From NCBI GenBank assembly GCA_018263335.1, contig JADFCY010000017.1:1-38569 (forward strand): a stretch of DNA of 38,569 nt. Direction: 5' to 3'. The notes below the pieces were generated by a model. The model was not told where the DNA came from, did no database searches, and saw only the letters and a list, made by a program, of their open reading frames with translations. Both the position numbers and the translations under genes were made by a program. The stretch comes from Methanolinea sp. (GTDB lineage Archaea; Halobacteriota; Methanomicrobia; Methanomicrobiales; Methanospirillaceae). Below are positions 1-38,569 of this stretch, piece after piece (position 1 is the stretch's first letter; each line of letters opens with the position of its first letter).

Positions 1-272
1 TACTGCTTGAACTTCTTTGCGATCAGGTCATACGCCTCGTCCCAGCTCGCCTCGACAAACTTGCCGTCCTTCTTGATGAGCGGCACAGTGAGACGGTCGG
101 GTGAGTTGATGAACTCGTGGGCATAGGTCCCCTTCGGGCAGACCTTCCCCTCGTTGACGGGGGAACGGTGGTAGGGAGCGGTCCCGACGACCTTCCCCTC
201 CTTTACCACGAGGTTGAATGTGCATCCTGTCCCGCAATAGGGGCAGGTGGTCTGTACATACTTCATGTCCAT
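1..272 (-). CDS. fdhA: Formate dehydrogenase alpha subunit, N-terminal part (cut by window edge)
   Basis: The visible 90 residues are the start of a molybdopterin oxidoreductase of the F420-dependent formate dehydrogenase type. FdhA oxidises formate to CO2 and passes electrons through FdhB to F420. A [4Fe-4S] motif opens the protein (Cys10-x2-Cys13-x3-Cys17, then Cys in VCPKG), followed by the family pattern [16 protein letters not shown]. The ATG at 272 is preferred over the one at 266 because GAGGT lies 6 nt before it. The bis-MGD domains lie outside the window, so confusion with another molybdopterin oxidoreductase is possible, though the N-terminal pattern fits methanogen FdhA well. Confidence 0.85.
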
Positions 273-288
273 GGTTAAACCTCGAACA

Positions 289-300
289 CAGAGATCTCTG
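289..300. promoter_or_regulatory. 12-bp perfect palindrome upstream of fdhA
   Basis: CAGAGATCTCTG is a perfect palindrome 17 bp upstream of the fdhA start. It lies between a TATA-like stretch (CGTTAAATAC on the minus strand, about 311-320) and the start codon. It could be an operator, but a 12-bp palindrome can also arise by chance. The rest of 273-470 shows nothing convincing. Confidence 0.25.
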
Positions 301-470
301 AGAGGTCTGTATTTAACGGTAATGTTTAACTGCGAAAAAATTGATGAATACTGGTGGGTCAAAGGAGCCGCCTGGTTCGGCTTCCAGGGGATAATTTCTG
401 ATTTCATGAGTCAATTTCAAGGAATGAGGATGATACAAGGTTTCTGTGTCACCGCGGGGGCGATGCGCAG

Positions 471-956
471 GTGAGATCCCCCCCGGTCCCCCCAATGCTC
501 ACGGCGCTCGTGCAGGCAGGCATCCTCGGCATCGAGGATAAGGAGTTCACTGAACTGGACCGGTGCCCCTCGTGCGGGGGGAACGTCACCATGTATGACT
601 CAAAGGAGCGGCGCTTCGCGGTCCTCCGTGACGATTCCGGTCCTCGTACCATCAACGTCAGAGTGAAGAGGTTCTCCTGCCGGGAATGCGGCCGGATATC
701 CCCTGCCAATGCGCCATTCTACCCGGAGACCCGGATGGGCTCCCCCGTCGTCGACCTCTGCGTCGTTCTCTCCCGCGGGATGCCAGCCTCGCGAGTGGCG
801 AGGGTAATGGAAGATCTCTCTCTCGTGGTTGACCGGGGCACGGTGAGGAACTACGCCTCCCGTGACTTCGGGGAGATCCCCGTCACCTCGTTCTATGGGA
901 TCTCGATTCCAAGGTCGTTGATGACTCTGTCGCTCATGGGAATCAGGGGACCATGA
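471..956 (+). CDS. Zinc-ribbon protein, probably a truncated transposase-like gene
   Basis: This 161-aa ORF starts at GTG 471; an ATG at 495 is an alternative and neither has a good ribosome site. Residues 32-74 form a zinc ribbon (CPSCGG ... CRECGR) with a basic stretch between the Cys pairs, as in the N-terminal zinc finger of ISL3-type transposases. A helical part follows that looks like a helix-turn-helix (VDRGTVRNYAS). No DDE catalytic domain is present. The last residues (LSLMGIRGP) are encoded by the first unit of a 36-bp tandem repeat, so the original 3' end has probably been lost. It could instead be a small DNA-binding protein. The transposase link is by pattern only. Confidence 0.45.
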   Translation: MRSPPVPPMLTALVQAGILGIEDKEFTELDRCPSCGGNVTMYDSKERRFAVLRDDSGPRTINVRVKRFSCRECGRISPANAPFYPETRMGSPVVDLCVVLSRGMPASRVARVMEDLSLVVDRGTVRNYASRDFGEIPVTSFYGISIPRSLMTLSLMGIRGP

Positions 957-1025
957 GTGGCTCTGTCGCTCATGGGAATCAGGGGACCATGAGTGGCGCT
1001 GTCGCTCATGGGAATCAGGGGACCA
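927..1025. repeat. 36-bp tandem repeat, about 2.7 copies, each with an inner inverted repeat
   Basis: Units start at 927, 963 and 999 with an exact 36-bp period. They begin CTGTCGCTCATGGGAATC, and the last unit is cut after 27 bp. Units 1 and 2 differ only in the final base. The two complete units contain CTCATGG and CCATGAG separated by 11 nt, a 7-bp hairpin. The third unit is cut before the second arm is complete. There are no unique spacers. The array lies between the zinc-ribbon ORF and the minus-strand mfn operon. Confidence 0.85.
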
Positions 1026-1032
1026 CAATCGT

Positions 1033-1257
1033 TCATGCCGATGGAGAATCAATGAGCGCCGTCCCGTCGTAGGGGCAGAACGAGATGTGCGGATCTGAGG
1101 TCTTGAATCCGCAGAGTGGGCATTCCTTCTCCTCCCTGGGCCGCGAGAGGAACGGAATGAGCGGGATGAAGAGGAAGAGAAAGAAGAACGGCATGCCCGC
1201 GAGCCAGAATGCGGCACTCACCAGAAGCGACCCTGCCAGCAGGACAAGGCTCACCAT
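1033..1257 (-). CDS. Small membrane protein with C-terminal zinc-ribbon-like motif
   Basis: The 74-aa product has two closely spaced hydrophobic segments (about residues 2-20 and 23-38). A short soluble tail carries CPLCG and CPYDG, a CxxC-x11-CxxD arrangement that may bind zinc. Its ATG (1255-1257) overlaps the mfnF stop in an ATGGTGA arrangement, so it is translated from the mfnD-mfnF transcript. A longer frame reading upstream would only be mfnF antiframe sequence. I do not recognise the family. The tight coupling suggests a link to methanofuran synthesis or just shared expression. Confidence 0.65.
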   Translation of the reverse strand: MVSLVLLAGSLLVSAAFWLAGMPFFFLFLFIPLIPFLSRPREEKECPLCGFKTSDPHISFCPYDGTALIDSPSA

Positions 1258-2183
1258 CCACGGCCTCGTCGGAGCACCTCCCGGACTGCGTATGCGGGGA
1301 GGGCGGTTGCGGCAGGCCCGATCTCCAGGGAGAGATCTGTCCCCCCCAGCACGGAGGAAAGGAGCCCGGAGCCTGTTCCCGCGGTATAGATGCGGCATGC
1401 CCCGGACTCGTCCATCGCTCTCGCGACCGCATTTCGGATCACCTCCCGCTGGGCGTCCCAGAAGGCATGTGCTACCTGGAGGGCGCCCCCAGCCCCGATC
1501 TCCTCAAGGTCCGCACAGACGACCCGCGCGAGCCGCCGGAGGCAGGATGCACGGTTCTTCCCTTTCCTGTCGGGGGTGTCGCACGAGTAGTCCTCCTCCC
1601 CGATGTGGCCGAGCGCCAGGTGTGCGTCCGCGCTGATGGAAAACTGCTCCGCGCTCACGGGGGTCGAAAAACCGCCAAGGGAAACACTCCTGACGACCGC
1701 GGGAATGGTCGTGCGGAGGAGCCCCGTGTAGACAAGGTAGCCTTTCTGGAGCCGCAGGAGATCGGTGAGGCCGTAGAGGGGAGAGAGCGATCCCAGCGGG
1801 ATGATGTCGGTCGTGGTGCTCCCCATGTCCACGAGCAGGCCTTCCGGGTCACGTTCATGGAGAAACGCAGCGGACGCAAGCCAGTTGGCCGCGGCGAGGG
1901 CTGGAACCGGGGAGTCGTGGAACCGGCCGTCGGTGCCGTAGAAGAGCGCTTCCGGAAAGACCTCCCGGACGGTCCTTGTGATCCAGGCCACGCCCTCGCT
2001 CTTGGTCGAGAAGCAGTCCGCAAGCTCCCCGCTCATCACCACTGCCGCTTCCCCCCCCGCGGCCCGATAGCGACTGAGCACCCGGGAGAGAGGGGCCCCT
2101 TCCCACAAAGGGCAATAGACGGTGTCCACACCCCAGTCCGTTGCAAATTTGACGTTTGCGCCGCCGATATCGATCCCTATCAC
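1251..2183 (-). CDS. mfnF: Methanofuran biosynthesis condensing enzyme (hydantoinase/ASKHA-like, MfnF)
   Basis: MfnF joins the aminomethylfuran phosphate unit to gamma-glutamyl-tyramine in methanofuran synthesis. The 310-aa protein has an ASKHA fold signature: the N-terminal phosphate loop IGIDIGGANVKFA, a second loop DMGSTTTDIIPL near residue 135, and a late AGTGSG motif. Older annotation calls this family an H4MPT-linked C1-transfer pathway protein. The GTG start at 2183 shares GTGA with the mfnD stop, and GGGAGGGTGGAG lies just upstream. The pairing with mfnD supports the assignment strongly. Confidence 0.88.
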   Translation of the reverse strand: MIGIDIGGANVKFATDWGVDTVYCPLWEGAPLSRVLSRYRAAGGEAAVVMSGELADCFSTKSEGVAWITRTVREVFPEALFYGTDGRFHDSPVPALAAANWLASAAFLHERDPEGLLVDMGSTTTDIIPLGSLSPLYGLTDLLRLQKGYLVYTGLLRTTIPAVVRSVSLGGFSTPVSAEQFSISADAHLALGHIGEEDYSCDTPDRKGKNRASCLRRLARVVCADLEEIGAGGALQVAHAFWDAQREVIRNAVARAMDESGACRIYTAGTGSGLLSSVLGGTDLSLEIGPAATALPAYAVREVLRRGRGW

Positions 2184-3067
2184 AGCCGCTCCACCCTCCC
2201 ATGGCTGTCGAACCGGGCCCTCCCCCGCAGGTGCACCTCGTTGGGCCCGCCGCCCTTGGAGGCCTGGACGAGGATCTCTGCGATCTCCTCCTGCATGCAT
2301 GCCGCGATCCCGACGATGCTTGTGGTGATACGGGGATTCACGTCAACCACGTAGGGGTGGTCTGCAAGGACGATGTCGACTCCCACATACCCCTGGCAGC
2401 CGAGGATCTGCACCGCCCTTGTTGCGGTATTCACGAGTTCTTCGTGCCGCGGATGCGCGACCGGCGTCTCACCGCCGAGGTACCGGATGCAGCCGTCATC
2501 TCCGAACGCGATCAACTGGCGGTTCACCGCGAGCAGCAGGGGCGGCTTGCCGGTGTAAAAGGAGCAGGCATCCCCGACCACCCGGCTTCCCACGAGGCTC
2601 ACGCTCAGGTGCTCGCCCTCGATGTAGTCCTGGGCATACTCCCCCTTGCCGGGAGGCTCTTTTGTCAGGCAGACACCTACCGAGCCGCAGCCGAGCGCGG
2701 GCTTGACCACCTGGGTGGCGGTCGATCCCGATCCCGGCACCGGGACGCCGTTCCTGGCCAGGATCTGCCCGCACTGCACTTTGTCGGCGCACACGGCGGC
2801 GTTCATGCTCCCGCATCCCACGCTGTGGGTGTACTTCTCGAGGACAGACGTGAACCGGAAGAGGAGGTGATCGGGGGCTATCACGAGGCCCACGTCGCAG
2901 AGGGGTGCAAGTCTCTTTATCTCCCCGACAAAGTCGCCATCTTCCGGGGTGAGCACCTCGTACCCGCACCGTGCGAAACTCTCCGAAAGGACCCTGAGCA
3001 TTGCCTCGCCTTCGGGTGCCAGGCGGGGATCGTGGAACACGGCATACTCTGCAAGGAGCGCTTTCAT
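2180..3067 (-). CDS. mfnD: Tyramine--L-glutamate ligase (ATP-grasp, MfnD)
   Basis: MfnD is an ATP-grasp ligase that attaches glutamate to tyramine, an early step in methanofuran side-chain synthesis. The 295-aa length fits the family. The central part has the ATP-grasp lysine region (VVKPALGCGSVGV). The C-terminal metal-binding segment is VDIVLADHPYVVDVNPRITTS, with the Asp/Asn residues expected for Mg-ATP. It is the first gene of the operon mfnD-mfnF-small membrane protein. No clear ribosome site precedes ATG 3067. The 81-bp gap to divergent surE must hold both promoters. Confidence 0.88.
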   Translation of the reverse strand: MKALLAEYAVFHDPRLAPEGEAMLRVLSESFARCGYEVLTPEDGDFVGEIKRLAPLCDVGLVIAPDHLLFRFTSVLEKYTHSVGCGSMNAAVCADKVQCGQILARNGVPVPGSGSTATQVVKPALGCGSVGVCLTKEPPGKGEYAQDYIEGEHLSVSLVGSRVVGDACSFYTGKPPLLLAVNRQLIAFGDDGCIRYLGGETPVAHPRHEELVNTATRAVQILGCQGYVGVDIVLADHPYVVDVNPRITTSIVGIAACMQEEIAEILVQASKGGGPNEVHLRGRARFDSHGRVERL

Positions 3068-3148
3068 CGTATTGAATGGGTCGCCGGGCCAGATGAGCGT
3101 GACGATCGGTCAAGTATTTCTCATTGCTCCCCCAACGGGTTGGTGACC

Positions 3149-3946
3149 ATGAAACCCCGCATCCTGCTCACAAATGACGACGGCATCAACTCTGCCGGCC
3201 TGTGGGCCGCCTACGAAGCCCTATCCCCGATTGCACAGGTGACGGTGGTGGCTCCCGCGACCCAGCAGAGTGCGGTAGGGCGGTCCATCTCCATCTTCGA
3301 GCCGATCAGGGCCCACGAGGTCGAGATGAACGGCGTCCGCGCCTGGGCGGTGGGAGGGAAGCCGACCGATGCGGTGATCATCGGGCTCTATGCGCTGGAT
3401 CTCCGGCCCGTCATGGTGGTGAGCGGGATCAATATCGGCGAGAACCTCTCGTTTGAGTCCATCATGACCTCGGGGACAGTGGGAGCCGCGCTCGAGGCGG
3501 CGAACCAGGGGACCCCGGCCATCGCCTTCTCCCTCCAGGTGGAGGACCAGGGGGACAAGTTCGATGACCCGCGCCATCACGCCCAGAGTTTCGAGCAGTC
3601 ACGCAGAGTCGTGAGAGACGTGTGCGGAATCTTCCTCGGGAGGCCTCTTCCGCCCGGTGCCGATATCCTCAACGTGAACATCCCCTCCATGGTGAAGGGC
3701 GGATACGAAGTGACACGCCTCGCGGAGAAGCTCTTTGTGACCGGCGTGGAAAAGAGACTCGATCCCAGGGGAAGGCCCTACTTCTGGATCAACGGCCCCC
3801 TCATCGATGACGCGGGGGAAGGGACGGACGTGCACGCCATCCGGAAGGGCAACGTATCCCTCACACCCATCACGCTCGACTGCACGGCGCAAAGCGCAGG
3901 CCCGGCACTCCGGGCACTCTTCCATGAGGGGGGTGGGAGCGCATGA
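3149..3946 (+). CDS. surE: 5'/3'-nucleotidase SurE
   Basis: SurE is a metal-dependent phosphatase acting on nucleoside monophosphates. The N-terminus has the hallmark LLTNDDG metal-binding motif (Asp-Asp near residues 10-11), then a conserved Ser/Asn region (APATQQSAVGRSIS) and VSGINIGENL. The length of 265 aa is normal. ATG 3149 is chosen because family homology starts there. An open frame continues far upstream but is antisense to mfnD. The stop overlaps the rpiA start (ATGA), so the two genes form an operon. Confidence 0.93.
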   Translation: MKPRILLTNDDGINSAGLWAAYEALSPIAQVTVVAPATQQSAVGRSISIFEPIRAHEVEMNGVRAWAVGGKPTDAVIIGLYALDLRPVMVVSGINIGENLSFESIMTSGTVGAALEAANQGTPAIAFSLQVEDQGDKFDDPRHHAQSFEQSRRVVRDVCGIFLGRPLPPGADILNVNIPSMVKGGYEVTRLAEKLFVTGVEKRLDPRGRPYFWINGPLIDDAGEGTDVHAIRKGNVSLTPITLDCTAQSAGPALRALFHEGGGSA

Positions 3947-4647
3947 GCCGCCGTTCTGCCGACGTGGCGAAGAGAGATGCCGGGTATCATGCGGCAGATA
4001 TGGTAAAGGACGGGATGATCGTCGGGCTTGGCACCGGGTCGACAGCCTACCATGCGATGGTCAGGCTTTCTGCGAGGGTGAGGGAAGAGGAGATATCTGT
4101 CGCAGGAGTTCCCACCTCCCACCAGACCGCCATGCGGGCACGCGAGCTCGGCATCCCCCTGACCACCCTCGACGAGCACCCGGGCCTTGACCTGGCCATT
4201 GATGGCGCGGACCAGGTTGACCCCTCGCTCCGCCTGGTAAAGGGGAGGGGTGCGGCGCTCACGAGAGAAAAAGTGGTGGCATGTGCCGCCGGACGGCTGG
4301 TCATCGTGGCAGACCCGGGAAAAGTGGTCCAGGCCCTCTCTGGCGTCGTCCCGGTTGAGGTGATCCCGTTTGCCGCGACTCCCATCATGCAGACACTCTC
4401 ACGCATGGGAGGGGCCCCGCGGGTCCGGGAAGGGAAGGCCAAGGACGGCCCGGTGATCACTGACAACGGGAACTTCCTGATCGATTGCGATTTCGACGTG
4501 ATACCTGATCCCGAAGGGCTCGAGGCCACGCTCACCGCGATTCCCGGCGTCGTGGAATGCGGGCTCTTCTGCCGCTATACCGGGAAGACCACGCTCGTGG
4601 TCGGAGAAGAAGGGGGCTGCAGGGTTATTGAGGGGAAACGGGCTTAA
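3943..4647 (+). CDS. rpiA: Ribose-5-phosphate isomerase A
   Basis: RpiA interconverts ribose 5-phosphate and ribulose 5-phosphate. Recognisable motifs are the phosphate loop GLGTGSTA, the catalytic DGADQVD segment, and KGRGAALTREKVVA. The length of 234 aa is normal. It is translationally coupled to surE. In this organism it would take up ribulose 5-phosphate made by the Fae/Hps protein encoded at 34321-35502, giving pentoses without an oxidative pentose phosphate route. Its stop overlaps the stop of the convergent regulator gene in TTAA. Confidence 0.95.
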   Translation: MSRRSADVAKRDAGYHAADMVKDGMIVGLGTGSTAYHAMVRLSARVREEEISVAGVPTSHQTAMRARELGIPLTTLDEHPGLDLAIDGADQVDPSLRLVKGRGAALTREKVVACAAGRLVIVADPGKVVQALSGVVPVEVIPFAATPIMQTLSRMGGAPRVREGKAKDGPVITDNGNFLIDCDFDVIPDPEGLEATLTAIPGVVECGLFCRYTGKTTLVVGEEGGCRVIEGKRA

Positions 4648-5018
4648 GAGATATAGTCCCGCAGCTGCTGTATCAGGTTCAGCTGGTTGGTGGCCTCGGC
4701 CCGCTTCTCCTTCTCGATGGTATCCATGATCTCGGCGATCGGCTGGGACAGCCTGTATATCTTCACCGGCCTTCCCTTGTTCTCGGCCTTTGTCTCCCTG
4801 TTCGCGACCCAGTGCTGCTCCATCATCGTCGCCATCGCGATGCTGACTTCGGGCTGGCGTAGGTCGGTGCCCCGCTCGATGTCCCTCGAGGTGGCCTCAG
4901 GGGTGTGGGCCAGGTAGACGAGCACCTTTGCGACATTCTTCTTCAACCCTATCCGCACCAGGAGATCGGCAAATTCCTCTTCCCTGGGGGTGAAGTACAT
5001 GACGTTTCTCGATTTCAT
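4644..5018 (-). CDS. Winged helix-turn-helix transcriptional regulator
   Basis: This 124-aa basic protein has a winged-HTH layout: KNVAKVLVYLAHTPEATSRD followed by a recognition helix region (DLRQPEVSIAMATMM), a wing (KGRPVKIYRL), and a C-terminal amphipathic helix likely to dimerise. It resembles the HTH of archaeal TrmB/ArsR-like regulators. The ligand is unknown. ATG 5018 has GGTGA 5 nt upstream. A GTG at 5027 with GAGG 5 nt upstream is an equally good start (127 aa). It lies directly downstream of tbp but has its own AT-rich promoter. Confidence 0.75.
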   Translation of the reverse strand: MKSRNVMYFTPREEEFADLLVRIGLKKNVAKVLVYLAHTPEATSRDIERGTDLRQPEVSIAMATMMEQHWVANRETKAENKGRPVKIYRLSQPIAEIMDTIEKEKRAEATNQLNLIQQLRDYIS

Positions 5019-5052
5019 GGTGTTCACCGCTTCCTCTTATGTTATAGACATA

Positions 5053-5090
5053 TAATATATAAAAAGATTATTATTATTTATATAGCATTA
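5053..5090 (-). promoter_or_regulatory. AT-rich promoter of the HTH regulator gene
   Basis: On the minus strand this stretch contains two TATA-like elements, GCTATATAAATAA (around 5080-5090) and TTTTTATATATTA (around 5053-5066). The nearer one would place the transcription start roughly 10 nt before the start codon, leaving just enough leader for the ribosome sites seen. Confidence 0.5.
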
Positions 5091-5116
5091 AAAAAGGAAA
5101 ACCGGTGAAAAACCGG
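5089..5116 (-). terminator. Terminator after tbp
   Basis: After the tbp stop the minus strand has a short CCGG-TTTTTCA-CCGG stem followed by TTTTCCTTTTTTT. Archaeal termination relies mainly on U-tracts, which are present. The stem is only 4 bp plus wobble pairs. Confidence 0.5.
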
Positions 5117-5124
5117 CCCGCGGA

Positions 5125-5685
5125 TCAAAGGAGTCCGAGGTTCTTGAGGTCCGCGAGGATCTTCTGCACGGCCTTCCTCGCATCTTCGGGCTCCTTTCCG
5201 CCGGTGATGATCAGCTTCCCGGAACCGAAGAGAAGGACAACGACTTTTGGGTTCTCGAGCCTGTATACGAGACCGGGGAACTGCTCGGGCTCGTATTCGA
5301 TCCGGTCAAGGTTGAACCCCACCGCGATCTTGTTCAGGTTGATGCCCGAGCCGAGGTCCGCGGAGGTGACGATGTTCTGGATCTTGTAGCTCAGTTTCTT
5401 TGGGATCTCAATGTGCAGTCCCCTGAGGAGGTTGCCGAGTATCTCGAGCCCCTCAGAGAGGCTCTCGATGCTTTTTGCCCCGGTGAGGACCACCTTTCCG
5501 GAACCAAAGACCAGCGCGGCGATCTTCGGGTTCTGCATCCTGATGACGACACCCGGAAACCTCTTCTTATTGTATTCCGCATCTTTGATCTGGGAGGCCA
5601 GGGCGGGGAGATCCAGATAATCGGTTACCTTGGCTGAGGCAACGATATTTTCAATCTTGAGAGAGTCCTCTGGCTTGACCTTCAT
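5125..5685 (-). CDS. tbp: TATA-box-binding protein
   Basis: TBP binds the archaeal TATA box and recruits TFB and RNA polymerase. The 186-aa protein consists of the two expected direct repeats. Each has an IENIVAS/IQNIVTS start, FPG(V/L)V(I/Y)R(M/L)(Q/E)NPK and a VFGSGKVVLTG / LFGSGKLIITG core. Start ATG 5685 is chosen from family homology and because a TATA box lies only about 22-35 bp upstream. An in-frame upstream start near 5736 would lie before that TATA box. Confidence 0.97.
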   Translation of the reverse strand: MKVKPEDSLKIENIVASAKVTDYLDLPALASQIKDAEYNKKRFPGVVIRMQNPKIAALVFGSGKVVLTGAKSIESLSEGLEILGNLLRGLHIEIPKKLSYKIQNIVTSADLGSGINLNKIAVGFNLDRIEYEPEQFPGLVYRLENPKVVVLLFGSGKLIITGGKEPEDARKAVQKILADLKNLGLL

Positions 5686-5705
5686 GTTTATAAAATGACC
5701 CCGGA

Positions 5706-5720
5706 CAGTATATAAACAGT
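5706..5720 (-). promoter_or_regulatory. tbp promoter, near-leaderless
   Basis: On the minus strand the sequence reads CTGTTTATATACTGT, a good archaeal TATA box centred about 27 bp before the tbp ATG. The transcript should therefore start at or within a few bases of the start codon. A second TATA-like string (TTTTATAAAC) touches the start codon itself, so TBP might bind its own start site. That last point is inference. Confidence 0.6.
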
Positions 5721-5739
5721 TGGGTGTGATACCCAAAGT

Positions 5740-7071
5740 TCAGGGCTTGAGAAAGAAGGCTGCGATCGAGAAGTAGATCAGGACGCCCATGATGTCTGCG
5801 ATCGAGGTGATGAGCGGGCCGCTCGCGGTTGCAGGGTCCATCTTCAGTCTCGTCAGGAGGAACGGGAGCGACAGCCCGATGAGTGCCCCCATGATCACGA
5901 TGGAGACCATCGAGAGCGAAACGATGATCGCGATCTCGGGCCCGCCACGGAAGAGCCCAATTGCGGCGACGGCAATACCCATCGTGATCCCCATTGCGAG
6001 GGCGACGACGACCTCCTTTCCAAGGAGCGATAACCAGTCCTTCATCCTGACGTCGCCGACGGCAATGGAGCGGATGACGAGCGTGGAGGACTGCGCGCCT
6101 GTATTGCCCCCGCTGTCGATGAGAAGGGGAAGGAAGAAGACGAGGGTGATTGCTGCGGTGATGGTCTCCTCGTAGAAGGCAAGGCCCGCACCGGTGAAAA
6201 TGTTGACAAACACGAGGGTGAGAAGCCATGGGATCCTTTTCCGGTAGAGCAGGGATACCCCTGCCTCGCGTATGTTTGTCTTCAGTTCCCTGATCGTCGC
6301 CATCTTGTGGAAGTCCTCGGTCGCCTCCTCTTCCACCACATCCATCACGTCGTCAAAGGTGATGGACCCGACAAGGCGCCGCTCGCTGTCGAGGACCGGG
6401 ATCGCCGGGAGGTCGCGTTCCATGATGAGCTCCGCCGCCTTCTCTCTTGGGTCAAAGGTGGAGACAGAGAGTTCAGGTTCCTGCGCCAGATCCCCCATAG
6501 GGGTCGTAGGCATTGCCTTGATCAGGCTCCCGAGCCGCACGTATCCCTTGTAGACCCTCCCAGGCCCCCTGACATAGATCATCTCCATCTGGTCAGGCCG
6601 GAGTGGCGTGGCGTGGAGCTGCGAGAGGACCGTTCCTGCCGGGGCATCATCCCTCACGCTGAGGTACAGCGGGGACATGATCCTCCCCGCGCTGTCCTCG
6701 GGATAACCGAGGAGGAGGTTGAGAAGGTTCCGCTCCTCGGGGTTGAGCGCGCTGATGAGGCGGCTGGTAATCCCGGCCGGAAGCTCGGGGAAGAGGCGGG
6801 CACGGTCGTCCGGGTCAAGGGAAGAGATCAGGGTGAGGGCTTCCGGGTCGCCGGTCATCGCCACGATCCTGGCCTGCTGGTCGGGGTCGAGCCCTTCGAA
6901 GAAGTCAAGTGCGACCTCCCGGTCAAGGAGGCGGAAGAGCAGGAGGAAGTCAGGCTTTTCGAGCGAGAGGAAGAGTTCACGGAGTTCGTCGGGGTGAAGG
7001 CCCCTGGCGATATCGCGAAGCTTCGCGTAGTCGCGGTTCTCCAGGCATTCCCGTAGCGCACTCTCGTTCAT
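5740..7071 (-). CDS. mgtE: Magnesium transporter MgtE
   Basis: MgtE is a Mg2+-gated channel of the cytoplasmic membrane. The 443-aa protein has the full layout: an N-terminal helical domain (about 1-130) with the HPDELRELF pattern; a CBS pair (about 130-255) including MERDLPAIPVLD and LVGSITFDDVMDVV; and five C-terminal membrane helices (about 285-443). Conserved segments there include LIDSGGNTGAQSST and ITSIADIMGVLIYF. ATG 7071 has a very strong ribosome site (GGAGGTGA, 5 nt spacing). The gene ends just upstream of the tbp promoter. Confidence 0.95.
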   Translation of the reverse strand: MNESALRECLENRDYAKLRDIARGLHPDELRELFLSLEKPDFLLLFRLLDREVALDFFEGLDPDQQARIVAMTGDPEALTLISSLDPDDRARLFPELPAGITSRLISALNPEERNLLNLLLGYPEDSAGRIMSPLYLSVRDDAPAGTVLSQLHATPLRPDQMEMIYVRGPGRVYKGYVRLGSLIKAMPTTPMGDLAQEPELSVSTFDPREKAAELIMERDLPAIPVLDSERRLVGSITFDDVMDVVEEEATEDFHKMATIRELKTNIREAGVSLLYRKRIPWLLTLVFVNIFTGAGLAFYEETITAAITLVFFLPLLIDSGGNTGAQSSTLVIRSIAVGDVRMKDWLSLLGKEVVVALAMGITMGIAVAAIGLFRGGPEIAIIVSLSMVSIVIMGALIGLSLPFLLTRLKMDPATASGPLITSIADIMGVLIYFSIAAFFLKP

Positions 7072-7399
7072 GGTTTCACCTCCGCTCCCGTAGAGACCCA
7101 CCCCGTTGCCGGCCGGCTCAGTTTCGTTCCCGGGAGCCCTGGGTTGCAGCCATTATGGCGCCGGCTCCACCTGGACTCTCGACTCATTCCGGCCGGAAAG
7201 AGAGGTTCTGATGGTGAACTATGGGTGATTCGAGGGTATTAGTATTTAGCAGTCCCCCTTTGGGGACAAAAGGGAGGGTTTCCCCCTCGGAAAGACAAGA
7301 TTATCCCTGCCGGGGAACCGCTATCCCCTCACTCGCGCGACCCTCTGCCCGCATTGGGAATATGGACTGTTTTATCTGATTGCTCCCACAGGTGTATGT
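7072..7399. other. Intergenic region with long mgtE leader and a GC hairpin
   Basis: This 328-bp stretch has no convincing long gene. A minus-strand TATA-like element (GCTAAATACTAATAC, about 7235-7250) would give mgtE a leader of about 145 nt. That leader holds two self-complementary CCGGCCGG blocks (about 7108-7116 and 7189-7197) that can pair with each other, and a tiny ORF of 11 codons (7118-7153). Just upstream of the TATA element lies a perfect hairpin, GTCCCC-CTTT-GGGGAC (7252-7267). On the plus strand the last 50 bp should carry the pilin promoter, but no strong TATA box is seen. Confidence 0.35.
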
Positions 7400-8221
7400 A
7401 TGCAGAGAAAGCCGGATGCCGGTGTAAACGAGGTGATCGCATCCATCCTCATGGTTGCGCTTGTCATCGCCCTCGTCATCATCATCGGGAGCATCGTGTT
7501 CGGTGTCATCGTGATCCAGCCGAAGTCGGCCTATATCCCGCCACGGGTCGAGGTGGTGAACTACAGCGGCCAGCAGGCCATCAGCCTCTACTCGCGGGGC
7601 GGAGACCCGGCGGTCCTCGACAAGGGAGATGGCGTCGAGTACGCGCTTGGCATTTACGTCGAGAACTCGAGCGTGTCCTCCCGCGCTACTCCGGATACCG
7701 GGGTGAAGACGTTTGGCCCCGGCCAGACATTGTATATCTATTACCATAATGGGGAATACCGTGTAACAGACAACCTGACAGGAAAAATTTTCGATCAGCT
7801 CCCCCCTGGTCCGCTTACCCTGCGCCTTGTGGATGAGAATGCGAGGCTGCTCGTGTACAAGGAGGGGTTGGGGATTGGAGGAGAAGGGACTGTACCAGTG
7901 AGTCCAACACCCACGTGCACGTTGGGGACAGGATGGATAATAATAAATCCGAATAATAATAGTGTGGATTATCGTCTCATATTTCAACCAGGAACAATAG
8001 AAGTGAGAACTGGTACAATACCAGGGAATACGAAGTTATTTGTATGGTCTCAATATTACCAAGAACAAGGTGGTTCACCCCATAGATTATTGACACTATC
8101 TGGGCAATACCAAGGTCAAACATCTGCAGAAACTACACATCAAACAATGTGTCAATTTTCCGATAGGACTGAATCTTATACATCCGGTTCTCCGGGAAAA
8201 TTGATATTAGAACGTATTTAG
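7400..8221 (+). CDS. Archaeal type IV pilin-like protein with AT-rich C-terminal part
   Basis: The first 35 residues form a class III signal peptide: a short charged leader (MQRKPDA), then GVNEVIASILMVALVIALVI, the hydrophobic pilin assembly helix. Prepilin peptidase would cut after the DA. Residues 45-160 form a GC-rich extracellular domain. From about residue 165 (nt 7890) the DNA turns AT-rich, and the protein becomes rich in Asn, Thr, Gln and Tyr, with two Cys (TCTLG, MCQF). GGTG lies 5 nt before the ATG. The composition break suggests the C-terminal part was replaced or diversified separately. The exact pilus or adhesin role is unknown. Confidence 0.8.
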   Translation: MQRKPDAGVNEVIASILMVALVIALVIIIGSIVFGVIVIQPKSAYIPPRVEVVNYSGQQAISLYSRGGDPAVLDKGDGVEYALGIYVENSSVSSRATPDTGVKTFGPGQTLYIYYHNGEYRVTDNLTGKIFDQLPPGPLTLRLVDENARLLVYKEGLGIGGEGTVPVSPTPTCTLGTGWIIINPNNNSVDYRLIFQPGTIEVRTGTIPGNTKLFVWSQYYQEQGGSPHRLLTLSGQYQGQTSAETTHQTMCQFSDRTESYTSGSPGKLILERI

Positions 8222-8281
8222 TGATAAATAAGGATAAGGTCTCATTTTTACGCCAATCTCGCTCACAAATGACGATAAGAA

Positions 8282-8401
8282 ATTTATAAACGCCTACTTG
8301 TGAAAATCCTCAACTAATTAGTGAGATTTATCTGTATGATTTCCAAGCGTGATACACCCCATCATCCCCGAAAGACGCCTCGGCAGGGATTCAGTGATTG
8401 A
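8282..8401 (+). other. Promoter-like element with a 21-codon ORF
   Basis: A textbook TATA box (AATTTATAAACG, 8281-8292) lies in the pilin-DUF6064 gap and drives nothing long. Downstream, ATG 8336 opens a 21-aa basic ORF (MISKRDTPHHPRKTPRQGFSD, ending at 8401). GTGAG lies 10 nt before it. Either a microprotein or a small RNA could start here. The evidence is only the promoter and position. Confidence 0.3.
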
Positions 8402-8447
8402 ATTGGTTTGCAGATAAGAACCACAATTCAATTTACAAAAAAAAGAA
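8397..8447 (-). terminator. Termination region for the DUF6064 gene
   Basis: The minus strand after the DUF6064 stop runs TTTCTTTTTTTTG. A 9-bp inverted repeat (ATTGAATTG at 8397-8405 and CAATTCAAT at 8424-8432) lies just beyond. The U-tract is the stronger evidence for termination. Confidence 0.5.
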
Positions 8448-8467
8448 ATGATGCAACTTTTTCTTTC

Positions 8468-9121
8468 TCAGTTTACCATATCCGCACGACTCCAGTTCGC
8501 CGCATTCATCCCAAGCCCATACACTCCTGCTGCCAGCAGAGTAAGGTCCAGGAGGAATCCATACAGCACAGGGGCGAAAATCCCGGCAAAGAACGCCCAC
8601 CACAAAAGGAGTGCGAACAGGAGTGCAAAGGGAAGGCGGGCCGTCTTCAGCGTTGCCATCGATGTCGAGAGAAGGGCGATGGCGAGGATCGTGGTGGGAC
8701 ATGGCGCGGCAGGCAGCGGTCCCCCGGGATAGGGATGGCCGGTTATCCATCCGGCGATGGTATACAGCCCGAGCGCCCAGGCAGCCCAGGCGAGGGTGGC
8801 ATGCCGGACCCACCCGGATGCCGGCAGTGAGATAGTGATTTTTCTTCGAAAAATGTCGACAGCGAACAGCACCCCTATTACAACCATGGGTATCCCGCCC
8901 GGAACCGCGGACAGCGTCATGTAAAAGAAGAAGAAGACGATGCCGTTCCAGAGAAAAGCCAGCGCCAGTGCGCCCTTGATGAGCGCCTGCGAACGCACGT
9001 CCGCGGGTCTCACGAAGACCAGAGCCGTGGCGATCACAAGCAACAGCCACAAAATTACGTTGACGTGGAGCCAGTCGGTATTGTAGGCGGCAAACTGCGT
9101 GAAGAAATAGGATGCATCCAT
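8468..9121 (-). CDS. DUF6064 family multi-span membrane protein
   Basis: The 217-aa protein is almost wholly hydrophobic, with about seven membrane segments. It opens with YFFTQFAAYNTDWLHVNVIL and has WNGIVFFFFYMTLSA in the middle, which fits DUF6064. The function of that family is unknown. ATG 9121 has GAGGT about 7 nt upstream. It stands alone between the pilin gene and tfs, transcribed on the minus strand. Confidence 0.75.
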   Translation of the reverse strand: MDASYFFTQFAAYNTDWLHVNVILWLLLVIATALVFVRPADVRSQALIKGALALAFLWNGIVFFFFYMTLSAVPGGIPMVVIGVLFAVDIFRRKITISLPASGWVRHATLAWAAWALGLYTIAGWITGHPYPGGPLPAAPCPTTILAIALLSTSMATLKTARLPFALLFALLLWWAFFAGIFAPVLYGFLLDLTLLAAGVYGLGMNAANWSRADMVN

Positions 9122-9202
9122 ATCGTAACCTCATTCCACCCGGCCGTGTGGTATACCTACACGATAGCCGTGAATGAGAATGGAATCAATCACCTGATGA
9201 AC

Positions 9203-9224
9203 CTGCCGGAGCCACCAGAACGCG
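9203..9224. repeat. 22-bp exact copy of a tfs segment
   Basis: The 22 bp at 9203-9224 are identical to 9412-9433 inside tfs (the codons for AFWWLRQ). The 208-bp offset places the copy downstream of tfs. Nearby (9268-9300) the minus strand resembles a tRNA T-arm and acceptor end (TTCAAATCCCCGCGACCGCA), but no matching 5' half exists. The stretch 9122-9333 looks like recombination debris. Confidence 0.6.
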
Positions 9225-9333
9225 GGCTTTGCAGAGCGGGGGCTGCCGCCCCTCGACCCCGCGGCGATCATGCGGTCGCGGGGATTTGAATTGGAACCGG
9301 GAACGCCCTGGAGAATTGAAGGAAAAGGAAAGA

Positions 9334-9645
9334 TCAGTCGTATTCGCGCCAGGTGTGGCCGCACTCGCAGCAGCGGAAGAACCTGACTTCACTCTCGTCG
9401 GCGGCACGGAGCTGCCGGAGCCACCAGAACGCGAGGTTATGTTCGCACTTGGGGCACTTGACCGCGATGGTGGGGAGCGTGCGCACCGACCCCTCCTCCT
9501 CGACGATCACGATCTCCCTCTCGCGCCGTTCCTTCCTGATCTGCATCTGGTCGTCCTTGCCGATATTGCGGATATACCCGCATTTCCGGCATTTTAACTG
9601 GCCTGCAGAGGAGATCATCAGGCTCCTGCACTCCGGACAGAACAT
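9334..9645 (-). CDS. tfs: Transcription elongation/cleavage factor TFS
   Basis: TFS rescues backtracked archaeal RNA polymerase by stimulating transcript cleavage, as TFIIS does. The 103-aa protein has two zinc ribbons: Cys3/Cys6/Cys19/Cys22, and Cys64/Cys67/Cys92/Cys95. The C-terminal ribbon carries the acidic tip Asp83-Glu84 (RAADESEV) that reaches into the polymerase active site, so this is an active form. ATG 9645 matches the family start (MFCPEC). A TATA-like TTAATC lies about 30 bp upstream, suggesting a short or absent leader. Confidence 0.93.
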   Translation of the reverse strand: MFCPECRSLMISSAGQLKCRKCGYIRNIGKDDQMQIRKERREREIVIVEEEGSVRTLPTIAVKCPKCEHNLAFWWLRQLRAADESEVRFFRCCECGHTWREYD

Positions 9646-9782
9646 GGTGGGTTATTATGCGTTACCATTCGAGATTAAGCCTTGGATTGCACTGAGGTGA
9701 ATTCCCCGCATATTTCGTCCAATGTGCCGGGAAGGGTGTGCAAACACACTCTTTTTCACCCCTGCACGCCAAGAATAGAGGG

Positions 9783-10589
9783 ATGAAGGAGCTCCTGGTA
9801 CTCTTCTCCTGCCTGTTTTTCCTGGCATTCCTCGTGCCATGGAAGCTTCGCCACTGGTGTGCAATCATCGGCTGGACCTGCATTGTCCTCTTTCTCTTTG
9901 CAGAGGTACCCTATTATCTCTCAATCAACAACTTCATGTACCCCGTCATGGCGGTGCTCTCGGTCCCGTTCCTCGCGATCACCGCCAGGCACCTCCTCGC
10001 AAGGGAGGTGCTGGTCATGCAGCTCTCGACCGCAGCAGCGGTGGCCTTCCTCATCTATGCGCCGTTCGCATACACTCCCCTGGGCGACTGGCTCATCTCT
10101 GGAGTGGTCGGGCAGACCGCGTGGATGCTCGAGGCCTTTGGGTACCCCCCTCTTACGCTTGACTGGAACCTCCTCTCCCGGAACAACTTCAGGGTTGAGA
10201 TCATCCTTGCCTGCACCGGCATCCAGGCCATCGCCATCATGCTCGGCGTCGTGAGCGCGGTGAAGACGACAATGGAACAGAAAGTGTGGTCGTTTTTCCT
10301 GATAGTCCCCACCATCTATGTCCTGAACATCCTCCGGAACACCGCCGTGATCATCGCCTACACAGAGCAGTGGTTCCCCTTCCTGCCCGAGATCGCCGGG
10401 AACGGCGAGTTCGGGTACGAGAGCTTCTTCTGGGCCCACAACGTGTTCGCTGAAGGCCTTGCCCTCCTGCTGCTCATCGGGATCGCATGGGGCCTCTTCC
10501 GTATCATCCCCGACCTCGCGGATTTTGCGACCGGCCTCGTCCAGCTCTACTGGCATGACATCAGGAGAGCGTTTCGTAAAGATAGATGA
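9783..10589 (+). CDS. artA: Archaeosortase A
   Basis: ArtA is an integral membrane transpeptidase-like enzyme of the exosortase family. It processes secreted proteins with a PGF-CTERM tail, which are then attached to membrane lipid. The 268-aa protein has about seven membrane segments. It has the family catalytic residues: Cys144 in ACTGIQ, Arg185 in NILRNT, and His219 in WAHNVFAE. ATG 9783 fits the family start; a GTG at 9738 would add 15 residues. No PGF-CTERM substrate is encoded in this window. The 3' end overlaps the convergent phosphatidyltransferase gene by 29 bp. Confidence 0.9.
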   Translation: MKELLVLFSCLFFLAFLVPWKLRHWCAIIGWTCIVLFLFAEVPYYLSINNFMYPVMAVLSVPFLAITARHLLAREVLVMQLSTAAAVAFLIYAPFAYTPLGDWLISGVVGQTAWMLEAFGYPPLTLDWNLLSRNNFRVEIILACTGIQAIAIMLGVVSAVKTTMEQKVWSFFLIVPTIYVLNILRNTAVIIAYTEQWFPFLPEIAGNGEFGYESFFWAHNVFAEGLALLLLIGIAWGLFRIIPDLADFATGLVQLYWHDIRRAFRKDR

Positions 10590-11193
10590 TCCGCTGGAGT
10601 GCCGAGAGGTTCGTGCAGACGGCGATCACGAGGACCGAGAGCCAGATGAACCCGGTCAGCCCGCCCAGGAGGAGGACAAGGAACGTCTCGGGGCGGCCGA
10701 AGAACCCGACCCCTTCGAGGGGGTCCTCGATCTTCCCGTCAATGCGCTCCTGGTACCCTATCTCTGCGTAGACGACCGGCTTGATGAACGTGTTCATGAG
10801 CGAGCCGGTAATGGCAAAGGCCACGACCGCGAAGTCAGCCAGGGGAGGCACGGGCAGGAACCTGGTGACGATTGCTATCCCTGACAGGCCGATGCCGAGC
10901 AGCACCAGGGCATCGACATACTTGTCCACGATCCAGTCAAAGACCGCACCGAACCTGGTCTGCGTCGAAGTCTTGCGGGCAACGGCACCGTCGACCAGGT
11001 CGAGGACGGCGGAGATGAAGAGTGCCACGCTCCCCGCAAGGAACATCTGCCTGAAGAAGAGGTACGCGCAGAGGAGCCCGAAGAGGAGCGCAAGGAGCGA
11101 GACCTGGTTTGGGGTTACGCCGATCCTGCAGAAGAATGCTGCCACGGGCTCGAGGTACCGCATGAACCTCGGCCGCAGGGCAGTGATATTCAT
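10561..11193 (-). CDS. CDP-alcohol phosphatidyltransferase (probable archaetidylinositol phosphate synthase type)
   Basis: The 210-aa membrane enzyme carries the complete CDP-alcohol phosphatidyltransferase motif, D65-x2-DG-x2-AR-x8-G82-x3-D86-x3-D90, and about six membrane helices. It transfers a polar alcohol to CDP-archaeol. The inositol-phosphate type is my best guess from general similarity. A serine acceptor (archaetidylserine synthase) cannot be excluded. ATG 11193 is chosen from homology because the open frame further upstream is not family-like. The overlap with artA is notable because PssA-type lipid synthesis is needed for ArtA function in haloarchaea. Confidence 0.8.
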   Translation of the reverse strand: MNITALRPRFMRYLEPVAAFFCRIGVTPNQVSLLALLFGLLCAYLFFRQMFLAGSVALFISAVLDLVDGAVARKTSTQTRFGAVFDWIVDKYVDALVLLGIGLSGIAIVTRFLPVPPLADFAVVAFAITGSLMNTFIKPVVYAEIGYQERIDGKIEDPLEGVGFFGRPETFLVLLLGGLTGFIWLSVLVIAVCTNLSALQRIIYLYETLS

Positions 11194-11363
11194 GCCTAAG
11201 TACCATGCCGGGCCGGCCAATAATGATTCCCATCCGCAGGGGGATCGGGTGCCGCATAATCCCGCTTTTTTGGAGGAATCGCGATTTAATTCCTGCCTGC
11301 AGGGGCGGGGAACTTCTATATGAGAGCAACACGATATGAATCTATCAGGAGACTGAAGCCGCC

Positions 11364-12080
11364 GTGCCAACGCCAGAGAGACGACCGCATGTTTTGATGA
11401 TGTCCGAGATCACCGTGGACGGGAAGCTGACCCTGAAGAAGGGGGCCTCGAGCAAGATACTGATGAAGTACATGGACCCTGCAACAGAGATCCTCCTCCA
11501 CCGGACCAGGGCGGCCTGCGACGCCATCATGGTGGGTTCAAACACCATCAGGATCGACAATTCGTTCCTTACGGTCAGGCACGTGGAAGGAAAAAGTCCC
11601 CTGCGGGTCATCCCAAGCAGCATGGCCGATATCCCGCCCGATGCCCATGTCCTCGAACCGGGTGCCCCTACGGTGGTGGCGGTTTGCGCCCGTGCACCCC
11701 AGGAACGAGTCGAGGCCATCCGGAGGCGGGGCGTCCATGTCCTGGTATCCGGGGAGGAGCGGGTGCACCTGCCCCTCCTGATGGAACAGCTCTATGACGA
11801 GTTCTCCATCAGGACGATGATGGTCGAGGGAGGCCCCACCCTCAACTGGCACATGCTGCATTTCCGGCTCGTCGACGAGATACGCCTCATACACCTCCCC
11901 TTCATCGTCGGGGGAGCCGATACCCCCTCCCTTGTCGGGGGGATGCACATCGAGGACGAGAGCGAGATGATCCGCCTGACGTTAAAGAACCATTATCTCT
12001 GCGGGACCAACCTGGTGACCGAGTACCAGGTCTGCTATTCCCCTGGAGGCGACGGGCATGCAGGCGCCTCCGGCCGATGA
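11364..12080 (+). CDS. 2,5-diamino-6-(ribosylamino)pyrimidinone 5'-phosphate reductase
   Basis: This NADPH-dependent reductase of the RibD C-terminal family acts in archaeal riboflavin/F420 precursor synthesis, reducing the ribose of the pyrimidine intermediate. Key segments are MMSEITVDGKLTLKKG at the N-terminus, ACDAIMVGSNTIRID (binding loop), and VEGGPTLNWHML, typical of this fold. The length is 238 aa. The start is GTG 11364, with GGAG 12 nt upstream. The TATA element TTCTATATG at about 11312-11320 fits. The 3' end overlaps sppA by 23 bp, implying coupled translation. Confidence 0.88.
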   Translation: MPTPERRPHVLMMSEITVDGKLTLKKGASSKILMKYMDPATEILLHRTRAACDAIMVGSNTIRIDNSFLTVRHVEGKSPLRVIPSSMADIPPDAHVLEPGAPTVVAVCARAPQERVEAIRRRGVHVLVSGEERVHLPLLMEQLYDEFSIRTMMVEGGPTLNWHMLHFRLVDEIRLIHLPFIVGGADTPSLVGGMHIEDESEMIRLTLKNHYLCGTNLVTEYQVCYSPGGDGHAGASGR

Positions 12081-12831
12081 AAAGAAGGGCGGACGAAGGA
12101 ACCTGGCACTTTTAATACTCGTTCTGGCGATTGCAATGCTCTGTGCAGCGGGGCTCTTCCTTGTATTCACCACGTACGCAAAGGACCTCGGCATCTCGGT
12201 GGTAAGGGTGGAAGGCACGATTGTGACCGGAAATTTCCGCGGAGACGGGTACGTGGGTTCCGAGTACGTGGGCCGCATGATCAGGGAGGCCGCGGACGAC
12301 CCCCTCGTCGAGGCCATCGTGATCCGGGTAAACAGCCCGGGAGGCACTCCCTCCGCGGCGCAGGAGATTGCACGGGACATCCGGTATGCAAGGGAGAAAA
12401 AACCAGTGGTGGTCTCGATGGGGGACATGGCCACCTCCGCGGCATATTACGTGAGCGCGTATGCGGACCGCATCTATGCAAATCCCGACAGCCTTACCGG
12501 TGGCATTGGGACATCGTGGACGTTCGTCGACATCTCGGGCTGGCTCGAGGAGAAGAACCTGAGCGTCCTTGTTGTCAAGTCCGGGAGCATGAAGGACATG
12601 GGTTCGAATTACCGGCCCCTCACCCCCGGGGAGCGGGAGTATGCCCAGGCAGTGGTGGACCAGAGCAACGAGCGGTTTATCGCCGATATCCTGGCCGAGA
12701 GGCGGATCAACCGAAGCGAGATCGATGATGCCCGCCTGATACGTGGCGAACAGGCCCTCCTGCTGGGCATGGTGGACGAACTCGGGAACCTGAACGATGC
12801 GATAGCGGGTGCACGGAATCTCGCAGGATAA
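12058..12831 (+). CDS. sppA: Signal peptide peptidase SppA (S49 family)
   Basis: SppA degrades released signal peptides in the membrane. The 257-aa protein has one N-terminal membrane anchor (about 15-38) and a serine/lysine catalytic dyad. Ser127 lies in ATSAAYY and Lys179 in MKDMGS, 52 residues apart as in Bacillus SppA. RVNSPGG is also conserved. It overlaps the upstream reductase gene. It faces truD tail-to-tail across a 36-bp gap. Confidence 0.92.
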   Translation: MQAPPADEKKGGRRNLALLILVLAIAMLCAAGLFLVFTTYAKDLGISVVRVEGTIVTGNFRGDGYVGSEYVGRMIREAADDPLVEAIVIRVNSPGGTPSAAQEIARDIRYAREKKPVVVSMGDMATSAAYYVSAYADRIYANPDSLTGGIGTSWTFVDISGWLEEKNLSVLVVKSGSMKDMGSNYRPLTPGEREYAQAVVDQSNERFIADILAERRINRSEIDDARLIRGEQALLLGMVDELGNLNDAIAGARNLAG

Positions 12832-12867
12832 TAGAACCCGGGCCCACGTGCAGCCCACCCGCAGTCT

Positions 12868-14136
12868 TCATATCATGGCGCGTGGGTCCGCCTTCATGTA
12901 CTCCCTGCATACCGTTGTTGCATACTGACCAGGCTGAAGCGAGAACGAGAGCGTGAGATCCGTTCCGGTGATGGCACCAGTGACCTCAGTTGCAAGCGAG
13001 ACAGGCCGGAGGGCGCCGTCGTACCGTGTGCCCACGAGAGATGACGCCCTGGAGAAGGATTCCGGGACGATGTGACGCTCTGCGAGAAGGGTATCGATCA
13101 CCTGGTCGTCAGCCCCGGATCCCCTGTGGGGCAGGCTCCCTGGCATCATGATCGCCACCCGGCAACGCCCCCGCTCGACCTGCAGGCGGGCCGCACCCTG
13201 GTTTGCGGCAGTGACCACGTCTTCCCTGCCGTTTGAAAAGAGGAGCCTGTCACCTGGTTCGGGGAGGAAAAAATCGGGCAGCCGCTCCATCCTTGCAGAG
13301 AGCGCCATATTAAAGAGGTATGACTGGAAGGCGCTCACGAACATCGAGAGGAGCTTTGGGGGGAGGCAGAGGAGTGCTCCCCGGAAATCACCGGGGTGCG
13401 AGACAAGGTGGTGAAGCATTGACCGCTCGTAGGTGAGGGGGACGGGAAGGGACCGGAGGGCGAGGAGGGGGTCCTTCCCGTCTGCGTATGCTTCCCGTGC
13501 GTGCTGCACATCCGCAGGCTCATCCGGGCAGGCCATTCCCACGTAGCATCCGACCGCTGCCTCGAAGTCACCGTTCAGGATATGCGCTCCCACGAGGTGG
13601 GTGATTGGCCGGATCACGCCGAAGCGCTGGATCCCGAAGTAATTTGGAATGCCCCGGCCACATGCGGCAGTGACATCGGCAAATTCCGATGCGAGGTCAG
13701 GCGAGGTCGTATCCCTGATGGTGATGGTGAATCGGTTTGCCATGTGTGCCCCGAGTAAGAGGGGTTCACGCGACCTTCCGACCGGCACGATCTCGAGGTC
13801 CTTCAACCGTACCCGGCCGAGGTCCTCTTCATTGACCCCGTGGAGGGAGATGAGCTGGCTCGTCACCGCGTGCTTGTCCTTGGTCCCGGTCCACCCGATG
13901 CGCCGGTGGGAGATGGAGAGCGCCTTTGCGATCTCCCTGACGGCCCGCTGGAGTTCCCACTCCTTCTTGGTCAGGCGGCAGACGAGGTAGGGGCCTTCTG
14001 TTCCCGGCCGTGGAGATACCTCTTCGACCAGAAAGTCCTCCGCCGATACCCGCAGCCTTCCCCCGATGCCGGGGGTGTCGCTTGCGTACCAGCGCATGCC
14101 GAGGTCGTGTTCGAGGGGATAGGGGCTCTCTCTCAT
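12868..14136 (-). CDS. truD: tRNA pseudouridine synthase TruD
   Basis: TruD makes pseudouridine 13 in tRNA. The 422-aa protein has the catalytic GTKDKHAVT motif (Asp in TKDK), NYFGIQRFG, and FVSAFQSYLFN, which are diagnostic of the archaeal/eukaryal TruD/Pus7 group. ATG 14136 is the first Met of the family-like part, and GAGGA lies 8 nt upstream. It follows pth2 by 49 bp on the same strand. Confidence 0.93.
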   Translation of the reverse strand: MRESPYPLEHDLGMRWYASDTPGIGGRLRVSAEDFLVEEVSPRPGTEGPYLVCRLTKKEWELQRAVREIAKALSISHRRIGWTGTKDKHAVTSQLISLHGVNEEDLGRVRLKDLEIVPVGRSREPLLLGAHMANRFTITIRDTTSPDLASEFADVTAACGRGIPNYFGIQRFGVIRPITHLVGAHILNGDFEAAVGCYVGMACPDEPADVQHAREAYADGKDPLLALRSLPVPLTYERSMLHHLVSHPGDFRGALLCLPPKLLSMFVSAFQSYLFNMALSARMERLPDFFLPEPGDRLLFSNGREDVVTAANQGAARLQVERGRCRVAIMMPGSLPHRGSGADDQVIDTLLAERHIVPESFSRASSLVGTRYDGALRPVSLATEVTGAITGTDLTLSFSLQPGQYATTVCREYMKADPRAMI

Positions 14137-14185
14137 GTGGATGTCCTCGCAGGGGAACGGTGGAGACCCGGGGGTTCGGCGGGGG

Positions 14186-14548
14186 TCAGAAGAGCGGGAG
14201 ATCGCTCGTGATCCGGTCCAGGTCCTCGCTCTTCGCCGGGCCGAGGCCGAGTGCCGTGACGGTGCCCGGCGGGATCTCGGTGAGCCCCGCGTCCTGGACG
14301 AGGCCTGTCGGGATGCCCGCATACTCGGCCAGGGTCTTCAGTTCCAGGAGTGCCCGTTCCGACGACACTTTCAAAACGACCTTCTTCTGCCCTTCCTGCA
14401 GCCACTTCTTCCTCTTTGCGGCGTCTGCCCGCTCGTATGCGATCACCGCGGCGTGGGCCACCTGCGCACAGCTCTTCCCGCAGCTCATCTTGATGTCACT
14501 TCGCACGACGAGGCACTGTTTCCATTCAAACCGGGGCTCTTTCTCCAT
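14186..14548 (-). CDS. pth2: Peptidyl-tRNA hydrolase, archaeal/eukaryal type (Pth2)
   Basis: Pth2 releases tRNA from prematurely dropped peptidyl-tRNA. The 120-aa length is standard. The motifs KMSCGKSCAQVAHAA and GLVQDAGLTEIPPGTVTALG, with a final LGLGPAKSEDLDRITSDL, are typical. ATG 14548 is chosen from homology (FEWKQCLVVRSDIKMS close to the start). It lies upstream of truD in a translation/tRNA-maintenance pair. Confidence 0.94.
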   Translation of the reverse strand: MEKEPRFEWKQCLVVRSDIKMSCGKSCAQVAHAAVIAYERADAAKRKKWLQEGQKKVVLKVSSERALLELKTLAEYAGIPTGLVQDAGLTEIPPGTVTALGLGPAKSEDLDRITSDLPLF

Positions 14549-14595
14549 CTGTGGTCCAATATTCGCACGCCCAGGAGAAAATAGGTGTGAAGGGG

Positions 14596-14781
14596 TCAAA
14601 AGTCGCGGGGGTCTGCCATCCCGACCAGAATGATGCCTCCGGGGCAATCCGCGGGAGATTTCAGGAGGGATCGGCCGCCTTCCTGTACCATATCAGCCGC
14701 ATCGTCCCAATCCCACTTCGGTGAGACCGCAGCAGGCGGGGCATCAGCCCCTCCTGAAACGGACGACCTAAATACCTTCAT
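14596..14781 (-). CDS. Candidate small protein, 61 aa, upstream of pth2
   Basis: An ORF starting at ATG 14781 (MKVFRSSVSGGADAPP) ends 47 bp before pth2. Codon use looks like that of its neighbours. The product has an acidic/aromatic middle (KWDWDDAADMVQEG) and a hydrophobic end (GGIILVGM). I do not recognise it and there is no clear ribosome site. It could be the first gene of a small-ORF-pth2-truD operon or a chance frame in the leader. Confidence 0.4.
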   Translation of the reverse strand: MKVFRSSVSGGADAPPAAVSPKWDWDDAADMVQEGGRSLLKSPADCPGGIILVGMADPRDF

Positions 14782-14810
14782 GCCGCTTTGCGACCAGTTC
14801 ATAGTAGGCA

Positions 14811-15977
14811 ATGACCAGGCGATACGACGTGGTGGTGGTGGGAGGCGGGCCTGCCGGGAGCACCTGCGCCCGGCTCTGCGCAGAGCAGGGACTTTCCGTC
14901 TGCCTGGTCGAGGAGCACGGGGCGGCGGGGATCCCCGTCCAGTGCGCAGGGCTCCTCTCGTTGAATGCATTCAGTGAGTGCGAGGTCTCGATGGCACCTG
15001 TCCTCGCCACGGTTCGCGGTGCAAGGGTGGTCTCAAGCCTCGGGCCGGTACTCGGGTTCGATGCCGGCACCCCGAAAGCCCACGTGGTCGACCGTGCCCT
15101 GCTCGATCGGGAGATGCTCGGCAGGGCAGCCAGGGCCGGGGCCGAGGTCCGGATGAAGACCTCGTTTGCCGACCGGAGGGATCATCGCATCCTCACCCGG
15201 GGAGTGAACGGGAAGGAGGAGATCTCTTTTGGGGTCCTCGTTGCTGCCGACGGGGCGAGGAGCCGGGTCGCGAGGGTGATGGGTATGCCGCGGCCTCCGG
15301 TATTCCTCGCGGGCCTGCAGGCCGACCTCCTGCACGGGATGGATCAGTCCGTGGTGGAGATTCACCCGGATGCATCGCCCGAGTTCTTCGGGTGGGCGAT
15401 CCCCCTCGGCCCGGGGAGGGCAAGGGTAGGGCTTGCAGGGAGGTCCGGCACCATGGAAAGCTTCAGGAGGTTCATCTCACTCTTTTTGGAAGACTCGCAC
15501 GAAGCATTTGTCCACCTGGTGAGCGGTACCATCCCGCTCGGCACCATGGCGCGGACATACGGGGACCGGGCCCTGTTTGTCGGGGATGCAGCGGGGATGG
15601 CAAAGCCCACGTCCGGGGGAGGAGTGTACACAGGCGTCAGGGCCGCACGCCATGCGGCGAGGGTGATCGGGGAAGCGGTCGCCAGTGGAGACTTGAGTGA
15701 TCGGATGCTTTCCCGGTACGAAAAGGCCTGGAAAGAGGATTTCGGGAGAGAGCTCGACCAGGGGATGCGGCTCTTCCGGATGAGGCAGCAGCTCTCGGCG
15801 GAGGACGTGGCCAGGGTGATCTCGGCCCTCGCCGACCCATCAATCGTGGACGATATCATACGCCTCGGGGACATGGACCGGCCGGGGAGGCTTGTCGGGC
15901 GTCTTCTTACCCGCCCGTCTCTTTATCCACTTCTTGGCATACTCATTCGTTCAGGAGTGCGTCAAATTTACGAATAG
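14811..15977 (+). CDS. Geranylgeranyl reductase family flavoprotein
   Basis: Enzymes of this family saturate the isoprenoid chains of archaeal lipids (digeranylgeranylglycerophospholipid reductase) or related prenyl groups. The 388-aa protein has an N-terminal FAD-binding loop (VVVVGGGPAGS), a second FAD motif (GDAAGMAKPTSGGGVYTG, about residues 260-277), and a substrate-cavity strand FFGWAIPLGPGRARVG. A TATA-like CCTAAATACC lies about 40 bp upstream. The exact substrate is not determined by sequence, since methanogens carry several paralogs. Confidence 0.85.
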   Translation: MTRRYDVVVVGGGPAGSTCARLCAEQGLSVCLVEEHGAAGIPVQCAGLLSLNAFSECEVSMAPVLATVRGARVVSSLGPVLGFDAGTPKAHVVDRALLDREMLGRAARAGAEVRMKTSFADRRDHRILTRGVNGKEEISFGVLVAADGARSRVARVMGMPRPPVFLAGLQADLLHGMDQSVVEIHPDASPEFFGWAIPLGPGRARVGLAGRSGTMESFRRFISLFLEDSHEAFVHLVSGTIPLGTMARTYGDRALFVGDAAGMAKPTSGGGVYTGVRAARHAARVIGEAVASGDLSDRMLSRYEKAWKEDFGRELDQGMRLFRMRQQLSAEDVARVISALADPSIVDDIIRLGDMDRPGRLVGRLLTRPSLYPLLGILIRSGVRQIYE

Positions 15978-16033
15978 CAATATTTTTTACCTAATAATTG
16001 TTACGATTAATTAGAATAGTAAAATTTAGGTGA
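15978..16033 (+). promoter_or_regulatory. Terminator and promoter region before the Ni/Co transporter operon
   Basis: The reductase gene is followed by a T-tract (TATTTTTTAC, 15981-15990). An AT-rich stretch then contains an imperfect inverted repeat: ATTGTTAC at 15997-16004 and GTAAAATT at 16019-16026, six of eight positions symmetric. It may be a metal-responsive operator of NikR style, but the match to any known consensus is weak. The ribosome site AGGTGA lies at 16028-16033. Confidence 0.35.
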
Positions 16034-16038
16034 CTCTC

Positions 16039-16677
16039 GTGCACATACCCGATGCGTTCATTCCACTCACCCAGGCAGCGGTATACTGGGTCATCGCCCT
16101 AGTCTTCATTGCCCTCTCCCTCCGCTGGGCAAGAAACGAGATGCGAGAAGAGAAGGTCCCCCTTGTCGCTGTGCTTGCCGCGGGGATCTTTGCCATCCAG
16201 GCAGTAAACGTCCCGATCCCCTGGGGGACGAGCGGGCACATGATGGGTGCGGCCCTCGCGGCAATCGTGCTCGGGTCCCCCTTCGCGGCAGTCTTTGTCC
16301 TCACTCTTGTCCTCATCGTGCAGGGGGTGCTTTTCGGTGACGGGGGTATCACCGTGATGGGGGCAAATATCATCAACATGGGCGTGGTGGGGGGATTCGT
16401 AGGGTTCTACAGCTACAAGGGCCTGAATGCCGCCATAAAGAACCCGTACCCTGCCGCGTTCATCGCCGGATGGCTCTCGCTCGTGGTGGCGGCACTGGTC
16501 TGCGCGGTGGAGATGGCGATTGCCGGGACATTCCCCCTCGAACTTGGCCTCCTCTCAATGGGTCTCTATCACGCAGTCATTGGGGTTATCGAGGGCGGCA
16601 TCACCGCGGTTGCCCTCTACCTGATCTACACCGCACGGCCCGATCTTCTCAAGAGCCCTGCGGGGGTGACTGCCTGA
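16039..16677 (+). CDS. cbiM: Nickel/cobalt ECF transporter, substrate-binding subunit (CbiM/NikM)
   Basis: This is the S component that captures Ni2+ or Co2+. Starting at GTG 16039, the protein begins MHIPDAF and has 212 aa with about seven membrane helices. In solved NikM structures the metal is held by the N-terminal Met1 amine, His2 and His67. Here His2 and His67 (GTSGHMMG) fall exactly there, which decides the start. AGGTGA 5 nt upstream agrees. A GTG at 16030 would add three residues and destroy the site. The next gene starts inside its stop (TGATG). Confidence 0.92.
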
Positions 16678-17024
16678 TGGACAATAAGAACCTCCTCTAC
16701 TTTGGGGTAATCATCGCCCTCCTCATCGCCGTAGCCGCGCCCTTCATCGCGTCCAGCAACCCCGACGGCCTGGAGAGCGCGTTCTTCGGTATCTTCGGGG
16801 CAAAAGAGATCCACGGCTCGGAGCTCGACGAGGACGCGGCAGGAGCCGCGGAGGAGCAGGTCCAGGAGATCACCGGGAACTCATTCTCTTTTGGCTCCCC
16901 CTTCCCTGACTATTCCATAGAGGGGATGGAAAAAGCAGGCGAGGCGCTGGCAATTGCGATTGGTACCCTCCTCGTGCTGGGGATTGCACTTGGTCTGGGC
17001 CGGGTCTTCTCCCGCTCTGATTAA
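16677..17024 (+). CDS. Transporter accessory subunit with PDGLE domain (CbiN/NikN-like)
   Basis: The 115-aa protein has two membrane helices (about 6-25 and 88-109) enclosing an acidic extracellular loop. SSNPDGLES after the first helix is the PDGLE signature found in CbiN/NikN-like partners of CbiM. Such small subunits help metal loading into the S component. The gene is translationally coupled to cbiM. Confidence 0.85.
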   Translation: MDNKNLLYFGVIIALLIAVAAPFIASSNPDGLESAFFGIFGAKEIHGSELDEDAAGAAEEQVQEITGNSFSFGSPFPDYSIEGMEKAGEALAIAIGTLLVLGIALGLGRVFSRSD

Positions 17025-17077
17025 AAAGAATATCTCTATTATTTTTCGCATACTAAAGGTGGCAGGATACAGAATCC

Positions 17078-17911
17078 ATGCACCTTATCGAGACCAGGAA
17101 TCTCACGTATACCTACCCGGGCAATGTCACGGGTCTTGATGACGTCAACTTCATCGCTCCCCGGAATGCCCGGATCGCGGTGATCGGTGCGAACGGGGCA
17201 GGCAAGAGCACGCTCTTCAAGCATTTCAACGGAATTTTCAGGCCCACGAGCGGGAGCGTCCTCATACGCGGGGAGCCGATCACCCGCGAGAACATCAGGG
17301 AGGTCCGAAAGTTCGTGGGGGTGGTCTTCCAGAACCCCGATGACCAGATATTCTCTCCTACCGTGGAGCAGGACGTGGCCTTCGGGCCCACCAACCTTGG
17401 CCTTGACGAGGAGACCATACACCACCGTGTCGAGGAAGCGCTCAGGGTTGTCGGGATCGAGCACCTCAAGGACCGGGTCCCACACCACCTGAGCGGAGGC
17501 GAAAAAAAGAGGGTGGCGATCGCCGGGATCATCGCGATGGAGCCGCAGGTCCTTGTTCTCGACGAACCGACTGCCGGGCTCGACCCCCAGGGGGTCAGGG
17601 ATCTTGTCGGGTTCATCAACTCCCTCTCGCGGAATTATGGAATGACGGTGATCTTCTCCACCCACGATGTGTCCCTTGTCCCGGAAGTGGCAGACATCAT
17701 CTATGTGATGCACCGGGGCCGGGTGGTGGCGAAAGGAGACTGCGACGAGATCTTTTCCAGGCCGGACCTCCTCTCATCGGTCCGGCTCGACGTGCCGGTC
17801 CTCCCCAAGCTCATCAGCAGCCTCCGCGACCAGGGGGTGGATATCACCATGGCCTATACCTTCACTGAAGCCAGGAAGCAGTTCCTCGCCGCATACAGGA
17901 GGAACGCGTGA
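17078..17911 (+). CDS. cbiO: Nickel/cobalt ECF transporter ATPase (CbiO/NikO)
   Basis: The 277-aa ABC ATPase has all motifs: Walker A GANGAGKST, Q-loop FQNPDDQIFSPTVEQDVAFGP (the ECF-type signature), LSGGEKKR, Walker B VLVLDEPTAGLD, and the H-loop STHD. It energises the CbiM-CbiN-CbiQ complex. The 53-bp gap before it contains a T-rich stretch and GGTGG. Its stop overlaps the CbiQ start (GTGA). Confidence 0.95.
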   Translation: MHLIETRNLTYTYPGNVTGLDDVNFIAPRNARIAVIGANGAGKSTLFKHFNGIFRPTSGSVLIRGEPITRENIREVRKFVGVVFQNPDDQIFSPTVEQDVAFGPTNLGLDEETIHHRVEEALRVVGIEHLKDRVPHHLSGGEKKRVAIAGIIAMEPQVLVLDEPTAGLDPQGVRDLVGFINSLSRNYGMTVIFSTHDVSLVPEVADIIYVMHRGRVVAKGDCDEIFSRPDLLSSVRLDVPVLPKLISSLRDQGVDITMAYTFTEARKQFLAAYRRNA

Positions 17912-18735
17912 TCGAGGAACTTTTCTTCATCGAGAAGCAGACCTACCGCAAGAGCATCATCCACCAACTTGACGCCAGGGTGAAGATCATCATCTGTTTT
18001 GCCGTGATCGTGGCGATGGTCGCGACCCCGTATTCCCCCCTGGTATTTCCCGTGGCAGGCACGTTCGCACTGTTTTTTCTTGTCCTTTGGGTCCTCGCCC
18101 GCCTCTCACCGGTCGTGTATGCAAAGCGACTCGTCATGATCCTCCCGTTTGGCCTCTTCATCATCCTTGTGCAGGTATTTGTCCAGAACCCCTACTACAC
18201 GGTATTCACACCCATCGCGGATCTCCCCCTCGGGCTGCACATCTACCGCGAGTCCGTCGAGTTTGCGACGATCCTCCTCATCAAGTTCCTGGTCTGTATC
18301 TCCTTTATCATCCTGCTCTCGTCGACAACGAAAGTGCAGGACCTCCTCGAGGGGGCGGGCAGGCTCGGCCTTCCTGCAGAGTTCACCCTCACGCTCGGGA
18401 TGATGATCCGGTATGTCTATGTCTTTGGCTACATGTACAGGAAGATCAACGAAGCGCTGGCTACCCGGCATTTCGGGCCGTTCGATTCGCGCCTCCCTTA
18501 CCGCTACCGGCTCCGGACCCTCGCCTACACCATCGGCACCCTCTTCATCCGATCCTACGAACAGGGCGAAAGGACCTACACGGCCATGCTCTGCAGGGGA
18601 TACGGGAGGGAGAGCCACCTCTACATTAGGAAAAAACCGGTGCTTTGGAGGGACTGTGCATTCCTCGCGTGCGGTCTTGCCGTTGCGGTCTGTACCCCCG
18701 TCATCTTCTGGCTCTCCTCGATAGGACTGGTATGA
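17908..18735 (+). CDS. cbiQ: Nickel/cobalt ECF transporter transmembrane subunit (CbiQ/NikQ)
   Basis: This is the T component of the ECF transporter. The 275-aa protein has about six membrane helices and the coupling-helix signature region with ATRHFGPFD and AMLCRGYG, which contacts the ATPase. The GTG start at 17908 has AGGAGG 5 nt upstream. The gene order M-N-O-Q differs from the common M-N-Q-O. Confidence 0.93.
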   Translation: MIEELFFIEKQTYRKSIIHQLDARVKIIICFAVIVAMVATPYSPLVFPVAGTFALFFLVLWVLARLSPVVYAKRLVMILPFGLFIILVQVFVQNPYYTVFTPIADLPLGLHIYRESVEFATILLIKFLVCISFIILLSSTTKVQDLLEGAGRLGLPAEFTLTLGMMIRYVYVFGYMYRKINEALATRHFGPFDSRLPYRYRLRTLAYTIGTLFIRSYEQGERTYTAMLCRGYGRESHLYIRKKPVLWRDCAFLACGLAVAVCTPVIFWLSSIGLV

Positions 18736-18740
18736 CCGCA

Positions 18741-18753
18741 TCTTTTTTTTCTT
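18741..18753 (+). terminator. T-tract after the transporter operon
   Basis: CTTTTTTTTCTT directly follows the cbiQ stop and would end the operon transcript in an archaeon. Confidence 0.55.
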
Positions 18754-18774
18754 CCCGCGGCGTTGATCTCTCGT

Positions 18775-19083
18775 ATGGCAAGCACGTTTGGATATGGGTT
18801 CATCACGAACCTTGTGCATATCTGCAAGCACTTCTCGCTGAAGCCCGAGGAGGCATTTTACGGGGCGGCGGACCACCTCGATGGGTTCATCATCCCCGAT
18901 CAGTTCAAGGGGACCGAGATCGAGGAGATCGCAGACATGCTCCGCAAGCGAATCGTGTGGCACCAGCCGGGGACACTCGATCGCGAGGAGGCAGCCGAGG
19001 TGGTGCGGCTGATCAACAGGCTGATCATCGCCATTGACAAGGCCCTGGGGATAAAGGACCCCGATCTGGGCGAATTCCATTGA
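18775..19083 (+). CDS. Uncharacterised 102-aa protein
   Basis: I do not recognise this protein. Starting at ATG 18775 (a TTG at 18763 is possible), it is soluble and mostly helical, with a Lys/Glu-rich middle (IEEIADMLRKRIVWHQPGTL) and a C-terminal helix VVRLINRLIIAIDKALG. Codon use matches the neighbours, so it is likely a real gene. It lies between the metal transporter and gyrB with no overlap to either, and no function can be claimed. Confidence 0.7.
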   Translation: MASTFGYGFITNLVHICKHFSLKPEEAFYGAADHLDGFIIPDQFKGTEIEEIADMLRKRIVWHQPGTLDREEAAEVVRLINRLIIAIDKALGIKDPDLGEFH

Positions 19084-19126
19084 CTTTTTCCCATTCCTAC
19101 CTTCACCATTAAGTGGTCAGCGGCCC

Positions 19127-19136
19127 AATACTATAT
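19127..19136 (+). promoter_or_regulatory. gyrB promoter (TATA-like)
   Basis: AATACTATATGTG at about 19125-19137 sits about 50-60 bp before gyrB. It would place the transcription start near 19160, leaving a leader of about 25 nt that carries the ribosome site AGGGGGAA. Confidence 0.5.
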
Positions 19137-19140
19137 GTGA

Positions 19141-23629
<4,489 letters not shown>

Positions 23630-23645
23630 TCCTGGATCAACTAAT

Positions 23646-23661
23646 CGTTTTTTCCTCTTTC
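23646..23661 (+). terminator. T-rich terminator after gyrA
   Basis: CGTTTTTTCCTCTTTC begins 16 bp after the gyrA stop. The rest of the 244-bp gap to the next gene shows a second T-run (ATTTTTTTCC, about 23750) and no gene or clear TATA box. Confidence 0.5.
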
Positions 23662-23873
23662 TGGGTCACCCTTTCAGACAGGGGCGGTAACCCCTGTGAT
23701 TTTCAGTCCGAAGCGCAACGGATGGTGGCCTTTCCATTCGCAGTACCAGGATTTTTTTCCGGAGAAGGGAACCTTGCCCCATCACCTGCCTCCGCGCCTT
23801 CCTTGAGAACCAGCGCATGGGGCCGTCACCTCCTCCGGCACATTCATCCTCTCGCGAAACCCTGGTCTGAACG

Positions 23874-24287
23874 ATGTACCGCACTTCATACCACCTCTCC
23901 ACGAGCGGAGAAGGGGACATCCTGGATCTCACCCCTCAGGTAAGGGAGGCGATCAGGGCAGCCGGGGTCGAGGAGGGCATGGTCAATATCTTTGTCACCG
24001 GGTCGACTGCCGCGGTCACGACGATCGAGTACGAGCCGGGGGTGCTCTCTGACCTGCACAGGGCACTCTCGGTGGTGGCCCCTGACGACATTCCCTATGC
24101 CCATGACAGGCGATGGGGGGATGGAAATGGACGATCGCACGTCAAGGCCGCTCTCGTGGGCCCCTCCCTCTCCATCCCGGTGGGAGGAGGCGAGCCGATG
24201 CTTGGGACCTGGCAGCAGGTGGTGCTGCTTGAACTTGATGTACGCAGAGAACGTTCAAGAACCGTCGTGGTCACGGTCACCCCGTGA
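23874..24287 (+). CDS. YjbQ/UPF0047 family protein (secondary thiamine-phosphate synthase type)
   Basis: The 137-aa protein shows the family pattern throughout: TPQVREAIRAAGVEEGMVNIFVTGSTAAVTTIEYEPG, then RRWGDGNGRSHVKAALVGPS, then PMLGTWQQVVLLELD. Bacterial members can show weak thiamine-phosphate synthase activity, but the physiological role is not settled. It stands alone between gyrA and the convergent UPF0147 gene. Confidence 0.88.
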   Translation: MYRTSYHLSTSGEGDILDLTPQVREAIRAAGVEEGMVNIFVTGSTAAVTTIEYEPGVLSDLHRALSVVAPDDIPYAHDRRWGDGNGRSHVKAALVGPSLSIPVGGGEPMLGTWQQVVLLELDVRRERSRTVVVTVTP

Positions 24288-24347
24288 GACCTCGTTTGAA
24301 ATGCCGCCAGGTGCAGTCCTGGAAATAAAAAAGGATGTGGGTCTTCC

Positions 24348-24611
24348 CTAGTCCAGGGGGATCGTCTCCAGCTGGGAGACCAGTTCCCATATCCGGGTCC
24401 GGGCATGGACCGGCATGTTCGGGTCGTTGCTGATCTCGTCGATCTTCGAGATCGCTTCTGCCGCCCGAAGCCCGGAGTTTTTGTTATTGTTCATCAGCAG
24501 CTGCCGGGTCTCGTCCGCGACCCTGCGGATATTCCGTGGTATGGTGCTGTCGTCCATGATGTGCTGGAGCATCTGGATGCAGCTCTCGATGGTTTTGTCA
24601 GGGTTGGTCAT
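24348..24611 (-). CDS. UPF0147 family protein
   Basis: This 87-aa all-helical archaeal protein has the family pattern: [52 protein letters not shown]. The function is unknown. The start is ATG 24611, not the upstream Met at 24650, because GGAGGGG lies 6 nt before 24611. It faces YjbQ tail-to-tail. Confidence 0.9.
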
Positions 24612-24669
24612 TACAATCCCCTCCGGTGTTCTCCCCGGAAAACTCCTCAATAACGAGTCATTTTCGGTC

Positions 24670-24700
24670 CACTATTTATATCGGGAGCAGGTCATATAAA
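24670..24700 (+). promoter_or_regulatory. Promoter of the UPF0148 gene (two TATA-like boxes)
   Basis: CTATTTATATCGG (24672-24684) and CATATAAACC (24693-24702) lie in the divergent gap. Either could drive the plus-strand zinc protein. UPF0147 on the other strand would use the complementary AT-rich stretch. Confidence 0.4.
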
Positions 24701-24797
24701 CCATCCGACATGGTCGCCTCCTTCCTGCCAGGGCCGTTCGCAAAGTCGATATGGGCAGACCACGTACCTGCTCACCAAAGAACGAGTCGTGGGTCTG

Positions 24798-25178
24798 ATG
24801 AAACGCGAAGACGAGATCATGGCCGAGCACCTCCTGAAGGGGGGCAAGATGCTCTCGGCGTCCTGCCCGGCATGCGGGTGCCCGCTCTTTGAGGTGAGGG
24901 GAGAGACCCTCTGTGTGGTCTGTGCCGAGGAGAAGGCGGGCAGCAAAGAGGTGAAAAGGGCTTCCCCTTCGGGGGAGGAAACGGCCGCACACGCTCCACC
25001 ACCTGCCTCATCACCACTCCGCCCCATTGCGTCCCCCCGGCTTGCAGACGCGCTCGAGGAGACCCTCGTTGTGCTCTGCGCCAGGATACGCGACGAGAAA
25101 GATCCCCGATGCGCCGCGGTGCTGATGGAGGCCGTGGTCACGGGGATCGAGGGACTTGGCGCTTTGCGGTCCCGCTGA
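24798..25178 (+). CDS. Sjogren's/scleroderma autoantigen 1-like zinc protein (UPF0148)
   Basis: The 126-aa protein starts MKREDEIMAEHLLKGGKMLS, the typical opening of the archaeal UPF0148/autoantigen p27 family. A zinc ribbon with CPACG and CVVCA follows. A Pro/Ala-rich linker (about 50-78) leads to a helical C-terminus. A GTG at 24789 is an alternative start. Open sequence continues upstream in frame but lacks a start codon. The function is unknown. The stop nearly meets that of convergent hef. Confidence 0.85.
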   Translation: MKREDEIMAEHLLKGGKMLSASCPACGCPLFEVRGETLCVVCAEEKAGSKEVKRASPSGEETAAHAPPPASSPLRPIASPRLADALEETLVVLCARIRDEKDPRCAAVLMEAVVTGIEGLGALRSR

Positions 25179-25180
25179 CC

Positions 25181-27415
25181 TCAGAGGTATTGCCTGCGTG
25201 CAAGTTCGTGTATCTTTTTTGCCCGCTGTTCCCCGATCCCTCTGACCGCGAGCAGTTCCTCTTCCGTTGCATTCACCACCGCCCGGACCGATCCGAAGTG
25301 GTCCAGGAGGAGCCGCGCGTTCTTTAAGCCGATCTCCGGAAAGGAGGCGATCACAAGTTCCTGCTGCTCCTTGCGGGAATTCCCGTGACGCTTCATGGGG
25401 AGGGTACGCTCCCGCTCGCCTCCTTCCTCCCTCCGTGCGAGGACGAGTATCATCTGCGCGGTGTCCTCCTCGTCTTTCGTGAAGAGGACGCTGATCCCGA
25501 GATCGACCGCAATGGCGGCAAGGGCGCCCCTGACGGCGTTCGGGTGGATGTCCCGTGTAGTATAAAGTTCACCCCCCTCGATGATCAGGACCGGCCTTGG
25601 GGCGCTCTCTGAAAGTGCCTTCAGCTGCCCAAAGAGGTCCCTCTCCACCAGGGTGTCCACAAAGTCCCGCGCAGTCTTCCTCTCGATGAGGATCCGATCC
25701 CCGACCGCATAATCGCCGGAAGGGAGCCTGCCGAGCGTGAGGGTCACTCCCATGTTGCTCAGGATCTCTACCACCTTCGAGGAAGTCTCCCGGTCGTCAA
25801 CCCGGACTTGTGGGCCACGGGCTGCGAATTCCCCGATGCTCGACTGGACTTGTGCCTGCGCCCTCTGACCGGGAAGTCCCTGCGATCGCGGGGAGATGTG
25901 CTTTATTCCCGAGAGCATGGAGCGCTCCCTGTTCTGGCTCACGTACCGGAATACCTCGTCAGAGGTCCCCTTCGTGACAAGGACGACGATCCTCCCCTTC
26001 CCGCTCCTGCCGGTCCGCCCCTTCCTCTGGATGCTCCGGATCTCTGAAGGCACCGCCTCGTAGAAGACCACGAGGTCGGTCGAAGGCACGTCAAGGCCCT
26101 CCTCCCCGACGGAGGTCGCAACCAGCACCCGGAAGTCGCCGGCCCGGAACTTCTGCAGTGCCTCTATCTGCCGCTTCTGAGAAAGGCCCTTCTCGCTGTC
26201 CTTTGTTGCCTGGCCGACGAACCGCTGGCAGGCGATCCCTTCGGAGTTGAGGTGGTCGACAATCTGCTGCACCATGTCGCGAAACGTCGCAAAGATGATG
26301 ATCCGGCTCTCCGGTGAGGACTCGAGCTGATCCTTCACCACCCTGGAGAGGATCTCCATCTTGGGGTGGAGTTCCTCCTTCCATGACATGCAGCGTTCCA
26401 GGATCCGGATGAATACCGGATCCCTTGCAAGCCGTGCCGTCGCTTTCGGGCCGGAACCTCCCGACCCCTCTGAGAAGAGCCGGGTGATGTAGGATGCGAG
26501 CACCCGGCTGCCCTGGGACTCTGCGAGCGAGAGCGCATGTCGCAGTTTCATCAGTTCTGCGTAGATAGAGGCTGCAGCGTACCCTGAAGACTCCCGCGCC
26601 TGTATCTGTTCCTGCACCTGCGCATTGAGTTCCTGGAGGGCCTTCATGGAGAGTTGCTGCCGGGGCGGGACACGGAACCCGAGTTGTGTTAACTGGGAAA
26701 GCCGCGAGTCGACGAGTATGTTCAGGTCTGATGCTGCCTGCTTCAGTTCGGGCGGGAGGTCGACTTCCACGACCTCGATCTCCCGCTCGTGGATGTAGGG
26801 GGCCACGTCCCTGTCGTGCTCGGTCCTGCTCTCGACCCTGGCAACACCGAGGTTCTGGCAGACATCCTCAACCTTCTCCAACTGGCCACCCGGGGAGGCC
26901 GTCATTGCCAGGACAAGGGGCGAGTCCGCGGTCTCGAGGTACCGCTGCGCAAGGAAGACATACGCGTAATTTCCGACCGCACGGTGGCACTCGTCAAAGA
27001 TCATCAGCGAGACGTCACGCAGGTCGTAACTTCCCGCAAGTATGTCGTTTTTGATCACCTGGGGCGTTGCGAAAACCACCCTGGCCCTCTTCCAGGCGGC
27101 TGCACGGTCTCCTGAAGGTGTCTCTCCTGTGAACATTACCAGGGTGTTCTCATCCTGGGAAGGGAGCGAGAGGAACTGCCGGAAGAAGCGGAGGTGCTGC
27201 TCCACCAGGGGCTTGGTGGGGGCCATCATCACCACCCTGCCGCCCTGGTTGTAGAGCCTCGAGGCCGCGACAAGGAGTGCAATCGCAGTCTTCCCGAGGC
27301 CCGTGGGCAGTACGACCATGGTATGCCCCTCGAGCGCTTTCATCGCGATGGAGAGCTGGTAGGTGCGCGACTCAAGACTGCCGGGCGCGATGAAAGGGTG
27401 GGTGATAGTGTTCAT
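25181..27415 (-). CDS. hef: Hef helicase/nuclease
   Basis: Hef processes stalled replication forks. The 744-aa protein combines a superfamily 2 helicase (Walker A LPTGLGKTA, DECH box, motif VI QRKGRTGRSGKG) and an XPF-type nuclease (GDYAVGDRILIERKTARDF, with the ERKxxxD core). The tandem helix-hairpin-helix tail is FPEIGLKNARLLLDHFGSV followed by VRGIGEQRAKKIHEL. All catalytic motifs are present. Its ATG overlaps the glyS stop (ATGA). Confidence 0.95.
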   Translation of the reverse strand: MNTITHPFIAPGSLESRTYQLSIAMKALEGHTMVVLPTGLGKTAIALLVAASRLYNQGGRVVMMAPTKPLVEQHLRFFRQFLSLPSQDENTLVMFTGETPSGDRAAAWKRARVVFATPQVIKNDILAGSYDLRDVSLMIFDECHRAVGNYAYVFLAQRYLETADSPLVLAMTASPGGQLEKVEDVCQNLGVARVESRTEHDRDVAPYIHEREIEVVEVDLPPELKQAASDLNILVDSRLSQLTQLGFRVPPRQQLSMKALQELNAQVQEQIQARESSGYAAASIYAELMKLRHALSLAESQGSRVLASYITRLFSEGSGGSGPKATARLARDPVFIRILERCMSWKEELHPKMEILSRVVKDQLESSPESRIIIFATFRDMVQQIVDHLNSEGIACQRFVGQATKDSEKGLSQKRQIEALQKFRAGDFRVLVATSVGEEGLDVPSTDLVVFYEAVPSEIRSIQRKGRTGRSGKGRIVVLVTKGTSDEVFRYVSQNRERSMLSGIKHISPRSQGLPGQRAQAQVQSSIGEFAARGPQVRVDDRETSSKVVEILSNMGVTLTLGRLPSGDYAVGDRILIERKTARDFVDTLVERDLFGQLKALSESAPRPVLIIEGGELYTTRDIHPNAVRGALAAIAVDLGISVLFTKDEEDTAQMILVLARREEGGERERTLPMKRHGNSRKEQQELVIASFPEIGLKNARLLLDHFGSVRAVVNATEEELLAVRGIGEQRAKKIHELARRQYL

Positions 27416-29136
27416 GCAGGGGGGAGGGATTCGAAGGTCATGGACCCCTCGACGAGGGCCCGGATGAGGTCAGGGAGGGTGGTGGTCGGTACGCGTACCT
27501 GGTCCATGCTGTCGCGGTCCCTGAGCGTCACCGTCCCGGTCTCGGGGGTCTCGTAATCGACAGTGACGGCAAATGGCGTCCCAATCTCGTCCTGCCTCCG
27601 GTAACGGCGCCCGATGGCCCCGGAGTCGTCGAACTCCGCCATGATCCCCCGTGCCTTGAGTGCGTTGACGATATCGAGTGCGATCCCGGGGAGCCCGTCG
27701 CGGTTCATCAGGGGGAAGACCGCCACCTGGATTGGCGCGATGCGCGGGGGAAGTCGCAATACGCGGCGTTCCTCGTCTTTTACTGTCTCCTCGGCATAGC
27801 GGTGCTCGAGCACCGCGTAGATCATCCGGTCTATGCCGTAACTCGGCTCGATCACGTGGGGTGTGACCTCCTCCCCGGGGATCTCGACCTCCTCCTCCCT
27901 GACCTGGTAGAGGTCAGGGGAGATGAAGACCTCCTCGCCATCGATGGTGATGGTGACCCCGTCCGGGCCGGGGACCGCGTCTGCGAGTGCGTCGGCGACC
28001 GCCTTGGCCTTCCCCCTGAACCTGGGGCCGAGTGCGCCCATGTTGGCGGCGACGCGCACCCTGCGCTCCTTCCGCGGGGCCTCGTACGGTATGAACACCG
28101 CAAATCGCTGCCCGCTCTGCTTCTCGTGCGCCTTTAAGTCGTAGTCAGTGCGATCCGCGATGCCCACGGTCTCAACCCAGCCGAACCGTTCCGAATAGAT
28201 CTCCGCGTCCCAGCAGTCCTCCGCGTAGTGGGCACGTTCGTCGGGGAGGTGCTGGCGGAAGCGGAGCTTCTCCGGGTCGACCCCGACGGTCACCAGAAGG
28301 TGGTGCGTGAGGGCAAGGTAATACGCCACGTACTGGTTGGCGATCAGTCCCCCACGCACTGCCTCATCCATGGTGGTCTCCAGTGCGGGGGTTCCTTCCT
28401 GCTGTTGGCGTATCCCGAGCAGGGGCATGCGGTACCCCGCATAACGGGAGAAGAACGGATGGTCCTTCTCATCGGGATGGACAAATATCTCCGCTTCTGC
28501 CTGGGTGAACTCCCGGAGGCGGATCATGCCCTGCCGGGGAGAGATCTCGTTCCTGTAGGACTTTCCGATCTGTACCACGCCGAACGGGAGCGTGTCGCGG
28601 TAGAACCGCAGGAGGCGCTGGAAATCGGTGAACATCCCCTGTGCGGTCTCAGGGCGGAGATAGCCCTTTCTCTGGGAACCCGGGCCAATAGATGTCTGGA
28701 ACATCAGGTTGAACAAAAAGACCTCGACCTTGCCGAGCACTTCCCCGCAGGCAGGGCAGGGAAGGGCAGAGAGCACGCGGGAGAGTTCACCGGTGTCCAT
28801 GGTCGAGGCCGCCGGGATCCCCTGCCCCTCCGCGATATGGTCGGCACGGAGGTACTCCCTGCAGTGGGGGCACTGGCACATCTTGTCAGAGAAACCCTTC
28901 ACGTGTCCCGAGGCGATGAAGACGTCCTCCTGCCCGATGGTGGGACACTCGATCTCGTAGTACCCTTCACGGACAACGTAGAATTCCCTCCACGTATTTT
29001 CGATCCGCCTCTTCATCATGGAGCCGAGGGGCCCGTAGTCGATGAAACCCGCTACCGAGCCATAACATTCGGACGCCGGCCAGATAAATCCCCTTCTCCT
29101 GGCCAGATCCATTATTTTATCGTATATATCGCTCAT
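27412..29136 (-). CDS. glyS: Glycyl-tRNA synthetase (archaeal/eukaryal homodimer type)
   Basis: The 574-aa class II enzyme charges tRNA-Gly. It has motif 1 around GPLGSMMKRRIENTW, motif 2 (YRNEISPRQGMIRLREFTQAE), motif 3 (EPSYGIDRMIYAVLEH) and a C-terminal anticodon-binding domain. Two CxxC pairs (CQCPHC, CPACG) may bind zinc. ATG 29136 is preferred over GTG 29142. A TATA-like AGATATAAG ends about 21 bp upstream, suggesting a short or absent leader. hef is coupled downstream. Confidence 0.95.
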   Translation of the reverse strand: MSDIYDKIMDLARRRGFIWPASECYGSVAGFIDYGPLGSMMKRRIENTWREFYVVREGYYEIECPTIGQEDVFIASGHVKGFSDKMCQCPHCREYLRADHIAEGQGIPAASTMDTGELSRVLSALPCPACGEVLGKVEVFLFNLMFQTSIGPGSQRKGYLRPETAQGMFTDFQRLLRFYRDTLPFGVVQIGKSYRNEISPRQGMIRLREFTQAEAEIFVHPDEKDHPFFSRYAGYRMPLLGIRQQQEGTPALETTMDEAVRGGLIANQYVAYYLALTHHLLVTVGVDPEKLRFRQHLPDERAHYAEDCWDAEIYSERFGWVETVGIADRTDYDLKAHEKQSGQRFAVFIPYEAPRKERRVRVAANMGALGPRFRGKAKAVADALADAVPGPDGVTITIDGEEVFISPDLYQVREEEVEIPGEEVTPHVIEPSYGIDRMIYAVLEHRYAEETVKDEERRVLRLPPRIAPIQVAVFPLMNRDGLPGIALDIVNALKARGIMAEFDDSGAIGRRYRRQDEIGTPFAVTVDYETPETGTVTLRDRDSMDQVRVPTTTLPDLIRALVEGSMTFESLPPA

Positions 29137-29297
29137 GGACACACTTCTCTCTTATATCTGGCGCTGGGGCCAGAAAAACTGTGCGGGAGGGCCCGTGTCG
29201 GCCAGGGGAGATCTCTATTCCGCATCAAGAGAAAGAACCCCCAAATGTCTGGATCTCCCTGCTCCAGCCTTCACGCAAGAGACCGAGGCAGAAGGAT

Positions 29298-29312
29298 AGT
29301 GTTATATATATT
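29298..29312 (+). promoter_or_regulatory. Promoter of the CMI4-like gene
   Basis: AGTGTTATATATATTG is a strong TATA box about 40-50 bp upstream of the start codon. It predicts a leader of about 15-20 nt with the ribosome site GAGGT. Confidence 0.6.
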
Positions 29313-29350
29313 GCTGGGTATCTTATTCGATAATTCACGAGCGAGGTTTC

Positions 29351-29959
29351 ATGCAGGACGACAAGAGAAAGAGAGAGCTGCTCCAGTTGTTCACCAATAT
29401 ATCAGGGAAAACAAAGATCGTGGAACCCATGAAAAAGATCCACGGGACCCTTCGGGACCGTGATGCCGTGGAGCGCGAGATCGCGCTGGTCATGCGGGAG
29501 ATTCTGGAACAGGGTTTTTTTAAGACAAAACTCAAGCCCATCCAGCTGGCAAGGCTTGTATCTGCCTATTACGCGGGGAAGAACGATACCGAGATCGCCC
29601 GGGAGCTTGGGGACGAGAAACTTTCAAAGACGGTTGCCCGTGCCAGGGTGAGGCTCAAGCTCTTCCGCGAACTGGACTTCAAGATGCCGTTTGACCAGGA
29701 CCGGATGGAGGATCTCCTCCTGTCAGGCAAGACGATGAAGGAGGTGAGCGAGGACCTCGGCGTCAGCCCGTCCACGCTTCGGGAATACCGGCACGTGATC
29801 GAGCAGAGGGACGATGTCACGATCGATCCCTTCCTCGAGCGGATCAAGGACGTGATGGAGGACAGGGACCTCTCCGAGCAGATGACCAGGAGCGCCACGA
29901 AGGACAGCCTCGGCGAAGCAATCGACATCACCGAGGCAGAGATGATCGACGTCACCTGA
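29351..29959 (+). CDS. Conditioned medium-induced protein 4 (CMI4)-like DNA-binding protein
   Basis: The 202-aa protein has two helix-turn-helix-like units: AYYAGKNDTEIARELGDEKL followed by a recognition helix, and LSGKTMKEVSEDLGVSPSTLREY. The pattern DRDAVEREIALVMREILEQ with a following FxTKL resembles the archaeal family named after the haloarchaeal conditioned medium-induced protein 4. Its role is probably regulatory, but targets are unknown. It is preceded by a strong promoter and stands divergent to glyS. Confidence 0.75.
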   Translation: MQDDKRKRELLQLFTNISGKTKIVEPMKKIHGTLRDRDAVEREIALVMREILEQGFFKTKLKPIQLARLVSAYYAGKNDTEIARELGDEKLSKTVARARVRLKLFRELDFKMPFDQDRMEDLLLSGKTMKEVSEDLGVSPSTLREYRHVIEQRDDVTIDPFLERIKDVMEDRDLSEQMTRSATKDSLGEAIDITEAEMIDVT

Positions 29960-30029
29960 TCATTCCGATACCCTTTTTTTCCTCCGCTTCCCCAATATCC
30001 CTCACTGGGTCATAGAGGAAGGAACCAAG

Positions 30030-30683
30030 ATGAAACTCACGTGGTTCGGACATTCCTGCGTGCTCCTGCAGGGCAGCAAAAACGTGCTCATCGACCCGTT
30101 CGTCCCTGACGGCGCCGTCGATGCGGAACCGGACGTGGTAGCGGTCACCCACGGGCATTCCGATCACATGGGGAACGCGGCGTCATATGGGGTGACGGTG
30201 GTCGCCATCAATGAAGTGGCAAAATACCTCCGGACGAAGGGTGTCGATGCCGAGGCCATGAACATCGGGGGCACGATCGAGGTGAAAGGAGTGCGGATCA
30301 CCATGACCCCTGCCCTCCACTCTGCGTGGATAGAGGAGGCGGGTATCGGGTGCAACGGGGGGTGTGCGGCGGGTTTTGTCATTCGAATGGACAATAAGGC
30401 CGTGTACCATGCCGGCGATACGGCACTCTTCTCGGACATGTCCCTGATTGGGGAGCTCTACCACCCCGATCTTGCCCTCCTCCCCATCGGGGGAAGGTTC
30501 ACGATGGGCCCCGAGGAGGCGATGGTCGCGGCCCGGTTCATCGGTGCGCCGCTGGTCATCCCGATCCACTACAACACCTGGCCCCCAATCGTTCAGGACC
30601 CTTCGGCGTTTAAGCAGGCGCTCGAAAGGACCACCGACTGCAGGGTCTGTATCCTCGCCCCGGGAGAATCAACCACGCTCTGA
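30030..30683 (+). CDS. UPF0173 metallo-beta-lactamase-fold hydrolase
   Basis: The 217-aa protein starts MKLTWFGHSCVLL and carries the metal-binding THGHSDHMG motif, HSAWIEEAG, the YHAGDTALFSDM segment and a late His (IPIHYNTWP), all typical of UPF0173. The substrate is unknown. GGAACC-like sequence before the ATG is a weak ribosome site. Confidence 0.92.
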   Translation: MKLTWFGHSCVLLQGSKNVLIDPFVPDGAVDAEPDVVAVTHGHSDHMGNAASYGVTVVAINEVAKYLRTKGVDAEAMNIGGTIEVKGVRITMTPALHSAWIEEAGIGCNGGCAAGFVIRMDNKAVYHAGDTALFSDMSLIGELYHPDLALLPIGGRFTMGPEEAMVAARFIGAPLVIPIHYNTWPPIVQDPSAFKQALERTTDCRVCILAPGESTTL

Positions 30684-30743
30684 AAAGACCATCCCTGACG
30701 AGGGTATGGGGAGCATTCGCCCCGGCTCGCACCCCTGTGCATG

Positions 30744-30757
30744 TGCATTTTTTTTGT
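30744..30757 (+). terminator. T-tract after the UPF0173 gene
   Basis: GCATTTTTTTTGTG follows the UPF0173 gene by about 65 bp and precedes the microprotein promoter. Confidence 0.5.
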
Positions 30758-30840
30758 GAACCAGGTTGGAGGGGACGCCTCGTCAGATACCCTTATATTG
30801 TCATACTTGAATGTTGATCCATGGAAGAGTGTGTGTAACG

Positions 30841-30927
30841 ATGGAACTTGACGGGAAAACAGTGATTGGTGCAGGCGTTGTACTATTTGTGATCGTGGTC
30901 GGGATTTGGTACATGTTCATCAAGTGA
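30841..30927 (+). CDS. 28-aa single-span membrane microprotein
   Basis: ATG 30841 opens a 28-residue ORF: a short acidic/basic head (MELDGKT), a continuous hydrophobic helix (VIGAGVVLFVIVVGIWY), and a short tail MFIK. The charge pattern suits one membrane span with the C-terminal Lys outside the bilayer. A TATA element (CCTTATATTG, 30791-30800) lies 40-50 bp upstream, and a T-tract (CCTTTTTTTTTC-like, about 30977-30986) lies downstream. It thus has its own transcription unit. A 5-codon ORF (30821-30838) precedes it. I know no family for it. Confidence 0.55.
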   Translation: MELDGKTVIGAGVVLFVIVVGIWYMFIK

Positions 30928-31166
30928 GGGAAGAGTAACAGATCCCATTCGAAGAACAACGCTGCTTTTCATCCACCTTTTTTTTCATCCACTACCCCTG
31001 CAACCCGCGTTTCTTGCGATTCCCACAAGGGCCTGCGCAGAATCCCCGCATAGGTATCACCTTCCCGGCATATGTGTCTGGGAATTGTAACCAATAACCA
31101 ACTAATAGTAAAATATATTTAACAATATGTTAAACTCAATAAGCATATGCACGTGATAGCAGGTGA
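30928..31166. other. Intergenic region with terminator, palindrome and promoter
   Basis: This stretch holds the T-tract ending the microprotein transcript (about 30978-30986). Near its right end lies an AT-rich promoter (AAAATATATTTAAC) overlapping a perfect inverted repeat TTTAACA-ATA-TGTTAAA (31117-31133), just upstream of the CotH-like remnant. No other gene is seen. Confidence 0.4.
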
Positions 31167-31452
31167 ATGCATATCCGGAAGGAGGCCCTCGTGATTCTCC
31201 ACACTGGCTCTTATGCACGCGATATTCACGTTCTACAACTGCATGACCGCGCAGGTGCGAACGCAGCGAATGGTAAAGCAACCTCCCTGGCAGAAGGGAT
31301 AGACATGTCCGATTCGGCCCATAGCAGCAAGGCAGACCCCGATTACGAGGTGGTCTTTCCCGTCGACCGGGTCAATGTCATGACGATCACCATTAGCCCG
31401 GAACACTGGATTGAGATGTATGAAAACATGACGGAACTGGACGGAGAGTTCG
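31167..31452 (+). pseudogene. CotH kinase-like protein, 5' fragment
   Basis: Residues about 55-96 read DPDYEVVFPVDRVNVMTITI, then SPEHWIEMYENMTELDGEFG. This matches the start of the CotH (spore coat protein H) kinase domain found in many secreted archaeal proteins. The N-terminal 50 residues lack a clear signal peptide and look degraded. At about 31450 the similarity stops and the frame runs into reverse-strand transposase sequence, ending at a stop at 31517. The kinase catalytic part is gone, so this is a remnant. Confidence 0.6.
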
Positions 31453-31749
31453 GTACAAACTACGGTCAGATACCTTCCCTTCGAACCCGAATGTCTCGAG
31501 TAGATCTTCTGGAGTAAAGTCCAGTATCTCGTTCACGGACACTGACTGATCGAGTTTGTTGTTGATCAGGAGTTTCACGGTCGGTATGAAGGTCTGACTG
31601 CGGCCACCGAGTCCCCCTAAAATCGAGTCGAAGAAATTGGTTTGGGCATCAATTTTATCGATCAGCGTCACATTACCTAGTGAGAAGGTCACGTTTTTTT
31701 CTTCATTAAATTCTGTAAACGTTACCTTCTCATTTCTCTTCTGGCGAAG
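31444..31749 (-). pseudogene. Transposase N-terminal fragment (IS1634/IS4-like)
   Basis: The minus-strand frame encodes a transposase-like N-terminus: VTFSLGNVTLIDKID, GGRSQTFIPTVKLLINNKL, VSVNEILDFTPEDLLETFGF and VSDRSLYRTL. This resembles IS1634-type elements of methanogens. It breaks off at about 31444 where CotH sequence begins. The frame is open upstream to 31749 but has no ATG. Neither the catalytic DDE part nor both inverted ends are present, so the element is dead. Confidence 0.65.
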
Positions 31750-31761
31750 TCAGGTAGACAA

Positions 31762-31803
31762 GAGAACATGAGGGGTGATAAAAAAGCCTCTTCTCTTTTT
31801 AGG
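31762..31803 (+). repeat. Copy of the terminator that follows the second secreted paralog
   Basis: GAGGGGTGATAAAAAAGCCTC at 31770-31790 is identical to 34231-34251. Both are followed by a T-rich end (TTCTCTTTTT here). The second site is the natural terminator of the secreted paralog at 33210-34205. Its presence here, without a gene before it, suggests a lost or moved third copy. Confidence 0.65.
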
Positions 31804-31900
31804 TGTTCTCGTGGTTTACTACATCGAATGAGAAGGAATATAATTCCTGGAGAACTGTATGGAAGAACGCAAAATTCGCAAACATCTTCTCATATTAGTT

Positions 31901-31955
31901 ATAAATAAATATATCTTCAATTCTAATTCCCATTAATGCTGAAAAATTTCAGCAT
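31901..31955 (+). promoter_or_regulatory. Promoter and 5' hairpin of secreted paralog 1
   Basis: A TATA region (TTATAAATAAATATATC, about 31899-31915) is followed by CAATTCTAA and then a perfect inverted repeat, AATGCTGAAA-AA-TTTCAGCATT (31935-31956). Transcription should start about at the hairpin, so the stem would cap the mRNA 5' end. The ribosome site GGAGTGA follows 9 nt after the hairpin. Confidence 0.6.
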
Positions 31956-31974
31956 TCACTGTAGGAGTGATGCA

Positions 31975-32964
31975 ATGAAAAAACTCATATTTGCGATTAT
32001 CAGCATATCTGTCCTTATCGTAGGACTGGCAATGGCAGCCGACCCGATCAACGCGACCACCGAGACCCAGGGTATCTCGACCACCACTGGTACGGTAGTC
32101 CTCGGGACCATGACCAACTCGGAGACCATTGTGTTTACCGGGTCCACTATGGATATCAGGGACAACCCGCCACTTGGTGCACGCTATGGTGATTGGCTCT
32201 GGGCAGCCGAGGGTCCCAATAACATATGGGTTATTGGGGAAGATGACGGTGATGTATATATTTCCTTACCCGAGCGCCAGGCGGTGATGTCCTATACCGA
32301 GTCTGTCCTCGCTGACAACGGGTACACCGAGTTCAACGAGATGCAATCGATGGACACTGGCAACAAGGTGGTAAACCAGGACAACTTCAAGTCAACCGAA
32401 CAGTTCGACTATGTTGCGTTCAGCGATGCGATGGGCAGGGCAACAACCTCCGAGAGCCTCCTGCTCGACCTGGTGAGCCAGGGATCGCTCGCTGATGACC
32501 GGTTCATTTGTCCGTTCGCCACGGGAGACAATGGTATTATCCCACCGTACTGCAACGTCTACGAGATGGGCTCCTCCTTCACCGGAAGCCAGGTCTCCGA
32601 GATCACCCAGGCCAACACGAACTTTATCGCGAAGTCCGCGGATGTCCCGACTGAGGCCGCTTACTCTATCGGCCTGTCAGGAACCGGCTCTGCAGCTGCA
32701 TGGATTAACACCCATGTCATGGAAGGCAGAACTGCTGGAGTATACTATGGTGATTACTGGGATACGGGTTATCCGGAGCATCATTTCTGGAACTATGACA
32801 TGAATACTGGATGGATTCACACTTATAATGTAAATGATGTAGTTGGAGGATCCGGCTTCATGCAGGGCGTCGACCTTGTGTATAAGGAGAAGACCACCGC
32901 GTCCGGAGTGATCGAAGCGTTCAGCAAGTCGATGGCAGTCCAGGACGGCGTGCGCCGGCTGTAG
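31975..32964 (+). CDS. Secreted paralog 1 with two variable segments
   Basis: The 329-aa protein has a clear Sec signal peptide (MKKLIFAIIS...GLAMA, cut before ADP) and no membrane anchor or PGF-CTERM tail. Residues 97-255 and 294-329 are almost identical to the neighbour gene product. Residues 70-96 and 256-293 are unrelated between the two, and both are rich in Tyr, Trp, Gly, Asp and Asn. Two Cys (CPFATGDNGIIPPYC, residues 179 and 193) may form a disulfide. ATG 31975 has GGAGTGA 5 nt upstream. I do not recognise the family. A surface or extracellular binding protein is an inference. Confidence 0.8.
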   Translation: MKKLIFAIISISVLIVGLAMAADPINATTETQGISTTTGTVVLGTMTNSETIVFTGSTMDIRDNPPLGARYGDWLWAAEGPNNIWVIGEDDGDVYISLPERQAVMSYTESVLADNGYTEFNEMQSMDTGNKVVNQDNFKSTEQFDYVAFSDAMGRATTSESLLLDLVSQGSLADDRFICPFATGDNGIIPPYCNVYEMGSSFTGSQVSEITQANTNFIAKSADVPTEAAYSIGLSGTGSAAAWINTHVMEGRTAGVYYGDYWDTGYPEHHFWNYDMNTGWIHTYNVNDVVGGSGFMQGVDLVYKEKTTASGVIEAFSKSMAVQDGVRRL

Positions 32965-32990
32965 AAACCAGTGTTGACCGATGAGCAAAA

Positions 32991-33031
32991 GGGGCATACG
33001 AAAGCCCCAATCCATTTTCTACGCATTTTTT
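32991..33031 (+). terminator. Terminator of secreted paralog 1
   Basis: GGGGC-ATACGAAA-GCCCC (32991-33008) is a strong 5-bp stem. It is followed by T-rich sequence ending in ATTTTTTTG. It is unlike the terminator of paralog 2. Confidence 0.65.
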
Positions 33032-33139
33032 TGTGTGGTTCGTTCTTATATGGGAAAAAAAGCTCTTCACCGAATGGACTAGGGGAAGTGGGGAGAAAAC
33101 GAGGGCAATACCATCATCTCTCTCCAGAAAAATTGCGGA

Positions 33140-33196
33140 ATTTTAATATAGTCAATTCTAAGAGTGTATTTTCATACTGATTTATTCAGTATGAAA
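33140..33196 (+). promoter_or_regulatory. Promoter and 5' hairpin of secreted paralog 2
   Basis: A TATA element (TTTTAATATAG, about 33140-33151) is followed by CAATTCTAA and then a perfect 11-bp hairpin, TTTCATACTGA-TTTAT-TCAGTATGAAA (33170-33196). The layout equals that of paralog 1, but the stem sequence is different. The ribosome site AGGAGGGA begins 3 nt after the hairpin. Confidence 0.65.
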
Positions 33197-33209
33197 TGTA
33201 GGAGGGATA

Positions 33210-34205
33210 ATGAAAAAAATTGTCCGTATTGTCCTTATCCTTGCCGTCCTCATCGTAGGAATGGCAATGGCGGCCGATCCAATCAACGCGACCACGGAGA
33301 CCCAGGGGATCTCCACCACTATGGGAGTAGTCGTGATGGGCACGATGACAAACTCCGAGTCTGTCGTGATGACCATATCCACCATGGATTTGCGTGACAA
33401 CCCGCCGTTGGGTGCGTTAGGGAACACTCCGGCATATGACGGAGGAGGCTTCTTACCCGGTCTGAATCCAAGTAATCACTGGGCTGACTTTACGTATGGG
33501 CCGGGTATTGAGTTGTTTTCATTACCCGAGCGCCAGGCGGTGATGTCCTATAGCGAGTCTGTCCTCGCTGACAACGGGTACACCGAGTTCAACGAGATGC
33601 AGTCTATGGACACCGGCAACAAGGTGGTGAACCAGGACAACTTCAAGTCGACCGAGCAGTTCGACTATGTCGCGTTCAGTGATGCCATGGGAAGGGCAAC
33701 CACTTCCGAGAGCCTCCTGCTCGACCTGGTGAGCCAGGGATCGCTCGCTGCTGACCGGTTCATTTGTCCGTTCGCCACGGGAGACAATGGTATCATCCCA
33801 CCGTACTGCAACGTCTACGAGATGGGCTCCTCCTTCACCGGAAGCCAGGTCTCCGAGATCACCCAGGCCAACACGAACTTCATCGCAAAGTCCGCGGATG
33901 TCCCGACTGAGGCCGCTTACTCTATCGGCCTGTCAGGAACCGGCTCTGCAGCTGCGTGGATCAACACCCATGTCATGGAGGGCAGGACTGCTGGATATTG
34001 GCCTTACGAAGATTTTGGTGGTTCCGGTATTTTATTCTGGAACTACGATACCGGTGATGGCGCCATTCCATATTTGGGAGGAAATGGGAGGACCGGCTTC
34101 ATGCAGGGCGTTGACCTGGTCTACAAGGAGAAGACCACCGCATCCGGTGTGATCGAAGCGTTCAGCAAGTCGATGGCAATCCAGGACGGCGTTCGCCGGC
34201 TGTAA
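33210..34205 (+). CDS. Secreted paralog 2 with two variable segments
   Basis: The 331-aa protein shares the signal peptide type (ending AMAADP), the motif PINATTETQGISTT and the whole scaffold with paralog 1. Over 159 shared central residues (104-262 here) I count only two substitutions (T to S, D to A), while most DNA differences are silent. Residues 70-103 and 263-295 are replaced by different Tyr/Trp/Gly/Asp-rich sequence. The two Cys of the scaffold are kept. ATG 33210 has AGGAGGGA just upstream. The family and function are unknown. Confidence 0.8.
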   Translation: MKKIVRIVLILAVLIVGMAMAADPINATTETQGISTTMGVVVMGTMTNSESVVMTISTMDLRDNPPLGALGNTPAYDGGGFLPGLNPSNHWADFTYGPGIELFSLPERQAVMSYSESVLADNGYTEFNEMQSMDTGNKVVNQDNFKSTEQFDYVAFSDAMGRATTSESLLLDLVSQGSLAADRFICPFATGDNGIIPPYCNVYEMGSSFTGSQVSEITQANTNFIAKSADVPTEAAYSIGLSGTGSAAAWINTHVMEGRTAGYWPYEDFGGSGILFWNYDTGDGAIPYLGGNGRTGFMQGVDLVYKEKTTASGVIEAFSKSMAIQDGVRRL

Positions 34206-34230
34206 CCTTTCAGTAGCGAGAGAAGAACAC

Positions 34231-34262
34231 GAGGGGTGATAAAAAAGCCTCTCCTCTTTTTT
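34231..34262 (+). terminator. Terminator of secreted paralog 2
   Basis: GAGG-GGTGATAAAAAAG-CCTC followed by TCCTCTTTTTT. The same 21-bp core occurs at 31770-31790. Confidence 0.6.
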
Positions 34263-34295
34263 CAAAAGATCAGATGACCAGTGTATAAAGCGTCA

Positions 34296-34303
34296 ATAAA
34301 AAA
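34296..34303 (-). terminator. T-tract after fae-hps
   Basis: On the minus strand ACATTTTTTTATTG follows the fae-hps stop by about 20 nt. Confidence 0.5.
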
Positions 34304-34320
34304 ATGTGGGTCCTGAAAGA

Positions 34321-35502
34321 TTAAAAGTCTGTCATCACCCGGAACTGGTCGATCTCTTCCTTGTTCATCTGCTCGAGGAAAAGGTCTGCAGCGGTGTGCA
34401 CGTCCTTGCTTGCCGTGATCGCCCGTCCGACCACGATGATGTCGGCCCCTGATGCGAGGGCCTTCTTCACGCCATCGACGCGGATGCCCCCGGCAGTCGC
34501 GACCAGCAGTTTCCCGCCGGCAGCCTTTTTCAGGGCAGGGATGTCTCCCCATGCATGCTCCGAGCTCTCGGCATCGATAGCCCGGTGGAGCTCGACCACG
34601 TCGGGCTTGACCCTGAGAGCCTTTAACACCTTCAGGGGCTCGGGGACATTGAGCATGTCCACCACCGAGTAGATCCCGGTCTTCTTCGCCTCTGCAATCG
34701 CCTTCTCGAGGGTGGGAAGGGGGGCGAGGCCGGAGATGACCACTGCGTCGGCGGAGGAATCGGCTGCCATCCGGGCCTCGAGGTTCCCGGTGTCGAGGAT
34801 CTTCATGTCGGCGATGATGAAAGCGTTCGGCCTGACCTTCCGGATTTCCGAAATTATAGAGAGGCCGAACCGCTTGATCAGAGGTGTCCCGGCCTCGATG
34901 ATCAGGTGGTCGTTCTGCGGGAGCTCTGCGAGGACGGAGTGCACCTTGTTCATGTCCACGAGGTCAAGGGCGACCTGCAGGTATGGCGGGTCCCAGAGCC
35001 TCTGGACTTTGAATCCCATGACTGCGTGGGCGGCCCGGTCCTTCTCGTAAAGAAGTGTTTTCTGGTCAGGAAACTTATCCATCGCCCGTGAGAGCGCGAG
35101 TTTCGTGGCCCCGTAATTGTACCGGTAGATCTTGTTGTAGTCGGCGGCCGCGGGATCGAGGTAGATGCTGGCCATGATGACCAGGGACTCAAGGTCTGAC
35201 TTCCCGAAGAGACCCTCCTCCACGCAGTCGGCGACTGCCTTTGCGACCGCGGCCTGGACAGGACCGAACATCTCCTTGATCTGGACCCCCTTCCGCAGCG
35301 TCACCTTGGGAACGATCAGGGTTGCCGGCTTTGCGAGGAGGTTCGGGCGGACCACCGCGAGGAGCGGCGTGTGCCCGGCAGAGAGCTGGGAGAGGGCGTT
35401 TGCGAATGCAGCTCCTACCGGGCCCTCCTTCTCCCCGAGGATCAGGTCGACATGGGCCAGTTCCGGCCCGTCGCCCACCAGTGCTTCACCTATGAGGTAC
35501 AT
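34321..35502 (-). CDS. fae-hps: Bifunctional formaldehyde-activating enzyme / 3-hexulose-6-phosphate synthase
   Basis: The 393-aa fusion joins Fae (about 1-160), which condenses formaldehyde with tetrahydromethanopterin, to Hps (about 165-393). Hps splits or forms hexulose 6-phosphate. The catalytic His17 of Fae is present (AHVDLILGEKEGPVG). Hps shows the OMP-decarboxylase-like core DMKILDTGNLEARMAADSSAD and late GGIRVDGVKKALASGADIIVVGRAI. In archaea it works in reverse to release ribulose 5-phosphate, feeding RpiA (encoded at 3943-4647). ATG 35502 matches the family. A TATA element (CATATATTC) lies about 35-45 bp upstream. Confidence 0.96.
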   Translation of the reverse strand: MYLIGEALVGDGPELAHVDLILGEKEGPVGAAFANALSQLSAGHTPLLAVVRPNLLAKPATLIVPKVTLRKGVQIKEMFGPVQAAVAKAVADCVEEGLFGKSDLESLVIMASIYLDPAAADYNKIYRYNYGATKLALSRAMDKFPDQKTLLYEKDRAAHAVMGFKVQRLWDPPYLQVALDLVDMNKVHSVLAELPQNDHLIIEAGTPLIKRFGLSIISEIRKVRPNAFIIADMKILDTGNLEARMAADSSADAVVISGLAPLPTLEKAIAEAKKTGIYSVVDMLNVPEPLKVLKALRVKPDVVELHRAIDAESSEHAWGDIPALKKAAGGKLLVATAGGIRVDGVKKALASGADIIVVGRAITASKDVHTAADLFLEQMNKEEIDQFRVMTDF

Positions 35503-35565
35503 AAAACGACTCGTAACTCCTACTCATTATGTGACCTGAATATATGATAAAGATATGAGAAATCC

Positions 35566-36168
35566 CGGGTCTTCAGGAATCCCGACTGATGGCGTAAAGA
35601 ACCAGGATACAAAGTCGTATGCCGGCACATCTCCGGCAGCCGTCACGATAATGCCCATGGTTGGCAGCGCTGCCACTGCAGGAATATCCGGTTCGAGGTT
35701 GGAGACATCTGCGGCAGAAGGCACCTCACACAACAGGTCGAACTGTGTCCGTCCTGATGATGTTACTTCAATACCGAGGGCAGCTTCTATCCCGGAGGGC
35801 GGATCGCACGGGGTGACCGGCACCGGAGAAAAAAAATCAAGCGCAATTCCCAGAGAGCCGCTGGTTGCAGTCAGGGTTTTGGCTCGTTTCCAGAACCTGA
35901 TCAGGGAGTCCTCATCCTTTCTCCCCGTGCTCAATATGACGAATGCCGGGGCAGGTGTTGCGTGGCTGCACAGATCAACCCCGGCGTCGGGTGAAACCAT
36001 GGGAGACCCCACCCATCGTCAAGCCTGTGGAGAAAAGCGGTCTTGGGATGATTCATCCCGGTGGCTACGCTCTGGATCCAGGGGATGTCCATCTCTTTTT
36101 TGGGTGATGCAGACCGCTGCAGGGTTGCCGCAGAAAGGGGAATTCGTGAATGCATCGATGAGGTGCAT
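35566..36168 (-). pseudogene. PhzF-family isomerase/epimerase pseudogene
   Basis: Three minus-strand frames together spell a PhzF protein. The first is MHLIDAFTNSPFCGNPAAVCIT (start 36168). The second is IPWIQSVATGMNHPKTAFLH then RLDDGWGLPWFHPTPG. The third runs from VDLCSHATPAPAFVIL to DFVSWFFTPSVGIPEDP. The first shift is at a six-T run on the plus strand (36096-36101) and the second near a four-C run (35979-35982). The C-terminus ends at about 35566 and lacks the usual TGSAH half-domain end. Two sequencing errors could explain the shifts but not the missing end. Confidence 0.75.
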
Positions 36169-36288
36169 TTCTGCGTGCATGGCTGAACAGTTATTCACCG
36201 GGGGAAAAAGAAGGGAGTGGGAACATGAAGGCAACGGGATCGCACACATTGATTCTCTCTCCCTGCAGAGATCCCGGCTGACTGCGTC

Positions 36289-36678
36289 TCAGGACAGCCC
36301 TTTCCCGTCTCTCTCAGAAAATACAGCCTTTGCCACCTCCATACCGTTCAGGGCGGCCGGAAACCCTGCATACACTGCCATCTGGGTGATGACCTCAACG
36401 ATCTCTTCCCTCGTGCACCCGACGTTCAGTGCCATGGAGATATGGCCACTCAGCTGGACCGGTGCGTTTCCAAGCGCAGTGAGGGCGGCGACCGTTGCAA
36501 TCTCTCGCGTTTTGAGGTCAAGACCGGGCCTGCAGAGGATATCGCCGTAAGGGAACTCGACGGCGAACCTGCCGAGGTCAGGGGCGATACCTGCCAGGCT
36601 GTCGAGCATCGCGTCGATGCGGGCACCATGCATTTTCGTCAACTGCGCTCTTCCTCTCTCAAACCTGTCATTCATCAT
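36289..36678 (-). CDS. Carboxymuconolactone decarboxylase family protein
   Basis: The 129-aa protein has the family core: RPGLDLKTREIATVAALTALGN, then the LSGHISMALNVGCTREEIVEVITQMAVYAGFP helix pair. The AhpD-type CxxC pair is missing, so it is the decarboxylase-like or unknown branch rather than a peroxidase partner. The start is ATG 36678 (a second ATG follows at 36675). No strong ribosome site is seen. The substrate in a methanogen is unknown. Confidence 0.82.
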   Translation of the reverse strand: MMNDRFERGRAQLTKMHGARIDAMLDSLAGIAPDLGRFAVEFPYGDILCRPGLDLKTREIATVAALTALGNAPVQLSGHISMALNVGCTREEIVEVITQMAVYAGFPAALNGMEVAKAVFSERDGKGLS

Positions 36679-36787
36679 GCGTGCATTCCACGTGAGTATT
36701 GAGCAGCAGGGAAGATGAAGTGGTGTCCCCCGGACCTCCCCGGTGTACATCAATGAATTCTTGCCGGGAACGGTGGATGAGAAAATG

Positions 36788-36945
36788 TGGGGTCGGTGAG
36801 ATTTGAACTCACGATCGACGGGTCTCTCCGACATGCGTCAGTGCTCCAACGGATCATCATCATTTCAGGAGACCCATTGTTCATCATTCACACGACGCGA
36901 AAGACCGCTGGAGCCCGTCGCCATTCCGGACTAGGCCACGACCCC
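36788..36945 (-). tRNA. tRNA-Trp (CCA) with 84-nt intron
   Basis: Exon 1 (36945-36908) starts with acceptor GGGGTCG and ends with anticodon loop CTCCAG. Exon 2 (36823-36788) starts A-CCCGT, then has the T-arm GTGAG-TTCAAAT-CTCAC and acceptor CGACCCC plus A73. The anticodon stem is ACGGG/CCCGT and the anticodon CCA. The intron lies between positions 37 and 38, the standard site. CCA is not encoded. A TATA-like CATTAAATC lies about 30 bp upstream. Confidence 0.93.
36824..36907 (-). ncRNA. Box C/D guide RNA inside the tRNA-Trp intron
   Basis: The intron has box C ATGATGA (36887-36881), box D' CTGA (36868-36865), box C' ATGATGA just after it, and box D CTGA (36841-36838). By the five-nucleotide rule, the guide before box D (TTGGAGCA) selects C34 of the anticodon. 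The guide before D' (GGGTCTC) pairs across the intron-exon 2 border and selects C39. This agrees with the known guide role of euryarchaeal tRNA-Trp introns for positions 34 and 39. Confidence 0.88.
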
Positions 36946-37033
36946 GTGACTCTATGAGGTCGCTTTGTGCCGATTTAATGGTTATGCTGTTGATCCGGTG
37001 GGGATATAAGATCACGTGACTCACTTTTCTAGG

Positions 37034-38569
37034 ATGGATGCAGGCAGCTATGATTGCGGGACCTCCACCTACCCCCTGCTCGGGTACACGATAGGTGAGA
37101 TGCTGAACAGGATAGCCCGGAAGTATCCCCGCACCGATGCGCTGGTCTCGGTGCACCAGGGGATCCGCTACACGTACGGGGAATTTTTCGAGCGAGTGAA
37201 TGACCTCGCAAGGGGCCTGATGGCTATCGGGGTGGAGAAAGGGGATCGCGTGGGGATCTGGGCCATGAACCATGCCGAGTGGGTCCTTACCCAGTGCGCC
37301 ACTGCAAAGATCGGGGCCATCATGGTGAACATCAACCCTGCCTACCGCACTTACGAACTCGAATATGTCCTCAAGCAGGCCGAGATCCAGACCGTGATCG
37401 TCCAGGGAAGGTTCAAGACCTCCGACTATGTGGGGATGTTCCGCGAGGCATGCCCGGAAGTCGACACCTCGCGCCCCGGTCACCTGGAGACCGAGAAGTT
37501 CCCGTTCCTGAAGAATGTCATCTTCATGGGCGATGAACCCCAGAAGGGCATGTACTCATGGTCGCAGATCATCTCCCGGGGCCGGGAGGTGAGCAAGGAC
37601 GAGCTCGTGTCAAGGGAAGAGTCGCTTGACTTTGACGACCCCATCAACATCATGTACACCAGCGGGACCACGGGCTTTCCCAAGGGAGTCGTCCTCTCCC
37701 ACCACAGCATCCTGAACAACGGGTATATCATTGGTGAGGGGATGAACTTCTCCGAGAAGGACCGGCTCTGCATCCCGGTCCCCTTCTACCACTGCTTTGG
37801 CATGGTCCTCTCGAACATCGCCTGCATGACCCACGGTAGCACGATGGTGCTCCCCTCGCCCACATTCGATGCCCTGGAGGTGTTAAAGACAGTCGAGAAA
37901 GAGCGCTGCACCGCCCTGCACGGAGTCCCTACCATGTTCATCGCCGAGCTCTCGCACCCCGACTTCCCGAAATACTCGATGAAGACGCTTCGCACCGGGA
38001 TCATGGCCGGGTCCCCCTGCCCGATAGAGGTGATGAAGGAGGTCAACCGGAAGATGAACATGTCCGAGATCGTCATCGTCTACGGGCAGACGGAGACTGC
38101 GCCGGGCATCACAATGACCACCACCAGGGACCCGCTGGAACGCCGTGTCTCGACGGTGGGACGGGTCTTCCCTCACACCGAGATCAAGATCATCGACCCA
38201 AAAAGCGGAAAGATCGTGCCCAGAGGCGAGATCGGGGAGATTTGCGCACGCGGTTACTGCGTGATGAAGTGCTATTACCACAACCCGAGCGCCACCAATG
38301 CCACGCTCGACGAGAACCGCTGGAACCATACCGGGGACCTCGGGACCATCGACGAGGAGGGGTACGTGAAGATCGTGGGCCGGTTGAAAGACATGGTCAT
38401 CCGCGGCGGCGAGAACATCTACCCACGGGAGATCGAGGAGTTCCTGCACCACCACCCGAAGATCGCGGATGTGTACGTCGTTGGCGTCCCGGATGTCAAG
38501 TACGGCGAGGAGCTCTGCGCCTGGGTCATGGCCGAGAACGGGCACACTCTCACCGAGGAGGAGGTCAAG
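37034..38569 (+). CDS. AMP-forming acyl-CoA synthetase (cut by window edge)
   Basis: 512 codons are visible. The protein has the adenylation motifs [41 protein letters not shown] and [21 protein letters not shown], placing it in the fatty acyl-CoA synthetase group of the ANL superfamily. It activates a carboxylic acid to acyl-CoA via acyl-AMP. The chain length preference is unknown. ATG 37034 lies about 27 bp after GATATAAG, so the transcript may be leaderless. The C-terminal lid is only partly in the window. Confidence 0.92.

What the first reader, a model, noticed from the sequence alone, without database searches (positions are those of the whole stretch)
31975..34205. Tandem secreted paralogs: constant scaffold with two unrelated aromatic-rich variable segments
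The two adjacent genes encode secreted proteins whose shared parts are nearly identical (two differences over about 159 residues, with mainly silent DNA changes). Residues 70-96 versus 70-103, and 256-293 versus 263-295, cannot be aligned between them. The variable parts are rich in Tyr, Trp, Gly, Asp and Asn, a composition typical of binding loops. The borders are sharp: about 31 bp are identical right after variable segment 1 (32264-32294 versus 33520-33550). This looks like a purified scaffold with exchangeable recognition loops, kept similar by gene conversion. I know no described family with this layout.
Basis: partly seen in the sequence, partly recalled or inferred. Interest (0 to 1): 0.78.

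Follow-up and report, generated by a model that had tools for sequence, protein, structure and literature searches.

The report
Methanogen sheath proteins with variable caps
The two genes encode building blocks of the tough amyloid-like tube around Methanolinea cells; their shared part is the tube-forming core, kept alike by gene conversion, and their two differing parts form the outward-facing cap, so the proteins are a known kind, but they carry a so far undescribed RNA hairpin found on sheath genes across the group.

Summary
In detail: two tandem secreted paralogs have a near-identical core (157/159 residues) and two segments that hardly align. The family is not undescribed. It is the archaeal sheath protein (SH/MspA) family: a profile of 90 relatives finds the main sheath protein of Methanospirillum hungatei (Mhun_2271, E 1.7e-53), both disulfide cysteines are kept, and AlphaFold2 gives the same six long strands for both proteins. 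Segment 1 lies where the M. hungatei cap domain is inserted. Segment 2 joins strands 5 and 6 and should lie at the same end. A published survey already reports Methanolinea sheath proteins with beta-sheet caps.

The loops are not hypervariable. The ortholog of copy 2 in another species keeps 27/34 and 30/33 loop residues, and copy 1's loop 2 recurs in a third species. Silent differences show that the core was homogenised between the paralogs (pS 0.18) after the species split (core pS 0.46), while the N-terminus (0.60) and caps stayed apart. No reverse transcriptase was found, so a diversity-generating retroelement is unlikely.

New here: a covarying hairpin at the inferred mRNA 5' end of many sheath genes, including Mhun_2271. 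In six genomes not used for the model, 34 of 34 hits precede a sheath gene. It has no Rfam match.

The parts
31975..32964 (+). Sheath (SH) protein gene, copy 1 (329 aa, signal peptide about 1-22)
   Evidence: ORF; SH profile E 1.4e-102
33210..34205 (+). Sheath (SH) protein gene, copy 2 (331 aa)
   Evidence: ORF; SH profile E 1.1e-105; AlphaFold2 model pLDDT 85, pTM 0.82
32182..32262 (+). Cap segment 1 of copy 1 (residues 70-96)
   Evidence: 6/27 aligned residues identical to copy 2; position of the M. hungatei cap insertion
33417..33518 (+). Cap segment 1 of copy 2 (residues 70-103)
   Evidence: 27/34 residues kept in the other-species ortholog L041:4287-5279; lowest model confidence
32740..32853 (+). 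Cap segment 2 of copy 1 (residues 256-293)
   Evidence: Recurs in another species, L056:12-626
33996..34094 (+). Cap segment 2 of copy 2 (residues 263-295)
   Evidence: 30/33 residues kept in the other-species ortholog
32263..32739 (+). Converted core of copy 1 (arches 2-5; residues 97-255)
   Evidence: pS 0.18 against copy 2, versus 0.46 between species
33519..33995 (+). Converted core of copy 2 (residues 104-262), including conserved Cys186 and Cys200
   Evidence: cysteines align with Mhun_2271 Cys257 and Cys271
31935..31956 (+). 5' leader hairpin of copy 1 (AATGCTGAA...TTCAGCATT)
   Evidence: RNA model R1 match 31928-31977, 47 bits
33170..33196 (+). 5' leader hairpin of copy 2 (TTTCATACTGA...TCAGTATGAAA)
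   Evidence: RNA model R1 match 33166-33212, 46 bits
31900..31914 (+). TATA-box-like stretch of copy 1 (TATAAATAAATATAT), about 27-32 bases before the hairpin
   Evidence: Family-wide A+T peak of 91-98% at -30 to -27 from the hairpin
33141..33151 (+). TATA-box-like stretch of copy 2 (TTTTAATATAG)

Best explanation
Both genes encode subunits of the proteinaceous cell sheath of a Methanolinea-type methanogen. After secretion, six long kinked strands (arches) per subunit would form two stacked six-stranded sheets, and subunits would join edge to edge into cross-beta rings around the cell, as in M. hungatei. Segments 1 and 2 join arches 1-2 and 5-6. By strand order both sit at the end that carries the cap in M. 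hungatei, so together they form the outward cap. Copies with different caps can share a ring only if their cores match, so gene conversion and purifying selection keep the cores alike while each paralog keeps its own cap. A hairpin at the 5' end of the mRNA, just before the ribosome binding site, probably supports high expression of the main sheath genes. Shown by computation: family membership, cap position, core homogenisation, loop conservation between species, the hairpin and its gene specificity. Inferred: ring co-assembly, cap face and function, hairpin at the mRNA end, and its effect.
For: Profile A1 finds Mhun_2271 at G034:C1:2536906-2537601, E 1.7e-53. Its identity was checked: D43, T86, S144, N157, C257, C271, K363 and 40.5 kDa all match the published protein. 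Cys257/Cys271 align with Cys186/Cys200. AlphaFold2 gives the same strand order for copy 2 (33-57, 108-134, 145-155+162-175, 199-223, 233-260, 297-326) and Mhun_2271 (35-60, 181-207, 218-227+234-246, 270-295, 305-314+324-339, 346-373). M. hungatei cap residues T86, S144 and N157 fall in the insertion that corresponds to segment 1. Several matches per genome in Methanolinea relatives, none in Methanoregula-like genomes, as PMC11576556 reports. Homogenisation: core pS 0.18 between paralogs versus 0.46 between species (third positions 20/159 vs 54/159, Fisher p 9e-6) and versus 0.60 at the N-terminus (20/159 vs 35/69, p 3e-9). Orthologous loops kept. Hairpin: 49 of 50 matches in six genomes directly precede an SH gene, the other lies at a contig end; 34 of 34 in six unused genomes.
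Against: No sheath has been seen in this organism; the genome is a draft. Whole-model fold searches against PDB and BFVD gave nothing useful; no SH structure showed up in the PDB copy, and long thin models score poorly. Conversion is clear for the window pair; other same-genome pairs are weaker. The N-terminal part of arch 1 was not homogenised, although it should also lie in the ring interface. The published D43-K363 salt bridge is not conserved (V41 and E316 in copy 2).
Confidence: 0.88

Rival explanations
1. Recognition-loop system: secreted scaffold proteins whose two loops are actively diversified or shuffled to bind changing targets (viruses, partner cells), like an antibody or a diversity-generating retroelement target.
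For: Two loops rich in Tyr, Trp, Gly, Asp and Asn. Loop 2 is shared without loop 1 between some copies (G9c with G2 or G12: loop 2 identity 0.71-0.74, loop 1 0.33-0.39), so the two loops can be reassorted. Caps face outward in M. hungatei.
Against: Orthologous loops are conserved across species with pN/pS about 0.2-0.3. No reverse transcriptase in a 99% complete genome. The scaffold is an amyloid-like ring subunit.
Confidence: 0.1
2. Recent duplication followed by replacement of the caps, instead of conversion between old paralogs: one gene was copied and then received the promoter, N-terminus and both caps of an older paralog.
For: It gives the same mosaic of silent distances. Tandem recent duplicates do occur in the family (G011 pair with pS 0.00).
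Against: Needs several independent tracts (leader plus N-terminus, segment 1, segment 2) instead of one core tract and a C-terminal tract. Copy 2 and its ortholog lie next to the same neighbour gene in both species.
Confidence: 0.15
3. The leader inverted repeat is a DNA operator for a transcription regulator, not an RNA hairpin.
For: It is a palindrome near the inferred transcription start, and compensatory changes would keep a DNA palindrome too.
Against: Loop length varies from 3 to 10 and 17 of 52 leaders use G-U pairs. The distance to the start codon is nearly fixed, mostly 17-21 bases.
Confidence: 0.25

Closest known systems
Methanospirillum hungatei SH / MspA (Mhun_2271, WP_011449234.1; PMC6242892, PMC10593813)
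   Same: Profile homology, signal peptide, six long arches, two conserved cysteines, cap inserted between arches 1 and 2, and the same leader hairpin.
   Different: Its cap is one large insertion with six helices and a sheet, and the arch 5-6 turn is short. Here the cap is two small beta-rich segments, one in each place.
Methanolinea SH proteins of the ISME J 2024 survey (PMC11576556)
   Same: Same lineage, multicopy, clustered, cap inferred to be a five-stranded beta sheet; rings proposed to mix subunits with different caps.
   Different: The main text does not mention gene conversion, recombination, or any leader hairpin.
Diversity-generating retroelement targets
   Same: Conserved scaffold with variable aromatic-rich residues.
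   Different: No reverse transcriptase in the genome; whole segments differ, not scattered codons; loops are conserved between species.

Membership tests
Archaeal sheath (SH/MspA) protein | Sequence homology to the MS- and cryoET-identified M. hungatei SH | tested here: met
   Profile A1 matches Mhun_2271, E 1.7e-53; identity of the gene checked residue by residue
Archaeal sheath (SH/MspA) protein | Core of two six-stranded antiparallel sheets linked by six beta-arches | tested here: met
   Six long strands in the same order with the same break in arch 3 in both models. Read from DSSP, not from superposed coordinates
Archaeal sheath (SH/MspA) protein | Cap domain facing outward | tested here: inconclusive
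   Segment 1 is at the cap insertion site and segment 2 at the same end by strand order; orientation in a sheath was not observed
Archaeal sheath (SH/MspA) protein | Two cysteines proposed to link adjacent rings (Cys257, Cys271) | tested here: met
   Cys186 and Cys200; nearly invariant in the family
Archaeal sheath (SH/MspA) protein | D43-K363 contact between neighbouring subunits | tested here: not met
   V41 and E316 in copy 2. Proposed for one species from a docked model, so not treated as defining
Archaeal sheath (SH/MspA) protein | Secretion signal | tested here: met
   N-terminal MKK plus hydrophobic helix (residues 2-15) and an AMAAD cleavage-like site, by inspection; no SignalP run
Archaeal sheath (SH/MspA) protein | Polymerises into amyloid-like sheath rings | not testable with these tools
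   Needs cryoET or amyloid staining
Diversity-generating retroelement target | Reverse transcriptase and template repeat in the genome | tested here: not met
   No PF00078 match in the genome; control genomes ring

The most novel reading that the evidence does not exclude
Sheath genes of Methanolinea- and Methanospirillum-type archaea form an RNA-marked set: a conserved 5'-terminal hairpin leader, not described so far as I could find, sits on the main sheath genes and on almost nothing else, while gene conversion homogenises only the ring-forming core of co-expressed copies and spares their caps. Core homogenisation then identifies which subunits co-polymerise.
Probability: 0.55. Interest if true: 0.62.

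Novelty: new member of a known kind. Interest (0 to 1): 0.45.

Why it matters
The M. [quoted passage not shown] A core that is homogenised while caps stay distinct is a genomic sign of which copies co-assemble, and the leader hairpin gives a genome-wide marker that may predict which of up to 40 copies are the main subunits. In M. hungatei the only strong leader among about ten sheath genes is on the gene reported as most transcribed. Both predictions can be tested with existing transcriptomes and pure cultures.

Tried and rejected
Pfam, NCBIfam and PHROGs gave no family. Sequence searches of solved structures found nothing. Foldseek against PDB listed pore-forming proteins with TM-scores of about 0.1, and BFVD was likewise without a real match; both were rejected as chance similarity of long beta hairpins. 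One viral contig scan found no relative, although SH-like viral proteins are published, so these may be too divergent for the patterns used. A diversity-generating retroelement was rejected. Wholly hypervariable loops were rejected by the cross-species orthologs. A simple recent duplication was rejected as the sole explanation because the N-terminus, leader and caps are old while the core is young. Rfam has no match to the leader. The G052 leader match (E 1.1e-5, no SH gene in that genome) is taken as a chance hit.

Full report
OBSERVATION. The two genes (31975-32964 and 33210-34205, + strand) are as described. The core differs at 2 of 159 residues and 22 of 477 bases; the C-terminal 36 residues differ at one. 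The two segments share 6/27 and 10/33 aligned residues, with gaps. The first 69 residues are clearly more diverged (71.5% DNA identity) than the core. The exact 31-bp run is at 32266-32296 versus 33522-33552, two bases off the stated place. The composition claim holds: Tyr+Trp 9-24% in the segments versus 3% elsewhere, and per-site entropy 1.3-1.6 bits versus 0.2-0.35.

FAMILY. No Pfam, NCBIfam or PHROGs family matches. The own genome (a Methanolinea-type archaeon, judged by its named relatives) has eight matching places, and relatives in the same family have up to 40. A profile of 90 members (A1) finds about ten places in G034, whose single contig of 3,544,738 bases and gene content fit M. 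hungatei JF-1. One of them, read from its GTG start, has D43, T86, S144, N157, C257, C271 and K363 and a mass of 40.5 kDa, all as published for the sheath protein Mhun_2271/WP_011449234.1 (PMC10593813, PMC6242892). The profile match to it has E 1.7e-53. The other families of the order had no match to the single protein, and Methanoregula-like genomes none to the profile. This is the distribution reported for sheath proteins in PMC11576556: present in Methanospirillum and Methanolinea, absent in Methanoregula, many copies per genome, clustered.

STRUCTURE. AlphaFold2 on copy 2 with 90 relatives gives pLDDT 85 and pTM 0.82, with six long strands; the stretches of lowest confidence are in segment 1. 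The same method on Mhun_2271 gives the same order of six long strands, with the same break in arch 3. The M. hungatei cap (published exposed residues T86, S144, N157) falls between arches 1 and 2, at the place of segment 1, and its arch 5-6 turn is short where segment 2 stands here. Counting strands, the 1-2, 3-4 and 5-6 connections lie at one end. This puts segment 1, the cysteine loop and segment 2 together at the cap end. The model's short strands 90-96, 100-104, 262-268 and 271-278 fit the published statement that the Methanolinea cap is a five-stranded sheet. In many other relatives both segments are nearly absent. The proposed inter-ring cysteines are kept (Cys186, Cys200), the D43-K363 pair is not.

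EVOLUTION OF CORE AND CAPS. G009, another species of the genus, has three copies beside the same neighbour gene. Its copy L041:4287-5279 keeps the loops of window copy 2 (27/34 and 30/33 residues; pN 0.12 and 0.06, pS 0.45 and 0.37). Loop 2 of window copy 1 recurs in L056 (G004, a third species). The loops are therefore paralog-specific and under purifying selection, not hypervariable. Silent distances in the core are 0.18 between the window paralogs but 0.46 between copy 2 and its ortholog (third positions 20/159 versus 54/159, p 9e-6), and 0.60 between the paralogs at the N-terminus (p 3e-9). The paralogs are thus older than the species split and their cores were homogenised after it, most simply by gene conversion. 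Purifying selection on the protein alone does not make silent sites alike. Loop 2 without loop 1 is shared among G9c, G2 and G12, so the two cap halves can be reassorted over long times. A second genus (G014) shows constant cores with unalignable caps at the same two places, but clear conversion is shown only for the window pair.

LEADER HAIRPIN. Both window genes have an inverted repeat just before the ribosome binding site (31935-31956, 33170-33196). In the held loci, 34 of 87 sheath genes and 15 of 286 other genes have a perfect repeat of 7 or more base pairs within 60 bases upstream (p 1e-13). A 52-leader alignment shows 91% paired cells, 14 double changes against 2.9 in shuffles, and no shuffle reaching the covariation score; relatedness inflates such counts, but slid controls also fall well below. 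A covariance model finds 50 places at E <= 1e-3 in six genomes: 49 directly before sheath genes and one at a contig end. In six genomes not used to build it, 34 of 34 matches precede sheath genes. Class-wide, 25 of 119 genomes have matches; 24 are in sheath-bearing genera, and the one outlier has no sheath gene. The model contains the ribosome binding site and start codon, so part of its score is general, but other genes share those features and are rarely found. In M. hungatei the strong match is on Mhun_2271 alone, the gene reported as the most transcribed sheath gene; two weak matches precede unrelated genes. A strong A+T peak 27-30 bases before the hairpin fits a TATA box and places the hairpin at the 5' end of the mRNA. 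Variable loop length and G-U pairs favour RNA over a DNA operator. A 5'-terminal hairpin is known in other organisms to protect mRNA (general knowledge), which would suit a bulk structural protein. No match in Rfam, and no mention in the main text of the 2024 survey.

VERDICT. The proteins belong to a known family and their caps are a known feature. The addition is the evolutionary pattern, core converted and caps kept, which argues against rapidly exchanged loops, and the leader hairpin. The recognition role of the caps remains possible but without direct support.

Noticed in passing
window 31928-31977 and 33166-33212; G034:C1:2538033-2538081 and about 100 other places: Conserved covarying hairpin in the 5' leader of sheath genes, at the inferred mRNA 5' end, largely specific to sheath genes across Methanolinea- and Methanospirillum-like genera; no Rfam family.
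   Followed up: yes
L038:3735-4178 (-); also L042, L046, L052, L058, L149: Half-length sheath proteins (about 140-180 aa: signal peptide plus roughly the last arches, 148 aa in the own genome) recur beside full-length copies in several species. They could end or edge a ring.
   Followed up: partly
G034:C1, leaders of the roughly ten sheath genes: Only Mhun_2271, the reported main sheath gene, has a strong leader hairpin; the lesser expressed copies inspected lack it.
   Followed up: partly
L154:1069-1114 and L155:1206-1260 (M. hungatei): Weak leader-model matches before a gene that looks like lumazine synthase (ribH) and a sensor-kinase-like gene, probably chance.
   Followed up: partly
window 19186-23626: Adjacent gyrB and gyrA genes in this archaeon.
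   Followed up: no
window 9738-10586: Archaeosortase A gene in the same window as the sheath genes; it anchors other surface proteins, and the sheath proteins end in RRL without a PGF-type anchor.
   Followed up: no
window 2156-3943: ORF with SurE nucleotidase only in its C-terminal half (residues 332-589); the N-terminal half was not identified.
   Followed up: no
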